From positions 1,890,008-1,954,007 of the forward strand of contig OX639992.1 in NCBI GenBank assembly GCA_951828515.1: 64,000 bases of DNA, given 5' to 3'. The notes below the pieces were generated by a model. That model searched no databases. It was not told where the DNA came from and saw only the letters and a list, made by a program, of their open reading frames with translations. The position numbers and the translations under genes are program-made. Origin of the DNA: an uncultured Poribacteria bacterium (lineage in GTDB: Bacteria; Poribacteria; WGA-4E; WGA-3G). The stretch's first letter is position 1. Each line of letters opens with the position of its first letter. Below are positions 1 through 64,000 of this stretch, piece by piece.

Positions 1-923
1 CAGAGCTTAACAAAACTCTCATCTTTGAGGTTACCAACGCTAACAGGTAGATAGGGACATGGGGTGAGTTCGCCTTCAGGTGTGATACGACAGTAGTAAA
101 TCCCACATGGACAGGTGCCACTGGGGTAACCCTGAAGAAAAGCGGAGTCAGACTGTTGCTCAAAAATGACGCGTTTGTAATGCGGTGCGCATTTCGCGGC
201 GATGAGCATTTTTCCAGCATAAGCCGCCTGCAATTTGAAAAGCGTCTCAAGCATCTTCTCGTATTGCGTAGGTGTAATGTCCATCACTGTCTTACCCCTT
301 CCGGTTCGGACGAGGAAGTAGAGATTCAGTACTTTCGCACCGAGTTGATACGCGTACTCCACAATTTCTGGAATTTCATCGTAATTCCACTGCGTTACGG
401 AGGTCTGAACGAGGAAATCAAGTTGTGCGCGTTTGAGTGCCTCTACACCGTTCATCGTCGCTTTCCACGCGCCCTCCATACCACGAAACCGATCATGGTT
501 CGTAGGTTGGATAGAATCAAGGCTAATGCCTGCACCGGTGACACCGTGCTGCTGCATCTTTTCAACGACGCTATCGTTCAAGAGGACACCGTTTGTACCC
601 ATTACAACAAGAAACCCGGTATCAGAGGCATACTTCGATATCTCCAAGATATCCGGGCGTAATAGGGGTTCACCACCGGTGAGAATAAGAAGGATGTGTG
701 GGTTGATTTCTGAGATCTCATCAATGACACGGAAACATTGTGATTGGCTCAATTCCGCATCCCTGGCGTATTCATCTGAGTCTTGAATATCGGACAGGTT
801 AAAGTTTCCGTTTGCGAACTCGTTTGTATCTACAAATCCTGCGGGAAGATAGCAGTGCGTACACTTTAGATTGCACAATCGAGTGATATTCCATGAAACT
901 GCCTGAACTTTTGTATTTTCCAT
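1..923 (-). CDS. Radical SAM/SPASM protein (3' end cut by window edge)
   Basis: The minus strand reads open from an ATG at 923 to the window edge, about 307 codons. Near the N-terminus is the radical SAM motif CNLKCTHC (Cys17, Cys21, Cys24), which binds the 4Fe-4S cluster that cleaves S-adenosylmethionine. The glycine-rich TGGEPLL follows at about residue 81. The visible C-terminal part holds CPCGIYYC and TPCPYLPVSVGNL, which look like the start of a SPASM domain with auxiliary Fe-S ligands. This layout is seen in NirJ/AhbC/AhbD-like haem-modifying enzymes and in peptide-modifying enzymes. The substrate cannot be told from the sequence. The start is preceded by CCGCAAGGTAAATTTAAAA, the gene-proximal end of a dispersed repeat that supplies the AAGG ribosome-binding site. 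Confidence 0.88.
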   Translation of the reverse strand, partial: MENTKVQAVSWNITRLCNLKCTHCYLPAGFVDTNEFANGNFNLSDIQDSDEYARDAELSQSQCFRVIDEISEINPHILLILTGGEPLLRPDILEISKYASDTGFLVVMGTNGVLLNDSVVEKMQQHGVTGAGISLDSIQPTNHDRFRGMEGAWKATMNGVEALKRAQLDFLVQTSVTQWNYDEIPEIVEYAYQLGAKVLNLYFLVRTGRGKTVMDITPTQYEKMLETLFKLQAAYAGKMLIAAKCAPHYKRVIFEQQSDSAFLQGYPSGTCPCGIYYCRITPEGELTPCPYLPVSVGNLKDESFVKL

Positions 924-1168
924 TTTTTAAATTTACCTTGCGGTTCGGTCAGGTAAGTTTGAAAAATAACGGGTTTCTTTCCGTAGACCCGCCTGCGCCG
1001 TTGTTGCAGGCTATGGGTTTGGGTTTAACGAAAACATCTTCACCGACAACCGACAACCGACTGCTAATTGCTATTTTTCCTTGCGGTTCGGTCAGGTAAG
1101 TTTGAAAAATAACGGGTTTCTTTTCGTAGACCCGCCTGCGCCGTTGTTGCAGGCTATGGGTTTGGGTT
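921..1168 (-). repeat. Two copies of the start-proximal dispersed repeat
   Basis: Two near-identical copies of about 95 bases lie at 921-1027 and 1074-1168. Between them is a short GACAACCGACAACCGACTGC-type repeat. Read on the minus strand, each copy runs from a block with GCAGGCGGGTCTACG to a block ending CCGCAAGGAAAA or CCGCAAGGTAAA. The left copy ends exactly at the ATG of the radical SAM gene. Related copies precede other genes at 3767, 6392, 9385, 28512, 31917, 34397, 43816 and 46923. Confidence 0.85.
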
Positions 1169-1191
1169 TAAGGATTCTTAATGTTTTGAAA

Positions 1192-1674
1192 TCAGTTTTT
1201 TAACAGCAATGCAAGCGCGAAAACAATGAATCCCGTTACCAGTATCAAGCCTCTCCACACATTGATATACGGGCTGGGGCTGCGATATGTTTTGTCATGA
1301 GAAGGGATAGCCTCAAGGTGCCGCCGATAGACCGAACTGTATAACCCCCAAAAGAGGGTCATTACGCCAAACGCCACAAGTTTCGCGACAAAAACTAACA
1401 TATAGAACCTGAAGTCATCGTTAGTATTCCCTGCAAAAAAGCCATTATTCCATGCAACAATAAAAAATACCATCGCGCCTGTCGTCAGTAAAACATGAAT
1501 CATCAATCGTATCAGGACCCGAAAACGATTGTGAATTGCTAACAGGTTTTGCGAGGGTAAGTTGCGCCGTAGAATCGGCATCGCGACGAAGGTAGAAAAG
1601 ATAACACCACCAAACCAGATGATCGCCGCTAATAGATGAACACCTCGGATAACAAGCTCCACGCTCTCGCGCAT
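1192..1674 (-). CDS. CopD-like four-helix membrane protein
   Basis: This 160-aa protein is almost entirely hydrophobic, with four predicted membrane helices at about residues 8-32, 50-75, 88-112 and 138-158. The first helix carries RGVHLLAAIIWFGG, the His/Trp signature of the CopD (copper resistance D) domain and related inner-membrane proteins, several of which bind haem or copper. No fused CopC or signal peptide is present. The protein is shorter than full CopD and is best called a CopD-domain membrane protein of unknown substrate. It begins at an ATG and has its own promoter-like site upstream. Confidence 0.7.
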   Translation of the reverse strand: MRESVELVIRGVHLLAAIIWFGGVIFSTFVAMPILRRNLPSQNLLAIHNRFRVLIRLMIHVLLTTGAMVFFIVAWNNGFFAGNTNDDFRFYMLVFVAKLVAFGVMTLFWGLYSSVYRRHLEAIPSHDKTYRSPSPYINVWRGLILVTGFIVFALALLLKN

Positions 1675-1702
1675 TCTTTTTTAGAATCCCTATTTTTCAT
1701 AA

Positions 1703-1731
1703 ATGATACCATATTTTGCGTCCAAAGTCAA
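1703..1731 (-). promoter_or_regulatory. Sigma70-like promoter for the CopD-like gene
   Basis: On the minus strand TTGACT and TATCAT are separated by 17 bases, about 30 bases upstream of the ATG at 1674. Confidence 0.55.
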
Positions 1732-1816
1732 ATTTGTCTTTGCTTTATACACTTGAACAGAGGTAGCAGCAATCTATGGTTTGTGAGGGTTCCATCAACA
1801 ACATCAAGACGGCGAG

Positions 1817-2686
1817 TCACGCCCTCAAATTGACGAAAACCAATGCGATCATTGCGACGACCGCGCCGACGAGAGAGGTTCGACTCAACCGTTCACGGAG
1901 GAACACCATGCCAACGAACATCGTAAACAGTACACCACCCGAACTTGACATCGGAAAGGCGATTAAGGCACTTACCTTATCCAGTGCAATGAGGAGTGCC
2001 CAACTTCCAGCGACATTACAGATGCCTACCAATGTACCGTAGAAGACCTCCCACCAATTCGGCCACGTTCTCTGATAAAGGCATATCCCTAAATAAATGA
2101 GTGTGGCGACACCGAAAAGTAGACTCATATAAAGCGATTTCTCATCAATAGGACACATCTCGTTGAAGGCTTTCATAGTGAGTCGCGAAATGCCGGTGAC
2201 AAGTAGAATTGTGATAACGACTACGAACCCCAAACCTTGACTCACTTCCGGTCTATCAGGTGTAAATTTATAAGTCGGCTCTTTTTCGCGCTGGCTGAGG
2301 AGCGGAATCGCCGCGAAAGTTAAGAGAAGTCCCACAGCCTGCCAGAAGTTAGGAATCTCTTTCCAGAACAGCATCGACACCAAAATCGGTACCACGATCG
2401 ATAATCTGACGAGCGCGGCGGTGACGACAATCCCACTCAATCGGATCCCCAGCGTAAACAACTCAAATCCGGCGGCGTACGTCACACCGTTTGATATGCC
2501 TAACGCGAAAGTTAACTTTGAGAACTCAAAATCCTGTTCCTGTGACAGGACCCAGATGCTGATAAAGAAAGCAACGAGGTAATTGACAAAACCGATCGGG
2601 TTCAAGCGTTGCTGATTATCCTTGGCATGCTTGAGAAAGAGCCCGAATCCGGAGAGCAGGACGATGTTGAGTACGAGGAAGAGCAT
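1817..2686 (-). CDS. DMT-superfamily (EamA-like) transporter
   Basis: This 289-aa protein has about ten hydrophobic segments in two halves, as expected for the 10-TM drug/metabolite transporter superfamily. An EamA-like repeat closes with a helix near SALIAFPMSSSGGVLFTMF followed by FLRERLSRTSLVGA. The start is placed at the ATG at 2686 because the protein then begins directly with the first membrane helix. A longer reading frame from 2779 would add 31 residues translated from a low-complexity GGAAGATTGGAAGATTGG tract. The substrate is unknown. It lies 103 bases downstream of an oxidoreductase gene on the same strand. Confidence 0.78.
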   Translation of the reverse strand: MLFLVLNIVLLSGFGLFLKHAKDNQQRLNPIGFVNYLVAFFISIWVLSQEQDFEFSKLTFALGISNGVTYAAGFELFTLGIRLSGIVVTAALVRLSIVVPILVSMLFWKEIPNFWQAVGLLLTFAAIPLLSQREKEPTYKFTPDRPEVSQGLGFVVVITILLVTGISRLTMKAFNEMCPIDEKSLYMSLLFGVATLIYLGICLYQRTWPNWWEVFYGTLVGICNVAGSWALLIALDKVSALIAFPMSSSGGVLFTMFVGMVFLRERLSRTSLVGAVVAMIALVFVNLRA

Positions 2687-2789
2687 AGGCTTTAAAGATT
2701 GGAAGATTGGAAGATTGGGAGATCGGAAGGTTAGGAGGCTTCTTTCCACCCTTCCTCCCTTCCAGCCAAGCCTTTCCATCCAAGTCCTT

Positions 2790-3767
2790 CTATTCCTCCA
2801 TCGGCAACGCGACCTTGGTTCCCTCTTTCGCGGATTGATAGGTTGCCAAAACGACTTCTACGGCGTGTTTCCCGCCTCTACCGTCAATCATAGGCGTTTT
2901 ATTATCTCGGACACAGTCAACAAAATGCGTCAATTCACCGACAACACCGTGCGGTCCATCTCGGTCAGGAACAATCTCTTTCCACTCCTCACCTCGTTTT
3001 TTGAGATAGGCGAGATCGGCTGCCATATCTAAGCGGAGTGAACCTTCGGAACCATCAATAATGGTTTCGTTGGTGCCGCGTGCGCCGAGGAAGCCGCCCC
3101 ACCGTAAAATACCCACCGCTCCAGAATCGTAACGGATGAGGGAGACGGTGTAATCTTCCCAATCGTCATGCCCAGAAAAACTGCCTACTTCGGCGGCGAC
3201 GGTAAGAGCAGTACCACCATACCAATTAATCAGATCGGATTTATGGATACCGTTTTCCAGAAGTCCGCCGACAGTGCCGTACCAACTTTCGGGACGGTTG
3301 CGCGGCGCATTATAGGGACCCGTGTAATCGGTTTCGATATAGGTAATGTCCCCAATATCGCCAGCATCAACCATCTGTCTACCGAGTTCGTGGACAGGAT
3401 AGAAGCGTAATACCTGCCCTACCATCAGATGCGTTCCCGCCTTATCCGATGCCTCGATCATCGTATCTGCATCAGCGAGGGTCAATGAAAGCGGTTTTTC
3501 GCAGAAAGCATGCACGCCTGCTTGAGCGGCATCAACGATTACCTGCGTATGTGCGATAGGCGGTGTTGCAACCACGACAGCGTCCACAACATCAAACAAT
3601 TCGTGATAGTCTTGGAACGCGCGAATTTGATGCCGTTGGGCAACGGCTTCCGCTGCGTCCAAGCGGAGATCTGCGACACCTATAAATTCACAATTTTCAA
3701 CATTCGGGAGCGAGTTGCAATGGGCGTTTCCCATGCCACCGACTCCGACTACACCTATGCGAACCAT
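2790..3767 (-). CDS. Gfo/Idh/MocA family oxidoreductase
   Basis: This 325-aa protein starts with the Rossmann nucleotide-binding motif GVVGVGGMGNAH and has the family motif EKPLSL near residue 94. The C-terminal half (EFTGPYN-like and GLLENGIHKSDLINW stretches) is the alpha/beta substrate domain. Members use NAD(P) to oxidise or reduce sugars, inositols and related compounds. The residues IHKSDLINW near 180 occupy the place of the catalytic His-containing motif. The exact substrate cannot be assigned. The start codon is preceded by AAAGGAAAATTAAAA, a worn copy of the start-proximal repeat that provides the ribosome-binding site. It is one of three members of this family in the window. Confidence 0.88.
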   Translation of the reverse strand: MVRIGVVGVGGMGNAHCNSLPNVENCEFIGVADLRLDAAEAVAQRHQIRAFQDYHELFDVVDAVVVATPPIAHTQVIVDAAQAGVHAFCEKPLSLTLADADTMIEASDKAGTHLMVGQVLRFYPVHELGRQMVDAGDIGDITYIETDYTGPYNAPRNRPESWYGTVGGLLENGIHKSDLINWYGGTALTVAAEVGSFSGHDDWEDYTVSLIRYDSGAVGILRWGGFLGARGTNETIIDGSEGSLRLDMAADLAYLKKRGEEWKEIVPDRDGPHGVVGELTHFVDCVRDNKTPMIDGRGGKHAVEVVLATYQSAKEGTKVALPMEE

Positions 3768-3794
3768 TTTTAATTTTCCTTTTTTATGGCGGTC

Positions 3795-3905
3795 AGCGGA
3801 ATAGCAGTCAGCCGTCAGCCGTCAGCAATCAGCAAGAGAAGGTAGGTTCACCAGAAAACCTCTTTACTGATAGCCGATGGCTGATGGCTGATAGCCATTC
3901 CTCTG
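3795..3905. repeat. GTCAGC-rich dispersed hairpin element
   Basis: The left part is repeated GTCAGC units and the right part GCTGATGGCTGATAGCC, so the two ends are inverted relative to each other around a core with AAACCTCTTTACTGA. The same layout recurs at about 7562-7632, 24520-24616, 28640-28685 and 35805-35840, and inside the AAA ATPase gene at 56090-56220. Confidence 0.7.
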
Positions 3906-3916
3906 ATAACTGAAGA

Positions 3917-4606
3917 CTACTTTCGGATTAGCCATTTTATAATTGAGATCGCAATGACGATACCAAAAACGAAAAGAATCCATTTGATGTGTGGCGATGC
4001 AGTCTCACCGAGGTAAGAATAAACCAAGGTGGCTGGCATTTGACCGATCCCGGTGGCAACCCAAAATCCGAGAAACCTCATACGAGTTGCCCCGGCAAAA
4101 TAACTGATAATATCAAAAGAGATGAACGGTATCAAGCGAGCAATAAGTATGGCGTAAGTACCGTATTTTTCAACGAAATCATTTGCTTTATCAACCGCCG
4201 GTTGACTGATGAGTCGCGTAATCCGTTGGATTCCGAGAAAACGGGCAATATAGAAGCAGAACGCCGCGCCCACCATCGAACTGCTCCACGACAAAAGTGA
4301 ACCCCACCAAAACCCAAAGAGTGTACCGTTTGCAAAGGTAATCAGAAACGCTGGCAAAGGCGCGATCACACTCTGAAAGACCATGAGTATCGCCGATACA
4401 ACAGGTGCGAGTGCGCCATAACCCGCGATGTACGCTCGCGCTGTCTCAATACTCTGAAAAGCAGCGGTGAGCTCGAGGACATATCCCCAAATTTGTCTAT
4501 GGTAGACACCGCCACACACGAACCCAATGGACATCACAAGTAGTAATATAATACGACGCTTTCTGTGTTCCAAAACCGAGCGGAGTCTGCTTATGACTTT
4601 AGACAT
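3917..4606 (-). CDS. VTT (TVP38/TMEM64, DedA-like) membrane protein
   Basis: This 229-aa protein has an N-terminal basic segment, one helix, then the VTT/SNARE-associated core at about residues 60-190 with the conserved stretches FANGTLFGFWWGSLLSWSSS and ARLIPFISFDIISYFAGAT. Relatives are inner-membrane lipid scramblases or flippases. The start is placed at the ATG at 4606. A GTG at 4621 is in frame, but it lies inside the adjacent 36-base tandem repeat. No clear ribosome-binding site precedes either codon, since the tandem repeat reaches almost up to the gene. Confidence 0.82.
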   Translation of the reverse strand: MSKVISRLRSVLEHRKRRIILLLVMSIGFVCGGVYHRQIWGYVLELTAAFQSIETARAYIAGYGALAPVVSAILMVFQSVIAPLPAFLITFANGTLFGFWWGSLLSWSSSMVGAAFCFYIARFLGIQRITRLISQPAVDKANDFVEKYGTYAILIARLIPFISFDIISYFAGATRMRFLGFWVATGIGQMPATLVYSYLGETASPHIKWILFVFGIVIAISIIKWLIRK

Positions 4607-4610
4607 TTTT

Positions 4611-4754
4611 GTGAACGGCACAGCGGAGTGTGCCTACTACTTTTCTGTGAACGGCACAGCGGAGTGTGCCTACTACTTTTCTGTGAACGGCACAGCGGAG
4701 TGTGCTTACTACTTTTCTGTGAACGGCACAGCGGAGTGTGCTTACTACTTTGCA
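4611..4754. repeat. Four tandem copies of a 36-base hairpin unit
   Basis: Units at 4611-4646, 4647-4682, 4683-4718 and 4719-4754 are nearly identical. The last two share one C-to-T change. Each contains GGCACA...TGTGCC, which can fold, followed by TACTAC. The stop codon of the 3-hydroxyacyl-CoA dehydrogenase gene lies in the last unit. A close relative with a perfect 7-bp stem occurs twice at 21089-21155, after the stop of a permease gene. Confidence 0.95.
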
Positions 4755-5686
4755 TCTTTTGCCTGCTGTATCAAAGCATGGTTCATTCGTTCCCGAAGCT
4801 GCTGTATCTTCTCATCCGTCCAATTGTAAAAGCCTTCCTTAGATTTTACGCCGAGTTTACCGGATTCGACCATCTGTCGGAGCAGCGGATTGATGTCAGA
4901 TGAGCTGTTCAGATCCTTATAGAGTTCTTCAAACGCGGCAAGTACGAGGTCCCAACCTGCGAGTTCAAAGACCTCAAAGGGACCGGCAACGCTGAGCCTT
5001 CGCCCAAAACTGTTGCGTACAACGAGATCCACGGTATCTGCGCTGGCGATACCTTGTTCCACAATAGCGAACGCTTCCCGAATCAAAGCGGCTTGCAGGC
5101 GTGGTCCGACGAAACCGAGTGCTTCCTTCTCAATAATTGCAGGTGTTTTACCGATCGTTGTTAAGAGTTCAAACGTTACTTCAACCGTTTCATCAGAAGT
5201 ATCAGGACTACGAATCAGTTCGACGAGCGGAATCAGATAAGGTGGATTAAAATAGTGGGTATTGAGTATCTGATCCTTACGTTTCGCGTTCACACCGATT
5301 TGGCTCGGCATTAATGCCGTCGTATTGCTCGCCAAAATTGTGTGCGGTGGACATATTGTGTCTAACTTACCGAATATCTGTTGTTTTAGTGCTAAATTCT
5401 CAGTAACCGCTTCCACCACAAAGTCTGCCCCTTCTGCGACTGTTTCGAGTTCTGTGGAGGTCTGAATCCGCTGCAGGGTCTGGGAAATACCATCCTGCTG
5501 AATAATAGCATTTGAAGCGAGTACATTTAAATTTTGCTCAATTTGGGTGAGGGCGATTTCGAGTTGCTCGTTGGTGACATCGTGCAAACGGACATGGTAT
5601 CCTGCGCTTGCAAACTCCTGCGCGATGCCATGCCCCATCAATCCTGCCCCGATAACTGCAATTTGTGCGATTCCATCAACTGTCAT
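4745..5686 (-). CDS. 3-hydroxyacyl-CoA dehydrogenase family protein
   Basis: This 313-aa enzyme has the N-terminal NAD-binding motif IAVIGAGLMGHGIAQEFASA. The catalytic region includes THYFNPPYLIPLVELI near residue 145, where the His is expected to pair with a Glu. The C-terminal helical domain ends in LGVKSKEGFYNW. It should catalyse NAD-dependent oxidation of 3-hydroxyacyl-CoA, as 3-hydroxybutyryl-CoA dehydrogenase does in fatty-acid or butyrate metabolism. Lambda-crystallin-like relatives also exist. The start is the ATG at 5686 behind GAAGAAGGGAAA. A longer frame would add 35 residues encoded inside rsmI. The start overlaps the end of rsmI by 11 bases, so the two are probably cotranscribed. 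Confidence 0.88.
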   Translation of the reverse strand: MTVDGIAQIAVIGAGLMGHGIAQEFASAGYHVRLHDVTNEQLEIALTQIEQNLNVLASNAIIQQDGISQTLQRIQTSTELETVAEGADFVVEAVTENLALKQQIFGKLDTICPPHTILASNTTALMPSQIGVNAKRKDQILNTHYFNPPYLIPLVELIRSPDTSDETVEVTFELLTTIGKTPAIIEKEALGFVGPRLQAALIREAFAIVEQGIASADTVDLVVRNSFGRRLSVAGPFEVFELAGWDLVLAAFEELYKDLNSSSDINPLLRQMVESGKLGVKSKEGFYNWTDEKIQQLRERMNHALIQQAKDAK

Positions 5687-6392
5687 TTTTTTCCCTTCTT
5701 CCGGCAATAACAATAGTAAATTCCCCACGCGGCTCGGTATTTCGGAATTTCTCCAACGCTTCACTAACATTCCCACGAAATACTTCTTCAAACCGTTTTG
5801 TCAACTCGCGCGCGACGACAATGTCACGTTCACCCATCACTTCAAGGGTATCTTCAAGGAAACGTCGGAACCGATGCGGGGATTCAAAGAGAATTAACGT
5901 CCTTTCTTCGTCAGCGAGTACACGCAACTGACGCTTTCTTTTCCCAGATTTCGGAGATAAGAAGCCTTCAAAAGTGAAGTTATGTAGGGGCAATCCGGAG
6001 ATGGATGCCGCCGTGACGACTGCCGATGCCCCAGGAATAGGAACGATCGGAATTTCTGCCTCGATGCATCCACGTAAGAGCGGATATCCTGGATCGGAGA
6101 TGATCGGCGTGCCAGCATCTGAAACGATTGCAATTGTTTCTCCCGCCTTCAACCGTTCGATCAGCTTGTCTCCTTTCATCTGCTGGTTGCCCTCAAAGTA
6201 ACTTGTGAGCGGTGTCTGGATATTGTAATGTGTCAGCAAGCGGCGTGTTTGACGGGTATCCTCAGCGGCGATGAGGTTTACCTCTTTGAGGATACGGAGT
6301 GCACGCAAAGTAATATCTTCTAAATTCCCGATGGGTGTGCTAACGAGGTAAAGCGTGCCAAGTTTTTTAATTTTTCCTTGCGGATTCTTCAT
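5676..6392 (-). CDS. rsmI: 16S rRNA 2'-O-methyltransferase RsmI
   Basis: This 238-aa protein contains GTLYLVSTPIGNLEDITLRAL, the hallmark N-terminus of RsmI, then AEDTRQTRRLL, VSDAGTPIISDPGYPL and PIPGASAVVTA. It methylates the 2'-O of C1402 in 16S rRNA using S-adenosylmethionine. The first ten residues, MKNPQGKIKK, are unusual. They are encoded by the end of a dispersed repeat (CCGCAAGGAAAAATTAAAA), and a second copy of the same end lies just upstream of the ATG as ribosome-binding site. The usual start methionine just before GTLYLV is a CTT codon here. Function is secure; the repeat-derived extension is the odd point. Confidence 0.95.
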   Translation of the reverse strand: MKNPQGKIKKLGTLYLVSTPIGNLEDITLRALRILKEVNLIAAEDTRQTRRLLTHYNIQTPLTSYFEGNQQMKGDKLIERLKAGETIAIVSDAGTPIISDPGYPLLRGCIEAEIPIVPIPGASAVVTAASISGLPLHNFTFEGFLSPKSGKRKRQLRVLADEERTLILFESPHRFRRFLEDTLEVMGERDIVVARELTKRFEEVFRGNVSEALEKFRNTEPRGEFTIVIAGRREKNDS

Positions 6393-6520
6393 TTTTTCCT
6401 TGCGGAGTCAGGAAGTGAATTTTATGAGAAAAACGCTCAATAAACAAAGCCTCCATTTAACGCCCTGCGAATAATTTAAAAACCATTTCATTACGGGCTA
6501 TAGGTTTTGTATTATACCAA
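6393..6520 (-). repeat. Start-proximal repeat upstream of rsmI
   Basis: On the minus strand the segment contains CCCGTAATGAAATGG and ends CTGACTCCGCAAGGAAAAA at the rsmI ATG. A further CCGCAAGGAAAAATTAAAA follows inside the gene. The remainder up to 6695 holds a small hairpin (AGGTTTGAAACCT at about 6546) and no recognisable gene. Confidence 0.75.
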
Positions 6521-6695
6521 GAACCCACTCATTGCTGGCGAGGTTTGAAACCTCACTGGAGAGCGGTCCAGAGTCCCAAAAATTAAAAGTCTTGCGATAT
6601 TATAGATATAATGCTAAATTGCATTGTATCCTTAGGCGCGAAATCGTAAGCCTGCAACAACAGCGTAGGCGACTCCAGTGAAAAGATATTCAAAG

Positions 6696-7556
6696 ATGAA
6701 ACCTACGTTATCTCCCCGCAAGGTAAAATTAAAATATGTTACGCTATGTCTTCTCTGGTTGATAGTCCCAGTATGTGCAGAAACGTCCGCTGATAAAAGA
6801 CCCTTTGAATCGGCGCGCCCCCTGTATGTCGGTGCGCGGGCATTAGGGATGGGTAACGCCTTTACTGCTGTCGCTGACGATGCCAGTGCAGGCTTTTGGA
6901 ACCCAGCTGGACTCATTCAGTGGCAGGGCGTGAAGCTCTTCGCAGTCAATAAGTTTCACGACCGAAGTGATTACCGGTTCGACCCGAAGGGTATCGGTTA
7001 TAGCTATCGCGGCTATAGCCTATTTTGGGGAAATAAAATCGCCATCGGTGTCGATAGCGGTGTACCCGATTTCAACTACTACGGTATCACGCGTCAACTC
7101 GGTCCTTATGCCGCCGCTGGATTCAGTCTCAAGTTTAAACGAAGACACCCCTCCGATGTCTATCAATTCTTTGGTTACGAGGCAGCGTATGATCTCGGAC
7201 TGCTTTTCAAACCACATCCGAATCTCAAGTTCGGGTGCCTCGCTCAGAACCTCGAAGGCTATGGCATTCAATGGCTGACACTCGGTATCTCCTATCGCTA
7301 CGCGAAGCATTGGTTGCAAAATGCGCCCTGCGAATTTTCAGTCGATTTCGCCCTCCCTATCAAAGACAAAACCCCAGAACTATACATCGGTGCAGAGTGG
7401 CACCTTTTTCCGATACTCCCTATCCGACTCGGCATCTCAAACGGATCACTAACAGGCGGAATAGGAATTATGTGGAAAGGGATTCACATCAATTATGCCC
7501 GAATTTTCGAGAAACCTTCTGTCTCTGATTTTATTGAAATGGCCATCAGTTTTTAG
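6696..7556 (+). CDS. PorV/UPF0164-like outer-membrane protein
   Basis: This 286-aa protein begins with a signal peptide of basic n-region, then YVTLCLLWLIVPVCA. The mature part opens with YVGARALGMGNAFTAVADD and ASAGFWNPAGL, the conserved N-terminus of the PorV/UPF0164 beta-barrel family. The rest has alternating aromatic strands typical of an outer-membrane barrel ending in Phe. PorV proteins act as shuttles in type IX secretion, while other members are of unknown role. The basic n-region SPRKVKLK is encoded by CCCGCAAGGTAAAATTAAAA, the end of the start-proximal repeat read in a different frame from other captures. Starts at 6678 or 6696 are both possible; 6696 gives the more normal signal peptide. 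Confidence 0.75.
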   Translation: MKPTLSPRKVKLKYVTLCLLWLIVPVCAETSADKRPFESARPLYVGARALGMGNAFTAVADDASAGFWNPAGLIQWQGVKLFAVNKFHDRSDYRFDPKGIGYSYRGYSLFWGNKIAIGVDSGVPDFNYYGITRQLGPYAAAGFSLKFKRRHPSDVYQFFGYEAAYDLGLLFKPHPNLKFGCLAQNLEGYGIQWLTLGISYRYAKHWLQNAPCEFSVDFALPIKDKTPELYIGAEWHLFPILPIRLGISNGSLTGGIGIMWKGIHINYARIFEKPSVSDFIEMAISF

Positions 7557-7630
7557 GAGAATAGCCGTCAGCTGTCAGCCGTCAGTTATCAGTTAAGAAA
7601 TACAAACCTCTTTTCACCGACAACCGATAA

Positions 7631-9073
7631 CTATTCGTCGCCTCCGTCTTCCCAATCCAATGCCTCTTGATTCCATTCAAATTGCTGCAATGGACCAAAT
7701 TTGAGGTTGACTGTCAAACTTTTCGGGGTCGGCGAACTATCGAACAGATTGAAATCTCGGACGACAACGTAGGTGTGCTGTCCATCGGTAATGGTTTTGC
7801 ACGCCTCAATGAAGTCATCTAAGTTGTGGATCTGTTTTCCATTTATATCAAGAATCACTACCTTGGAGTTCCCATTCCGCTCCTGTAAACCGACACGCGA
7901 GAAACTGCTGCCTGCAGCGGCGTGCGGTAAATAAACGCCATCGGCTTCTAAGAAGAGTATCCGACGGAGTTGCGGTGTAATATCGTGAAAGACAGCACCG
8001 CCAAACCTAACAAACCGACGTACTTTCTTTGCTTCTAAGTCCTCCACGGGGACATCAAGGTTCAGGTTCTCGCCGTTTCGGTAAATTTGCAAGTTGACGC
8101 TCTCCCCTACATTCCGGTTCAGGATAGCATCAAAGGTATAAAGGTCATCCTTGATAAGTTCATTATCTATACGATAGATAATATCGGATGCGCGGAGGAT
8201 GGTTTCGCCTGTTGTCCTCGGGACAATGGATTCAATCTGAATAATCTTGGGTGTTCCGGCTTTGGAGGGACCTATCTCTTTTCGTAAAGCACTCGGGAAA
8301 TTGAAGTGTTTGATGGCTTCGCCAATAGAGATAAGCTCCAAATCGACACCGATTTCGCCGCGCTGGATTGACATCTTATTACGAATCAATTCAAGGGCAT
8401 CGTGGAGGTAATCAATCGGCAGTTCAAAACTGGAAGTATCCGTGCCGCGTGCGTGGATAGCGATGACTTCACCAGCGGTGTTCCATACAGGACTCCCGCT
8501 TGAGCCACCCGTCCGATCAAACGTCGTGTGGATATAACTGGAGTGACGATCGCCTTTGTTGACATTGAGGTTGGTAATTCTTCCGAATTTGATCGTATAT
8601 TCCTCTTTCTCATTGTTGCCGATGAGCAGGAGTTCATCTCCGAGAGACAGTTCTGACCATTCACCGAGTTCAACGGCTTGGAGTTCAAAATCAACCTCAG
8701 TGGGATCAATTTGATAAAATCCGAAATCATGCGTCGGATCGTAATAGAGGATACGGGCTTCCGTAAAACTACCATCGTGAAAGTTGATTTTGACATAGGC
8801 GGGACTGCTACCGGTGACATGTCGGTTCGTGGCGATAATCCCATGTTCCGCATCGACAACGAAACCGGTGGCAAAATTTGTGCCCTTCACTTCTGTTTCA
8901 AAGACTACCTCGGAGGAGGTTTCGACATTCACCACCATCGGTTTGTAGGCGGCAACCTGTTCTGTCCAGTCATGTTGGGCATCGGCATTTATGACCAAAA
9001 TTAAAAGCGAAAAAATTGTTAAGATTGTGCCGCTCGTGCGGTTTTTAACCAGAGTTCCAAAGATTTGTTTCAT
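7631..9073 (-). CDS. DegP/HtrA-like serine protease with PDZ domains
   Basis: This 480-aa secreted protein has a signal peptide (TILTIFSLLILVINADA) and a chymotrypsin-fold protease domain. The catalytic triad is visible as His in TNRHV (about residue 82), Asp in PTHDFGFY (about 116) and Ser in GGSSGSPVW (about 194). After it come two PDZ-like regions, one around ETILRASDIIYRIDNELI and one around VVILDINGKQIHNLDDF. The protein should act in the periplasm in quality control or processing. It ends with an Asp/Glu-rich tail. It is preceded on the minus strand by a 311-base intergenic region and starts at an ATG. Confidence 0.85.
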   Translation of the reverse strand: MKQIFGTLVKNRTSGTILTIFSLLILVINADAQHDWTEQVAAYKPMVVNVETSSEVVFETEVKGTNFATGFVVDAEHGIIATNRHVTGSSPAYVKINFHDGSFTEARILYYDPTHDFGFYQIDPTEVDFELQAVELGEWSELSLGDELLLIGNNEKEEYTIKFGRITNLNVNKGDRHSSYIHTTFDRTGGSSGSPVWNTAGEVIAIHARGTDTSSFELPIDYLHDALELIRNKMSIQRGEIGVDLELISIGEAIKHFNFPSALRKEIGPSKAGTPKIIQIESIVPRTTGETILRASDIIYRIDNELIKDDLYTFDAILNRNVGESVNLQIYRNGENLNLDVPVEDLEAKKVRRFVRFGGAVFHDITPQLRRILFLEADGVYLPHAAAGSSFSRVGLQERNGNSKVVILDINGKQIHNLDDFIEACKTITDGQHTYVVVRDFNLFDSSPTPKSLTVNLKFGPLQQFEWNQEALDWEDGGDE

Positions 9074-9384
9074 GATATTCCCTTTTCCAATTTGGATTTT
9101 TCAATTTTAAGAGTCTAACACGACGAGTCAGGGATGTCAAATCATTTTGTTGTCAGTTTCCGATTTTCGGTTGTCAGAGGTTGGGCGATTGGATATATAT
9201 TGTCTGAATCGCGGATTGTCGCGGATGATACGGATGACGCGGATTTTAAGAGTCTTTCGTTTCTTGACGCGGTATCTTAAACATGATATATTGTTCACAT
9301 CGCTTTTTAATTCATTGCTCTTGGGCAAAAGAAATGCCCAAGCAAAAACACCCACCTGAACGAACCGCAAGGAAAAATTAAAAT
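9074..9384. other. Repeat-bearing intergenic region
   Basis: No gene is seen. It holds a GCGGAT-rich repeat at about 9203-9245, a perfect TTGGGC/GCCCAA hairpin at about 9321-9341 merging into CCCAAGCAAAAACAC, and finally CCGCAAGGAAAAATTAAAA directly before the acetamidase ATG at 9385. Confidence 0.7.
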
Positions 9385-10308
9385 ATGGCGACACATCACT
9401 TTGAACCGACGGTCTATTACACAGCGATTGGTGCACACGAACCGGTGCTCCACATTGAGAGCGGCGACACCGTTTTTACAACCACCGTGGACAACGCGGG
9501 CTACGATGCCAACGATACACAGGTCACCGAGGGAGGAAACCCACAAACAGGTCCTTTTTATGTTGAATCGGCAGAACCGGGAGATACATTAGCAGTCCAT
9601 TTTGATCGGGTCCTCCCGAATCGAAAAATCGGACGGACGGCTATGGTCGTTGCTCCGAATGTTTTGGATCCGCACTACGTTGCATCCGAGATGCCCGAAG
9701 GTGGGCGCGCCGAGTGGCATGTGGACGTGGAAAAGTGGACGGCGACGTTAGTGACCCCAGAGACACAGTTGGGTAAACTCACGCTCCCGCTTGAACCGAT
9801 GGTCGGGTGTTTCGGCGTAGCACCGCCGCGAGGGCAAGCGATCTCGACAGCGACCTCCTCCACACACGGCGGAAATATGGACTATCGCGGTTTTCAGGAG
9901 GGCGTTACCGTTTATTTCCCAGTTTTCGTCTCCGGCGCGCTCTTTTTTCTCGGTGATGGACATGCCGTGCAAGGTGATGGCGAAATCGTCGGGACTGGGA
10001 TCGAAATTTCTTTTGATGTGCAGTTCACGGTTGAAGTGCTCAAGGGAAAAAGCATCAACTGGCCCCGTGCGGAAAACAGCGATTATATTCTCACAGCGGG
10101 TAATGCGCGTCCGTTGGATCAGGCGGTGCAGCACGCAACGACAGAACTTCTCCGGTGGTTGGGTGAACTCGGTTTGGAAAAACGTGCCGCACATACCTTG
10201 TTAGGGCAGGCGGTAGAATACGATATGGGGAATGTCTTCGATCCTGCGTATACGATGGTCTGCAAAATCAAAAAGTCGATATTACGGGATATTGGGGTTT
10301 GGGGGTAG
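9385..10308 (+). CDS. Acetamidase/formamidase family protein
   Basis: This 307-aa protein matches the acetamidase/formamidase family. It has PVLHIESGDTVFTTTVDNAG near the start, EPGDTLAVHFDRVLPN, PPRGQAISTATSSTHGGNMD near residue 150 and LGDGHAVQGDGEI near 195, all conserved blocks of the family. Members hydrolyse short amides such as formamide to the acid and ammonia. The ATG follows the repeat end CCGCAAGGAAAAATTAAAAT with no other ribosome-binding site. It is the last ordinary gene before the CRISPR/IscB region. Confidence 0.88.
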   Translation: MATHHFEPTVYYTAIGAHEPVLHIESGDTVFTTTVDNAGYDANDTQVTEGGNPQTGPFYVESAEPGDTLAVHFDRVLPNRKIGRTAMVVAPNVLDPHYVASEMPEGGRAEWHVDVEKWTATLVTPETQLGKLTLPLEPMVGCFGVAPPRGQAISTATSSTHGGNMDYRGFQEGVTVYFPVFVSGALFFLGDGHAVQGDGEIVGTGIEISFDVQFTVEVLKGKSINWPRAENSDYILTAGNARPLDQAVQHATTELLRWLGELGLEKRAAHTLLGQAVEYDMGNVFDPAYTMVCKIKKSILRDIGVWG

Positions 10309-10393
10309 CTTGGACTTGGGAGGTCTCAACTGCTTTCACAAATACGGTGATGTGTAGCGTCCATTATCAGAACCAGCCTCGCCCCCTATGCGC

Positions 10394-10977
10394 GTTACCG
10401 CTTGGGCATGGTGGAGCTGCAATCCAATGCCAAAGCAACGAGTCGGGAATCGGAGTTCCCTCCTACAGAAGAAATGTGATACCTTGAGCATAGTGGAGTT
10501 GCAACGGTAAGATTAAAAACGTCAAGCCGAAAGTTGATCCTTAGGTTTGTTATCGCTTGGGCATGGTGGAGTTGCAACGCCTTTTTCGGCTGATAGGAAA
10601 TCCAGCCCCAGATCTGTTATCGCTTGGGCATGGTGGAGTTGCAACTGAAAGATTTTCGTTATGATGCCCGCAATCTGAACAGTTATCGCTTGGGCATGGT
10701 GGAGTTGCAACCCATAAGGATTTTCGCTATTGAGTTCAAACTGGTATGTTATCACTTGGGCATGGTGGAGTTGCAACTTTGACCGTGCGATCTCCCTGAT
10801 TTCTCTCCACTGTTCGTTATCACTTGGGCATGGTGGAGTTGCAACTCTCCGCTTTCTTTGTGGTCGATTCTGTCGTTGATGGTTATCACTTGGGCATGGT
10901 GGAGTTGCAACATCAGATTATGACACACCTGAAGGATTATCTGAAAAGTTATCACTTGGGCATGGTGGAGTTGCAAC
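10394..10977. CRISPR. CRISPR-like array, nine 30-base repeats
   Basis: Repeats lie at 10394-10423, 10476-10505, 10549-10578, 10616-10645, 10682-10711, 10748-10777, 10816-10845, 10882-10911 and 10948-10977. The core is CTTGGGCATGGTGGAGTTGC. Repeats 6-9 are identical and begin GTTATCAC, repeats 3-5 begin GTTATCGC, and repeats 1 and 2 are degenerate, so the array ages toward 10394. Spacers are 36-38 bases for the last six, 43 for the second and 52 for the first; all differ. The repeat ends in the self-complementary GTTGCAAC. Read on the minus strand it starts GTTGCAACTCC, similar in character to type II repeats. No cas1 or cas2 is in the window. An anti-repeat lies at 11072-11097 and an IscB-like gene starts at 11310. 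Confidence 0.93.
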
Positions 10978-11309
10978 GCTATGCAAGAATGTAGGTGTCA
11001 CTGGCAATCCTCTTAAGAGTTTTGCTGTCGACCTCCGATCGTGTGAATTCACCGGGAGATTGACGGCAAATTTGCAACTCCATGCTCAAGCGGTATCTAG
11101 TCTAAGTTTTCAACTACGTTACCTGTGATATAGACACCTTTGGGTGCATGACGCCAGCCTAAAGCTCCGTCAGGACAATGTAAACAGCTTTACAATACGC
11201 TGTCAATCCTGAAGAAAGCACGGATAACATTGACGAGGCTCGCTTTACCTCCAAAGGTCAATATCTTCTGCTTTTAGTGGGAGAATTATACCTTATTGAG
11301 AGAACATTT
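10978..11309. ncRNA. Candidate tracrRNA/omega-RNA region with anti-repeat
   Basis: The 332 bases between the array and iscB have no long open frame. At 11072-11097 is an anti-repeat. TTGCAACTCC is perfectly complementary to the GGAGTTGCAA end of the repeats, then a 3-base bulge, then ATGC, then CAAGC-type pairing, so most of 26 bases can pair. Further potential hairpins: CACC/GGTG at 11135-11146; TGACG..CGTCA at 11149-11172; CAGGACA..TGTC(AA)TCCTG at 11171-11211 enclosing a perfect TGTAAA/TTTACA stem at 11179-11194; and ATTGACGAGG..CCTC..GTCAAT at 11229-11262. Position just upstream of iscB is where IscB guide RNAs (omega-RNAs) are encoded. The anti-repeat instead recalls Cas9 tracrRNA. The strand of transcription is not settled (see findings). 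Confidence 0.65.
11178..11206 (-). promoter_or_regulatory. Candidate leftward promoter into the array
   Basis: On the minus strand TTGACA and TTACAT are 17 bases apart. Transcription from here would run through the anti-repeat and then the array. The site overlaps a hairpin of the candidate guide RNA, so the match could be accidental. Confidence 0.35.
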
Positions 11310-13172
11310 ATGTTTAAAGTTGCGGTTATAGATTCTGAAAAGAAAGTCTTGGAACCCTGCCATTCCGCAGCTGCCCGGCGTTTGCTTCGTGATGGAGCGG
11401 CGGCGGTATGGTGTAAATATCCGTTTACAATTATCCTCAAGCGCGTGATACCAGAGGACGAGATTGTAACGGGTGTTTATTCTCTAAATTGGGACCCAGG
11501 TTCCCGAATATCAGGGATTGCGATTTTAGACAATGAGAACAACATTGTCATGAAGGCAGAACTTCATCATCGAGGGTTCCAGATAACGAAGGCTTTGAAA
11601 AAGAGAGCGGGCTTTCGTCATGGACGGAGAACCCGCAATTTACGATACCGGCAAGCGCGCTGGGCGAATCGTAGACGTAAAGTGCCTGTTCTGACGGAAA
11701 CTGAAGGATGGAAGTACAAACGTGCTGAAGACGAGTCCGATCTATCGAAAGACTCGTCAAAAACGAAGAACAAGTTTGTGAGAGTGTCGTCTGCGCAATT
11801 GAAAGACAAGCGGTATCGTTATACTCGTATAAAATCCCGTAACCGTAAAGAATTCATGCCTGAGATGACGAACGCAAAGGTCGCACGTCTTACAAGAGAC
11901 AAGCTGATTCACCATATCATGATGCGTGATAAAAAAGCGGAACGCGATGCCCTGATGTCGAAAAGGTTAGGGTTCTTACGAAGTGCCCTGAAAGCAAAGT
12001 TGAAGAATACACCACCGACGAAGTATCGTTGGAAACGTGAGCGTATTGGACACAAAAAACGTGCGGATAACGGCTGGATTGCCCCGAGTCTTATGTCTCG
12101 TGTATTCAACTTAGAAACATGGACACGCCGATTGATAAATCTTTATCCGATAAAACGTCTCGCTATTGAGGAAGTCAAGTTTGATATGCAACTGTTAGAG
12201 AATCCTGATATTCACGGTATTGAATATCAACGGGGCCCCTTATACAGACGTGAAAAGAGAGCGTATTTATTGGAATTAACGAAGCGAAAATGTGCTTATT
12301 GTGGCAAAGGTGGGCAGCGTTTAGAGATAGAACACATTTACCCACAAGCCCTTGGCGGTTCAGACAGGCTCGACAACCTCACGATGGCATGTCATGCGTG
12401 TAACCAGAAAAAGGGTAGACTTTGGGGTAAAGAATTAGAAAAGCGGCATCCAGAGATTGCCAAAAAAATAAAGACTGTATTATCAAAATCAAAGCGCGGA
12501 TTCTCGCTATCAGACGCGGCGGCAGTGAATACGATTCGGTGGAAACTCGTAGAGACCCTCCAGGCGACACAACTCCCTGTATTTTGTGGTTCTGGAGGAC
12601 AGACGGCACACAATCGTAACGAGGCTGGACTGCCGAAGACACATTACTATGATGCAGCCTCCGTTGAAAACACACCCCAAGAAGCCTGTGCGAAAGCCCC
12701 TGTGCTTGTGATACATGCCCTTGGCTACGGAAGCCGGAATAACCTCAAATATCGTTTTGGGTGTACCGCAGGCGGAAAATTTCCAGGGTTCCGTCAGAAA
12801 ATTTTTAAAGCGTCTCACATTAACGGTTTTCACAGAGGCGACCATGTCTATCTAACAAAGGAGAACAGGCGCGTAGAAGGTGTAATTAACTGCTTTGAAA
12901 AGCCCCGCCCAGGGAAACCGCAAAAATGCCGTGTAAATAATTTTTATAAAGATACAAAAGACAAACGCGAATCAGGTAACCTCAGCCAATTAAGACGCTT
13001 CAGACATCGCGATGGATATGGGTATCAATATAGAAAGGATACAGGCTCCTTTCCTAAACCGATGCAAAAACCGGAAACACACACCGCACCTAAAACTGAA
13101 ACAGAACAGGTACGACAACCGAAGCTTAAACAGACAGAACCACAACAACTCGAATTTCCATTTTTTACGTAA
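11310..13172 (+). CDS. iscB: IscB-like RuvC/HNH RNA-guided nuclease, enlarged
   Basis: This 620-aa protein has IscB architecture. The N-terminal PLMP-like domain is at 1-45 (VLEP in place of PLMP, then KYPFTIIL). RuvC-I is LNWDPGSRISGIAIL with Asp62. An Arg-rich bridge helix lies at about 101-124. RuvC-II is LAIEEVKFDMQ (Glu287/288). The HNH domain has CAYC (328-331), IEH with His342, Asn356 and CHAC. RuvC-III is LPKTHYYDAA with His445 and Asp448. A C-terminal domain at about 465-580 matches the target-adjacent-motif-interacting part, followed by a Pro/Gln/Lys-rich tail. Ordinary IscB is about 400-500 aa. The excess here is mainly a basic insertion at about 125-252 between bridge helix and RuvC-II, where Cas9 carries its REC lobe. 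The ATG at 11310 follows GAGAG; a GTG at 11277 is also in frame. No TnpA is nearby. Confidence 0.88.
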   Translation: MFKVAVIDSEKKVLEPCHSAAARRLLRDGAAAVWCKYPFTIILKRVIPEDEIVTGVYSLNWDPGSRISGIAILDNENNIVMKAELHHRGFQITKALKKRAGFRHGRRTRNLRYRQARWANRRRKVPVLTETEGWKYKRAEDESDLSKDSSKTKNKFVRVSSAQLKDKRYRYTRIKSRNRKEFMPEMTNAKVARLTRDKLIHHIMMRDKKAERDALMSKRLGFLRSALKAKLKNTPPTKYRWKRERIGHKKRADNGWIAPSLMSRVFNLETWTRRLINLYPIKRLAIEEVKFDMQLLENPDIHGIEYQRGPLYRREKRAYLLELTKRKCAYCGKGGQRLEIEHIYPQALGGSDRLDNLTMACHACNQKKGRLWGKELEKRHPEIAKKIKTVLSKSKRGFSLSDAAAVNTIRWKLVETLQATQLPVFCGSGGQTAHNRNEAGLPKTHYYDAASVENTPQEACAKAPVLVIHALGYGSRNNLKYRFGCTAGGKFPGFRQKIFKASHINGFHRGDHVYLTKENRRVEGVINCFEKPRPGKPQKCRVNNFYKDTKDKRESGNLSQLRRFRHRDGYGYQYRKDTGSFPKPMQKPETHTAPKTETEQVRQPKLKQTEPQQLEFPFFT

Positions 13173-13182
13173 AAATAGAAGA

Positions 13183-13368
13183 CCAGTAGCCGATCCAGTC
13201 TGTCGAGTGTTTCGTCAATACCTCTCGACTGACAATCCCGTTTGTATCTTTGCTCACTTTTACGACTTGGCCTCTTTCCACTACGATACGACTATTCTTG
13301 TTTTTGAGCGTCTGCTCAGCGTGGGAAATGGAGTCTTGCGAGTAAAAAAACGGAAAAATCGGCCAATT
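13183..13368 (-). pseudogene. Possible C-terminal fragment of the type III methyltransferase
   Basis: The minus strand is open between stops at 13369-13371 and 13165-13167. It encodes a protein-like stretch with SRIVVERGQVVKVSKD and STDWIGYW. The latter resembles the TDWIDYW-type motif remembered from adenine-specific methylases, which would fit the truncated methylase start at 14722. There is no start codon and both ends are abrupt; its left end runs into the 3' end of iscB. The assignment rests on memory of the motif and is tentative. Confidence 0.35.
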
Positions 13369-13424
13369 CTATGGCGACCGTTGGAAGTTCCGTTAATAAG
13401 GGAAATTTAGCGGATTTCAGCATG

Positions 13425-13458
13425 AAAGTCCCCTGATAAGGGGGATTTAGGGGGTTTA
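13425..13458 (+). repeat. 34-base repeat, inverted copy at 15868-15901
   Basis: The sequence begins AAAGTCCCCTGATAAGGG. Its reverse complement recurs at 15868-15901 with one mismatch. The two copies bracket the transposase relic, methylase fragment and Mrr-like gene. Confidence 0.85.
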
Positions 13459-13502
13459 AGAGTGTAACACCACCCGTTTTTGCTCAAGTGATATTGCTTT
13501 AG

Positions 13503-14335
13503 GCTCCATTCTCCATAGCCTCTCTGACTACTTGGTCATATCTTTTCGGATCTTTTCTGAAGAAACGCGTCAAAGGTCCAAAGCCGAAACTTTCTTTTTA
13601 CAAGATATTCAACTATATTCTCTATGTTTTGCATACCGGCATTCAATGGGATCAACTCCGAACACGGCGGAATGAACTGCATTGGTCTAATGTCTATAAA
13701 TGGCATAATCGCTGGTCAAAAGATGGTTCCTATGAAAACCTTTTTCAGGCATCTGTCATCCACTTACTTGATACCGATGAACTTGACACGACACGCCTTC
13801 ATGGAGAGGGTTCAAACACCGTCGTGAAAAAAGGGGTGACGGTATCGGGTACTCAGGACACAAACATCAGAAAGGCGAAAAAGAGTTGACGATCACCGAC
13901 AATCACGGATTCATTATAGGACCGATAACGATGAAACCCGTCAACGTACATGATACAACGATTTTGCCCGACGCCTTCAGTGATATAATCACCTTTAGCA
14001 AACGTATTGGCATGGATTTTTTCGGGTCTGCTCTAACACTTGACTCGGCGTTTGATTCTAAAGCGAATCATTAGTTGATTAGAGAACACGGACTGATCCC
14101 CGTGATCTATCCTAACCGGCGGAATGCTAAAGCACCTATCGTCATTGCTCGTAAGTTCCGCTGGTTTAACAAAGAGATATACAAAGACCGATATAAAGTT
14201 GAGCGAACTTTCGGTTGGCAAGATACTTATCGAAAACTTGCCTTGAGCTACGATAAACTCAAAGAGACCCGTTTAGGATTTCGGCACTTGGCATATTCAA
14301 TGATTAACTTTCGTATAACTTTCAACCATTCATAA
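13503..14335 (+). pseudogene. IS5/IS4-type DDE transposase relic
   Basis: Three open segments in sequence encode one transposase. The first, about 13503-13860, has TGIQWDQLRTRRNELHWSNV. The second, in another frame to 14071, has HGFIIGPITMKPVNVHDT and ALTLDSAFDSK. A TAG at 14072-14074 follows, then REHGLIPVIYPNRRNAKAP and YKVERTFGWQDTYRKL to the stop at 14335. Asp in LTLDSAFDS and Glu in KVERTFGW are the usual DDE residues of IS5/IS4-like enzymes. A frameshift near 13855 and the nonsense codon make it inactive. Terminal inverted repeats could not be identified with confidence. The right end abuts, and presumably interrupted, the methylase gene. Confidence 0.85.
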
Positions 14336-14338
14336 CGC

Positions 14339-14722
14339 CTACTCGCTATGAGTTCTAAGCTTGAGTCCACCTTGTGCCTCAATCTCCTCTCGTAGTGGAC
14401 CATTCTTGAGGGATGACAAAACAAGTTTGTTGTCGCCCCAGATTAACTTGTTCGTCCAGCCCTTAAGTTGGCGACCCCGTTCATCGAACATAGTAAGTTG
14501 CATGTCGGCTTCAGACGGTTTTTCGGCCCGGGGTTCGTCTACCTGCTCGATTGTCTGAAACGGGAGGACGATGTTGCAGACCTCGTTGGTTTTGCCGTTC
14601 CAGACGAGTTCGACTTCGCGTTTGTCTTCAAACAGCAGGAAGCGGTATTTGTCAGGCAGTGGTTTGTCCGCCTCAATAAAGCGGATGATTTCTTGTTGTT
14701 CCTGCTCTGTGAGTCTTGGCAT
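14339..14722 (-). pseudogene. Truncated type III/adenine DNA methyltransferase (Mod), N-terminus only
   Basis: The reading frame starts at an ATG at 14722 and encodes the N-terminal region of an adenine-specific DNA methylase. It ends with WTNKLIWGDNKLVLSSLKNG and AQGGLKL, the block that normally leads directly into the DPPY catalytic motif (YIDPPFxxG). Here it breaks off into RTHSE and a stop where the transposase relic begins, about position 14358. The catalytic DPPY and the whole target-recognition part are missing. A possible downstream piece is at 13183-13368. It follows the Mrr-like gene by 10 bases, suggesting a former operon. Confidence 0.75.
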
Positions 14723-14732
14723 GGGTTATCTC

Positions 14733-15641
14733 TTATATCAGTTGAAAAGGTTGAGGCTCAAACAAATCCAATTGAGTGTCACTTGGAATTCGATCTGCAA
14801 GGTGTTGGGCTAATTCCCAGTCAAATTGGCTGATAGGATCTAACCACGGGCGATCTGGTAGGATTGGGTCTAACATCTTATCAAAAATACCTTTATCAAC
14901 AAGTTCAACTGTCCCACCTCGTTTTTTTGCTTTAGCCACAATCTCTTGTGCATCTGGTGAAAATCTCTCAACCGTTGAAACGACAATACCTATGCGTTTC
15001 CCTTCTACGAACATAGTCCCAAATAATTCTCGGATTGTGCTTACTCCTTCAGAAGACTTTTGAGATCCACGGCGTTTGACTTGTATGAGCCATTGCTCAC
15101 TTCCGGTTTCTATTAGTAGGACATCAATTCCGCCATCGCGGGGTTTTCCAATATGTAGTACTTCAGCATTCGTGCAATTGGCTCGGAAAACATCCGCAAC
15201 GAATTTCTCGAAACGCGCAGGGTTGAAAGAATGCAGCAAATCAGGACACTGCTTTATGTGCGAAGCCAACTCTTCATTACAACCCTCAGGTAAATCTCCA
15301 TTAAACTCGCGGAGTTTTGAGATATACGCGTGAAAATCTGGTGGTGGTATACAATCACGGAGTGGATCGGAGTAAAAGCGTGCCTGCCAGAACCGACAAC
15401 CTCGACAATACCAGAGGCAATAGTTACGATAACTATTTCCCTCATCGACATACTCTTCAACCCTTAATAATTTAGTAGAACAATACTCACAACTCGTGAG
15501 GTCTTGAAGCGCATTATCAAGAATATCATCAAGGGTTTTGTCAGAACAATAATCTTCATCAAAGAGCTCACCATTCCAACCATCAATATCAAACTTATCG
15601 TATGCGACCATTTGTTTTGGTTTTTTTGTAGGGTCTGCCAT
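14733..15641 (-). CDS. Mrr-like restriction endonuclease
   Basis: This 302-aa protein has two CxxC pairs in its N-terminal half (CEYC near residue 51 and CRGC near 79), a likely zinc ribbon. The C-terminal half contains FEKFVADVFRANC and then GKPRDGGIDVLL...WLIQVKRR. This is the GGxD...QxK form of the PD-(D/E)XK nuclease active site found in Mrr-cat (type IV-like) endonucleases. Mrr enzymes cut modified DNA; here the partner is a broken type III-like methylase. The gene is intact with an ATG start, followed after 10 bases by the truncated methylase. Whether it still acts without its neighbour is unknown. Confidence 0.78.
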   Translation of the reverse strand: MADPTKKPKQMVAYDKFDIDGWNGELFDEDYCSDKTLDDILDNALQDLTSCEYCSTKLLRVEEYVDEGNSYRNYCLWYCRGCRFWQARFYSDPLRDCIPPPDFHAYISKLREFNGDLPEGCNEELASHIKQCPDLLHSFNPARFEKFVADVFRANCTNAEVLHIGKPRDGGIDVLLIETGSEQWLIQVKRRGSQKSSEGVSTIRELFGTMFVEGKRIGIVVSTVERFSPDAQEIVAKAKKRGGTVELVDKGIFDKMLDPILPDRPWLDPISQFDWELAQHLADRIPSDTQLDLFEPQPFQLI

Positions 15642-15951
15642 AATGAATCACCTATTATATTTTATTAATTTCAGAATTACATACCGTTCCGCTGGAGTGG
15701 AAGACCTAAAGTCCACGCGTGCTATGGACATACCGTTCCGGTGGAGCGAAGGAGTGGAGATAAATAGATTTTGTTATAGCTTTCTTCAGAAGAACAGTGC
15801 AATAGGATTTACGCAAATTGAGCAAATATGGGGCATTTTTACGCAAAAAGCGATAATTTTGGTATTCTTAACCCCCTAAATCCCCCTTATCAGGGGACTT
15901 TAAGAGCAGATGCGTAAGTCCTATGCAAGTTTTGGGATAATCAGGCATCAG
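15642..15951. other. Intergenic region with repeats
   Basis: No convincing gene is seen. It contains two CATACCGTTCCG units followed by GGAG (about 15680 and 15730), the inverted copy of the 34-base repeat at 15868-15901, and a GCGTAAGTCCTA motif at about 15912 that recurs near 20211. Confidence 0.6.
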
Positions 15952-16554
15952 TTACCAAATGTTGGCAAGCTCGTAAGTTGACTCAATATGTGCTTTCATA
16001 CCGTTGTCCGTAGCATTGACAAGATTTTTGAAGAAAGCCTCAGTCTCTTGAATGGCTTTGCTCGTTAGGCGAACTTTCCCACCCGGTGATCGGGTCCAAT
16101 CGTAATCGGGCATATCAAAACCGTGCGCGAAACTATGACGAACACGTAAAATTTCATTCAATCTTGCCCGAACTTGCAAACCGGTCATTCCACGGTGAGG
16201 CCAGATCCAGGCATCAATTGGGTCGTATCCGGTGCATTGAAGGAGTAAATTCCGTGTATTTTCCGAGTTCGGTGTATTAAATCTCGCCAAGGTGCTTTCT
16301 GCTGCGCGTTTAGCGAGTGTCTGTATAGCATCAAATTTGGAATTCGGCGGATCCGCTATCACATCGTAAAAGTCGCGCACCAAGTTGCTTATGTAAGCGT
16401 TCCATGCTGCGACGTAAGCTGCAAGTGCTGCGTGATAGTACACCTGTATTTCATCATGCAACATTGGGCGTAAACGCCTATCTGTTGCTGTTCTGCGTAG
16501 CGTTTGTATGTGACTCGCCGCGGTCAGGTACTGTAATGCTGCAGGTGATGACAC
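15952..16554 (-). CDS. HEPN-domain protein
   Basis: This 200-aa, mostly helical protein carries RLNEILRVRHSFAHGF near residue 145. RHSFAH fits the Rx4-6H motif of HEPN RNases. Such domains are common in abortive-infection, toxin-antitoxin and CRISPR-associated proteins, and usually cut RNA. The overall composition, with WNAYISNLVRDFYDV earlier, resembles the RiboL-PSP-HEPN and MAE-type HEPN groups, but the subfamily cannot be assigned by eye. It starts 9 bases after the ParA-like gene ends, so the two should be cotranscribed. A two-gene toxin/regulator or defence module is plausible. Confidence 0.62.
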   Translation of the reverse strand: MSSPAALQYLTAASHIQTLRRTATDRRLRPMLHDEIQVYYHAALAAYVAAWNAYISNLVRDFYDVIADPPNSKFDAIQTLAKRAAESTLARFNTPNSENTRNLLLQCTGYDPIDAWIWPHRGMTGLQVRARLNEILRVRHSFAHGFDMPDYDWTRSPGGKVRLTSKAIQETEAFFKNLVNATDNGMKAHIESTYELANIW

Positions 16555-16563
16555 AAGAACCCT

Positions 16564-17589
16564 CTAAAGATACGCCACAAAATTGGCAAGTGCATCCTGA
16601 AACTGCCTCAATGCTTCGCGCTCAAGTTGGACTTGCCTACCTCGAAACTTATTGAGTCCGGGTTGCAGGTGATATAAGGGGATTCCTGTTGTTATCATCA
16701 TACAGGCACCATGATAATCAGGTATTTCTATGAACCTTTCGCTCGGTAATGCTTTTGGGGTTGCATAGACTTGACGGTGTTTTTTGTGAAGAACATCTAA
16801 AGTTTTCTTGATAGATACACTCACACCCTCGAAAGCCTTGCTTGCTTTGTCTTCATGGAGCATGATACGGTTACTGATGAAAGTGTGAAGTTTTGGAATT
16901 GCGAGTCCCTCTTCTTTCGCCCTTCTGGCAAAGTTGAGTCGAGCGTAAGCTTCCATTTTTGGGTTACCCATACCGTTACCATAGAGCAGCGCGATGACAT
17001 TCTCCACAGCACGACGTGAACCATCATTAGAGGTAAAAGGCACGACAACGTTCTCTGCGGCGGCGAGTGCCAATTGGGTATAGATAGCAAAACTGGGATT
17101 ACAGTCAATGATAAAAATCATATCTCTGTTTCCACTCCGCTGACGCAATGCAAGGGTCAAGTCTTTGATCCAACTGAGTACCTGTTTCCATGCGTCTTCT
17201 GGAAGCGTGAACTCGGATATCTGTCGGATCGCCCCTGAGAGAATTTCCAGCAGATTATCACCACATACCAAAAGTAAATTGATTGGAAGTTTCGCATTAA
17301 AATCCCGAGGGCGACACACGTAGGAGGACACATCCTTGAGGGGCCGGAAAGGTGAATTTAGGCGTGCTTCAAGGTAGCCTGCCACTGTAGCACGGGGTGT
17401 CTGCCCCATAAGTTTGTGAATTACATCAGGATTAACAAGCAAAGTTTCAGAGATGTTCGCTTGTGGACACAGATCTATAACATAAACATCTGTGTCTGGA
17501 TAGGCATGAGCATACTCGGTCGCTGCAACAAAGCTTAAGAAACTCTTGCCAACCCCACCCTTATTGTTCCAGAATGCGTAAGCTGTCAT
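16564..17589 (-). CDS. ParA/MinD-like P-loop ATPase
   Basis: This 341-aa protein starts MTAYAFWNNKGGVGKSFLS, with the deviant Walker A motif KGGVGKS of ParA-type ATPases. DLCPQANISETLL follows in the switch region, and FIIDCNPSFAIYTQLALAAA is the Walker B block. The start at 17589 is chosen because GGGAG lies just upstream; a frame from 17607 would add six residues. Such ATPases position plasmids, chromosomes or protein clusters. Here the partner is a HEPN protein rather than ParB, and no parS-like repeats were seen. The location in a restriction island suggests a defence or addiction role rather than partitioning. A good promoter lies upstream. Confidence 0.8.
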   Translation of the reverse strand: MTAYAFWNNKGGVGKSFLSFVAATEYAHAYPDTDVYVIDLCPQANISETLLVNPDVIHKLMGQTPRATVAGYLEARLNSPFRPLKDVSSYVCRPRDFNAKLPINLLLVCGDNLLEILSGAIRQISEFTLPEDAWKQVLSWIKDLTLALRQRSGNRDMIFIIDCNPSFAIYTQLALAAAENVVVPFTSNDGSRRAVENVIALLYGNGMGNPKMEAYARLNFARRAKEEGLAIPKLHTFISNRIMLHEDKASKAFEGVSVSIKKTLDVLHKKHRQVYATPKALPSERFIEIPDYHGACMMITTGIPLYHLQPGLNKFRGRQVQLEREALRQFQDALANFVAYL

Positions 17590-17638
17590 GATGCAACTCC
17601 CTCTCAAAAATGAGAAAATTTGTGAAAAGATGCTTTAT

Positions 17639-17668
17639 ATTTTAACACAAATTGGTATGGTATGTCAA
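17639..17668 (-). promoter_or_regulatory. Sigma70-like promoter for the ParA-HEPN pair
   Basis: On the minus strand TTGACA and TAAAAT are 18 bases apart, about 50 bases upstream of the ParA ATG. Confidence 0.6.
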
Positions 17669-17725
17669 GCGGTTTTCGGATTTTTGCGGAGGGAAAAGCC
17701 TGATGCAACAAACTAAAAGTTTGTG

Positions 17726-19096
17726 CTACAAGGGGCTTTTATATTCGGTGAAACCTTCAAGGAGTTGCTGGAATGTTTCAGGTCTATACACATCGAAATT
17801 CTCTTGATCGACATAGACAAAGTCATAGTTGACCTCTGGTGAGACTCTGTTGACATCCTCACACCCTTGAGATAAGCGTTGCATCTTGAGCGGCACATCC
17901 AAGTCTTCTCTGCCTTTTGTCTCGACAACAACTACGCGCCCATTCGTCAACTTAACGACAAAGTCCGGGTAGTAATTGGCAATGTCGCCATCGGCGTTGA
18001 TATAGTCGAGAGGGTGTTTGACGATATTTTGCGAAATCGCCTCTACGAGTGGGTAATCCGCGACCGTTTGCACAAAAATTGCGCCGTTGCTATGCTTAGG
18101 TGTGGCACTTACATCCACTTGCAACGCCAGTCCACTGCCTTTTTGCAACAGACGATTGTGAATATCTTCAATAGACTTAAACCATGCCAACTTGGGATCG
18201 TGGACGTGGTGTGCTTCATCGTTGAGGACCATCAGTTCGTCAATATCGCGAACGATGTCTCCGAGATCAACCTTAGAATCCGTTGTGGCCCCTGTCGGCT
18301 GTTTGCCGAAAAAGTAGTCCATGCTGTTTTCATCATCCGGTGATGGCGGGGATTGATCACTGGAATAGACGCGGTGGATGTTTGTGAGAAAAATGTTGCC
18401 GGTGGGTTGGATAGTGCGGACTTCGTCTTGGACGTGCAGCGTTAGTTGAAAATCGTCACGCCAATTATTTCCTTCAAACCCGTTATCGGGCAGCACTGGA
18501 TCGTTAAAGAAAATGCGTAATCCTTGAAAATCGTGGTAGAGTCGGTCAAGCACGATGATGTTGGGAGCAATGACGAGGAAGTTGCGCGAGAGTTCAGAGT
18601 CCTGTTCATACAACTTGTGAAAAAAACTCCACGCGATTGCAAGGCTCATTACCTTTGTTTTGCCTGTGCCTGTCGCCATCTTTATGACAAACCGCCGCCA
18701 GTTCTCGTCAAAGAAACCTGTTGAAATTGCACGGGAACTATCAAAGCGCAACAGGTCAACTTGGTCATTCACTTTGATGACATCAGATAAGTAGATAATA
18801 GTTTCGAGTGCCTCGCGTTGGGCGAAGTAGTACCGGAATTCTGTCCTTGTTTCGTTATCCTGTTCGCGCAGGTGTGGGGTATTAAACCACCAATTGAGGA
18901 GTGCTTTGCTTGTTTCGGAAGCACCGCTGTAGTTGTCGTCGCGCCACGTTTTGACTTGCTCCCGGATCTTATGCACAAGTGGTGGGAGTAGCATTCCGTA
19001 GTCCATACCCAGCAATAGTGTTTGATCTGGTAACCAACGCACTGAAGGATCAATGATTGCGTGTGGAGATTCGGGAAAGTCGGGGTGTAAAGCCAT
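17726..19096 (-). pseudogene. Type III restriction Res subunit with large internal deletion
   Basis: The 456-aa frame opens like a type III Res protein. MATGTGKTKVM near residue 140 is helicase motif I and LNDEAHH near 290 is motif II. VDVSATPKHSNGAIFVQTV and AISQNIVKHPL then follow. At about residue 367 it jumps directly to YYPDFVVKLTNGRVVVVETKGREDL, the PD-ExK endonuclease domain that normally sits at the far C-terminus. Full Res subunits are about 900-1000 aa, so several hundred residues covering the second RecA domain (motifs IV-VI) are missing without loss of frame. ATP-driven translocation should be impossible, although the nuclease residues remain. It matches the broken methylase 3 kb away. 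Confidence 0.78.
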
Positions 19097-19396
19097 GCTT
19101 ACCTACTCAGTTTTTAATCTGCTCGTTTTAGTGCTTTGATACCTAATTTTTACAGTTCGTATCACGCGTCATTAATTTAACGATTTGTGCTAATTAGAAT
19201 TTTCCCCACAAAAAAGTGTTGATTTTTATGACACGCTGCAGCGAATCAATATCTGTAGGATTAACAAGGAATGCTAATCTAATAGGTCTTGCGTTGATTG
19301 TGACAATTCCATCTCTCATAAGAAATTCCGAATCCTCAGGTATACCAGAGTTTTGAAAAGACCCTCAAAATCAGAAACAGGTCTGACATTCCCGCC
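19097..19396 (-). pseudogene. Gene remnant in intergenic region
   Basis: Within this gap the minus strand encodes a short protein-like piece (open from about 19364 to a stop at 19194-19196) containing VTINARPIRLAFLVNP and INTFLWG. It has an in-frame ATG at 19319 but stops after about 41 codons. It looks like the N-terminal remainder of a larger protein. The family was not identified. The rest of the gap shows nothing recognisable. Confidence 0.3.
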
Positions 19397-20191
19397 CTAA
19401 AGCTTCGGGATTTTATTAGATGCCAAGGGATTTTTGATACGCCGTTTTTTGCGATTTTTGCGTCGCTTAGCAAAAATCGGACTTGTTTTTTCGATCTCTT
19501 TGACGCGATCGAGGAAGTACAACCGCATTTGTGGTGCTGTTTTGTAATGTGGATTATCTACGAGCAGATCGGGTTCGCCCAGCAGGTCGCCTATTAATCC
19601 TTTCGTCCAGCCACGTTCGGAGATCAGGCGTGATTGCGTGATTTTCTCTTTCTCACGGATTTCTTTGCGTCTCGCGACTCGCTTTTCTTTCTCTCCCTGC
19701 CACAAAGCTTTATATGCTTCGGATCTCTCCACTTTGCGGACAGATGTCTTAGAATAGATCACATATTCAATACGAACGTCGAGAAGAGATGTGGAAAACG
19801 ACTCTGGTTCTAAGAACGTGTTGATTCGTTCTTCTGTCCAGTGTCCGCGGTCTAACAACTCGGTTCTCGAGAAATGTGTCTCTGGGTGGCTGGGCATCTT
19901 TATGCTGTGAATCTCACAATAAATTTTTCGCAGTGCTCGATCGTGGATATTAAGAAGCATCTTTTCTCGCTCAGCCTCGACGATCGAATCGAAGTGGAAA
20001 AACCTTGGTTGGTTTAAGTCGTCGAGGGTTATGATACCAGGTGTCTGCGGTTCTCTCTTCTGCTCAAACGCCATCAGTTCGCCCTCGGTCAGTATTGTGC
20101 CGCGATGGCCCAACTGAGATTTCGTGATGTGTCCACTCTTTCTCACATGCCATCGATGCGGACGCATTGGACTACAGGGAAAATCAGACAT
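19397..20191 (-). CDS. Hypothetical protein with RGWT-type repeats
   Basis: This 264-aa basic protein is not recognised by name. Three related helical units can be seen: ITKSQLGHRGT near residue 23, FSRTELLDRGHWTEERINTFL near 107 and ITQSRLISERGWTKGLIGDLLGEPD near 193. Each reads as SxLxxRGWTxxxIxxxL and resembles a small helix-turn-helix-like unit. The C-terminus is a Lys/Arg-rich tail. The ATG at 20191 follows AAGGAGACC. It lies 27 bases downstream of the SDR gene on the same strand and at the border of the defence island. Confidence 0.6.
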   Translation of the reverse strand: MSDFPCSPMRPHRWHVRKSGHITKSQLGHRGTILTEGELMAFEQKREPQTPGIITLDDLNQPRFFHFDSIVEAEREKMLLNIHDRALRKIYCEIHSIKMPSHPETHFSRTELLDRGHWTEERINTFLEPESFSTSLLDVRIEYVIYSKTSVRKVERSEAYKALWQGEKEKRVARRKEIREKEKITQSRLISERGWTKGLIGDLLGEPDLLVDNPHYKTAPQMRLYFLDRVKEIEKTSPIFAKRRKNRKKRRIKNPLASNKIPKL

Positions 20192-20218
20192 CCCGGTCTC
20201 CTTGTAAATGCGTAAGTC

Positions 20219-21040
20219 CTACTCTTTATTCATATCTAATTCCGCCATGGATCTGAGATTCAATAGGGGTGTCATCACGCCACCGGCGGCGGGGAGGACG
20301 ACTCCAGTATCGTAAAGTCTCATCGCGGAAATCGTGGCGTGCGCGACATCTTCAGGTGCGCCCGCGCGAACCATAAAGATATAACCCTTCTCCGCCGCTT
20401 CTTCATAGTCCGGTATACGGACCCGCGACAGGTCTGTATCAATCACACCCGCGGCGATGCCGTTCACCTTAATGCCGTGTCCCGCTAAGCGTCCCGCAAA
20501 GGCGCGCATGCTCATCTCTAAGCCTGCTTTTGAGATACAGTAGGCGGTGCGGTTGTCGGATGCCATTATATCGGAAATTGAGAGTGTGTAGATAATACAC
20601 CCGCGAATCTCGTTTGCTACCATGTAGTTTGCGACGCGTTGTGTGAGAAAGTGGGTTGCTTTGAGATTGGTGTTGACAATCAGGTCAAACTGCTCTGGTG
20701 TCTCCTCAAGAATGTCAGCGATACGGGTGATGCCGGCGTTGTTGATGAGGATATCTACCTTCCCGAAAGCATCGTGTGCGGTATTGAGTAGTTTTTCGTG
20801 CGCATCGAGGTCGCTGATGTCGGCTTGGATGATAACGGCTTTTCTACCGAGTGCCTCCACTTCCTGCTGGACGGATTCGGCGGCATCCCGATTTTGGTTG
20901 TAGTTGATAAGTACGTCGGCACCTTGGCGTGCCAATTCAATGGCGATTGCGCGTCCAATCCCACGGCTGGAACCCGTTACGATTGCGGACTTGTCTGTGA
21001 ACGAAACATCTGTTGCGAAGAATCCAAGGTCTGTTGGCAT
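20219..21040 (-). CDS. Short-chain dehydrogenase/reductase (SDR)
   Basis: This 273-aa enzyme has the classical SDR signatures: VTGSSRGIGRAIA for NAD(P) binding near residue 23, NNAG near 100, the catalytic Ser in LSIS near 150 and YCISK near 165. The start is the ATG at 21040 behind CGGAGAAATGAT. A longer frame from 21145 would add residues translated from an intergenic hairpin repeat. It reduces or oxidises an alcohol/ketone substrate that cannot be identified. It is downstream of the ABC permease gene with two hairpin repeats between. Confidence 0.88.
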   Translation of the reverse strand: MPTDLGFFATDVSFTDKSAIVTGSSRGIGRAIAIELARQGADVLINYNQNRDAAESVQQEVEALGRKAVIIQADISDLDAHEKLLNTAHDAFGKVDILINNAGITRIADILEETPEQFDLIVNTNLKATHFLTQRVANYMVANEIRGCIIYTLSISDIMASDNRTAYCISKAGLEMSMRAFAGRLAGHGIKVNGIAAGVIDTDLSRVRIPDYEEAAEKGYIFMVRAGAPEDVAHATISAMRLYDTGVVLPAAGGVMTPLLNLRSMAELDMNKE

Positions 21041-21088
21041 ATCATTTCTCCGAAAATAATAGAAAGGTAAATTGCTGGTTTTGCGGAC

Positions 21089-21155
21089 GGCACACGGAGT
21101 GTGCCTACCGTTTAACGCGATTTTACGGGAGAGTGGACGGCACACGGAGTGTGCC
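21089..21155. repeat. Two palindromic hairpins GGCACAC-GGA-GTGTGCC
   Basis: Perfect 7-bp stems with a GGA loop lie at 21089-21105 and 21139-21155, each followed by CTAC. They lie just after the stop of the permease gene (minus strand) and may act as a terminator or mRNA-stabilising structure. They belong to the same family as the tandem repeat at 4611-4754. Confidence 0.85.
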
Positions 21156-21163
21156 TACTACTT

Positions 21164-22240
21164 TTAATCTGAATATGGGTCTGCGGCGTCGCGGAGGGCA
21201 TCTCCTAAAAAGTTAAAGGCAATGACGACGACAAGTACTGGGAGTGCTGGAAAGATGAGCCACGGATAATGGAGCAGAACGGTGACACGTTGTGCCTCCT
21301 CCAGTAGAACTCCCCAACTCGTCATCGGTGGACGGATCCCTAATCCTAAGAAACTGAGTGCGGTCTCCCCCAAAATCATACCGGGGATAGCGAGCGTGGC
21401 GATAACGATGATATGGCTATAACATCCGGGTAGCAAATGCTTTGTGATGATATGCCAATGTCCGGCACCTGCGGCACGCGCTGCCATGACGAAATCGCTT
21501 TCCCGATATGCTAAGACTTTTCCCCGCACTTGTCGCGCCAACCCTCCCCACCGTATAATCGACAAAATAATGGTGATACCAAAGTAGATTTGGATGCTCG
21601 ACCAACCCGGCGGTAACGCGGCACCGAGTGCCATCCACAGCGGGATATCCGGAAATGCCGAAAGGATTTCAATAACACGTTGGATGAGGTTGTCTACCCA
21701 TCCGCCCCAGTATCCAGATACAGTGCCGAGGATAGAACCGAGAATGATGCTCAGAAAGACACCAACTAAACCGAGCGTCATTGAGACGCGCGCCCCGTAC
21801 ATGATTCGCGAGAGCAGGTCGCGTCCCATCCGATCAGTGCCTAACAGGAACATGGGACCCGCGGAGCTGAACAGATGCCGTCTGCCGTCCGCATCCCTAA
21901 AAAAGAATTCAACAGGATGACGCTGTGCTAAGTCCTTGGTGAACTCCAACTCAAGAGTTTCTGGGTTGCGGACAGATTTTAACCCGTGAACATAGAATCC
22001 GTCTTGGACTGAGAAATGGAGACGTTGGGGCGGTACGTGGCGTAACCGCATGTTAATTTCGTTGTAATGATACGGAGCGAAAAAGTCGGCACCGACGGCA
22101 AGCATGTAGAAGATAAGCAGCAGTGCGCCAGCAATAACACCCATCCGATTTTTGCGAAACCGCCGCCATATCAGTTGGCGGTAACTCAGCTGTCCTATTT
22201 CAATTGACTGATCAGGAGTGCTTTGTACTTTATCCATCAA
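21164..22240 (-). CDS. Peptide ABC transporter permease, OppC/DppC-like
   Basis: This 358-aa inner-membrane protein has a first helix near residue 35, then a periplasmic loop of about 100 residues, longer than in most DppC proteins. Five more helices follow in the binding-protein-dependent permease domain. The EAA motif region is seen at ARAAGAGHWHIITKHLLPGC, which docks to the ATPase. GTDRMGRDLLSRIMYGARVS is a characteristic OppC/DppC block. It forms the second half of the membrane channel of the oligopeptide importer encoded between 21 and 30 kb. It is separated from the OppB gene by the IsrB gene. Confidence 0.9.
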   Translation of the reverse strand: MMDKVQSTPDQSIEIGQLSYRQLIWRRFRKNRMGVIAGALLLIFYMLAVGADFFAPYHYNEINMRLRHVPPQRLHFSVQDGFYVHGLKSVRNPETLELEFTKDLAQRHPVEFFFRDADGRRHLFSSAGPMFLLGTDRMGRDLLSRIMYGARVSMTLGLVGVFLSIILGSILGTVSGYWGGWVDNLIQRVIEILSAFPDIPLWMALGAALPPGWSSIQIYFGITIILSIIRWGGLARQVRGKVLAYRESDFVMAARAAGAGHWHIITKHLLPGCYSHIIVIATLAIPGMILGETALSFLGLGIRPPMTSWGVLLEEAQRVTVLLHYPWLIFPALPVLVVVIAFNFLGDALRDAADPYSD

Positions 22241-22265
22241 GTCTTCGGTCTGAAAACTTCGATTT

Positions 22266-23300
22266 TTAAGAAGAGGTTTCCAGACTATCCTTATAGTTAA
22301 AGTTCAATCGTGTTAGTATCTTAAAATCCGTATTTTTTGCGTTTTGACAAATCCGTTTCCCTTCAAGTGAATACAGAGAAATACCAGTTTTACCAAATCC
22401 ACTTATACGTACCAATCCATATTTCATGTGTTTGACGAGCGTATTCTTGACAACACCATTCCAAGTTGTCCCACCATACCGTGGACGTTTGCCACCTTTT
22501 TGTGGGTTCTGTCTATGTAATGATCGGCGATGTATCTCTATCGGTGATATACAGAAAATGTTCTTGTTGTCCACAACATCATCACCACCGACCGTATGAT
22601 ATGCAAGGCACCAACTATCAACGCAATGCGCATCAAAAGATTCTACGAGTTTATTGGATGACTTTTTCAAACCAAGTCTATCACGCAGTTCCTTTGTCTG
22701 CCATCCTTGAAGGGAGATAAATTCCCATCTCTTGCGAATTTCATTGTAGAACCACTCTTTGCCAACCTCTAAAGGAGAAAAAGATTGATTCCACCTTCGC
22801 GCACGATCTATTGATCTCGCTTTGATGTCCTCAACACAGATATGTGTGACCGGATAGAGTTTTGACAGCCAATCTAATACTCGAAGTTTCCATGCCCACC
22901 TCGCACGCGTTCCGGCAGGAATACGCGCTTTATTAGCCAAGCGATTTATACGGTTCTTTCGATTTGGACACCTGCGGCTACGTCTACCTTTGCGTAACTC
23001 GCGACGCTTCTCAATCTTCCTTCCAACGGTCATTTTCGCATCGGATTGCACATTCAGATAGGTGTGTGACTTGCTTTTGACGGTAAACCCTTCCCTTTTA
23101 CTACCCGGGTCAACACCAACAGCGATATCCTGTTTGTATCGACCTGAGGGTTCTCGATTTAGTCTAATACAAAACACACCATTTTTCCAATATGGTGTTG
23201 CATCACGGATATTGATGAGATGTCTTGCAACAGGCGGTGTTGTTGGCATCAACTGTTCACCGTCTTTTGCTGTAACTGGAACAAACAATGTTTGTAGCAA
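22266..23300 (-). CDS. isrB: IsrB: HNH-less IscB relative (RuvC nuclease)
   Basis: This 344-aa protein has the N-terminal PLMP-type domain (EQLMPTTPPVARHLI, residues 15-29), RuvC-I IAVGVDPGSKREGFTV with Asp64, an Arg-rich bridge helix at about 98-117, RuvC-II ICVEDIKA with Glu157 and RuvC-III SFDAHCVDSWCLA with His225 and Asp228. Between RuvC-II and RuvC-III there are only about 65 residues and no Cys/His HNH domain, which distinguishes IsrB from IscB. Known IsrB proteins are omega-RNA-guided nickases of IS200/IS605-type elements. The first start, TTG at 23300, directly abuts AGGAG; a TTG at 23288 is better spaced. The gene lies between oppB and oppC on the operon strand, with no TnpA. Confidence 0.88.
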   Translation of the reverse strand: MLQTLFVPVTAKDGEQLMPTTPPVARHLINIRDATPYWKNGVFCIRLNREPSGRYKQDIAVGVDPGSKREGFTVKSKSHTYLNVQSDAKMTVGRKIEKRRELRKGRRSRRCPNRKNRINRLANKARIPAGTRARWAWKLRVLDWLSKLYPVTHICVEDIKARSIDRARRWNQSFSPLEVGKEWFYNEIRKRWEFISLQGWQTKELRDRLGLKKSSNKLVESFDAHCVDSWCLAYHTVGGDDVVDNKNIFCISPIEIHRRSLHRQNPQKGGKRPRYGGTTWNGVVKNTLVKHMKYGLVRISGFGKTGISLYSLEGKRICQNAKNTDFKILTRLNFNYKDSLETSS

Positions 23301-23496
23301 CTCCTTTTCAGGGTATGTATTGCCCCATCGAGATCACGTATCGGAGCGGATATGGACTTGGGGAGCATCTATACCATCCTACGGTGTGCTACCACCAGAT
23401 ACGCGATATTTTACTCTAATCAGTGATTTACCTTGTGGATTGGACGTTCAGCACACGCTTCGCACAAGCATCGCGCTTTAGCGCGGTGTCACTGAT
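23301..23496 (-). ncRNA. Candidate omega-RNA upstream of isrB
   Basis: The 190 bases upstream of isrB contain an 8-bp inverted repeat, ATCAGTGA at 23419-23426 with TCACTGAT at 23489-23496. It encloses a perfect CGCGCT/AGCGCG hairpin at 23472-23485 and a GCTT/AAGC hairpin. The outer arm overlaps the oppB stop codon. IsrB and IscB guide RNAs are encoded just upstream of their genes, so this is the expected place. The structure is seen by eye only. Confidence 0.5.
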
Positions 23497-24448
23497 AACG
23501 AATCCTCGGATCTACCCAAGCGAGGGCTATATCTGCGAGTAGGTTGCCAATCACCAGAAGAAGGCTCAGCATCATAATCAACGTCCCCGCAAGATAGATG
23601 TCCTCGTTCAACAAACTGCGTAAGAGAATCGGTCCGACTGTCGGTAATCCCAAGACGATTGAAACAATCGCTGAACCGGAGAGAATGCCGGGTAGACTCA
23701 TTCCCAGAATGCTGATGAGTGGATTGATTGCAATCCGCACTGCATGCTTACTTACCACAACGATTTCTTTAAGTCCTTTTGCTCTCGCTGTTTGGACAAA
23801 AGGCTGCCCGAGAACATCAAGTAAGTTGCCACGCATGATTCGCATCAAACTCGCAGTCCCGTTAATCCCGACGACAATGACAGGTATCCAGAGGTGCTTA
23901 AAAAGGTCGGTCAGTTTGCCCCAGGTCCACGGCGCGCCTTCATAGTAAGCGGAGAACAGTCCAAACAGCGGAACGCCGAAGATGTCAAACGCAAAGACCA
24001 TCAGAGATAGTGCTAAGAGAAACGCCGGTATAGACATCCCGACAAAACTAAGGAAGGTGAGAAAATGATCCGACCACTGGTATTGGTGTGTTGCGGAATA
24101 GACCCCGAGGGGGATAGCGGCAACATAGGTGAAGACGAGCGAGCCGACAGAGATAATCAGGGTGAAGGCAATTCTGTCCCATATCAGTTCGTGGACTTCT
24201 CGTTTATACTCAAATGATTCGCCGAAGTTACCGCGCACAAAGCCAGTCACCCAGATAAAGTAGCGTTTCCAGAATGGTTCGTCCAAGCCGTAGCGTGCCC
24301 GCAATTCCTCAACATGTGCCAGTGAGCTGCTATCGCCGAACTCCTCCTCTAAACGCTGAATTTCCCGATCAAGGTAATCGCCTTGTGGGAGTTGGATGAT
24401 GGTAAAAGAGATAATGGAAATCGCCATGAGTGTCGGAATTGCGATCAA
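23489..24448 (-). CDS. Peptide ABC transporter permease, OppB/DppB-like
   Basis: This protein of about 319 aa has six membrane helices and the EAA-like block FVQTARAKGLKEIVVVSKHAVR that contacts the ATPase. RYGLDEPFWKRYFIWV and RGNFGESFEY in the first periplasmic loop are typical of OppB/DppB. The first standard start in frame is TTG at 24448. The usual N-terminus would begin nine codons upstream, as ITYIIRRCLIAIP, where AGGAG is well placed before an ATA codon at 24475. Either an unusual start codon is used or the ATG has mutated. It pairs with the OppC-like protein. The stop codon lies in a stem of the candidate isrB guide RNA. Confidence 0.88.
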   Translation of the reverse strand: MIAIPTLMAISIISFTIIQLPQGDYLDREIQRLEEEFGDSSSLAHVEELRARYGLDEPFWKRYFIWVTGFVRGNFGESFEYKREVHELIWDRIAFTLIISVGSLVFTYVAAIPLGVYSATHQYQWSDHFLTFLSFVGMSIPAFLLALSLMVFAFDIFGVPLFGLFSAYYEGAPWTWGKLTDLFKHLWIPVIVVGINGTASLMRIMRGNLLDVLGQPFVQTARAKGLKEIVVVSKHAVRIAINPLISILGMSLPGILSGSAIVSIVLGLPTVGPILLRSLLNEDIYLAGTLIMMLSLLLVIGNLLADIALAWVDPRIRYQ

Positions 24449-24609
24449 ACATCGGCGAATAATATAGGTAATTATGGCTGTATCTCCTGTTTTATTGGCT
24501 TGCTTCGCAGTGAGAATTATCGGCTGTCAGTTATCGGTAAATACTTGTGGCAGTTGCATAATATGTCATCGCCACAAATCGCTCTTGACTGACTGCTGAC
24601 TGCTGATGG

Positions 24610-26553
24610 CTATTCCTTAGACATCCAGCACTGTTCGGGATAACTGGTTGCAGGCGTGACAATTGCCCATGGACCCAAAATGCCGTCGTTTGGAACGTTG
24701 TGGAAATGGTTCCCTACGACTAAGAGCGATGGCGAACGCGCAGCAGAACCGAGATGAAACGGTCCCTCGTCAATGTGAATCCTGACTGCGTCCCGGACAT
24801 ATTGATGCCGCTGTTTTTCATCGGGTTCCTTTTTAATTTCGTCGTATAAGTCAAGCAACTTTTTTAGGGGTCCGGTGGGGGGTTCACCCTTTTCACCCCC
24901 CGTTTCATACCATTTTCCTACCTTGGGGTGCCAGTACTTAGCGAGTGTCGGAAACACCCAATCAGGATACGTAAAGAGATCCATCTCGGCTTCACCGTGC
25001 ATACTGATTGTGAATTTACCGAGCGTGCGGCGCAAACTTAACTCGGCACCCGGAGGTGTATAGAGCAGCGTTTTCAAGCCGAGTTGCTCCCATCCTTCCT
25101 GGATAATCAGCCCGATGTCATTCTCTTGGCTGTTGAGATTAGAACTCGGAACGTCCATAAGCATCTCAATCCGTTTGCCATCTGGGCGCAGTCGATACCC
25201 ATCTCCATCACGCTCCGTGAGTCCCATTTCATCTAAGAAACGGTTTCCTGCGGCAATATCAAAATCTGCATCGGCTCGCTTCCATTCTTCAAAGAGGGTT
25301 TGTCCATCTTCATCGGCGAAGTGCCATCCCTCTTGACTGACGGTCGCCGCCTGGGGTTCCAATAAACCACGCCATGCGATCTCGTTACATTTCTCGCGGT
25401 CAATACCATAAGCGAGAGCTTTTCGGAAACGTTGATCCCGAATGAGTTGTCTTAAGACAGGGTCGGGTGCGGTCCAGTTAATCAAAATAGCAGGTTGTGC
25501 CCCCGCAGTGCTCTTCCACCGTCGCACCTTATAGCCACCTTTCTCCTGCCCTTTTAGATAGAGTGCAAGATCACGGAGTTCCATCCCACGATATTGGCAA
25601 TCGATCTCACCCGCGAGGACTTTGAGGACGCGAACCTGCGGTTCGGGTACTAAACTTGTCTTGACTCTGTCAATGTATGGGAGTTGCCTACCGAGTTCAT
25701 CAACGACATAGTAATACGGATTACGTTCCAGTTCAACACGGAAGCCACCCTTTTCATATTTTGTCACCCGCCAGGGCCACAACGTTGGACGCCCTGGGTT
25801 CTGATGAGGGATATCTTCCTTCTCGAATTGAATGAAATCGGCATATTTAGCGTTGTGATCTGGGTGGAACTGTACCATGTAGTGTTCGGGAACGTTATAC
25901 TGATTGCACCACCAAAAGCCAGTCGCCAACCAGAGCGGCACGAGCCAATTGGGACCTGCGAATTTCATGACGATCGTATAATCATCGGGCGTTTCGACTT
26001 CCATGGGTATGCCGTTCACTTGGCACCAAACCGGTGGGCTGTACTTATATCGTTCATCAAGGCAAAGCGCGTAATAGAAAGCGAACGAGGCAGAGGTATA
26101 GGGATGTCCGTCCGACCATTTGACCCCCTTACGGAGATGCAATGTCAACATACTACCGTCCGCATTAAACTCCCAGGATTCAGCAAGACCGGGTTCCAAA
26201 CCAGAGGCATCAAATTTCCATCGGATGAGTGGTGCGTACCCCGCTGTCATCTTCCATGTTCCTAAATCTGGATGTGTATGGAATCGATGCCACGTGCCAC
26301 CGTAGGGACCGGGACGTTCATAACCATCAAAATTCGTCTTGGCGACGAGTGGGTTTTGTGGAAGCCGTTCAGTGAGAGAAGGGAGTTTGCCGTCCGCAAC
26401 CAGTTTTGCCCACATCGGTGCCTCTTTCGCTTCAATTCCACGGGGAAAGTCGGAGGTATCCTCTAATGGGTTACCTGAACATCCAACGACGAAAATCAGT
26501 AAGATAATCAGTACTTTAGCCGCAGTCTGAGAGATTTTTATTTGCTTTCGCAT
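24610..26553 (-). CDS. Peptide ABC transporter substrate-binding lipoprotein (SBP family 5)
   Basis: This 647-aa protein starts MRKQIKISQTAAKVLIILL with lipobox FVVGC, so it should be a lipid-anchored periplasmic protein. The family 5 solute-binding fold is shown by ADGSMLTLHLRKGVKWSDGHPYTS, LPYIDRVKTSLVPE and FRKALAYGIDREKCNEIAW. It is longer than typical DppA/OppA (about 540 aa), in line with other large family 5 members. The ATG at 26553 has a strong GAGGAGGAT ribosome-binding site; an earlier frame from 26634 lies within the previous gene. It delivers peptides or similar ligands to the OppB/OppC permease. Its start follows the preceding stop by one base. Confidence 0.92.
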   Translation of the reverse strand: MRKQIKISQTAAKVLIILLIFVVGCSGNPLEDTSDFPRGIEAKEAPMWAKLVADGKLPSLTERLPQNPLVAKTNFDGYERPGPYGGTWHRFHTHPDLGTWKMTAGYAPLIRWKFDASGLEPGLAESWEFNADGSMLTLHLRKGVKWSDGHPYTSASFAFYYALCLDERYKYSPPVWCQVNGIPMEVETPDDYTIVMKFAGPNWLVPLWLATGFWWCNQYNVPEHYMVQFHPDHNAKYADFIQFEKEDIPHQNPGRPTLWPWRVTKYEKGGFRVELERNPYYYVVDELGRQLPYIDRVKTSLVPEPQVRVLKVLAGEIDCQYRGMELRDLALYLKGQEKGGYKVRRWKSTAGAQPAILINWTAPDPVLRQLIRDQRFRKALAYGIDREKCNEIAWRGLLEPQAATVSQEGWHFADEDGQTLFEEWKRADADFDIAAGNRFLDEMGLTERDGDGYRLRPDGKRIEMLMDVPSSNLNSQENDIGLIIQEGWEQLGLKTLLYTPPGAELSLRRTLGKFTISMHGEAEMDLFTYPDWVFPTLAKYWHPKVGKWYETGGEKGEPPTGPLKKLLDLYDEIKKEPDEKQRHQYVRDAVRIHIDEGPFHLGSAARSPSLLVVGNHFHNVPNDGILGPWAIVTPATSYPEQCWMSKE

Positions 26554-26554
26554 T

Positions 26555-27514
26555 TCACTTATCCTCCTCACGCTTTGCGAGAGAATCCGTGAAGGCATTA
26601 AACTCTTGAGAGACGGTTTCAAAGAGTCCGTCAATCGACTTGGCGTGCTCTATTGTTTTTTCATAAACCAATTCCCTACCATAGATATTCGTGACTTTGT
26701 GACGAAATTCCAAAAGTTTTTCCAATTGGATAGAGGTATTTTCGGAAATCACGGGGGGTCGTTCCGGTCGCTGTTCTACCATTTGTGCCAGTAAATTTTT
26801 ATGCCATTTACTTCCAGTCGGCACGTGCATATCCACCTCACGGGCAATTCTCAAAAAGATGTTCTCTATCCCTCGATAGACATCGGCGAGATCCGTAGCG
26901 ATTGTATTTTCGATGAATTCCCTCGCCTGAACAGGCAATACATCAATACTTTCCAATCCCCTTGTGATTCTTTCAAGCGTTTCGCTTATTTTTGTGAGCT
27001 CATCGTTAATGCGTTGCGTCAATCTTTTTTGATTCATTTCGTAAATTTCTCCGGCGTTAGCGGGGAAAACCTGTTGCTGAAGATGTTTGTAGAGTGTTCG
27101 CCACACATCTGTCATATCATTGAGGGAACGCATCCTTTTTTGAATAGGAATTCCTTGATATTTTACCCGCTCTCGGAAAATCCCTTGTGATATATCAAAA
27201 TTGATGAGGTCTATTTTAAATTCTGAATCAAAGTTCATAATTTTGCTGTAAGCTTTATCATACATATCATGGGAGAGCCCCGACACAGCAATATCGATAT
27301 CCGACTTACTTGTGAACCACATCGGCTCTGTAAGTGAACCGAAGACAGCGACTTGCGTGGCGCCGAACTGTTCGTAGAGGAGTGCAGCCACCTCATGAGC
27401 CGTGTGCCATGCCCGATGGAGCAAACCTTCGTCCACTATCCGGCTTTTCCAGAGTTGCTCCAGTCGCTTTCTGCATGCGGAGAGTTGGTCTGGAGACATC
27501 TTTTGTTTTGACAT
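26555..27514 (-). CDS. Nucleotidyltransferase-HEPN fusion protein (MntA/HepT-like)
   Basis: This protein of about 319 aa has an N-terminal MNT-type nucleotidyltransferase domain with FGSLTEPMWFTSKSDIDIAV near residue 60, the GSx(n)DxD active site. The C-terminal half is helical and ends in LEKLLEFRHKVTNIYGREL, the place of the HepT/HEPN Rx4-6HxY motif. Here it reads R-x4-N-x-Y, so the catalytic His is replaced by Asn. In MntA/HepT systems the two domains are separate proteins and the MNT antitoxin AMPylates the HEPN RNase on the motif Tyr. A single-chain fusion may be self-inhibited or a regulator. Its ATG overlaps the OppF stop (TGATG) and its stop is one base before the SBP start. Confidence 0.75.
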   Translation of the reverse strand: MSKQKMSPDQLSACRKRLEQLWKSRIVDEGLLHRAWHTAHEVAALLYEQFGATQVAVFGSLTEPMWFTSKSDIDIAVSGLSHDMYDKAYSKIMNFDSEFKIDLINFDISQGIFRERVKYQGIPIQKRMRSLNDMTDVWRTLYKHLQQQVFPANAGEIYEMNQKRLTQRINDELTKISETLERITRGLESIDVLPVQAREFIENTIATDLADVYRGIENIFLRIAREVDMHVPTGSKWHKNLLAQMVEQRPERPPVISENTSIQLEKLLEFRHKVTNIYGRELVYEKTIEHAKSIDGLFETVSQEFNAFTDSLAKREEDK

Positions 27515-28512
27515 CACTCTACTCCCTGTAACTCCAATGTATCACTGTGATGACACGCCACCTGAACACCCGATGCTACCTGACGGAGTTCTGGCGTTTC
27601 CTGTTTGCATATATCGGTTGCGTAACGGCACCGCGGGTGAAAATAGCATCCAGTCGGGGGTTGAGATGGGTCGGGCACATCGCCTTCAAGACGGATGTGT
27701 TCGCGCTTGCGCTGCACACCCGGATCTGGAAGTGGCACAGCGGATATTAATGCCTCCGTGTAGGGGTGCTTCGGCGATTGATAGAGGGTTTCAGCATCGC
27801 TAATCTCCACGATTTTACCGAGATACATGACTGCCACCCGGTCGCTGATATGCTCAACGACACTCAGATCGTGAGCGATAAAGATATAAGAGAGATGGAA
27901 CTTTTCACGCAACTCCGCCAACAGATTGAGGATTTGTGCCTGTACGGAAACATCCAATGCCGAGACCGGTTCATCTGCGACAATGAGTTCAGGCTGAAGT
28001 GCCAACGCTCGCGCGATACCAATTCGCTGGCGTTGTCCGCCGCTGAAAGCGTGTGGGTAGCGGCGCGTATCCTGCGATCTCAAACCCACAGATTCCAACA
28101 ATTCAACAATCCGGTCTTGAAGTGCTGTTCCTTTCTCGGTCTGATTGACGCGCATCGGCTCACCAACAATGTCTCCCACCGTCATTCGTGGATTGAGCGA
28201 GGCGTGCGGGTCCTGAAAGATCATCTGGATACGTCTACGATAAGGACGCATCTCGTGGTGAGTCAATTTCGCTAAATCTACCTCTTCCTCGCCGAAAATG
28301 AAACTCCCACTCGTGGGCGGAATCAATCGGAGTAGGCATCGTCCCGCTGTGGTCTTTCCGCAACCACTTTCACCGACGAGCCCGAGCGTTTCACCGCGTT
28401 GGACATCAAAACTGATACCATCGACTGCCTTGACATAACCGACAGTGCGCTGAAAGATACCTTTCTGTATCGGAAAATATTTTCTGAGATCGTTCACCTC
28501 AAGCAACTTCAT
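27514..28512 (-). CDS. Peptide ABC transporter ATPase, OppF/DppF-like
   Basis: This 332-aa ATPase has Walker [10 protein letters not shown] near residue 43, the signature [20 protein letters not shown] near 157 and Walker [15 protein letters not shown]. The C-terminal extension has [19 protein letters not shown] and further Cys residues, typical of the oligopeptide ATPase C-terminal domain. It energises the Opp-like importer with the OppD-like partner. The ATG is preceded by CCGCAAGGTATAATTAAAAA, a copy of the start-proximal repeat. Confidence 0.93.
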
Positions 28513-28876
28513 TTTTTAATTATACCTTGCGGAGTAATCACGAGCGTTAGAATTATAGGATGCATCCCTTAAATCCGCTCTCCATTTCATTACGAGCTGC
28601 GGGTTTTGACACTATCTTAAGAGGTAAACTGTGTTGGCCGAAAACCTCTTAATGACTGCCAACTGCTGACTGCTAATTGCTATTTACTTTGCGGTTCGGG
28701 CAGTTGGGTTTGAACTTTTATCTGCCACTCCGTATATCCGCCTGCGCCGGTGTTGCAGGTTTTTAATTTTACCTTGCGGTTCGGGCAGTTGGGTTTGAAC
28801 TTTTATCTGCCACTCCGTATATCCGCCTGCGCCGGTGTTGCAGGCTACCGTTCTGGTTCAACCCCAGAGCAATAGA
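28513..28876 (-). repeat. Start-proximal repeat cluster between oppD and oppF
   Basis: No gene is seen in these 364 bases. A first copy next to the oppF ATG runs to about 28605 (CGTAATGAAATGGAGAGCGG block). Two further copies at about 28690-28768 and 28769-28846 are direct repeats of each other, with GCAGGCGGATATACGG blocks. A GTCAGC-type element lies at 28640-28685. Confidence 0.8.
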
Positions 28877-29911
28877 TTAAAAATCTGTGTGAAGCCAGCA
28901 TCGGACCGCATGTCCGCCGTTTTCTGTTTTTCCATTGATTACCGCGAGTTCCGGCATCCGCTCACATTCTGGCATCCGTTCTGAACACCGATCTTGAAAC
29001 GAGCATCCTGCTGGCAGCGTCAAGGGGTGCGGCACTGTTCCGGGAATGGAGGGCAGGCTTTTCTGCGGCGTTTTTCCGAGGATGGGTATGGACTTCAGCA
29101 ATCCTTGCGTATATGGATGCAGAGGATTATAGAAGATGTCATCAACGGTGCCTCTCTCGACGACGCGCCCTGCGTACATAACAACGACTTCATCAGCAAG
29201 ATCGGCGATGACACCAAGATCGTGGGTGATGAGCATAATTGCCATCCCCATTTCCGCTTGGAGTTCCTGCATAAGACCAAGCACCTGCGCTTGGATCGTC
29301 ACATCGAGGGCAGTCGTGGGTTCATCGGCAATGAGCAGTGTCGGCGAACAACAGAGTGCCATGGCAATCATGACCCGCTGACGCATACCACCGGAAAGTT
29401 GGTGCGGATACTCATCGACGCGCTGGGCAGGGGCAGGTATACCGACGCGCGCTATCATTTCAATTGCGCGTTCGCGCGCCGTCTTTTTATTAACCTGCTC
29501 GTGTAAAACGATCGCCTCAGCAATCTGGTTTCCGACCGTGTAGACTGGATTGAGGGAGGTCATCGGTTCCTGGAAGATGATGGCAATTTCGTTGCCGCGG
29601 ATTTGGCGCATTAATTCGCTTTTCGGTGCCACCTGTGCAATGTCTAGCGGGTCCTCTTCCCTGTTGCGATAAAATTGGATCTCACCGGCTTCGATACGTC
29701 CGGGTGACGGCACGAGTTGGAGCAACGATAGTCCAGTGACGCTTTTTCCACAACCACTTTCGCCGACAACGCCGACGGTCTGCCCACGGTCAATTTTAAA
29801 ACTGACATCGTTCACGGCATTTACAATGCCATCGTCTGTTGGAAAAATCGTTTTTAAGCCCGAAATTTCCAAAAGTGGTTTTTCATTAGGTGTTTTTTCT
29901 ACTGAAGCCAT
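28877..29911 (-). CDS. Peptide ABC transporter ATPase, OppD/DppD-like
   Basis: This 344-aa ATPase has Walker [10 protein letters not shown] near residue 53, signature [20 protein letters not shown] and Walker [15 protein letters not shown]. The C-terminal part has [17 protein letters not shown], the Cys-rich motif of oligopeptide and dipeptide importer ATPases, which can hold an Fe-S cluster. It heads the operon behind a consensus-like promoter and pairs with the OppF-like ATPase. ATG start with AAGAGA upstream. Confidence 0.93.
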
Positions 29912-29951
29912 TCTCTTGGGTTACCTTAGAGGATATGCCAAACTTCGGGCT

Positions 29952-29981
29952 ATTATACACAAAAAAACTGTTGTGTGTCAA
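29952..29981 (-). promoter_or_regulatory. Sigma70-like promoter for the opp operon
   Basis: On the minus strand TTGACA and TATAAT, both exact consensus, are separated by 18 bases and end about 40 bases before the oppD ATG. Confidence 0.75.
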
Positions 29982-30025
29982 CTGTTTTCTCCAAATTTTC
30001 GATGTTAAACGTTTAAAAAAGAAGA

Positions 30026-30044
30026 GCGCGGTTAGAAACCGCGC
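30026..30044. terminator. Hairpin GCGCGGTT-AGA-AACCGCGC
   Basis: Perfect 8-bp stem with a 3-base loop between the lipoprotein gene and the opp operon promoter, with an A-run before it (T-run on the minus strand). It could terminate minus-strand transcription. It belongs to the covarying hairpin family. Confidence 0.6.
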
Positions 30045-30102
30045 CTCCAATGCCTGAGCAATGAATTGACTTACGATAAACTGTTAAACAGCGCATATAG
30101 TA

Positions 30103-30561
30103 TCAGTTGTGTTCGCCACCGCCTTCACTGTCGTGCGCTCCGTGAGATTCACCACTACTATGTTCGCCTTCCCCTACCTCGGCATGGGCAGTCCACCCAC
30201 TAAACTCTGTAGCGGTTGCCAAGAGTTCAATCGCTCTTATTTCACCGGGGGCGAGGTCGCCTGAGGGTGTAGGTCCGAGTTCTGTTCCATTTGATAAATG
30301 AACTTCGACTCGGACTTGCTTTAAAGCTTCGTCTGTCGTGTTCTCCACAGTACCTTTGAAGGAATTGGTTTGCGCGTGGTAAGTTAAAATCAGTCGGGCT
30401 CCGCTTCGGACCTCATCATATTGCTCATTCAGTGCAAGTTCAGTGTTAGATTCTTCGCCTTCGTCGCCAATGGTTAGTTTGTCTGTCCTTGAACAACCGT
30501 TAATAACAGAAATCGTTAAGGCGATAACAATTGCGGTGAGAAGAGTGTGAATACGATTCAA
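30103..30561 (-). CDS. Lipoprotein with FxLYD-like domain
   Basis: This 152-aa protein is started at the TTG at 30561 because AGGAG lies seven bases upstream and the protein then begins with a clean signal peptide ending in the lipobox SVINGC. A longer frame from 30615 also exists. The central part, NSFKGTVENTTDEALKQVRV, fits the FxLYD beta-sandwich domain found in bacterial surface lipoproteins. The tail is rich in His, Gly, Ser and Glu and might bind metal. It is the third gene of a sigma factor/anti-sigma operon, so it may be its effector or sensor. Confidence 0.68.
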   Translation of the reverse strand: MNRIHTLLTAIVIALTISVINGCSRTDKLTIGDEGEESNTELALNEQYDEVRSGARLILTYHAQTNSFKGTVENTTDEALKQVRVEVHLSNGTELGPTPSGDLAPGEIRAIELLATATEFSGWTAHAEVGEGEHSSGESHGAHDSEGGGEHN

Positions 30562-30619
30562 GAATATACTCCTTTTTTTCGTGAATATTTTTTGATTGGG
30601 TCTTCGTTCAATCAAAAGG

Positions 30620-31345
30620 CTACAACTCGGTTTTAATGTGATTCCAAAACACAGTCAGCTTTTCGTTCGCAATATCTCGGGCATAGTTAGCGACGCTGGC
30701 TTCACCTGTCTGCTCCTCATAACCTATGGTATCGGTGCGCCACATCTTTGATGAATTTTGCGTTGGACTGAAGAAAGAATCATTCCCATGCTGGACAGCG
30801 ATTACAGGCTGCTGTGGCATGACGGAATTTTCCACCTTTGTCTCAGGGTCTTTAACCATTGCCCATGGAGACGGTGAGATTCTGACGTGTCGAAGCCGTG
30901 TTTTTTCCATTGCGGTCAAACCGAACTCCGGTTCCAGCGAATTTGTAAAGAATGCAAGTTTCATAACAAAACCGGAAGCGATAAGAAAGAAGAGCAGGAC
31001 GATAGCGTTAACCAACCTCGGGGAGAGATCCAACTTTAATCGGTCAAGACACCATGCTAAGGGACTCGCGAAGAATGCGAGTTGCTGTTGTTGATGGAGT
31101 TGCCGGACGCTGCGTTGAATATTTCCGACTAATTCCGGTGGTGGAATTGGAGCATCCGTATTCTCCAACACATCCGCGGTGTGCCACAACGCTTCGTACT
31201 CTCTCTGGCACTCTGGACAGGTCCGCAGATGCTCCAAAAGGGTGCGTCGCGAAATTCCTTCAGAAATCGGTTCTGTTGTCCGTGCCTCCCCCTTCACGAC
31301 GAGGTGTGGCAAATTGTTAAGAGTCTGTTCGCAATTTAAATTCAT
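30620..31345 (-). CDS. Anti-sigma factor with zf-HC2 domain
   Basis: This 241-aa protein has an N-terminal zinc-finger anti-sigma motif, LLEHLRTCPECQREY (HxxxCxxC) near residue 40. One membrane helix, NAIVLLFFLIASGFVMKLAFF near 140, is followed by an extracytoplasmic domain. It should hold the adjacent ECF sigma factor at the membrane. The ATG at 31345 overlaps the sigma factor stop as TGATG and has GGAAGGAGGG upstream; a longer frame from 31441 lies inside the sigma gene. Sigma and anti-sigma are therefore translationally coupled. Confidence 0.85.
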   Translation of the reverse strand: MNLNCEQTLNNLPHLVVKGEARTTEPISEGISRRTLLEHLRTCPECQREYEALWHTADVLENTDAPIPPPELVGNIQRSVRQLHQQQQLAFFASPLAWCLDRLKLDLSPRLVNAIVLLFFLIASGFVMKLAFFTNSLEPEFGLTAMEKTRLRHVRISPSPWAMVKDPETKVENSVMPQQPVIAVQHGNDSFFSPTQNSSKMWRTDTIGYEEQTGEASVANYARDIANEKLTVFWNHIKTEL

Positions 31346-31917
31346 CAAGACCCTCCTTCCAAGAGATAATATTTGCTCAACTTCCGCTTGAGATTCTTCA
31401 GTGCCTGATTCAACCGTGAAGCCACGGTGCCTTCGGAACATTTCAAAATCTCAGCGATCTCTCGGTACTTGAGGTGCTGCATATAGTATAATGTGACGAC
31501 TTCGCGTTGCTTCTGTGGTAACCGATCAATGGCACTTTGGACCATTTCACTCTGCTCGGTTTTAATCGCCGCCCGTTCGGGTGAGTCCGTTTCAGAAACC
31601 GTCCCATCGACTTCCGTTTCTCTGGTGTAAGCGGTAAGCTTGCGTTCATGCGATTGCGATTTACGGATATACTGCTGGCACGTATTGATGCCGATACTAT
31701 ATAGCCATGTCCCGAACTGCGACTGAAATCGAAACGCCTTAATTGACTTGTATGCCTCTAAAAACGTTTCCTGCGTCGCGTCGGCGGCATCTTCGGGATT
31801 GCCGAGCATTCGGTACGCAAGCCCATAAATCTTTGAATGATGCCGATTGACGAGCTCATTGAACGCCTCGGCATCGCCTTCCACTGTTTGGTGTACGTAC
31901 ACATCATCAGGAATCAT
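31345..31917 (-). CDS. ECF RNA polymerase sigma factor (RpoE family)
   Basis: This 190-aa protein has sigma region 2 (FNELVNRHHSKIYGLAYRMLGN, DAADATQETFLEAYKSI, and FQSQFGTWLYSIGINTC for promoter melting). Region 4 is RLPQKQREVVTLYYMQHLKYREIAEILKCSEGTVASRLNQA, a helix-turn-helix that reads the -35 element. It directs RNA polymerase to an unknown regulon, held by the coupled anti-sigma factor. Two tandem copies of TTAATTTTACCTTGCGG (reverse of the start-proximal repeat) lie directly before its ATG. Confidence 0.92.
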   Translation of the reverse strand: MIPDDVYVHQTVEGDAEAFNELVNRHHSKIYGLAYRMLGNPEDAADATQETFLEAYKSIKAFRFQSQFGTWLYSIGINTCQQYIRKSQSHERKLTAYTRETEVDGTVSETDSPERAAIKTEQSEMVQSAIDRLPQKQREVVTLYYMQHLKYREIAEILKCSEGTVASRLNQALKNLKRKLSKYYLLEGGS

Positions 31918-32383
31918 ATTTTTAATTTACCTTGCGGTTTTTTAATTTTACCTTGCGGTTAAACAACGTGAATGCGATCTTTCGCGCGCCTTTCTCAAAT
32001 CCGCCTGCGCCGCTGTTGCAGGCTACAATTTTGATTAAAAAAAAGAAACGTCAAAATTCCCAAATCCAATAAAACGCATCAAAAACCTGCGCGTAATGAA
32101 ATGGAGTGCAGACCAGAAGCAATAAATTAAAAACCGGAATCGATTTCCCTTCACTTTTTTCAAAAGCGGCAAACGCGCCCATAAATTGGGACATTATCTA
32201 TTTCGTTGCGTCGGAATCAATTTTCCTTCATTTTTTATTTTCAAGAACTGAAAAAGAGAAATCGTGTACCGCTATAGTAATTTTCAGAATCACTTGGACA
32301 CCCCAAAGAGGCGAGGTTAGGAAACCTCACCAGCGGCAGTAAGGATGGTTTTAGTGTTTAAAATTCACTATAAGTCCGAAACG
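31918..32383. repeat. Intergenic region with start-proximal repeats
   Basis: No gene seen. Two CCGCAAGGTAAA ends lie at 31918-31962, a GCAGGCGGATTTGAG block near 32010, and a plus-strand GTAATGAAATGGAGTGCAGACC block near 32095. An imperfect hairpin GCGAGGTTAGGAAACCTCACC lies at about 32311-32331. Confidence 0.6.
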
Positions 32384-32950
32384 TTATACGGATTCGCACG
32401 CCTCACAGACTAAGGCGAAACGTTTGGAGCCGTTTGTCTCAAACTCGGTCTCGTAATCATAACTGACCGGCACGTTTGACGCACCACACCAATCGCATCG
32501 TCCAGAAAAAGTATGTGCTTTCTGCCCCAACAAAACTTCCTTCTGCTCCTCAACTTTTCGGGTAGCAGCGATAAGGTCAAGTGCATTTTGACGAAGCCTC
32601 GGATCAGTTTCCTCTTTGACGATTCTTTCAAGGAGCGGTTGCAGTCTCGGATCGTTCGGATTCCCACCGTCATCAAGTGTATGCCACGCGGCTTTTCGGA
32701 CGCGCACGTCGGGATCAACCAACCCTTTATACAGTGCCACCCAAACTTTGTCAATGCTTTTCCGAACATGACAGGGACAGAGATTGTCCATTGCCTCGAC
32801 GCGATCATCCGGGTTGGAAGAGTAGGCGAGTGAGAGGTAGTATTCGACCTCGCTACCGCGCAACCGGTCTTCACCTCGACGATGCGCTTTCTTTTGATAT
32901 TTGTTCATGCCTCTCATTTTTTTTTGCTTCGGAATTCCATGTTTTGGCAT
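32384..32950 (-). CDS. HEAT-repeat protein with C-terminal zinc ribbon
   Basis: This 188-aa protein has a basic N-terminus (PKHGIPKQKKMRGMNKYQKK), then two HEAT-like helical repeats (SNPDDRVEAMDNLCPC and VDPDVRVRKAAWHTLDDGG, about residues 45-115). The C-terminal zinc ribbon is CDWCGASNVPV...CEACE. HEAT units suggest protein or nucleic-acid binding; no enzymatic motif is seen. ATG start with GGAGGAAACAG upstream. It is a stand-alone gene, and no neighbour suggests a pathway. Confidence 0.7.
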   Translation of the reverse strand: MPKHGIPKQKKMRGMNKYQKKAHRRGEDRLRGSEVEYYLSLAYSSNPDDRVEAMDNLCPCHVRKSIDKVWVALYKGLVDPDVRVRKAAWHTLDDGGNPNDPRLQPLLERIVKEETDPRLRQNALDLIAATRKVEEQKEVLLGQKAHTFSGRCDWCGASNVPVSYDYETEFETNGSKRFALVCEACESV

Positions 32951-33089
32951 CTGTTTCCTCCGATTTTAGAATTGTAACACATCAGAATTGTAATACAAAT
33001 TTCCAAGTTTTTCCAGTTAATCGGCAAATGTAGAAGGACCTCAAAATCCATGAAACTCCCTTGAGAAACGGAGAACCCACGACGTGTGT

Positions 33090-34397
33090 CTACCACTTTC
33101 TCGCTTGTACAAGTGCTTCGACTTCGTCAATCTCTTTCGGGACACCATCCGTCAGGACTTCACAACCGTCTTCAGTGATGAGGATATCGTCCTCTATGCG
33201 GACACCGATGCCGAGATACGCCGGTGGGACATCTTTTGTATCGTCAGCGACGTAGAGTCCCGGTTCAATTGTCATCACCATTCCGGGCTGGAAGGTCTTG
33301 AAATCACCGTTCGATTCGTGGACGCAATTGACATCGTGGACATCTAAACCGAGCATGTGTCCGATTCGGTACATGTAAAACTGTCGGTATGCCTCTTTCT
33401 TTATCAATTTCTTTGCTTTTCCCTCAAGAAGACCGAGGCTGAGCATTCCTTCAGTTAACAATTCAATCGATTTTTGGTGCGGTTCGTCAATGGAAACCCC
33501 AGGACGGATAGAATCAATAATAGCATAGTGCGCTTCAAGAACAATCTGATAGATTTCTCTTTGCGCTTTAGTGAAGGTACCGTTTGCTGGGAAGGTCCGG
33601 GTCACATCGCCAGAGTACTGACCATACTCCGCGCCTGCGTCAATGAGCACGAGCGTTTCGTCTTCAATCCGACAGTCATTTGTTGTATAGTGGAGCGTCG
33701 TTGCGTTTCCGCCACTGGCAACGATAGTCGGAAAAGCGATGCCGTCTGCCCCATTCATACGGAACGTGGATTCAACGAGAGCCTCAAGTTCGTATTCATA
33801 CAATCCCGGACGAACCGCCTTCATCGCGGCGACGTGCCCGGCTACGGTAATCTCCGTTGCAAGTCGGGTCCGCTGCAGTTCGGTTTCATTTTTGATTAAC
33901 CGCAGTTCACTGAGAATAGGGCTCGGATCGACAAGCGTATCAAACCCTTTGCCTGAGCGAATGCGTGACCTCACAGATTGCGTGAAGCGGGCGAGGATTT
34001 CGGTGTCAACATCTTCATTGGAACCGAGGGTATAGTAAAGCCGCTCGGCACCCTGTAGGTATTTCCCGATCTTTTCACTGAATTTCTCTATCGGATAGGC
34101 TTTATCTGCACCATAGCGTTTACGAGCGTCTTTAACCCCGACGCGTTTACCGTTCCAGATTTCAGCCTGCTTATCTTTCGGACGCACGAACAGGATATAC
34201 TGGTGTTTCGGATGATCGGGTGCGATGACACAGATTGACTCTGGCTCTTCAAACCCCGTAAGGTAATAAAAATTCGGATCCGGACGATAATTATATTCGG
34301 TGTCGTGATTCCAGATGGCGGGGGGTGTACTGGCGAAGATAGCGACCCCGCCACGTCCCATTTTTTCGATAAAGGCTTCTCGATTCTGCTTATGCAA
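33090..34397 (-). CDS. Xaa-Pro aminopeptidase (M24B, PepP-like)
   Basis: This 435-aa peptidase has the N-terminal creatinase-like domain (NYRPDPNFYYLTGFEEPES) and the pita-bread catalytic domain. The five metal ligands are visible: Asp in IDAGAEYG, Asp in YSGDVTRTFP, His in YRIGHMLGLDVHD, Glu in MTIEPGLY and Glu in VRIEDDIL. It should remove N-terminal residues in front of proline using two Mn2+. Translation most likely starts at TTG 34397, since AGGAGG lies seven bases upstream. An ATG 16 bases earlier, at the end of a dispersed repeat, is out of frame. Confidence 0.92.
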   Translation of the reverse strand: MHKQNREAFIEKMGRGGVAIFASTPPAIWNHDTEYNYRPDPNFYYLTGFEEPESICVIAPDHPKHQYILFVRPKDKQAEIWNGKRVGVKDARKRYGADKAYPIEKFSEKIGKYLQGAERLYYTLGSNEDVDTEILARFTQSVRSRIRSGKGFDTLVDPSPILSELRLIKNETELQRTRLATEITVAGHVAAMKAVRPGLYEYELEALVESTFRMNGADGIAFPTIVASGGNATTLHYTTNDCRIEDETLVLIDAGAEYGQYSGDVTRTFPANGTFTKAQREIYQIVLEAHYAIIDSIRPGVSIDEPHQKSIELLTEGMLSLGLLEGKAKKLIKKEAYRQFYMYRIGHMLGLDVHDVNCVHESNGDFKTFQPGMVMTIEPGLYVADDTKDVPPAYLGIGVRIEDDILITEDGCEVLTDGVPKEIDEVEALVQARKW

Positions 34398-34410
34398 GCC
34401 GTTCCCTCCT

Positions 34411-34740
34411 CATATTTTAATTTTACCTTGCGGACTTTTAATTTTACCTTGCGGAGTAATCAAGGACGTTTGAACTGTTATGTGCGTTCCATCTATCCGT
34501 CCTCCATTTCATTACGGACTACAGGTTTTGACTGCACAACCTAACAAGTTACGCCACAAAAGAAATGAAGGACGTTTGAACTGTTGTGTGCGTTCCATCT
34601 ATCTGAAGAAACGCCCAAGCAAAAACACCTCCAAATGTAAAGCAAAGACAAATTATGCCATTTAAGGCATAATTTCATTACGGACTACGGGTTTTGACTG
34701 CACAACCTAACAGGTTTGCGGCGTACTCGCCCAGATGCGA
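34411..34740 (-). repeat. Two start-proximal repeat copies, one with a nested insertion
   Basis: Copy 1 is about 34411-34555 and copy 2 about 34568-34715. They share GGACGTTTGAACTGTT, GCGTTCCATCTATC and ATTTCATTACGGACTAC. In copy 2 about 65 bases replace CGTCCTCC between these blocks. The insert begins GAAACGCCCAAGCAAAAACAC and ends in a perfect 10-bp inverted repeat, AAATTATGCC/GGCATAATTT, around 34650-34675. No gene is seen between 34398 and 34782. Confidence 0.75.
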
Positions 34741-34782
34741 CGTGCATCATGCTACAAAAGAGCAGTGTACGTAAGTCCTGCT

Positions 34783-35769
34783 TTAGAGATATTCGATTGG
34801 TGTGCCGATTTTGCCGATGATACCACCGCTGGCGACCATTGGATAGATGGGCTTTGCCCAGAAAACACCATCAACTGGCGCACGGATAGACTCCCGCACA
34901 TTGCCAAACACATCACAGATGTCTGCTATGGGTTGATACATCGCAAGTTGTTCATATAACTTTGCTTTGTAATAGACAAATCCGCCTTCATTGCTGAGGA
35001 CCGGTACAAACTGTTTGACAACGATCTGGCGGTCAGGAATCTGCGGGGTTCCGGCAATGAATTTATAATATTGTAGTACATTGAGCACACCGCGTACCCC
35101 CTTCTCGATGCTCTCAGCATCCCATCCGTGGGTACCGCCCAATTCGGGGTCAATCGTTGGAATACCGACCTCTGGTGCCGCTTGAGCGAGTTGCCCTTCC
35201 GGTCCCTTCTGATTGAGAATATGTCCTATACCGAAGACACGTGCCAGTTCGAGACAGTCGCCATGAAGCGCGTGTTTCTCGTCCACACGCACGCGGACCT
35301 CGTCAATCATCGGATGTACGCCGCCTTGGTGCAGATCGAGACAGTAATCGGCTTGCTGGATCGCGCGCCGAAAGAGGTGATACGCTGTCCGTTCGCTTGA
35401 TGTTCCATCGCGCCTACCGGGAAAACAGCGGTTCATTTTGCGGTTGTCTACAGGGTTCAGTGCCTGTTTCGTGTGAAACGCATGGAAGTTGACGAGCGGT
35501 ACAACAATAATCTTGCCATACAACTGCTCTGGTGTGATCGTACAAAGTACTTTGTGAATAACGGCGATTCCGTTGAGTTCATCTCCATCGCTAATCGCTT
35601 GGATGTAGAGTGTTTTACCGGGGTACCTCCCGTTGATTAGCACAACAGGCAGTCGGACAGCCGTTCCGTCAGGCATGCTGCCGACCTTGATATGTCCTTC
35701 TATCCGAGTTCCGGGTTCGGCGACTAATTGCCCAACGACCAGTTGACTATGGCGAATCTTGTTCCTCAT
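34783..35769 (-). CDS. Succinylglutamate desuccinylase/aspartoacylase family protein
   Basis: This 328-aa protein fits the AstE/AspA zinc carboxypeptidase-like family. It has AISDGDELNG near residue 65 in the place of the usual HGNE metal motif, NPVDNRKMNRCFPG near 110, and DLHQGG near 148 supplying the second zinc His. The first His is replaced by Asp, a variation known in this broader family. A C-terminal beta domain with VDGVFWAKPIYPMV resembles a lipoyl-like fold. It should hydrolyse an amide or acyl-amino acid. The ATG at 35769 is chosen because upstream residues would come from an intergenic repeat. Confidence 0.78.
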   Translation of the reverse strand: MRNKIRHSQLVVGQLVAEPGTRIEGHIKVGSMPDGTAVRLPVVLINGRYPGKTLYIQAISDGDELNGIAVIHKVLCTITPEQLYGKIIVVPLVNFHAFHTKQALNPVDNRKMNRCFPGRRDGTSSERTAYHLFRRAIQQADYCLDLHQGGVHPMIDEVRVRVDEKHALHGDCLELARVFGIGHILNQKGPEGQLAQAAPEVGIPTIDPELGGTHGWDAESIEKGVRGVLNVLQYYKFIAGTPQIPDRQIVVKQFVPVLSNEGGFVYYKAKLYEQLAMYQPIADICDVFGNVRESIRAPVDGVFWAKPIYPMVASGGIIGKIGTPIEYL

Positions 35770-35836
35770 AAGGGTTATTTTAACAGAATCCGCGAAATAA
35801 GTCAAATCGTTAGCGGTCAGCAGTTGGCGGTCAGCG

Positions 35837-35996
35837 GTCGGGATTCGGAGATCCCTCCTACCGAAGAATAGCAATCAAGAGTCGGGATTCGGAGATCCCT
35901 CCTACCGAAGAATAGCAATCAAGAGTCGGGATTCGGAGATCCCTCCTACCGAAGAATAGCAATCAAGAGTCGGGATTCGGAGATCCCTCCTACCGA
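35837..35996. repeat. Tandem 44-base hairpin repeat, 3.6 copies
   Basis: Identical units start at 35837, 35881, 35925 and 35969 (the last incomplete). Each contains the stem-loop GGGAT-TCGGAG-ATCCC followed by TCCTACCGA. A relative with a compensated stem, GGGAA-TCGGAG-TTCCC, lies in the first spacer of the CRISPR-like array at 10445-10460. Confidence 0.95.
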
Positions 35997-36049
35997 GGTC
36001 AGATTACCCCTTGATTTCAGGGGGATTTTTTGGTAAACTTATATGCATC

Positions 36050-36739
36050 ATGAACACAGAAAACCAGAAAAAAATTGCGGCAGAAAAAGCGACAGAGCGT
36101 GTCCGGTCTGGCATGGTTGTCGGATTAGGAACAGGTTCTACAGTCTACTACGCGCTCTTGAAACTTGGTGCGATGGTTCAGGACGGGCTTAAAATCATCG
36201 GCATTCCGACCTCTGCAGGCACCGAAAAAATTGCGACAGCACAACAGATACCCCTCGCGACGCTCGCCACCCACCCTAGTATCGATCTGACGATCGACGG
36301 TGCCGACGAAGTCGACGCACACCTCAACCTCATCAAAGGTGGCGGTGCGGCACTTGTCAGAGAAAAAATAATCGCTAACGCATCCAAAGAGATATTGATT
36401 GTTGTTGATGAAAGTAAGGTATCACACGTCCTCGGCACAACCTTTCCGCTTCCCGTGGAAATTGTTCAGTTCGGATGGGAAGCCACGCAAACGGAAGTCA
36501 ATCGGATTTGTGGGAAGTCAACGTTACGCCTTACATCTGCTCAGGACAGGAATCAACACCCGCTGATTACTGACAACGGCAATTATATCCTTGATTGCCA
36601 CTTTGATGGGATTCCTGCCCCGAAAGAGATCGAGTTGCAACTGAACAATATTCCCGGTGTCGTGGAGAATGGGATCTTTGTCAACCGCGCCGACAAAATC
36701 ATCATCGGCACGCCTTCCGGTATTCGATATATGGAATAA
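36050..36739 (+). CDS. rpiA: Ribose-5-phosphate isomerase A
   Basis: This 229-aa enzyme has VVGLGTGSTVYYALLKLG (phosphate-binding), TIDGADEVD and IKGGGAALVREKI, the diagnostic RpiA blocks, with catalytic Asp and Lys. It interconverts ribose-5-phosphate and ribulose-5-phosphate in the pentose phosphate pathway. The ATG at 36050 gives the usual N-terminus; a frame from 36011 would add 13 residues. No strong ribosome-binding site is seen. The 44-base tandem hairpin repeats end 54 bases upstream. Confidence 0.95.
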   Translation: MNTENQKKIAAEKATERVRSGMVVGLGTGSTVYYALLKLGAMVQDGLKIIGIPTSAGTEKIATAQQIPLATLATHPSIDLTIDGADEVDAHLNLIKGGGAALVREKIIANASKEILIVVDESKVSHVLGTTFPLPVEIVQFGWEATQTEVNRICGKSTLRLTSAQDRNQHPLITDNGNYILDCHFDGIPAPKEIELQLNNIPGVVENGIFVNRADKIIIGTPSGIRYME

Positions 36740-36744
36740 CACCA

Positions 36745-37581
36745 ATGGTTAAATACCAAATCTTGTTCCTCCTACCCCTTCTTGCCCTTATCACGATCTC
36801 TCATCCAGCCAGTGGTGCAATATTTACAGAGAGCGGATTGGTGGACATCCCAACAGGTAGGGTGTTAAAGCACGGGATATTTGGGGCAGGCCCTTATCTC
36901 AGTTTCCAACAACGGACGATGGAGGGTTTCCCGACTACAAACCTGGGGAACACTGTTGCGATTCGCCTTAACTTCGGGCTGTTTGATCGGGTTGAAGTCG
37001 GGTTAGAACACCTATGGAATGAACACAACTCCGAACCTTCCACCGAGCGGGCTGTAAACCTGAAGGTCCAACTCTTAAAGGAACAAGAGGTTGGGGTAAT
37101 TCCGAGTGTAGCGATAGGGATTGAGAATCTCGGTGATAAACTTTTTTCGGGGGAAGAAAATGAAAACCTGTCAGCGTTCTTCGCCGTCAGTAAAACCTTT
37201 AACCTGCCACGGATTCACCAATTCTCTGGGCACATCGGTGTCGGCACACAACGATTTGCTTTCGGAGAAAATCCTATAGGTCTGTTTGTCGGTCTAAGCA
37301 AAGAATTTCAACCGGCTTTCGCGAGAGGCGACATCACGATGAACTTGGAATTCGATGGTGCAGGTGTGAACGCGGGGATGCGATATATTACTTCAAGTGG
37401 GCTTCAGGTCGCCCTCGGTGCCGAGACTTTGAATAGTCCAGAGGAGTTACAATATCTTGCTGCTGTTTCGTGGACAAACGAGCGACTCATCGACCAGATC
37501 GATGAAACGAGACGGTTGATTAAACAAGCGACAAGACTTGCTATTGAAGCGAAGCGTGCGGTTTCAGGGGGTTCTAAATAA
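36745..37581 (+). CDS. Outer-membrane beta-barrel protein, YjbH-like
   Basis: This 278-aa protein has a signal peptide (KYQILFLLPLLALITISHPASG) and then ESGLVDIPTGRVLKHGIFGAG, which resembles the start of YjbH-type and related exopolysaccharide-associated barrels. Alternating amphipathic strands, with VAIRLNFGLFDRVEVGLEHL and HIGVGTQRFAF, support a beta-barrel. The last 35 residues are helical and charged. It starts 5 bases after the rpiA stop, so it may be cotranscribed. Function is unknown. Confidence 0.6.
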   Translation: MVKYQILFLLPLLALITISHPASGAIFTESGLVDIPTGRVLKHGIFGAGPYLSFQQRTMEGFPTTNLGNTVAIRLNFGLFDRVEVGLEHLWNEHNSEPSTERAVNLKVQLLKEQEVGVIPSVAIGIENLGDKLFSGEENENLSAFFAVSKTFNLPRIHQFSGHIGVGTQRFAFGENPIGLFVGLSKEFQPAFARGDITMNLEFDGAGVNAGMRYITSSGLQVALGAETLNSPEELQYLAAVSWTNERLIDQIDETRRLIKQATRLAIEAKRAVSGGSK

Positions 37582-37609
37582 TGAGCATCATCAAAAGAGA
37601 CAGCAGAAA

Positions 37610-38512
37610 TTACTCAGACGTTTTCGCTTCAATAGATTCCATCACCTTTTGGAGTGATGTCAGTAGTTCGGATAAGAAATCTTGGGGTGGCACGAGTATA
37701 ATTTCGATCCTTCGATTTTTGGCTTTCGCTTCAGGTGTATCAGCAGTATCTATCGGTTGGTAGAAAGCGTATCCTGTCGCTGCTAAGCGTTGGGCATCGA
37801 CTTTAGCATGTACCTGTAAGTATTTCACAGCGGCAATTGCCCGCTCGGTTGAGAGATTCCAGTTTCGGAGTTCAGAACCACCAATAGGGGCATCATCGGT
37901 ATGTCCCTCGACCCGCACTGCATAATCTGCATAATTCGTATTTAGCAGGACTTCCTCAGCAATCGCATCAAGAAGTGCCCTTCCCTCCGTGCTCAGGATC
38001 GCACTGCCTGTCTCAAACAGAATTTTCCCTTTGACATCGAGTCTCAACCGTCCTGCGTCATCTAAGACTGCACCGACTGTATCCTTAAATTTCTCTTGGA
38101 TAGCAACAATTGAACGTTGTGACTGTACCCGAATCCGTTGTAATTCCGATTCAATCTCTGCCAGTTTTGCGCGGAGACTCTCCTTTTCGCGTTCAAGCGC
38201 GCTTTTATTCTGCTGGAGTGCATTCCGTTCAGCAGAAATCTTTCGAGCGGCTTCGCTTGCATTCTGCAATATTTCCTGTGTTTGATTGAGTTCTGAACGC
38301 GTTTCCTCCAGCAGAGTTTGGGTTTCAGCCAACTTCCCTTCCAAATCGGTTTTGGCGGTCTCAGTTCTCTGCAATATGGATTTGGTGGTAGTCAATTCCG
38401 CCTGTGTCTGTTTGAGTTTGCCTGAGGTTGAATAGAGTATTATTGCCAAAACGATAGCAACGATAGCAGCAATACAGATAGACCCGATTGCAAGAATTCC
38501 TTTTTTAGACAT
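37610..38512 (-). CDS. OmpA/MotB-domain protein with coiled coil
   Basis: This 300-aa protein has an N-terminal membrane helix (ILAIGSICIAAIVAIVLAIIL), a long coiled coil at about residues 30-135 and an OmpA C-like peptidoglycan-binding domain. The latter holds ILFETGSAILSTEGRALLD, RVEGHTDDAPIG and NRRIEIIL. It should be anchored in the inner membrane and bind peptidoglycan. The ATG overlaps the end of the RNHCP gene by 8 bases with GGGAGA as ribosome-binding site, so translation is coupled. Confidence 0.88.
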   Translation of the reverse strand: MSKKGILAIGSICIAAIVAIVLAIILYSTSGKLKQTQAELTTTKSILQRTETAKTDLEGKLAETQTLLEETRSELNQTQEILQNASEAARKISAERNALQQNKSALEREKESLRAKLAEIESELQRIRVQSQRSIVAIQEKFKDTVGAVLDDAGRLRLDVKGKILFETGSAILSTEGRALLDAIAEEVLLNTNYADYAVRVEGHTDDAPIGGSELRNWNLSTERAIAAVKYLQVHAKVDAQRLAATGYAFYQPIDTADTPEAKAKNRRIEIILVPPQDFLSELLTSLQKVMESIEAKTSE

Positions 38513-38810
38513 TTAATTCTCCCTGTAGGTTCAGGATCGCCTTGAAGTTGTCATTTTTCGATGTTTTATTTTTTTTCTCTATGCCACACGTTGTGCAGTG
38601 GTGGGTAAGGATATAATCGCCGTGTTTTATAGTAAAGCCTATCGGTTCCATCAAGCCGTGACAGGACGCGGCTCGGTCGCCGGGGTTCACATCAACGTGT
38701 CGGCTCCAGAGGCACTCTGGACAGTGATTGGTATAGCCGCTACCCTTGACGGAGGCACCACACTGCGCGCAGGTAAAGTTTTCAATGTGGCGTTGGAATT
38801 TTTTGTTCAC
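38505..38810 (-). CDS. RNHCP domain protein
   Basis: This 101-aa protein has the RNHCP layout: FTCAQCGASV, then TNHCPECLWSRHVDVNPGDRA, SCHGLMEPI and HHCTTCG. The Cys/His pairs should bind zinc. The family is widespread but its role is not established. The start is a GTG at 38810 whose last bases form the TGA stop of the upstream TOPRIM-like gene. The gene thus sits in a tightly overlapping cluster with the AAA ATPase, the TOPRIM-like protein and the OmpA-like protein. Confidence 0.82.
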   Translation of the reverse strand: MNKKFQRHIENFTCAQCGASVKGSGYTNHCPECLWSRHVDVNPGDRAASCHGLMEPIGFTIKHGDYILTHHCTTCGIEKKNKTSKNDNFKAILNLQGELNV

Positions 38811-39424
38811 TGGTTAGTACCTGCATACTTACTCTCATTTAGCCGATCCAGAGTGCGTTTTAGACTGGGTGATACAGCGGTAGCGCGTCCTAAATTCCAA
38901 TGTTCCCGAACGAACTGAATCAATCGAGGATTATATTCATTTCCCGTTTTTGCGGATTTATCGCTCTGTGCCGGCACAAGTGCCTCTCGCAATCTTGTAT
39001 TTTTGCTCCTTCGTGCAAGCGATACAAAGAATTCCTTGGGAGAATCGATCTCGTCAGTGTTCCGTGGAATACGATTAACGGGTATCGCTAGAAATTCTGC
39101 AACAGCTTGCCGATCTGCCATAATCCAAGATTCAATTTCCACGACTGCAATACGAAGAAAAAACCAACGATTTAAACGTCCTTTCACCCAAGACCGAATG
39201 AGAGTAGGTGGACAAGCTTTAGGGGAATCCAAATCCGTTAACATAAAAATACCACATTCCTGATGCGCGGCTTTGTTGTACCCTTGTGCCTTCCGCTGTA
39301 GGTAAGAATTTCCTTCATATATGACTCTTCGTACAATTTCTATATCAAAATGCTGAAGAATCTTGGTCGAAACTGCATCGCTGAGCCTATCTTCAACGAC
39401 AAGAATTACGTTGTTCAATTCCAT
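38807..39424 (-). CDS. DUF4276/TOPRIM-like protein
   Basis: This 205-aa protein has VVEDRLSDAV near residue 10, with a Glu where TOPRIM nucleases have one, and IFMLTDLDSPKACP near 60 with a DxD. VEIESWIMAD follows near 96. This resembles DUF4276 and other TOPRIM-fold proteins that pair with AAA ATPases. Its start overlaps the ATPase stop by 10 bases, so the two are translationally coupled. By analogy with OLD nucleases and PARIS (AriA ATPase with AriB TOPRIM), the pair may be an antiphage module. That is inference from gene pairing. Confidence 0.62.
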   Translation of the reverse strand: MELNNVILVVEDRLSDAVSTKILQHFDIEIVRRVIYEGNSYLQRKAQGYNKAAHQECGIFMLTDLDSPKACPPTLIRSWVKGRLNRWFFLRIAVVEIESWIMADRQAVAEFLAIPVNRIPRNTDEIDSPKEFFVSLARRSKNTRLREALVPAQSDKSAKTGNEYNPRLIQFVREHWNLGRATAVSPSLKRTLDRLNESKYAGTNQ

Positions 39425-40575
39425 TTTAATAGACTTAACTGTTCGGCATGTTCAGGACCAGCTCTCGAAAGTACAATTTCACCAACCGTGAGACCTGCTT
39501 CAAGAAGCCTTCGCACGTGTTTAACATCCCATGCAACTTTGACTTCTGTTTCTGTTTTTGTGGGTATTAGCATTAGTACTTCTGTACCATCAATGCCCGG
39601 TTCTGTGAGAAGTGCATCGCTATGGGTACTAACAAAGACTTGGCGTCGTCTGCTCCTCTGCATCCGAGAAATCAAAGGCGCAAGTTGCGAAACGATTCCG
39701 AGGTTCAATGAAAGTTCGGGTTCCTCCAATAAGAGAACTGAGTCACTCTCAAGAAGTGCCCACAGAAGCCCAAGCAATCGGAGTGTCCCATCAGAAAATT
39801 GATCCTCTTGCTGCCATACTCCCTTTGCACGCCAGTGCGAATAGAGTGCCCTTAAATGGGGTCGCCCTGTATTTTTATCACGAAGAAATTCCAATTGCTC
39901 AAATTGTGGCACAGCAATTTTGAGTGCCGATTCAATTTTTCTCAACCGAGAACGACGGGTTCGTTCAGTAACACTAGCAACTCTTTCAAGAAATCCCTGT
40001 CCAAATGGATCTTCTTCAACTATTCTGCCCTGAATTGAATCTGCGAATCGAAGAAGTTGCGGCACTAAATGGAGGTAGGTAACACTTCTGAGGAACTGCG
40101 CAATCTCTCGAAATCCGGCATTCATGTTGATCTGCTCAAGAAAGGTCTGGGTAAGACGATCCGTATCTACGTTGTCGTCTTCATCCGGTCTATCAAGAAG
40201 CAATTCACTCTTTTTCCACACTTGTTCACGAGTAAGATAGGTACGACGATGTCCCCGGGTCTCTTGACGAAAACCCAGTGCATAGCGCCATTTGGTAGAG
40301 GCACCTGGCGTTTCCGAGATATGAATTTCAATAGAGACTTCTGGGTCCTGCCTCGCGGAAAGGCATCGGATTTTTGAAATACCCCCGCGGTCCCTGACTG
40401 CCTTCTGAAATCCACCACCGTCCGTCTTGACAATATCTCGAAGAAAGCGAAAAATATCTAAAAGGTTGGATTTGCCTGAAGCATTTGGACCTACGATAAA
40501 CTGCCGCTCTCTCAGTGGAACATTAATCTGTCGAAAGTTCCGCCAGTTTTTGGCAATAAGTCGATTGATAATCAT
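39415..40575 (-). CDS. RecF/OLD-type AAA ATPase
   Basis: This 386-aa ATPase has MIINRLIAKNWRNFRQINV at the start, Walker A VGPNASGKSNLLD near residue 30, and the ABC-like signature FSDGTLRLLGLL near 262. Walker B SVLLLEEPELSLN and VFVSTHSDALL follow. Between the motifs is a helical insertion of about 150 residues that would form a coiled-coil arm. It belongs to the AAA_21/SMC-like group common in defence and repair genes. It is the first gene of the overlapping cluster ATPase, TOPRIM-like, RNHCP, OmpA-like. Confidence 0.85.
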   Translation of the reverse strand: MIINRLIAKNWRNFRQINVPLRERQFIVGPNASGKSNLLDIFRFLRDIVKTDGGGFQKAVRDRGGISKIRCLSARQDPEVSIEIHISETPGASTKWRYALGFRQETRGHRRTYLTREQVWKKSELLLDRPDEDDNVDTDRLTQTFLEQINMNAGFREIAQFLRSVTYLHLVPQLLRFADSIQGRIVEEDPFGQGFLERVASVTERTRRSRLRKIESALKIAVPQFEQLEFLRDKNTGRPHLRALYSHWRAKGVWQQEDQFSDGTLRLLGLLWALLESDSVLLLEEPELSLNLGIVSQLAPLISRMQRSRRRQVFVSTHSDALLTEPGIDGTEVLMLIPTKTETEVKVAWDVKHVRRLLEAGLTVGEIVLSRAGPEHAEQLSLLKWN

Positions 40576-40749
40576 AACGAGTAGTTCCTTTTAAAAAAAG
40601 CACATATTTCTGCGAATGTGATATGGAAATAATAACATATCTAAGGCAAGGATCACAATCCTAAACGGACCGGTATCCGGTTGGGTTGGAATTGACTCTG
40701 TCTTATTGACCATGCGGAGACAGGAGGTTGCGCTACAATGTATTTATAA

Positions 40750-41988
40750 TCACAGTTCAGCGCGCGTCATGAAGGTTGCGTAGATAGCGGAGGTCCTGAC
40801 CAAATCTGGAATATGGACGCGTTCATTTATGGCGTGCCCACCCTCGCCGCTTGGTCCGTAACCAACGCCGGGTAAGCCCGTATTGACGAAATAATGCAAG
40901 TCTGTAAAGCCGGTAGTTCCCTTAAATCTCGGTTGATTGAAACGGACCGTGCGCACCGCGTCAGCGAACGCCTGCGCTATCGGCGAATCGGTATCCGTCA
41001 AACAGGGTTCAATTCGCAAGATGGCTCGAGCGTCTGCAACCAAATCAGGATAGTATTGGCACGCCCCAGAAATCGCCTCCCGTAATTCGAGTTCGGCAAA
41101 TTCGAGTTCCTCGTTCGGCGTAATCCGCCGATCAACGGAGAATGTGACACGCGCCGGAACGGTGTTGACTTTATCGCCATCAGTCCCACGAAATGTCCCA
41201 CCGATGTTTAATGTTGGATAACGGTCACTACCATCCGGGAGTTTAAATGCGCGTTCCGGTGATTTCAAATTTCGTTTAACCCGCTGGAGTGCTGTTACAA
41301 GTTCGGCAGCCTTCTCAAAGGCGTTTATCCCCTTATCTGGCTGTGCGCCGTGTGCGGCTTTGCCCTGGACATCAATTTCTAACCACAGTACACCGTTATG
41401 CCCGTTGCCGATGTTCATTTCCGAACCGCCTTCGCAATTGACAACGTAATCCGCATGAACTAACCCTTCCTCGACAACATATCCGGCACCTAACTCTCCG
41501 CCGGTTTCCTCATCACAAGTGAAAGAACATTCGACGTTGAACTGCGGTTTGCCCTCGGTCTCTTGAACAGCCTGAATTGCAAACAGAAGTGCAGCGATGG
41601 CATCCTTCATATCGTCGGAGCCACGCCCGTAAAGCCACTCACCATCAATCTCACCGCTGAATGGATCATCGAAACGCCAGTTCCCTGCGACCGGAACGAC
41701 ATCGTAGTGTGCGTTGAAGTGTACCGTCTTCTCTGCTCCGACATCCCAGCGGGCAATGAGGTTCAATCGCGGATGGCTGTCGGCGTTCGGGATCACCCGT
41801 TCAGCACGCGCCGCGGGGACCTCGGCAATCTGGGTCTGCATTCCCAATCCCTGACACTTCGCGTCCAGTAGCCCAACAATCTCGGCATAATTTTCGCCCG
41901 GTGGGTTGACAGTAGGAATCCTAACGAGTTCCTGGAGCAACCTACAAAGCGCAGCTTGATTGTCCTTAATATAGGTTTGAACGGACAT
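40750..41988 (-). CDS. M20 family amidohydrolase (ArgE/DapE-like)
   Basis: This 412-aa enzyme has the M20 metal-binding blocks: HFNAHYDVVPV with the first His/Asp, GRGSDDMKDAIAA with the bridging Asp, FTCDEETGGELGAGY with the catalytic Glu pair and VNCEGGSE. The lid domain lies at about 180-300 with GKAAHGAQPDKGINA. It should be a di-zinc deacetylase, desuccinylase or dipeptidase; the exact substrate is open. The cupin gene lies 21 bases upstream on the same strand. Confidence 0.9.
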   Translation of the reverse strand: MSVQTYIKDNQAALCRLLQELVRIPTVNPPGENYAEIVGLLDAKCQGLGMQTQIAEVPAARAERVIPNADSHPRLNLIARWDVGAEKTVHFNAHYDVVPVAGNWRFDDPFSGEIDGEWLYGRGSDDMKDAIAALLFAIQAVQETEGKPQFNVECSFTCDEETGGELGAGYVVEEGLVHADYVVNCEGGSEMNIGNGHNGVLWLEIDVQGKAAHGAQPDKGINAFEKAAELVTALQRVKRNLKSPERAFKLPDGSDRYPTLNIGGTFRGTDGDKVNTVPARVTFSVDRRITPNEELEFAELELREAISGACQYYPDLVADARAILRIEPCLTDTDSPIAQAFADAVRTVRFNQPRFKGTTGFTDLHYFVNTGLPGVGYGPSGEGGHAINERVHIPDLVRTSAIYATFMTRAEL

Positions 41989-42009
41989 CTTAGGTCTCCT
42001 CAGTCGTTG

Positions 42010-42423
42010 TTATTTCACAACCGCCTGATCACCTGGTGACAAGTGTTCCACGGTTTCGCCTGTCTCTGTAAAGGTGCGGGTCACGCTAACAGAAGCATAG
42101 GTCCATAGGATTTTCATGGGTGCATTGCTTTCATTCCAAAACCGATGCGGGATACCCGCTGGAACAAACGTCGTGTCAAAGGCTTTCATGGCGAAAACCT
42201 CGCCATCCACCTCACAGGAGGCTTCGCCTTCAAGAATCGTAACGGATTCATCGCAGTTGTGGTAGTGGCGTGCGATCGCTGCGCCGGGGTCAAACACTGT
42301 CACGCCGTTTGTGAGTGACGTGGAGTCAATCCATTTACCGGCTAATGGGACAGTTTTCACACCTGTTCCTCGATCTATAGGGTTCTGTTTCTCAAAGTCG
42401 ATGATATGTGCCTTTGTGCTCAT
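42010..42423 (-). CDS. Cupin-domain protein
   Basis: This 137-aa protein is a single cupin. The motif-1-like block is [22 protein letters not shown] with metal-binding His residues, and motif 2 is [19 protein letters not shown]. Single-domain cupins serve as small dioxygenases, isomerases or binding proteins. It lies just upstream of the M20 hydrolase and probably shares its transcript. Confidence 0.82.
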
Positions 42424-42622
42424 GTCTAATACGTCTCTCTTCGTTAAGATTTACCATAATTTAGCATGAAAACTGAAAAATATCAAGCAATAAAGGGACG
42501 ATTGGACGAGCAGTTTTCGGCTATCAGTGGTCCGCGTCTCGGTGATTTTTCATTCTTTGTGAAAACCTGCCCGAAACGTAGTGGTGTGCAGAACAAAAAT
42601 TTAACAACTTAAAAAACGAAAT

Positions 42623-43816
42623 TTAGGAAAGGATTGCTGCAAATCCAGCGATTGCCTGTTGTATTTCTGCTTCGGTATGCGTTGCCATGACGGTAAGCCT
42701 TAGACGACTCGTTTCCGACGGCACAGCCGGTGGACGGATCGCTGGTGCGAACACTCCCTCAGCAAGTAGTGATTCTGCTACGCGTGTCGTCCGTTGCGGA
42801 CTCCCCAACACTACTGGTAGGATTTGTGTTTCACTCGGTAACAGGGTATATCCCAAATCGATTAACGCCGTTTTGAGGCACTTTGCATGGGAGAACAGGC
42901 GTTCTCGTAAATTGGGTGTAGATCGGATGAGGTCAAGTGCGGCATTTGCAGCAGCCAACGTCGCGGGTGGGAGTCCTGTCGTGAAGATGAAGCCGCGGGC
43001 ACGATTAACAAGCAACTCAATCAGGGCATGACTTCCTGCGATATACCCACCGAGTGCGCCAACTGCTTTGCTGAGCGTGCCCATCTGAATAATGTTTGCC
43101 CCTTCTAATCCGAAATGCGCAGCAGTGCCACCTCCGTCCTTCCCTAACACGCCAAATCCGTGTGCATCATCCACCAGCACCATTGCATTGTGCTCGGCAG
43201 CGAGATCGCAAATATCGGGCAAGGGAGCAATATCGCCATCCATGCTGAAAACACCATCTGTTACAATGAGTCGTCGCCGGAACGCATGGGATTCTGATAG
43301 CAAGGTTTTGAGGTGTTCCACATCGCAGTGCTGATAGACTTCCTTGGTGGCACGACTGAGACGGCACCCGTCTATGATGCTGGCGTGGTTAAGCACATCG
43401 CTTAAGATGAGATCGCCTTCCGCCGCAAGCACCGGGATCACACTCGTATTGGCGGCATAACCGGAACTGAAGACGAGCGTAGCTTCGGTTCCCTTTACCT
43501 CCGCAAGATTGGTTTCTATAGCTGTGTAGAGCTCGCTATTTCCTGAAATGAGACGGGAGCCACTCGCGCCTGTGCCGAAAGTTCGCGTCGCCTCAACAGC
43601 GGCAGCGATAACCTTCGGATGCGTGCTTAACCCCAAATAATTATTTGAACCGAGCAACACAACATCTCGTCCATCAAGGTTAATTGTCCCTGTTGGGGCA
43701 CTCATGACGGTACGAAGATGACGACGCAAGCCAGTTTGCTCCAACACTGCACGTTCTGTGTCCAACCAGTTTTCTAATTTACCTTGCGGTTCGGTCAGGT
43801 GAGTCTTAGATTTCAT
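42623..43816 (-). CDS. Alpha-oxoamine synthase (BioF/Kbl-like)
   Basis: This 397-aa PLP enzyme has LLGSNNYLGLSTHPKV, GTGASGSRLISGN, VLVDDAHGFGVLGKDGGG and GTLSKAVGALGGYIAGS, whose Lys carries PLP. These blocks are shared by 8-amino-7-oxononanoate synthase, 2-amino-3-ketobutyrate CoA ligase and serine palmitoyltransferase, which cannot be separated here. The first 14 residues or so, with LTEPQGKLE, are encoded by the end of the start-proximal repeat (CTGACCGAACCGCAAGG) captured in frame. No biotin genes are adjacent. Confidence 0.88.
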   Translation of the reverse strand: MKSKTHLTEPQGKLENWLDTERAVLEQTGLRRHLRTVMSAPTGTINLDGRDVVLLGSNNYLGLSTHPKVIAAAVEATRTFGTGASGSRLISGNSELYTAIETNLAEVKGTEATLVFSSGYAANTSVIPVLAAEGDLILSDVLNHASIIDGCRLSRATKEVYQHCDVEHLKTLLSESHAFRRRLIVTDGVFSMDGDIAPLPDICDLAAEHNAMVLVDDAHGFGVLGKDGGGTAAHFGLEGANIIQMGTLSKAVGALGGYIAGSHALIELLVNRARGFIFTTGLPPATLAAANAALDLIRSTPNLRERLFSHAKCLKTALIDLGYTLLPSETQILPVVLGSPQRTTRVAESLLAEGVFAPAIRPPAVPSETSRLRLTVMATHTEAEIQQAIAGFAAILS

Positions 43817-43943
43817 CTTCCTTTGCGTAGATCCGCCCTCCGCTTCGCGTACGGGCTTAGTTTTTGGGGCTATACTGTAGATATCCGTAAACCAATGAAG
43901 TCAGGTATTGGAGTTCCCTCTACGAACACCCACAGGGGCAGAT

Positions 43944-44864
43944 TTACCCGATGAACTGTCTCAGGAAGATATGGCTTTGGTTTAAGGATCGCTGCCGTGT
44001 TTCCAACGTCTCTTCGTAGGCTCGATCTTCCACTTCAACGCAGACTGCCCCGTCATAACCTGTATCGCTCAAAACGGAGAAGAAGCTGCCCCAATTGACA
44101 TCCCCCAATCCGGGCAGTTTCGGCGTATGATACGACAAAGGCGTTGCGAGGATGCCGACCTCATCGAGTTTTGCCCTATCCAGCCGGACATCCTTTGCAT
44201 GCACATGAAAGATTCGATCAGCAAAGGTTACGAGCGGTTTAAGGTAGTCCATCTGGAGCCATATAAAATGCGAGGGATCAAAGTTAAGCCCGAAATTTGG
44301 TGAGGGGATTTCCTCAAACATCCGTTCCCAAACCGCGGGGCAATAAGCGAGATTTTGTCCGGCGGGCCATTCGTCTTCGGTGAAAAACATCGGACAATTC
44401 TCAATCCCTATACGGATACCATGGTCGGCAGCGAATTGGATTAAAGGCTCCCATACCTGCTTAAAGCGGTGCCAATTCTCATCTACCGTCCGTGTCTGAT
44501 CTCTACCGATAAATGTATTTACGATGTCTACTGACAGACGTTCCGCTGCCAGAATCAGTTTTTTCAGGTGTTCGCTATAGATAGCCGCTTCTGCTTCGTC
44601 AGGTGTCAGTGGGTTCGGATAGTAGCCTAAACCACTGATGGTTACCCCCGCATCCGAGACGCATTGTAGGATTTCATCTGCCTCTATTTCGGAAAGCTCC
44701 GCTACATCTATGTGTGTAACACCGGCGTAACGGCGTTCCGCTTTTCCTTTGGGCCAGCACATCAATTCAACACAATCATATCCGGTGTCAGCCGCGAACT
44801 GAACAACTTGTGCCAACGTCTGCTCCGGCAAAATTGCGCTCACAAATCCAAGTTTCATAGACAA
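43944..44864 (-). CDS. Sugar phosphate isomerase/epimerase family TIM-barrel protein
   Basis: This 306-aa protein has the AP-endonuclease-2/xylose-isomerase-like barrel. Blocks include [13 protein letters not shown] near the start, [19 protein letters not shown] near 150 with a metal-binding Glu, [17 protein letters not shown] near 195, [12 protein letters not shown] near 222, and [19 protein letters not shown] near 280. Such proteins isomerise sugars or inositol derivatives using a divalent metal. ATG start; the plus-strand dioxygenase pair is divergent. Confidence 0.87.
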
Positions 44865-44937
44865 CCTCTGTTCCGTTTTTAGACATTCTACTACAGAAGA
44901 GGACAGTTCGCAAGTGCATTTTAAGACTGTCCAGAAG

Positions 44938-45010
44938 CAGTCAGTTTCCAGGCATCGGCAATTGGCAATCAGCCGTCAGCAAGATCGCGAGCACAACTCG
45001 CTCCTACAAC
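44938..45010. repeat. GTCAGC element and GCGAG/CTCGC hairpin
   Basis: A short GTCAGC-type repeat is followed by a hairpin GCGAG-CACAA-CTCGC at 44987-45001 and TCCTAC, another member of the covarying hairpin family. Confidence 0.65.
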
Positions 45011-45038
45011 AGAAGGCGCGCGTTTGAGAAAAAAGCAT

Positions 45039-45068
45039 TTGACGAAAAATGGGAATCGTGTGTATAAT
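45039..45068 (+). promoter_or_regulatory. Sigma70-like promoter for the PhyH pair
   Basis: TTGACG and the consensus TATAAT are 18 bases apart, about 60 bases upstream of the ATG at 45128. Confidence 0.7.
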
Positions 45069-45127
45069 TTTCGTGCGGATGATCGGGCACTTTATTAATA
45101 TACTCAATTACAGATGGAGCGGTCAAT

Positions 45128-45943
45128 ATGACACCTAAACAGCGATACCTTTTTGATTTAACGGGGTATATCCACCTCAAAAACGTCCTCAGCGATGAAG
45201 AATTACAAAATGCTCAGGATGCGGTTGAGCGATGCGTCCAGACACCGCAAGATGACCTCCCGCCCGGTATTGGCTATGGTGGTGGCGGCTATTCCAACGG
45301 CTTTTCGTTCGACAAATCGCTTGAGGCACTCACACTTCATCCGAAAACATGGCCAATTGTGAAGGAACTTACTAACAATAAGCCTCTTTTTAACCGAGGC
45401 AGTCTCGTTGCCAAGGGACCAGAGCACGATCAGGTTATTGGTAAGTTGCACTGTGCTCGCGAAGATTGTGGATGGCAGACACGCCGCCATGAGGTCAGGG
45501 ATGGACAGGTTCACTGCAACGACTTTGTCGTTTTTTTCTACTTCACCGATGTCTATCCCGGCGATGGCGGGTTAGTTGTACTACCGGGTTCCCACAAAGC
45601 GAACTTTGAACGCCCAGAGGGGATATTCTTTCCGGATCCGGAGGATCCACCCGATGAACTCCATCCGGCGTTAGTTAACGTGACAGCACGTGCCGGTGAT
45701 GTCATTGTCCTGTCCGAACTGCTGACACACGGGGTCCTCATCTGGAAACCGAAGGACCGGTATCGGCGGTTTATTATTTTGCGTTACAAAACACAGTTTT
45801 TCCAAGATACCAGGGGACATCGGGATCCATTCCCGCCTGAAGTGATGGAGCGACTTTCCCCTGAAACCCTTGAATTGGCGCGACCCGCATCTTATACACA
45901 TATTAAGGACATTGTCAAAAGTGAACATGTCCAGATAACCTAA
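45128..45943 (+). CDS. Phytanoyl-CoA dioxygenase (PhyH) family protein 1
   Basis: This 271-aa protein has the PhyH double-stranded beta-helix. FNRGSLVAKGPEH precedes LHCAREDCGW, then FFYFTDVYPGDGGLVVLPGSHK and SELLTHGVLIWKPKDRYRR, with the distal iron His and the Arg for 2-oxoglutarate. The usual HxD iron motif is not obvious; HCAREDCGW occupies its place. Family members are Fe(II)/2-oxoglutarate hydroxylases. It is followed after 11 bases by a paralogue. ATG start, with GGAGCGGTCAAT upstream. Confidence 0.88.
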   Translation: MTPKQRYLFDLTGYIHLKNVLSDEELQNAQDAVERCVQTPQDDLPPGIGYGGGGYSNGFSFDKSLEALTLHPKTWPIVKELTNNKPLFNRGSLVAKGPEHDQVIGKLHCAREDCGWQTRRHEVRDGQVHCNDFVVFFYFTDVYPGDGGLVVLPGSHKANFERPEGIFFPDPEDPPDELHPALVNVTARAGDVIVLSELLTHGVLIWKPKDRYRRFIILRYKTQFFQDTRGHRDPFPPEVMERLSPETLELARPASYTHIKDIVKSEHVQIT

Positions 45944-45954
45944 AAGGAGCGAAA

Positions 45955-46794
45955 ATGACACCAGAACAACGCTACCTGTTCGACGTTACAGGCTATTTGC
46001 ACATCGAGGGTGCAGTTAAAGGAGCCGCACTCAAGGAGGCACAAGAGGCTGTGGATCGGTATATCCATACGCCTCTTGACGAACGTCCCGAAGAATTTAC
46101 GACGCGTCCCCGCGACTTAGAACCCGGTAAAGGCGGAAGATACGAACACGGATTCGCCTTCGACCGGTGTCTCGAAGCGATGACAGTGCACCCCGCCATC
46201 TGGCCCCTCATCAAAGAGTTCACGTTCGATATGCCGAGATTCGTCACAGGAACTCTCACGCTGGAACAGCATAATCCGGATAGACAACCGATGGGAACAA
46301 ATCCAGCAGGTTTGCACTGTGCACGTGAGGGACGACACTGGCTCACCCGTTATGAGGTTCAGGATAGCCAGATCTACTGCAACGACTTCGTGGCGTTCTT
46401 CTATCTGACAGACGTGCAGCCTAGCGATGGCGGACTCATTGTCATCCCCGGTTCGCATAAGAGCAAATTTGGGAGACCTGAAGACCTCCTCACCCCAGGA
46501 CCCGACGGCATTGACCCCGAACCCGATGATGTTTTTACGAATATTACTCCGAAGGCAGGCGATTTTGTCGTCATCTCTGAATTGTTGACACACGGCGTTT
46601 TACGGTGGAAACCGACGGATAGGGATAGACGTTTCCTTATTCTCCGATACCGTCCGCAATATGAAGGTCGGATAAGTCTGCCGGAGCCTATTGTTAACCG
46701 TTTAACACCCGAAGTTCAAGAACTGGTACAAACCGCGTCTTATGGACACACGAAGGAAATTATCAAGCAAGATGTTGTAAAGTTAAGCGTCTAA
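45955..46794 (+). CDS. Phytanoyl-CoA dioxygenase (PhyH) family protein 2
   Basis: This 279-aa protein is a paralogue of its neighbour. Both start MTP-QRYLFD-TGY, and share LHCARE--W, CNDFV-FFY-TDV, GSHK and ELLTHGVL-WKP-DR-RRF. It has an extra segment near residue 40. It is also missing an obvious HxD at LHCAREGRHW. AAAGGAGCGAAA precedes the ATG. The tandem arrangement points to a local gene duplication followed by divergence; both should act on related, unknown substrates. Confidence 0.88.
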   Translation: MTPEQRYLFDVTGYLHIEGAVKGAALKEAQEAVDRYIHTPLDERPEEFTTRPRDLEPGKGGRYEHGFAFDRCLEAMTVHPAIWPLIKEFTFDMPRFVTGTLTLEQHNPDRQPMGTNPAGLHCAREGRHWLTRYEVQDSQIYCNDFVAFFYLTDVQPSDGGLIVIPGSHKSKFGRPEDLLTPGPDGIDPEPDDVFTNITPKAGDFVVISELLTHGVLRWKPTDRDRRFLILRYRPQYEGRISLPEPIVNRLTPEVQELVQTASYGHTKEIIKQDVVKLSV

Positions 46795-46810
46795 CGCCTT
46801 TTTAAAGCAT

Positions 46811-46922
46811 CCGTCCTGATAAGCTCAAGCGCGCAGCCCATAACGTAGTGGAGGGCGGGTCTACGAAGAGGAAGATAAAAGCCCAAACTCAACTGACCGA
46901 ACCGCAAGGAAAAATTAAAAAA
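46811..46922 (+). repeat. Start-proximal repeat before the oxidoreductase gene
   Basis: The copy contains GGAGGGCGGGTCTACG and ends CTGACCGAACCGCAAGG then AAAAATTAAAAA up to the ATG at 46923, in gene orientation. Confidence 0.85.
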
Positions 46923-47966
46923 ATGGGAACGAATCAATACCGTGTTTGCATTGTTGGCTGTGGTAGAATGGGTGGCACAATTGATGAAGAGGTCCGTGCG
47001 ACACCCCACGGTGCACTGCCGTATTCCCACGCGGCAGGATATACCGCTTTTGAGCGGACAGACATTGTCGCCGCCGCAGACGTCGTCGAAGAGAAGGCAC
47101 AATACGTCTGCGATAAATGGGATATTCCGAAGTATTACTTAGACTATCGTGAGATGATCGTTGAAGAGAAACCGGATATTGTTAGTATCGCCACACGTCC
47201 CGGTAACCATGCCGACATAACGCAATTCGCCGCAGAAAATGGTGTGAAGGGTATCTATTGCGATAAACCGCTTTGTGCTTCCATGGAAGAGGCGGATGCC
47301 ATGGTAGAGGTGTGCGAAAAATACAATATCAAGTTCAATCTCGGCACGCAGCGTCGTTTCACACCAGGTTACATCAAGATGCGCGAGCTTCTCGAAAGTG
47401 GTGAACTCGGCGAGAGACGCTCTATTATCGCCTATAGCGGCGGTGCTGCTCTCTGGGGGTACACACATGCCGCCGATATGCTCCTTTTTTTGGCAAGCGA
47501 TTCTCCAATAGAATACGTGCAAGGCAATGTTGCCGTTGGCGATGCTGATTTTGAGGATAATCGCACCGAAACCGATCCGAGTATTGTCATGGGATTTATC
47601 CGTTTCCAGAACGGTATTAACGGCATCAGCATTCCAGGCACGGCTTACGAATTTGAGGTGAATTGTAGCGAAGGCACAGTTCGGGCACTCAATAACGGAC
47701 TCGGTTTTTATCTCCGCAAACGGCAAGGAGAGTTTAACGAGATTTTAGAAGCACAATTCCCACCATACGAACGGAAGAGTGGTACCGTCGGTTGTATCGA
47801 AGATATCGTTGATGCGATCGAGACCGATACCGAGACGCAAGGCAACATCCAGCTCGCGCACCGAAGCACCGAGATGGTTTTTGCAATAGTTGATTCACAA
47901 CGGCAGCAAGGGGTTCGGGTGCCGATGCCGATGGAAAATCGGGCACTCTACCTCGGAAGGTGGTAG
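46923..47966 (+). CDS. Gfo/Idh/MocA family oxidoreductase
   Basis: This 347-aa protein starts MGTNQYRVCIVGCGRMGG with the Rossmann motif, then DVVEEKAQYVCDKW, and GIYCDKPLCASMEEADAMV in place of EKP. The C-terminal part (FNLGTQRRFTPGYIKMRELL) is the substrate domain. NAD(P)-dependent sugar or polyol oxidoreductase of unknown substrate. The ATG at 46923 directly follows the repeat-borne ribosome-binding site; a longer frame from 46848 would translate the repeat. It follows the PhyH pair by 128 bases. Confidence 0.88.
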   Translation: MGTNQYRVCIVGCGRMGGTIDEEVRATPHGALPYSHAAGYTAFERTDIVAAADVVEEKAQYVCDKWDIPKYYLDYREMIVEEKPDIVSIATRPGNHADITQFAAENGVKGIYCDKPLCASMEEADAMVEVCEKYNIKFNLGTQRRFTPGYIKMRELLESGELGERRSIIAYSGGAALWGYTHAADMLLFLASDSPIEYVQGNVAVGDADFEDNRTETDPSIVMGFIRFQNGINGISIPGTAYEFEVNCSEGTVRALNNGLGFYLRKRQGEFNEILEAQFPPYERKSGTVGCIEDIVDAIETDTETQGNIQLAHRSTEMVFAIVDSQRQQGVRVPMPMENRALYLGRW

Positions 47967-47970
47967 TGCG

Positions 47971-48780
47971 ATGCTCAAAAATTGTCGGAAAGTCATAGCA
48001 GTACACCGCGGGTCTTCAAAGATCCCCAAAATCCTCCTAAGTCTTATCGGAGCGTTGCTCTTGCTGAATCACGCGGTAATAGTGCCACGCGGCGAGTCGC
48101 AACCAGAAACCGATCCTCCGCGTCCAGCGAGTACAATCTACAAAAAAGAGACCCCAAGCCGAAACGGTATCGGCAAATTCTACATGGGACGCGAAATCTC
48201 CCGCGTAATGGGACACCAAGGCGCAGAATGGTTGGAACGTCCCGAACGTGAACACGAAGAGATGCCGAATCTCCTCGTCGAGTTACTGAAACTCAAAGAG
48301 GGGGATACCGTCGCGGATATCGGTGTTGGCACGGGTTATATCGCTCGGCGCATCTCCCCGAAAATCGGTGAGACAGGCACCATCTACGGTGTTGACATTC
48401 AACAGGAGATGCTCGATCTACTTGCTGAAAAGATGGCGGAGTCGGGAATCACGAATGTTAAAGGAGTCTTGGGCACCATCGCCGACCCAAAATTGCCACC
48501 GGAATCGGTAGATTTGGTGATTATGGTGGATGTCTATCACGAGTTTTCACATCCGTATGAGATGATGCAGAATATCTGTCGTGCGCTCAAAACGGGTGGC
48601 AGAGTCGTTTTCGTAGAATACCGCGCTGAGGATCCACATGTCCCGATCAAGCGTTTGCACAAGATGAGTGAGTTGCAAGTGATTAAAGAGGCGACACCAC
48701 ACCCGCTTTCTTGGGTAGAAACCCTCAATGATTTGCCGTGGCAGCATGTTATTATCTTTGAGAAGATTGCAACACAATAG
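47971..48780 (+). CDS. Class I SAM-dependent methyltransferase, secreted or anchored
   Basis: This 269-aa protein has VADIGVGTGYIARRISP (motif I, SAM binding) near residue 112, TIYGVDIQQEMLD (motif II region) and LVIMVDVYHEF (motif IV region), as in UbiE-type methyltransferases. Before that is ILLSLIGALLLLNHAVIVP, a hydrophobic stretch that reads as a signal peptide or anchor, unusual for a SAM enzyme. The ATG at 47971 follows the previous stop by 4 bases, with GGAAGGTGG upstream, so the two genes are likely cotranscribed. Substrate unknown. Confidence 0.82.
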   Translation: MLKNCRKVIAVHRGSSKIPKILLSLIGALLLLNHAVIVPRGESQPETDPPRPASTIYKKETPSRNGIGKFYMGREISRVMGHQGAEWLERPEREHEEMPNLLVELLKLKEGDTVADIGVGTGYIARRISPKIGETGTIYGVDIQQEMLDLLAEKMAESGITNVKGVLGTIADPKLPPESVDLVIMVDVYHEFSHPYEMMQNICRALKTGGRVVFVEYRAEDPHVPIKRLHKMSELQVIKEATPHPLSWVETLNDLPWQHVIIFEKIATQ

Positions 48781-48835
48781 GACTTTCCTTATAATTTAGT
48801 ATAAACAAGATTTTGACAATCAATGCCGGAAATAT

Positions 48836-48864
48836 TTGACAAAAAAGCGACCTCACCGTAAAAT
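48836..48864 (+). promoter_or_regulatory. Sigma70-like promoter for the PSCyt1 gene
   Basis: TTGACA and TAAAAT are 17 bases apart. The transcript would have a 5' leader of about 135 bases containing an imperfect hairpin GCTAA..CCT..AGG..TTAGC at about 48876-48900. Confidence 0.6.
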
Positions 48865-49005
48865 TGTAGCCGAATTGCTAAACCTTTTAACAGGCTTAGC
48901 GTCACAATTGCTAAATCTGTTATAGCAAGTCGCGGCTTGTAGCTTATTTGCAATCAGCTAACTTGCGAACTGCTGTCTACAACGCTGAAAAGGGAGAAGA
49001 TTCCA

Positions 49006-52000
49006 GTGAAGACTGCTAAGAACACAATTCCACTCATAGGAACTTTGTGGGTATGTTTCTGCCTTGCCATATTAGGACTTCCGACTGCCTCCGCGGAACA
49101 TCACGAAACGCCACAAACCACTCTTAATTACAATCTTGACATTCGTCCTATTCTTTCAGATAACTGCTATGCTTGTCACGGACCAGATGCGAAAAGTCGA
49201 CAAGCGAACCTACGGATTGACACGAAAGAAGGAGCGTTCTCTGAACCGAGCGGATACCCTGTAATCGTTCCCGGTGAACCGAAAGAGAGCGAACTCCATC
49301 TTCGCATCATCTCCAACGATGACAATTACCGCATGCCACCAGCAGACTTCAATAAGACGCTGACACCAGCACAAATTGAAGCGATTACGCAGTGGATTCG
49401 AGAAGGAGCGAAGTGGGAAGAGCACTGGGCGTTTACTACACCAGTCCGTCCAGCATCACCAGATGTCAAGAACGAAGATTGGGTAAGAAACCCCATTGAT
49501 GCGTTCATACTTTCACGCCTTGAAAAAGAAAACTTACACCCCGCAAACGAAGCCGATAAACGAACGCTCATCCGACGTTTAAGTTTAGACCTCACTGGCT
49601 TACCACCGACACGTGAGGAAATCCAGCAATTCCTCACAGACGATTCACCCGACGCTTACGAAAAAGTTATTGACGCCTTCATGGCAAAGCCGGAATACGG
49701 CGAACATCTCGGACGTTTTTGGTTAGATGTCGCACGGTATGGGGATACGCACGGACTCCACTTAGATAACTACCGCGAAATGTGGCCCTACCGTGATTGG
49801 GTTATTGAGGCATTCAATAAAAATATGCCGTTTGACCAGTTCACGATCGAACAATTAGCGGGAGATCTCCTGCCAGAACCGACGCTTGAACAACAGATCG
49901 CCACTGGTTTTAACAGATGCCATGTCACGACCAGTGAAGGCGGCTCGATTGATGAGGAATACTATGTCCAATACGCGATCGACAGAGCCGACACCACCTC
50001 TACTGTCTGGATGGGATTAACTGTCGGATGCGCGCAGTGTCACGATCATAAATACGACCCGATTACGCAGAAGGAATTCTATCAACTCTACGCCTATTTC
50101 AACAACATCACCGAAAAGGCTATGGATGGTAACCGCAAGGATTCTCCGCCTGTTGTGAAGTTGCCGATCCCGGAGCAGGAAACTGAGCTTGCCGCGTTTG
50201 ATGAACAGATCACTGAACTGGACGCGCAGACGAAAGCTCCTATCCCTGAAATAGATGCGACGCAAATCGCTTGGGAAAATAGGATACCGCACTGGACGAC
50301 CCTGAAACCGACCTCGCCCTACTCAAAAGGCGGTGCGACACTCGAAGTTTTAGAGGACAACTCCATATTAGTCAGTGGCAACAACCCTGAACAGGAGACC
50401 TACGAGGTCATTGTCGAAATGCCACCTGGAAAATGGAGTGCCGTTCGTTTAGAAGGTCTTACGCACGAGTCCCTACCGAAAGGTGGGTTCGGTAGAAGCG
50501 ATAACGGCAATGTTGTTTTGACAGATTTCGCGCTCTTCATCGCGCCATCCGTAGAGAGCGATGCCTCTCCGACAGAAGAAGGCAGCGATAATGATGCCGA
50601 TGCTGAAACGCAAGTAGACAGCGAAACTACCGTCGATACCGACATTGAAGCAGAAACGGGAAGCACACCTGCCCCTGATGTTGATACCGAAGCAGAAACG
50701 GAAAGCACATCAACAGGTGACGCGAGCGTGGAAAGCGAGACCGAAAATACCGAGACCGACGATCCATGGACACGTATCCAAGTCGTGCATGCATGGGCGG
50801 ACCATGAACAGGCACTTGGGGAAAATAATCTCGAGGGTGTCGTTGCAAATGCGATTGACGATAAGCCGGAAACCGGATGGGCACTTGACCGAAGGAGCGA
50901 GAACCGGCAAGCCATCTTTCTTGTTGCCACTCCTTTTGGGGTAGACGGGGGCAGATTGAAAATCCGCCTTAAACATGAATATGACTTGCGACAGAAGCAA
51001 CTTGGACGGTTCCGACTTGCGCTTACGGATACCACAACGATTTACCCCATCGGTTCCAAAATCACCTTAGGCGACTGGCACTCTGCCGGTCCATTCACTG
51101 CTGATCACGGTAACCTCGCCTTCTACCATGTCTATGAACCTGAAACGAAAAACGTCAACACAGGCGATACATTTGAGGTGAACGGTAAAACCATCAAATG
51201 GGAGAAGCAGACCCACTGGGTTGACGAACAGGTGCATAACGACATCATTGGCGAAAATAGTGCCACCTACCTCTCCCGGACCATCACCTCTGTTACCCAA
51301 CAGAAAGCCGTCCTGCATATCGGAAGCAACGATGCGCTGAAGGTTTGGATGAACGGCACAGAACTCCTTGCGAAAAACGTTCAACGGGATACCGCTGCCG
51401 ACCAAGAACAGGTGCAAGTCAATCTCAAGCCCGGTAACAACACACTGCTCCTGAAAGTCGTCAACTACTCAGGTCCTTCGGGTTTTTACTTCCGTATTGA
51501 AAGTGCGTCACCGATGGTGCCAGCAAATATTGTCGATATTGCGGGGATGCCTCGCGGCGAACGCGAAACCGCAGAGATGGAACAGATTCGAGATTTCTAC
51601 AGGCAGAACATCACGCCAGATAAGAGCATCAATGAGAACGCCAAACGCGCTTTCGCGGATCTAAAAACGCTTTTTGCTGACTTATCAGAAGTTCAAGGGA
51701 AGCGGAACACACTCGATGCTTCGGTAACGACGACCTTGGTCATGCAAGAGCGAGAGGAACCGAGAGGTGCATACGTCTTAGCCCGCGGTGAATACCAGCA
51801 TCGGGAAGAACAGGTTTATCCGCAAACCCCGTCAGTGCTGTCACCGATGCCAGAAGATGCAGCACCGAACCGGCTCGGTTTTGCGAAGTGGTTGCTTTCA
51901 CCGGAACATCCACTTACCGCCCGTGTCGCGATTAACCGTTTCTGGCAAAACGTCTTTGGCACTGGAATTGTGAGAACAGCGGAGGATTTTGGTACACAAG

Positions 52001-52821
52001 GCATCCCACCGGTGCATCCGGAACTTCTTGATTGGCTTGCGACCGAATTTATCGCATCGGAATGGAATATTCAAGCCATGCTCAAATTGATGTTGACCTC
52101 CTCAACATACCGGCAGAGCGCACAGGTCACACCAGAAAAATTGGAACGCGATGCTGACAACGTGCTGCTCTCGCGTGCGCCAAGGTATCGACTTGATGCT
52201 GAAATTGTGCGTGATAACGCTCTTGCCCTCAGCGGCTTGTTGTATACTAAAATTGGGGGTCCAAGCGTCAAACCGCCACAACCCGATGGACTCTGGAAAG
52301 CCGTAGGGTTTAGCGGATCTAATACTGACACATTCGTTCAGGATACTGGTGCGGATAAGGTCTACCGCCGGAGCCTCTATACATTCTGGAAGCGTACCGC
52401 GCCACCGCCACAGATGAACATCTTGGACGCGCCGTCACGTGAAGCTTGCACAATCCGTCGTGAACGTACCAATACACCGATGCAGGCGTTAATGCTGATG
52501 AACGATCCACAGTTCTTTGAAGCGGCTCGTGCTTTGGCAGAGCGCACTATTAAAGACGGAGGCGAAACACCAGAAGCGCGTATCGCCTACATCTTTGAGA
52601 TGGCAACCGCTCGCCTTCCGAAGCCGAAAGAGGAAGCACTATTATTGAAGACGTTCCAAGTCCACTATCAGGAGTTGGAGGCGGATCCGGAAGCAGCCAA
52701 AGCGTTAATTGCTGTCGGTGAATCGACACCTGATGAGACTTTAGATGCAGTCGAAGTCGCTGCCTGGACAATGATTGCAAACCTGATTCTCAACCTGGAC
52801 GAAGTCCTGAACAAGGGGTAG
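49006..52821 (+). CDS. PSCyt1/DUF1549/DUF1553 cytochrome-like protein
   Basis: This 1271-aa secreted protein has a signal peptide, then a planctomycete-type cytochrome c domain with [11 protein letters not shown] (Cys54, Cys57, His58) and YRMPPADFN as distal Met candidate. DUF1549 follows with [16 protein letters not shown] and [13 protein letters not shown], a second CxxCH. An acidic Glu/Asp/Thr/Ser-rich linker at roughly residues 520-590 leads to a beta domain of about 300 residues, and DUF1553 ([39 protein letters not shown]) closes the protein. Start is GTG at 49006 behind GGGAGAAG. Such proteins pair with DUF1501 proteins, as here. Polysaccharide degradation has been proposed for the pair in related phyla; the activity is unproven. 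Confidence 0.92.
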
Positions 52822-52871
52822 AATGGTTGTCGGTTAGGTGACCAACAACTATTAAGCAAGGAGATAAACTA

Positions 52872-54350
52872 ATGGACCCAATTAAGGAATATTTGAAGCT
52901 TGAAACCCGCCGTCAATTCTTTGGTAAATGTGCGTCAGGTCTCGGTGGTGCCGCACTCGCCTCACTGTTACCGAACGCCGTTGTCAACGCGCTCGAAAGT
53001 CAAGCGAACCCGAGATTTGGAGGTTTACCAGAGTTACCACACTTTGCACCGAAAGCAAAACGTGCCATTTACCTGTTCATGTCTGGGGCACCGTCCCAAC
53101 TGGATCTCTACGACTATAAACCGAATATGGGGAAATGGTTCGATACGGATCTCCCAGAATCTGTCCGGATGGGTCAACGCCTGACAACGATGACCTCAGG
53201 ACAGGATAAATTCCCGATCGCCCCCTCTATATTTGAGTTCAAGAAACATGATAACGGGGGTAACGGTGTATGGATGAGTGAACTGTTACCACACACCGGA
53301 TCAGTGGCGAAAGACCTTGCGATTATCAAGACGGTACACACCGAGGCGATTAACCACGACCCCGCGATCACCTTCTTCTGTACCGGTGATGAAAGTCCCG
53401 GTAAACCGAGTCTTGGGGCATGGTTGAGCTACGGACTCGGTAGTGAAAACAGAAACCTACCCTCTTTCATTGTGATGAACGCTACATGGAGCGGTCCGAA
53501 GGGCGCGCAGGCACTTTATAATAGGCTTTGGGGTTCCGGGTTCCTCCCATCAGAACATCAAGGCGTACTACTGCGTAGCCAAGGCGATCCTGTCTTATTC
53601 CTCTCGAACCCTGAAGGTGTCAATGAAAAGACGAGGAAACAGATGTTAGATACCCTTGTTGAACTCAACAAGGAACTCTACGAGGAAATCGGTGATCCCG
53701 AAACGCATGCCCGTATTTCACAATACGAAATGGCATTCCGTATGCAGACGAGTGTCCCTGAACTTACGGATTTGTCTCAGGAACCTGAACACGTCTTAGA
53801 GTTGTATGGACCCGAGGTTAAAACCCCCGGCACATTCGCCAATTGCTGTATCCTCGCACGTCGGATGATGGAGCGCGATGTCCGTCTCGCTCAAATCTTC
53901 CACCGTGGCTGGGATCAACACGGGCAGCTACCCATGAACATCCGCAACCAAGCTCGAGATATCGATCAGCCCTCAGCTGGACTTATCAAAGACTTGAAAC
54001 AACGCGGTATGCTCGATGAAACTTTAGTCGTATGGGGCGGCGAATTTGGACGAACTGTTTACTGTCAAGGGACGCTTACGCCGGATAATTATGGGCGCGA
54101 CCACCATCCGAAATGCTTTACCCGCTGGATGGCTGGTGGCGGTATCAAGGGTGGTGTCGTTCACGGTGAAACCGATGACTTCAGTTACAATATCGTCAAA
54201 GACGCTGTCCATGTTCGGGATATAAATGCGACGATTCTCCACCTGCTCGGCATCGATCACGAGCGGTTAACCTTCAAGTTCCAGGGGCTTGACCATCGAT
54301 TAACGGGCGTTGAAGAGAAAGCACGCATTGTCAGTGAGCTCTTGGCATAA
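52872..54350 (+). CDS. DUF1501 protein with Tat-like signal
   Basis: This 492-aa protein starts with [20 protein letters not shown], a twin-arginine-type signal. The body has the alkaline-phosphatase-superfamily-like DUF1501 features: [65 protein letters not shown] and [17 protein letters not shown]. It should be exported folded and work in the periplasm with the PSCyt1 protein encoded 50 bases upstream. AAGGAGATAAACTA precedes the ATG. A strong hairpin follows the stop. Confidence 0.92.
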
Positions 54351-54369
54351 CCCGCAACATTTATCGTGA

Positions 54370-54390
54370 GGCGCGCTTTCTAAGCGCGCC
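54370..54390 (+). terminator. Hairpin GGCGCGCTT-TCT-AAGCGCGCC after DUF1501
   Basis: Perfect 9-bp stem 20 bases after the stop codon, followed by CTAC rather than a T-run. It may terminate or stabilise the transcript and belongs to the covarying hairpin family. Confidence 0.6.
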
Positions 54391-54468
54391 CTACTTATTG
54401 ACGAAACCCGGTGTTTCTCCAAGAGACCACTCTCCTTAAGCGGCACGTCGATTAAGACTTGGGATTTG

Positions 54469-55665
54469 ATGAAAAAATTAAAAGCAGTTGTTGTCGGTGC
54501 TGGCTGGTCAGCTGAAGGACACACGAAAGCGTTTCAACATTACGGTGTTGAAGTCTTGGCAATCTGTGCCCGTAAACCAGAGGTCGTGCAAAAAGTTGCC
54601 TCTCGATTAGGCGTAGCTGAAGCTTCAACCGATTGGCGTAAAAGCCTGTTGAAACACAAACCAGATATCGTCGCACTCACAACCCCCGCTATTTTGCGGA
54701 CCGAGGTTATTGAACTCGCAGTGGACCTCGGATGCCATATCATTAGCGAAAAACCCTTAGCACTCACAGCGGAAGAAGCAGGACACATCTACCACCTCAT
54801 TAAAGACACAGGGTTGAAGCACGGCTTTGCGGCGACACATCTATATGATCCGAGTGTCGCTTATATGCGCCAATTGCTGATGCAGCGGAAAGTCATAGGT
54901 GAGTTAAAAGAAGTTGATATCGGATATAATCGCAGAATTTCAAACGGGACCTCCTCTGAGACAGTGAAACCGTGGAATTGGATGAATTCATTAGCGCACG
55001 GTGGTGGTGTATTGAACAATGGACTCACACATCAGCTCGGTATGCTGGAACGGATGACAGGCATGAAAGTCGTCTCTGCTATAGGTGAAGCCAGAACAGT
55101 TATCAGAGAAGCCCCGGTTGTGCCAGAAATTCGCGACTTTCGCGTGTGGGTTCGTAAAAGACTTACGGTCGAAGAGGCATCTAAATTTGAGTGGCAGGTA
55201 TGCGATGCAGAGGACAATTTCTCGGCACTTTTTCGGATGGCACCCTCCGCTGTCAAGGCATCGGAGTCCCCACGAAAAATCTTGGTGACTATGCGAACAC
55301 ATCCCGGTGTACCAACGCATACACCCACAGGCGGTTGGTACTTTTACGGCAGCAACGGGACGCTTGTCGGGCAAGGCAGACACATTTTAGCTCCGATTCT
55401 GCTGTACACGATGGACTCGCAAACTGCGCTGAAAAATATTGACGATACGGCTGAAGAATTGCCCGTGCCGAAACGTCTTACCGACGCGCTACCACGGATC
55501 GGCGACGATATCCAAAACAAATGGGTTGCACTTGTTCGAGACTTTCTCGCGGATATTGAGAACCGTCCACACGAACCCTATCTGACCTTTCAAGATGGCT
55601 GGCGTTATCAAATCGCTATTGATGCAATCCGGACAAGCAAGGGATGGACACAGATCCCTGGCTAA
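54469..55665 (+). CDS. Gfo/Idh/MocA family oxidoreductase
   Basis: This 398-aa protein has AVVVGAGWSAEGHTKAFQHYG at the N-terminus (GxGxxAxGH form) and IISEKPLALTAEEAGHI with the EKP motif near residue 98. LAHGGGVLNNGLTHQLGMLE lies in the catalytic region where the His is expected. NAD(P)-dependent oxidoreductase of unknown substrate. The ATG at 54469 is preceded in frame by a TTG at 54466. No close operon partner. Confidence 0.87.
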   Translation: MKKLKAVVVGAGWSAEGHTKAFQHYGVEVLAICARKPEVVQKVASRLGVAEASTDWRKSLLKHKPDIVALTTPAILRTEVIELAVDLGCHIISEKPLALTAEEAGHIYHLIKDTGLKHGFAATHLYDPSVAYMRQLLMQRKVIGELKEVDIGYNRRISNGTSSETVKPWNWMNSLAHGGGVLNNGLTHQLGMLERMTGMKVVSAIGEARTVIREAPVVPEIRDFRVWVRKRLTVEEASKFEWQVCDAEDNFSALFRMAPSAVKASESPRKILVTMRTHPGVPTHTPTGGWYFYGSNGTLVGQGRHILAPILLYTMDSQTALKNIDDTAEELPVPKRLTDALPRIGDDIQNKWVALVRDFLADIENRPHEPYLTFQDGWRYQIAIDAIRTSKGWTQIPG

Positions 55666-55794
55666 CGACTTGGCAGTCACGCGATCACGATCATCGTGAT
55701 GGCGCGCTGTCCGAAAGATTGTTTGTTATTCCGCTTGGCAACCGACCCTTCAATCGGTTCACAAGCAACATTTTATTCCTTCCTTGGAGGCTCT

Positions 55795-57333
55795 ATGCCT
55801 AAGCTGGTTGTAAAAAATTTCATAAATATCCGTGAAGCAGAAATCGACATGGATAAAACCTTGGTGGTTTTCATCGGTGAAACCGCCAGTGGGAAAAGCG
55901 TCCTCGCGAAGTTGCTCTACCTTTTTCAAGAGTTAATCCACGACTTTCGTCAATACATCAGACAAATCAATTCCTACCCACCAGAACACCTGAAAACACC
56001 CGGACAAGAATTGTCAATAGTGTTTCGTACGCAAATTACCCGTAAATTTCGTGAGTTTTTTGGTGATGTCACAGGATTTCCAAAACTGGATAGCAGTCAG
56101 CAGAATAGCAGTCAGCAGTCAGCAGTCAGCAGTCAGCAGGAAACATCCAAGCAAAAACACTCTACTTCATCAGGGAACCTCTTTACTGAAAGCCAACAGC
56201 CGACGGTTTCCGATAGCCACTTTGAAATCACTTACTATTATACAGCTGAAAGTGCCATCAGGCTAACGTTAACCGATGAGAAATCGCTCCATATTGACTT
56301 ACCCGCCGTTATGGACGAAGTTGAAGACCTCTGTTACAACTTACTGGAGAAACTAAAAAGTGTTGACATAAAACAGTCCGATAGTGTCACAACGGAGCCG
56401 GATTCACCCGATGAAACAGATGCGCCTTCAGAGGATGACTTTGATAAAAATAAAAACACCAATCAATTTCATTATATTTTGAATATGGCAATCGGAATGA
56501 GTGACATCACCGAGAAATTAGCCGGCACACATCGTGACAGTCTCTTCATTCCGGCAGATAGGAATATCGCCGCCAACTATCCAGATGCCCTCAAAAGAAT
56601 CTTTTATGGTGGCATAAAAAGTGATCTTCATACGCGCGCTGCAACCCGTTCACGTGCCAACCTTCATCTCATCGCACGCTTCTTGGAAAAAAATGAAGAA
56701 TTCCTTGATGCCTTTAGCACACAGAACTTTCGGAGCCTTTTTGATGAAAGAATGGAGGAAGAATCAGAAGACGTCGATAAACCCATCATGGAATTTCTAC
56801 TCAAGAAGATTTCCGTCATTTTAAACGGTGAATATGAAACAATAGACAAAATTTCTCAATCCCGACTTTTTTCGCACCCAAGCGGTGAGAACACAACTTT
56901 CTTAGAGAACGCATCGACAGGACAGCAAAATCTCATTCGAATCCTACAAGATGCCTTCATGAGTATGCTTTACAACGAAATGATTTTTCGTGTTATTGAA
57001 GAACCCGAAGCACACCTTCACCCAACAACCCAGAAACATCTCATGCACATCATCGCCTTGATGCGGAATCACACTGATAGCCAGATCGTTATGACAACCC
57101 ACAGTCCGTATCTTTTGGCGGTCCTTAAAAGCCTGCTAACCGCCGGGCGACGGTCGAAGAAGAATCCAGAAGCTGCTGCTGAAATGGAAACGCGCGTCCC
57201 CAAGTTATGTTGGTTAATGCCTGAAGATGTGGAAGTATACCATATTAAAGACGGGATAAGCCAGTCCATTGTCCAACCCAAAAGGAAATCGGTTCTCCAG
57301 AATCCACTTGCCGACCTCCTTACGGATATTTAA
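55795..57333 (+). CDS. RecF-like AAA ATPase with repeat-derived insert
   Basis: This 512-aa ATPase has VVFIGETASGKSVLAKLLY (Walker A near residue 28), ASTGQQNLIRIL (signature-like), MIFRVIEEPEAHLHP (Walker B) and MTTHSPYLLAVL. It belongs to the AAA_13/AAA_15-like group. Residues about 99-143 are encoded by a GTCAGCA-rich segment and a CCAAGCAAAAACACTC segment, both copies of intergenic repeats. They give a low-complexity SSQQ stretch. The ATG at 55795 follows TTGGAGGCTCT; a longer frame from 55696 is unlikely. No partner nuclease is adjacent, so the role is unknown. Confidence 0.82.
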   Translation: MPKLVVKNFINIREAEIDMDKTLVVFIGETASGKSVLAKLLYLFQELIHDFRQYIRQINSYPPEHLKTPGQELSIVFRTQITRKFREFFGDVTGFPKLDSSQQNSSQQSAVSSQQETSKQKHSTSSGNLFTESQQPTVSDSHFEITYYYTAESAIRLTLTDEKSLHIDLPAVMDEVEDLCYNLLEKLKSVDIKQSDSVTTEPDSPDETDAPSEDDFDKNKNTNQFHYILNMAIGMSDITEKLAGTHRDSLFIPADRNIAANYPDALKRIFYGGIKSDLHTRAATRSRANLHLIARFLEKNEEFLDAFSTQNFRSLFDERMEEESEDVDKPIMEFLLKKISVILNGEYETIDKISQSRLFSHPSGENTTFLENASTGQQNLIRILQDAFMSMLYNEMIFRVIEEPEAHLHPTTQKHLMHIIALMRNHTDSQIVMTTHSPYLLAVLKSLLTAGRRSKKNPEAAAEMETRVPKLCWLMPEDVEVYHIKDGISQSIVQPKRKSVLQNPLADLLTDI

Positions 57334-57390
57334 GACAGTGTATGCCCCCCGCTCGATTTATAAAATACAAAATCAAGGTTAAAGAGACAG

Positions 57391-58548
57391 ATGTACGAGA
57401 AACACGGAGAAACAATCAAAGCACAAACTTTCCTTGACGCTTTACAAAGCGATGCTGTATCCGTTACCTTCACGAATTGCACGATTGAAGGGGTTGTTGA
57501 CCCTTCTCTGATGGAATTGGAGCGGGATGAAAACGATCGGATTCTTCTGAATAAGAAACTCTCTTGCACTGGGTGTACGTTTAAAAACATCGTCAATTTC
57601 CGAACAATCGTCTTTCAACAAGAGGTGGACTTTCGGCGTACCCTCTTTGAGGCAGATCTTGACTTCGATGAAGCGATTTTACACGGTCCGTGCGCATTCC
57701 GTGAAGCCATCTTTCAGAAACGTGCCGATTTTCACAGCGCAATCTTCCACAAGAGTGCCAGTTTTTGGCGGGCGCGATTTTATAACGCCGCCGATTTTCA
57801 CAGGGTTCAATTCCGTGAAAACGCAGTTTTTCATGAGGCTAACTTCCTCACTGAAGTCAATTTTCGGAGCGTGCTGTTCCAAGGCATCCTCGACTGCACA
57901 GGGACATGGTTCCCTGAAACGACAGCGTTCAACAACGCCACATTTTTCGGTACCGCCAACTTTACTGCTGCACAGTTTGTCTCTGTCGCCACCTTTCGCG
58001 ACGTTAAATACACCCAAGACACACTTTCCGACGCCGTGCAAGCCAAACTTGGCAGAAAACAGCACCGTCCGACCGAATTCTACTTAGATAGTCGACACAT
58101 AGACGAGGTTGCAAGCCCTTTTTTTAAACGGTACGTCGCTGATCAGCAGTTCATACGTGCGTTCAATCAGGAAAATCCGATATTGGCAAAGTTATGGCGA
58201 TGGAGTTCGGACTACGGTCGGAGTCTGGCACTCTGGGCGTTCTGGTCTCTTTTCTTTGCGTTTCTGTTCGCGCTTGCGTACATGCCACTCCCGACGTGGG
58301 TGCCATCTTGGATGCAAAAGTGGACACCTCTCTTTCATCAATCGACGGGTGCCTACAGCGGTGAACCGTTAACATTCTCGAACTGTTTCTATTTCAGCAT
58401 TGTTACCTTCACGACGCTCGGTTTTGGAGACATCGTCGCCGACAATGCCGCAGCGCGGTTTCTCGTTACACTGGAAGTTATTTTCGGGTATCTGATGTTA
58501 GGTGGACTCATCAGCATCTTCTCAAACAAACTGGCAAGTCGGAGTTAA
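57391..58548 (+). CDS. Pentapeptide-repeat potassium channel-like protein
   Basis: This 385-aa protein has an N-terminal pentapeptide-repeat region at about residues 45-215 (FRRTLFEADLDFDEAILHG, FREAIFQKRADFHSAIFHK and so on), with an aromatic or Leu at every fifth position, folding as a right-handed beta helix. After a linker come two membrane helices around a pore with FTTLGFGDIVADN, the TxGFGD selectivity filter of two-TM potassium channels. A cytosolic pentapeptide domain joined to a channel is known in bacteria; it might sense a ligand. ATG start; follows the AAA ATPase by 57 bases. Confidence 0.87.
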   Translation: MYEKHGETIKAQTFLDALQSDAVSVTFTNCTIEGVVDPSLMELERDENDRILLNKKLSCTGCTFKNIVNFRTIVFQQEVDFRRTLFEADLDFDEAILHGPCAFREAIFQKRADFHSAIFHKSASFWRARFYNAADFHRVQFRENAVFHEANFLTEVNFRSVLFQGILDCTGTWFPETTAFNNATFFGTANFTAAQFVSVATFRDVKYTQDTLSDAVQAKLGRKQHRPTEFYLDSRHIDEVASPFFKRYVADQQFIRAFNQENPILAKLWRWSSDYGRSLALWAFWSLFFAFLFALAYMPLPTWVPSWMQKWTPLFHQSTGAYSGEPLTFSNCFYFSIVTFTTLGFGDIVADNAAARFLVTLEVIFGYLMLGGLISIFSNKLASRS

Positions 58549-58575
58549 TTCATCGCGGAAAAGGAAAAGGTTTTC

Positions 58576-60996
58576 ATGCAAATCAGAACTTTACTGGCAT
58601 TCCTTGTTGCCACCTTCACAGTATTTACTTTCACAACAATACACGCAACAGCGCAAGAAGCCTCTCCATCGGCGAATACGGACTATTTTGACTACATCAC
58701 GCTTTTCTCTCAAGGAAGGATCACCCGTTTCACAGAGATGCCGATTCAGGTATACATCTCCCCTGTCCTCAGAGAGAGTCCGTACTTACCTGAAATCCGA
58801 TATGCTATGCAAACATGGCAGACCGCCAGTGAGGGCGACATCCGTTTTGAAGAAACGGAGACACCTCAGAACGCAGATATCCGTGTCAGTTGGGGCTACA
58901 CCGGTCTCCTCACCGATTTTCAGGATACGAGACTCGGCAGTGCAGAGTTAACACGTCTCAAAGATAGCGTCCAAATCGGCACCTTTTCTAACGGATTAGA
59001 AGTCGGTTCTATCACTGCAGTTGAAAACCGATCGACCGAAACAGTACACGAGATCAGTTTTACAGTAGAGGTTATCCTCATGTTAGAAGGTTACGGAACT
59101 GTCGGGGAATTGTCCCAGGAAGAGATGCGAACAGTATGCGTCCACGAATTCGGACACGCAATCGGCTTGTGGGGACACAGTCCGCATCCGGGAGACATCT
59201 GTTATCCGACAGCAACGGCACAACAGCCATCTGAGCGCGATATAGCGACGCTGCGTAAACTCTATACCACATCCCTTAATACACCCCAACACGATGTCGC
59301 TATCAAGGTCCTGAAAACCGAGATTGAACAGAAACCCTATGCCGATCCTCAAACACGACTGCGGGCACACTATCTACTCGGAGCCATCTACTTTGACAAA
59401 GGCGATACCGCATCCGCAATCGACAGTTTTCAAACTTGTAGGCGGTTAGATGCCAAGTTTCGACCTGCCATAGAGAAACTGATCCAAGCCTACCATGAAA
59501 CAGGCGAAACGCATAAGGCGATCACTCTTCTTGAGAAGCGGATAACCCAAAAACCGTCGCCAGCGGATTACAACACACTCGGCATCTTCTATTACGAGAA
59601 AAGAGATGCCGAGAAAGCGATACAGGCGTTTGAAAAAGCACTTCACATTGCCCCCTATCACAAAGCCGCACGGCGAAACCTACATCAACTCCTTCGAGCC
59701 AAAGGATTCAAAGCACTGGCATCAAAAGACTTTGAGACCGCCGCTACCACTTTTGAAAGGGTGCTGCAGATGAAGCCCCTCGACGCGCCAACCTATCAAC
59801 TCATGGGCAACGGATACGCCCAAGCTGGACAATTTGAAAAGGCTATTAGCTACTATCAGAAAGCAGTGGATATTAACCCCGTTGATGCGCTGACACAACA
59901 AAACTTCGCACAGTGCTATAACAATTACGGTGTATCTCTACGAAACCGTGGAAACTGGGACGAGGCGATTACTGCTTATCGCAACGCTTTGCGGTTGATG
60001 CCGACGCTCCAAATTGCCCGAACTAACCTGAGCGACGCATTTACCCGAAAGGCGAAGGCACATAGTGAAGCAAGCGAATTAGACGAAGCCGTGGTGGCGT
60101 ATCTCGAATTGCAGAAACTCCATCCGAACGAAATGCATATTCGTAATTTACTTGGGGAATTATATCTTAAAAAAGGCGACTACGCCGATGCATTGTCGGT
60201 ATTTCAGCACGTTTATAACGTCAATCCTAATGCCAATCACGCCCTACATAACCTCATTGCAGCCTATCATCACTATGCGAGAAGCCTCAGCGATGCGGGA
60301 GACGACCCAACAGCGATCCAACTGCTTGAAGAGGCACTCCGACTTGCCCCGACCGACCTGAATTTACGGTTGAGCTTGGCGAACGCCTATCAAGGTGCTG
60401 AAGATTATGCGCGTGCCGCTACGGAAATCGCGCGTGTTTTGGCACAAGCACCAGAAAACCCACAGGCAAAAGAGGAGCAGATTAACCTGAAAATCCGACG
60501 TGGTAACGCTCTCATGCGAGAACGGCAGTACACCGATGCACTCGCTGAATTTGAGGCGATTCCCGAATCTGCGCGCGACATCGAGATTTACAACACCATC
60601 GGTTACCTCCACCTCGTAGAAGGTGAACCAGCGAAAGCTTTCACTGGTTTTGAAACTGTTCTGTGGAAAGATCCGATTAACATGCCTGCCTTCAGGAATT
60701 TACTGTCATTAGAATCTCAGTTAATCCGCAAACGTGGGAATAAAATGAGAGAGGATACCCTCGTCAAGGTCCGATGTCTTCTTGCTATTACCTTGATGCA
60801 TCGAAAACAATCAACTGCGGCAGTCGAAAAATATCAACTCGCGCTGAATTCTGTCAAAAGATCTGGTACATCTGAAGATATGGATTCGCGTGTCGTTGAA
60901 ACGGGTAGACAACTCGCCAAGTGGTTCCAACAACACGGGGACGCTGAAAACCGTGAGATGATCCTCGATTGGGTCGAAGAGCACAGTGGTAATTAG
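58576..60996 (+). CDS. Matrixin-like zinc metalloprotease with TPR repeats
   Basis: This 806-aa secreted protein has a signal peptide (LLAFLVATFTVFTFTTIHATA) and a metzincin-type domain with VCVHEFGHAIGLWGH, giving zinc ligands His190, His194 and His201 and catalytic Glu191. Before it lies IRFEETETPQNADIRVSWGY, as in matrixins. From about residue 240 to the end there are at least ten TPR units (for example GAIYFDKGDTASAIDSFQTC and NGYAQAGQFEKAISYYQKAV), which would bind protein partners. Start ATG 27 bases after the channel gene. The substrate is unknown; a role in periplasmic or extracellular processing is likely. Confidence 0.88.
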   Translation: MQIRTLLAFLVATFTVFTFTTIHATAQEASPSANTDYFDYITLFSQGRITRFTEMPIQVYISPVLRESPYLPEIRYAMQTWQTASEGDIRFEETETPQNADIRVSWGYTGLLTDFQDTRLGSAELTRLKDSVQIGTFSNGLEVGSITAVENRSTETVHEISFTVEVILMLEGYGTVGELSQEEMRTVCVHEFGHAIGLWGHSPHPGDICYPTATAQQPSERDIATLRKLYTTSLNTPQHDVAIKVLKTEIEQKPYADPQTRLRAHYLLGAIYFDKGDTASAIDSFQTCRRLDAKFRPAIEKLIQAYHETGETHKAITLLEKRITQKPSPADYNTLGIFYYEKRDAEKAIQAFEKALHIAPYHKAARRNLHQLLRAKGFKALASKDFETAATTFERVLQMKPLDAPTYQLMGNGYAQAGQFEKAISYYQKAVDINPVDALTQQNFAQCYNNYGVSLRNRGNWDEAITAYRNALRLMPTLQIARTNLSDAFTRKAKAHSEASELDEAVVAYLELQKLHPNEMHIRNLLGELYLKKGDYADALSVFQHVYNVNPNANHALHNLIAAYHHYARSLSDAGDDPTAIQLLEEALRLAPTDLNLRLSLANAYQGAEDYARAATEIARVLAQAPENPQAKEEQINLKIRRGNALMRERQYTDALAEFEAIPESARDIEIYNTIGYLHLVEGEPAKAFTGFETVLWKDPINMPAFRNLLSLESQLIRKRGNKMREDTLVKVRCLLAITLMHRKQSTAAVEKYQLALNSVKRSGTSEDMDSRVVETGRQLAKWFQQHGDAENREMILDWVEEHSGN

Positions 60997-61115
60997 CGGT
61001 AACCAATTCCAGTGTTTTGGGCAGGCACAAGACCAAGAAACACCCAAGCAAAAACCCCCTACAAGTGTTCATGTATTTCCGGGCTTTACTATAAACAGTG
61101 GCTTAAAAGCAGAAA

Positions 61116-61136
61116 GGCCGGGCAAGAAGCCCGACC
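61116..61136 (+). terminator. Hairpin CGGGC-AAGAA-GCCCG
   Basis: A 5-bp GC stem with two further flanking GG/CC pairs, about 120 bases after the TPR protein gene. A CCCAAGCAAAAAC repeat lies at about 61037. No gene is seen in 60997-61236. Confidence 0.45.
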
Positions 61137-61236
61137 GAGGGTCCCCGCCCAGGGTTTCCACCCGTTACTGGGAAGGGATACTGGGAAAGGGGAGTGTAAT
61201 AACGAAGGAGACTTGTAGCTACTGTGCGACGACTAT

Positions 61237-61746
61237 CTACTGCCGTCCACCACTGCCACCGCGACGGTCTCCACCGCTACGCCAACGGTTCATACGTTGC
61301 TGCATTTCTGTGACCCGTTTCTTCGTTAATTCGTTGAGTTTAGCCATCTGCTCTTCAGTTAAAACCTCTTTGAGACTTGCATTGACATCCATGAGAATTG
61401 CTTGGATATCCTTTGTTGCGGCTTCACGCATACCGGGCTGACGTAACTCTTCCACCTTCATCGCAACTTTGTCCCGACTTGCCTGATAGATGGGGCGTGC
61501 CTTTACGAGCGTTTCATCGTCCACTTTCACACTAAACGTTAAATCAATCCAAGAATTATCAACAACGGACACATAGTTCATCATTCCCATCATTCCCCTG
61601 CCGCCCCGGTCGCCGCCCTGACGGTTTCCACGTTGACCTTGTGCGTCCCGGTTGGGTCGTTGTGCCGATGTTGCATGTTCAAAAACAAACAAACCTACGA
61701 TTGCGATAACTGCGATTGCACTGATTGTCAAAAATTTCTGCTTCAT
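61237..61746 (-). CDS. Spy/CpxP-like small periplasmic protein
   Basis: This 169-aa protein has a signal peptide (KQKFLTISAIAVIAIVGLF), a Gly/Arg/Gln-rich segment with GGRGMMGMMNY, then helices with VKARPIYQASRDKVAMKVEELRQ and LKEVLTEEQMAKLNELTKKR. The LTEEQxxKL motif is typical of Spy/CpxP-type chaperone or metal-resistance proteins. It ends in an Arg/Gly tail. The ATG at 61746 follows AGGAGAAATAAAA; a longer frame from 61836 is less likely. Confidence 0.65.
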   Translation of the reverse strand: MKQKFLTISAIAVIAIVGLFVFEHATSAQRPNRDAQGQRGNRQGGDRGGRGMMGMMNYVSVVDNSWIDLTFSVKVDDETLVKARPIYQASRDKVAMKVEELRQPGMREAATKDIQAILMDVNASLKEVLTEEQMAKLNELTKKRVTEMQQRMNRWRSGGDRRGGSGGRQ

Positions 61747-61931
61747 TTTTATTTCTCCTATTGGAATTTTGATTTTGTGAATACCTCCAATACTTCTTGA
61801 AAGGCGTTCACAATTTGGTTCTGCCTTTTTAGTCAAATCTGTTCGGAAAAGGTTCGTTTTTATTTTCTCTGGGTTGCTAAAATAGTGTCAAACCGAAAAC
61901 CAAATATCCGTAATCCAAAGCCTCCGCGCTG

Positions 61932-61960
61932 TTGACACCTTCCAATGTGTATGCTATAAT
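61932..61960 (+). promoter_or_regulatory. Consensus sigma70 promoter for murB
   Basis: TTGACA and TATAAT, both exact, with the optimal 17-base spacer, ending 20 bases before the murB ATG. Confidence 0.85.
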
Positions 61961-61980
61961 AGAGAGAAAGGGAGCACAAA

Positions 61981-62904
61981 ATGGATTGGAAAGATGCACT
62001 GTTGAACATCGTAAAAGACTCGGGAAACGCCCAAGCAAAAACACTCCGATTTGGGGAACCCCTCTCAAAACACACCTACTTCGGCATTGGCGGCAAAGCC
62101 ACTGCTTACATTGAAGTCAGCACGGTAGCAGAATTGGCAGCAGTGGCACGTTTTCATCGGCAGTGGGATGTCCCAGTCGCAATTATTGGTCGTGGCTCAA
62201 ATCTGTTGGTGAGCGATACCGGCTTCAATGGCATAGGTGTCAGATTAGTTGGAGAATTAGCGAAACTGGAGGTTGATGGGAACATCGTTTCGGTCGGCGC
62301 AGGGCTCTCACTACCGCGACTCTCAAAAGTGATGTCGCGACAGGGGCTGAGCGGTGTGGAATTTGCGCTCGGTATTCCCGGTTCCGTTGGTGGTGCCCTG
62401 ATTATGAACGCTGGCGCATGGGGGAGTAGTTTTGGAGATGTCGTCACAGATGTCACGGTCATGAACGATACCGGTGAACTGCTCACCTTAACCCACACTG
62501 AGGCAAAATTTGAATACCGACGCAGCGGTTTGGATGCCTATTTCTGTGTCATAGGTGCGACACTGAAACTCGAATCCGGGGACGCTGACGCGATCACGGC
62601 ACGGATGCAAACGTTTTACAAACAGAAAGTTGAAACGCAACCCTTCGCCGAAGAGAACGCGGGATGTATGTTCAAAAATCCGCTCGGTGATTCCGCGGGA
62701 CGGTTGATCGACATCAGCGGCTTGAAAGGTCACCGTATTGGTGGCGCAGAGGTGTCCACGGTACATGGGAATTTCATTCTCAATATCGACAATGCCACCG
62801 CGAGCGATGTGTTGGATTTGGTCGCCTACATCCAAGAACAGGTGCGTGAAAAGACAGGAATCTCCTTACAAACAGAGGTAAAACGGTTGGGATTCGACGA
62901 CTAA
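61981..62904 (+). CDS. murB: UDP-N-acetylenolpyruvoylglucosamine reductase
   Basis: This 307-aa flavoenzyme has PLSKHTYFGIGGKATAYIEV, IIGRGSNLLVSDTGFNG (FAD binding), GIPGSVGGALIMNAGAWG, EYRRSGL and ENAGCMFKNPLGDSAGRLID, all diagnostic for MurB. It reduces enolpyruvyl-UDP-GlcNAc to UDP-MurNAc with NADPH in peptidoglycan synthesis. The N-terminal residues NAQAKT are encoded by AACGCCCAAGCAAAAACACTC, a copy of a dispersed repeat found in intergenic DNA at about 9337 and 34613. GGGAG precedes the ATG. Confidence 0.96.
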   Translation: MDWKDALLNIVKDSGNAQAKTLRFGEPLSKHTYFGIGGKATAYIEVSTVAELAAVARFHRQWDVPVAIIGRGSNLLVSDTGFNGIGVRLVGELAKLEVDGNIVSVGAGLSLPRLSKVMSRQGLSGVEFALGIPGSVGGALIMNAGAWGSSFGDVVTDVTVMNDTGELLTLTHTEAKFEYRRSGLDAYFCVIGATLKLESGDADAITARMQTFYKQKVETQPFAEENAGCMFKNPLGDSAGRLIDISGLKGHRIGGAEVSTVHGNFILNIDNATASDVLDLVAYIQEQVREKTGISLQTEVKRLGFDD

Positions 62905-62926
62905 TCAGCCACTTCGTTGGGAATTC

Positions 62927-62947
62927 GGTGCGGTTGCAAACCGCACC
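62927..62947. terminator. Hairpin GGTGCGGTT-GCA-AACCGCACC
   Basis: Perfect 9-bp stem between the convergent murB and enolase-family genes, followed by TACC. It probably ends transcription from one or both sides. Confidence 0.6.
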
Positions 62948-62992
62948 TACCATGTCTGGGATCGAGACTTATATTTTTCCTAAAATTGACAC

Positions 62993-64000
62993 CTATGGTC
63001 TGATAACCGTGCCATCCATCCGCCGCACGGGTGCCCAACCGCCGTTGAGTGGGTCCTCTGGAAATGGGAACCGCGCGGCGAGTTCTTCATCTAAATCGAT
63101 GCCGAGCCCTGGTGCCTCATTTACCCAAAAACAGCCCTCTCGAATTTCGGGACAACCGGGGAAGACCTCTTTGGTGTTTTCACCGAAGACATGCTGTTCC
63201 TGAATACCGAAGTTATAGCACGCGAGATCCAGCGCAACGTTGGCGGCATGACCGACCGGCGAAACATCACCAGGACCGTGCCATGCGGTGCGTACACCGA
63301 AGAATTCACAGAACGCGGCGAGTTTACGCGCAGGACTGATACCCCCGATTTGCGAAATATGGACTCGGATGAAGTCGATAAGTCGATCCTTAATAAGATG
63401 AACGTATTCATTCGGGTTATTGAACAATTCACCCATCGCAATTGGGATACTCGTCTGCTGACGCATGAGTTGGAAATAATCAACATCTTCGGGGGCAAAC
63501 GGATCTTCGAGAAAGAAGAGGTTATACGGTTCCAGTCCTTTCGCGAGATTAATCGCTTGGATGGGGGGGATGCGTTCATGCACGTCGTGTAGGAGTTCCA
63601 CTTCATCACCGAGATGTGTCCGCAGATGATCGAAAAGTTTGATGATGGTATTGACATAAGGGGTCGGTTCAAAAGCAGGTGAACTCCGCTTTCCACCGCC
63701 TGCTCCATAGGTCGAATACCCCGGTATTGCCACCTGTGCGCGAACATAGCGATAGCCTTGCTCCATATAACCGCGGATGCTCTCCTCCACCTCTTCAAAA
63801 GTGCCACCGCCAGCGTGCGCATAAAGTGTTGCCGCCTCCCGACATTTACCACCGAGCAATTGGTAGACGGGCATGTTGGCACGCTTGCCCATGATGTCCC
63901 ATAAGGCGATGTCCACACCACTGAGTGCATTGTTGAGCACCGGACCATTTCGCCAATAGGAACTGACGAAACTGGTTTGGAAAATGTCCTCTATGTTCGT
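62993..64000 (-). CDS. Mandelate racemase/enolase-superfamily protein (5' end outside window)
   Basis: The frame continues past the right edge (residues such as NIEDIFQTSFVSSYWRNGPV precede the visible core), so the start is not seen. It has GVDIALWDIMGKRANMPVYQLLGG, then LLHDVHERIPP (metal Asp and His), FLEDPFAPED (metal Glu), MGELFNN (third Glu) and TAWHGPGDVSPVGHAAN (His). These match the D-mannonate dehydratase/RspA branch of the enolase superfamily. It should dehydrate a sugar acid using Mg2+. The C-terminus PLNGGWAPVRRMDGTVIRP is typical of that branch. Confidence 0.88.
   Translation of the reverse strand, partial: TNIEDIFQTSFVSSYWRNGPVLNNALSGVDIALWDIMGKRANMPVYQLLGGKCREAATLYAHAGGGTFEEVEESIRGYMEQGYRYVRAQVAIPGYSTYGAGGGKRSSPAFEPTPYVNTIIKLFDHLRTHLGDEVELLHDVHERIPPIQAINLAKGLEPYNLFFLEDPFAPEDVDYFQLMRQQTSIPIAMGELFNNPNEYVHLIKDRLIDFIRVHISQIGGISPARKLAAFCEFFGVRTAWHGPGDVSPVGHAANVALDLACYNFGIQEQHVFGENTKEVFPGCPEIREGCFWVNEAPGLGIDLDEELAARFPFPEDPLNGGWAPVRRMDGTVIRP

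What the first reader, a model, noticed from the sequence alone, without database searches (positions are those of the whole stretch)
11682..12065. Basic insertion of about 130 residues at the REC position of IscB
Residues about 125-252 of the protein, between the bridge helix and RuvC-II, are absent from ordinary IscB, where the bridge helix is followed shortly by the segment corresponding to NGWIAPSLMSRV. The insert is rich in Lys/Arg and looks helical. Cas9 carries its REC lobe at exactly this place, and growth of this region is a proposed step in Cas9 evolution.
Basis: partly seen in the sequence, partly recalled or inferred. Interest (0 to 1): 0.85.

Follow-up and report, generated by a model that had tools for sequence, protein, structure and literature searches.

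The report
CRISPR-armed IscB with REC-position insert
A sponge-type bacterium (Poribacteria) carries a small Cas9-like protein, IscB, that sits next to its own CRISPR array aimed at phages and has grown a large positively charged insert exactly where Cas9 carries its recognition lobe, in a lineage separate from Cas9, so the two look like a second, independent run of the step that made Cas9.

Summary
Window 11310-13169 encodes a 620-aa IscB with intact RuvC and HNH motifs and 134 residues between bridge helix and RuvC-II, against 5-10 in most of about 109 IscBs compared. The insert is 30% Lys/Arg. It has two layers: a part of about 77 aa shared with the nearest Poribacteria relatives, and about 54 aa nested inside it that occur nowhere else I could search. 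Upstream lie 9 CRISPR repeats (2 degenerate), then an anti-repeat inside an RNA homologous to the HEARO/omega RNA. Spacers 1, 3 and 4 match one phage family, spacer 2 a TnpB gene. The three good targets are all followed by CGG. The genome has no cas1, cas2 or cas9. Nine Poribacteria IscBs form one clade (100/100). Seven have arrays, two a single leftover repeat; linkers run 23, 35, 40, 77, 134 aa. The clade lies inside transposon-type IscBs, and grouping it with TbaIscB, the Cas9-lineage founder, is rejected (p-AU 0.006). So the insert is REC-like by position, charge and context, but is not Cas9's REC by descent. Its fold is only weakly predicted, and its function is inferred. New variant of a known kind.

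The parts
10394..10977 (+). CRISPR array: 9 repeats of 30 nt (GTTATCRCTTGGGCATGGTGGAGTTGCAAC). 7 are near-identical at 10549-10977 with 6 spacers of 36-38 nt; 2 degenerate ones lie at the end away from iscB (10394-10423, 10476-10505)
   Evidence: the only array with this repeat in the 5.85 Mb genome
10579..10615 (+). spacer 1: matches a phage major head gene in many Poribacteria, 89-97%, followed by CGG or CAG
10646..10681 (+). spacer 2: matches TnpB (OrfB_IS605) genes, 86-94%, two of them in its own genome, followed by CGG or AGG
10712..10747 (+). spacer 3: 78% match on the same viral contig as spacer 1 (flank TAG)
10778..10815 (+). spacer 4: 76-87% matches in the same phage family (ribbon-helix-helix repressor gene at the best one); CGG at two of three distinct sites
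11071..11098 (+). anti-repeat TTTGCAACTCCATGCTCAAGCGGTATCT, pairs with the repeat; a hairpin lies just before it
   Evidence: duplex -32.6 kcal/mol, better than 200 of 200 shuffled repeats; MFE fold pairs the last repeat with it
11027..11248 (+). tracr-like scaffold homologous to HEARO/omega RNA (RF02033)
   Evidence: 76.0 bits, E 2.7e-15 (gathering score 83); relatives
11310..13172 (+). iscB, 620 aa: PLMP/RuvC-I, bridge helix, insert, RuvC-II, HNH, RuvC-III, TAM-interacting end. D62, E287, H342, H445, D448 present
11673..12074 (+). insert at the REC position, residues ~122-255
11679..11723 (+). predicted beta hairpin of the insert (residues 124-138), sequence shared with clade members
11832..11993 (+). 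nested piece of about 54 aa (residues ~175-228), found only here; predicted mostly helical

Best explanation
This is a stand-alone CRISPR effector built from a transposon-type IscB. The array and the adjacent RNA are read towards iscB. Each repeat pairs with an anti-repeat that takes the place of the outer stem of the old omega RNA, so crRNA plus a HEARO-derived tracr-like RNA replace the single omega RNA. The protein then cuts phage and transposon DNA that matches a spacer and is followed by about NGG. The basic insert between bridge helix and RuvC-II most likely works like a small REC lobe: it holds the repeat:anti-repeat duplex and/or the far end of the guide:target duplex. Shown here: protein architecture, insert, array, pairing, HEARO homology, phage and TnpB targets, clade and its separation from the Cas9 lineage. 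Inferred: expression, cleavage, the PAM as a requirement, and the role of the insert.
For: Array next to iscB in the window and in L005, L006, L009, L010, L061, L062. Repeat and anti-repeat pair in the window at -32.6 kcal/mol (0 of 200 shuffles as good) and in five of eight other members better than all 200 shuffles; in L062 both sides have changed together. HEARO homology in the window and L005, L006, L007, L009, L061, L062. Spacers 1, 3 and 4 fall on one viral contig, with head, portal and terminase genes. The best targets of spacers 1, 2 and 4 are all followed by CGG; chance of any shared trinucleotide in the first 8 bases is about 0.0015. Linker above 20 aa without zinc finger occurs only in this clade among about 109 IscBs. 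Catalytic residues are intact.
Against: No cas1 or cas2 in the genome, so how spacers were gained is unknown. Pairing does not beat shuffles clearly in L006, L009 and L061. Only three spacers give good PAM evidence; the spacer 3 match (78%) has TAG. L010 spacers 7 and 8 match chromosomal genes of their own genome without NGG. The structure model of the insert is weak (pLDDT about 40-75; segment model pTM 0.25). No expression data.
Confidence: 0.75

Rival explanations
1. The insert is a lineage-specific basic, partly disordered extension that helps bind RNA in general but has no REC-like role; the CRISPR link is separate.
For: Low model confidence; the nested ~54 aa have no relative anywhere searched; relatives with 23-40 aa linkers also have arrays.
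Against: The clade-common part is well conserved between window, L005 and L006, which is unlike junk; it sits exactly at the REC position; size is largest in one array-bearing branch.
Confidence: 0.3
2. The array belongs to another CRISPR system and lies next to an ordinary transposon IscB by chance.
For: No cas genes near; resident cas1-linked arrays exist in related genomes.
Against: The anti-repeat lies inside the IscB's own HEARO-derived RNA; the same arrangement recurs across one clade; repeats differ from those of the resident cas1 arrays; the window genome has no cas1, cas2 or cas9.
Confidence: 0.05
3. The protein is a true link on the way from IscB to Cas9, and the insert is homologous to the Cas9 REC lobe.
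For: Same position; CRISPR array and tracr-like RNA; closest solved structure by sequence is TbaIscB.
Against: The clade is nested in IscBs with 8-aa linkers, TbaIscB lies outside (100/99), and joining them is rejected (p-AU 0.006). Cas9 models score far below cut-off. No sequence match of the insert to solved REC domains.
Confidence: 0.04

Closest known systems
CRISPR-associated IscB (reported by Altae-Tran et al. 2021, Science; from my own knowledge, paper not held)
   Same: iscB next to a CRISPR array without adaptation genes, non-coding RNA between array and gene
   Different: Here a whole Poribacteria clade with a graded REC-position insert up to 134 aa and identified phage and TnpB targets; whether these loci were among those reported could not be checked
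IscB/HEARO OMEGA nucleases (OgeuIscB, TbaIscB; PDB 7xht, 9k30)
   Same: PLMP, RuvC, bridge helix, HNH, HEARO-type RNA upstream
   Different: Guides come from an array; the outer RNA stem is formed by repeat and anti-repeat; large insert
Type II-D Cas9 (Cas9d; YnpsCas9, NbaCas9; PDB 9k31, 9k32)
   Same: Insertion between bridge helix and RuvC-II, CRISPR array, tracr-like RNA, 3' PAM side, often no adaptation genes (PMC9755519)
   Different: Separate lineage, retains the PLMP domain, no match to REC or Cas9 models above cut-off
CzcbIscB and other IscBs with a REC-like zinc finger (PMC13180657)
   Same: Enlarged linker at the same place in an IscB
   Different: The window insert has no CxxC zinc finger; zinc-finger linkers seen here (L013, L015, L018, L020, L021) have no array
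OrufIscB-REC / NovaIscB (engineered, PDB 9nvu; PMC13180657)
   Same: IscB with a REC segment at the same junction; top structural match
   Different: Engineered graft of a Cas9d REC; here a natural, unrelated sequence

Membership tests
IscB | NCBIfam IscB equivalog above its cut-off | tested here: met
   NF040563, 335 bits, cut-off 175
IscB | N-terminal PLMP/RRXRR, split RuvC with bridge helix, HNH with catalytic residues | tested here: met
   PF14239 and HNH hits; D62, E287, H342, H445, D448 invariant
IscB | HEARO/omega-type RNA directly upstream | tested here: met
   RF02033 76.0 bits, E 2.7e-15, just below gathering score 83; nearest relative L005 83.4
IscB | Short linker between bridge helix and RuvC-II (usual in the family, not a strict criterion) | tested here: not met
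   134 aa against 5-10 in most
Cas9 (type II) | Cas9 family model above cut-off | tested here: not met
   TIGR01865 29 bits (cut-off 100), Cas9d NF049971 42 bits (cut-off 375)
Cas9 (type II) | Descent from the TbaIscB/Cas9 lineage | tested here: not met
   Separate clade, p-AU 0.006 for joining TbaIscB; Cas9 itself was not in the tree
Cas9 (type II) | Helical REC lobe between bridge helix and RuvC-II | tested here: inconclusive
   Insert at that place; model too weak to assign a fold
Cas9 (type II) | CRISPR array plus tracrRNA with anti-repeat | tested here: met
Type II CRISPR-Cas locus | cas1 and cas2 | tested here: not met
   none in the genome
CRISPR-associated IscB (Altae-Tran 2021) | Array and expressed intergenic RNA guiding IscB | not testable with these tools
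   Array and RNA gene present; expression data and the paper not available

The most novel reading that the evidence does not exclude
A second, independent origin of a Cas9-like CRISPR effector from a transposon IscB, caught with its stages still alive in one phylum: plain OMEGA IscB with HEARO RNA (L066-L068), a single leftover repeat (L007, L008), short arrays (L009), full arrays with 35-77 aa linkers (L005, L006, L010, L061), and a 134-aa REC-position insert (window).
Probability: 0.6. Interest if true: 0.88.

Novelty: new variant of a known kind. Interest (0 to 1): 0.76.

Why it matters
Cas9 is thought to have arisen once from IscB by gaining an array-fed guide and a REC lobe while the RNA shrank. 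A second lineage that gained the same two things gives a natural replicate: one can ask whether an enlarged linker at this spot is what allows, or follows from, the switch from a single omega RNA to crRNA plus tracr RNA. It also offers a 620-aa RNA-guided nuclease with a likely NGG-type motif.

Tried and rejected
Insert alone against Pfam, solved structures and the phylum's genomes: no relatives of the nested ~54 aa. Viral scan for relatives of the whole insert region: none. Spacers against the phage collection: none; exact scans of IMG/VR gave the spacer-1 contig and one contig for spacer 3 with no supporting full-length match. Spacers of L005, L006 and L061: no targets in 85 Poribacteria genomes. 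Looked for shared neighbour genes that could serve adaptation: none besides local synteny of L005 and L006. Resident cas1-linked arrays have unlike repeats. An apparent repeat by L177 is a coding repeat, not an array. Foldseek of the segment model was not run because the model is too weak.

Full report
Observation. The window holds an open reading frame of 620 aa (ATG 11310 to stop ending 13172) that is an IscB by Pfam and NCBIfam. Motif residues of RuvC and HNH are intact. [quoted passage not shown] Across about 109 IscBs from genomes and viral contigs the same stretch is 5-10 aa in nearly all; other long cases are zinc-finger linkers of about 33-39 aa in Bacillota and the Poribacteria relatives described below. 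(One search counts three RuvC-II residues more, so 137 there equals 134 here.) The insert is much more basic than the rest (30.5% against 18.9% K+R) and has the same base composition as the gene.

Anatomy of the insert. Alignment with L005 and L006 (53% identity, 77 aa in the same place) shows two layers: a shared part (RKVPVLT..GW.Y.RA.. and a basic RWKR..RADNG end) and about 54 aa nested inside (residues ~175-228) that only the window has. A full-length AlphaFold2 model (21 sequences, mean pLDDT 69) gives a beta hairpin at 124-138 and helices at 184-204 and 209-232, with pLDDT about 40-75 in this region. A model of the segment alone is weaker (pTM 0.25) and joins the helices into one. I therefore treat the fold as unresolved. 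By structure the whole protein is closest to engineered OrufIscB-REC, OgeuIscB and TbaIscB.

Surroundings. Directly upstream lies a CRISPR array of 9 repeats of 30 nt, the two iscB-distal ones degenerate, with 6 regular spacers of 36-38 nt. It is the only array with this repeat in the 5.85 Mb genome. Between array and gene, 11027-11248 matches the HEARO/omega RNA model (76 bits, E 2.7e-15). Inside it lies an anti-repeat (11071-11098) that pairs with the repeat better than 200 of 200 shuffled repeats; the folded RNA joins the last repeat to it. In ordinary omega RNA this place is the outer stem; a published comparison says that in the passage to Cas9 the ascending strand of that stem is replaced by crRNA (PMC9581776). 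That is the arrangement seen here.

Targets. Spacer 1 matches (89-97%) a phage major head gene in many Poribacteria genomes and on an IMG/VR contig with portal and terminase genes next to it. Spacers 3 (78%) and 4 (76%) match the same contig, and spacer 4 matches two related loci better (79-87%). Spacer 2 matches TnpB genes, two of them in its own genome at 86-89% over the full spacer. The best targets of spacers 1, 2 and 4 are all followed by CGG; any shared trinucleotide in the first 8 bases would arise by chance about 0.15% of the time. The flank is on the side expected for IscB and Cas9. Spacers 5 and 6 have no convincing target.

Relatives. In 85 Poribacteria genomes eight related loci form one clade with the window (100/100): L005, L006, L010, L061, L062, L007, L008, L009. 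Arrays: window 9 repeats, L005 about 20, L006 about 21, L010 17, L061 9, L009 4-5, L062 a short one of its own repeat plus an array of another type; L007 and L008 have one repeat-like unit. Linkers in the order window, L005, L006, L010, L061, L009, L062, L007, L008: 134, 77, 77, 35, 35, 23, ~40, 23, 23 aa. Poribacteria IscBs outside the clade (L066-L068) have 5 aa, a full-scoring HEARO RNA and no array. L005 and L006 share flanking genes but no spacers, which suggests that spacer content turns over in a locus that is inherited.

Independence from Cas9. TbaIscB, called the founding IscB of the Cas9 lineage in PMC13180657, lies outside the group that holds the clade (100/99), and forcing it together with the clade is rejected (p-AU 0.006). 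Cas9 itself was not in the tree, and the TbaIscB sequence used is the part printed. Cas9 models score far below cut-off. Hence the insert is analogous to the REC lobe, not inherited with it.

Adaptation. The window genome has no cas1, cas2 or cas9, though it is one contig at 95% completeness. Related genomes have cas1, but their arrays have unlike repeats. The route of spacer gain is open. L010 has two spacers that match chromosomal genes of its own genome without NGG, also unexplained.

Mechanism, marked by basis. Shown by sequence: effector, guide-RNA parts, targets. Inferred from the family: RNA-guided double-strand cleavage by RuvC and HNH. Inferred by analogy: the basic insert contacts the repeat:anti-repeat duplex or the guide:target duplex, as REC segments do in Cas9d and in the engineered OrufIscB-REC (PMC11706934, PMC13180657). 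No expression or activity data exist here.

Novelty. IscBs beside CRISPR arrays have been reported before (Altae-Tran 2021, from memory, not held). What I did not find described in the held papers is this Poribacteria clade, its graded linker, or an insert of this size. I file it as a new variant of a known kind.

Noticed in passing
22269-23300 (-): A second RRXRR protein of 344 aa without HNH, IsrB-like; similar ones at two other places in the genome (L002, L003).
   Followed up: partly
38810-40575 (-): A pair that matches the candidate defence system HEC-01 (A: E 4e-155, B: E 8e-58).
   Followed up: no
14342-17607 (-): Defence-type neighbourhood: fragment of a type III methyltransferase, Mrr-like nuclease, HEPN RiboL-PSP protein, ParA-like ATPase.
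   Followed up: no
13560-14335: Broken transposase-like reading frames behind iscB, and a 59-nt inverted repeat pair (13425-13483 and 15843-15901) around this stretch.
   Followed up: no
L010:3767-3869: Two spacers (7, 8) match an HtrA-like and a dockerin-like gene of the same genome at 97 and 100%, without NGG.
   Followed up: partly
L062, reverse strand, 2153-3030 of the reversed locus: Two unlike CRISPR arrays in a row before one iscB; the anti-repeat fits the second, whose repeat has diverged from the rest of the clade.
   Followed up: partly
L013, L015, L018, L020, L021: Bacillota IscBs with a CxxC..CxxC zinc-finger linker of about 36 aa at the REC position and no array.
   Followed up: no
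L007, L008 and L108 (one contig, G048:C178): IscBs of the CRISPR clade with one repeat-like unit, on a contig that also carries the phage family targeted by the window's spacers 1 and 4.
   Followed up: partly
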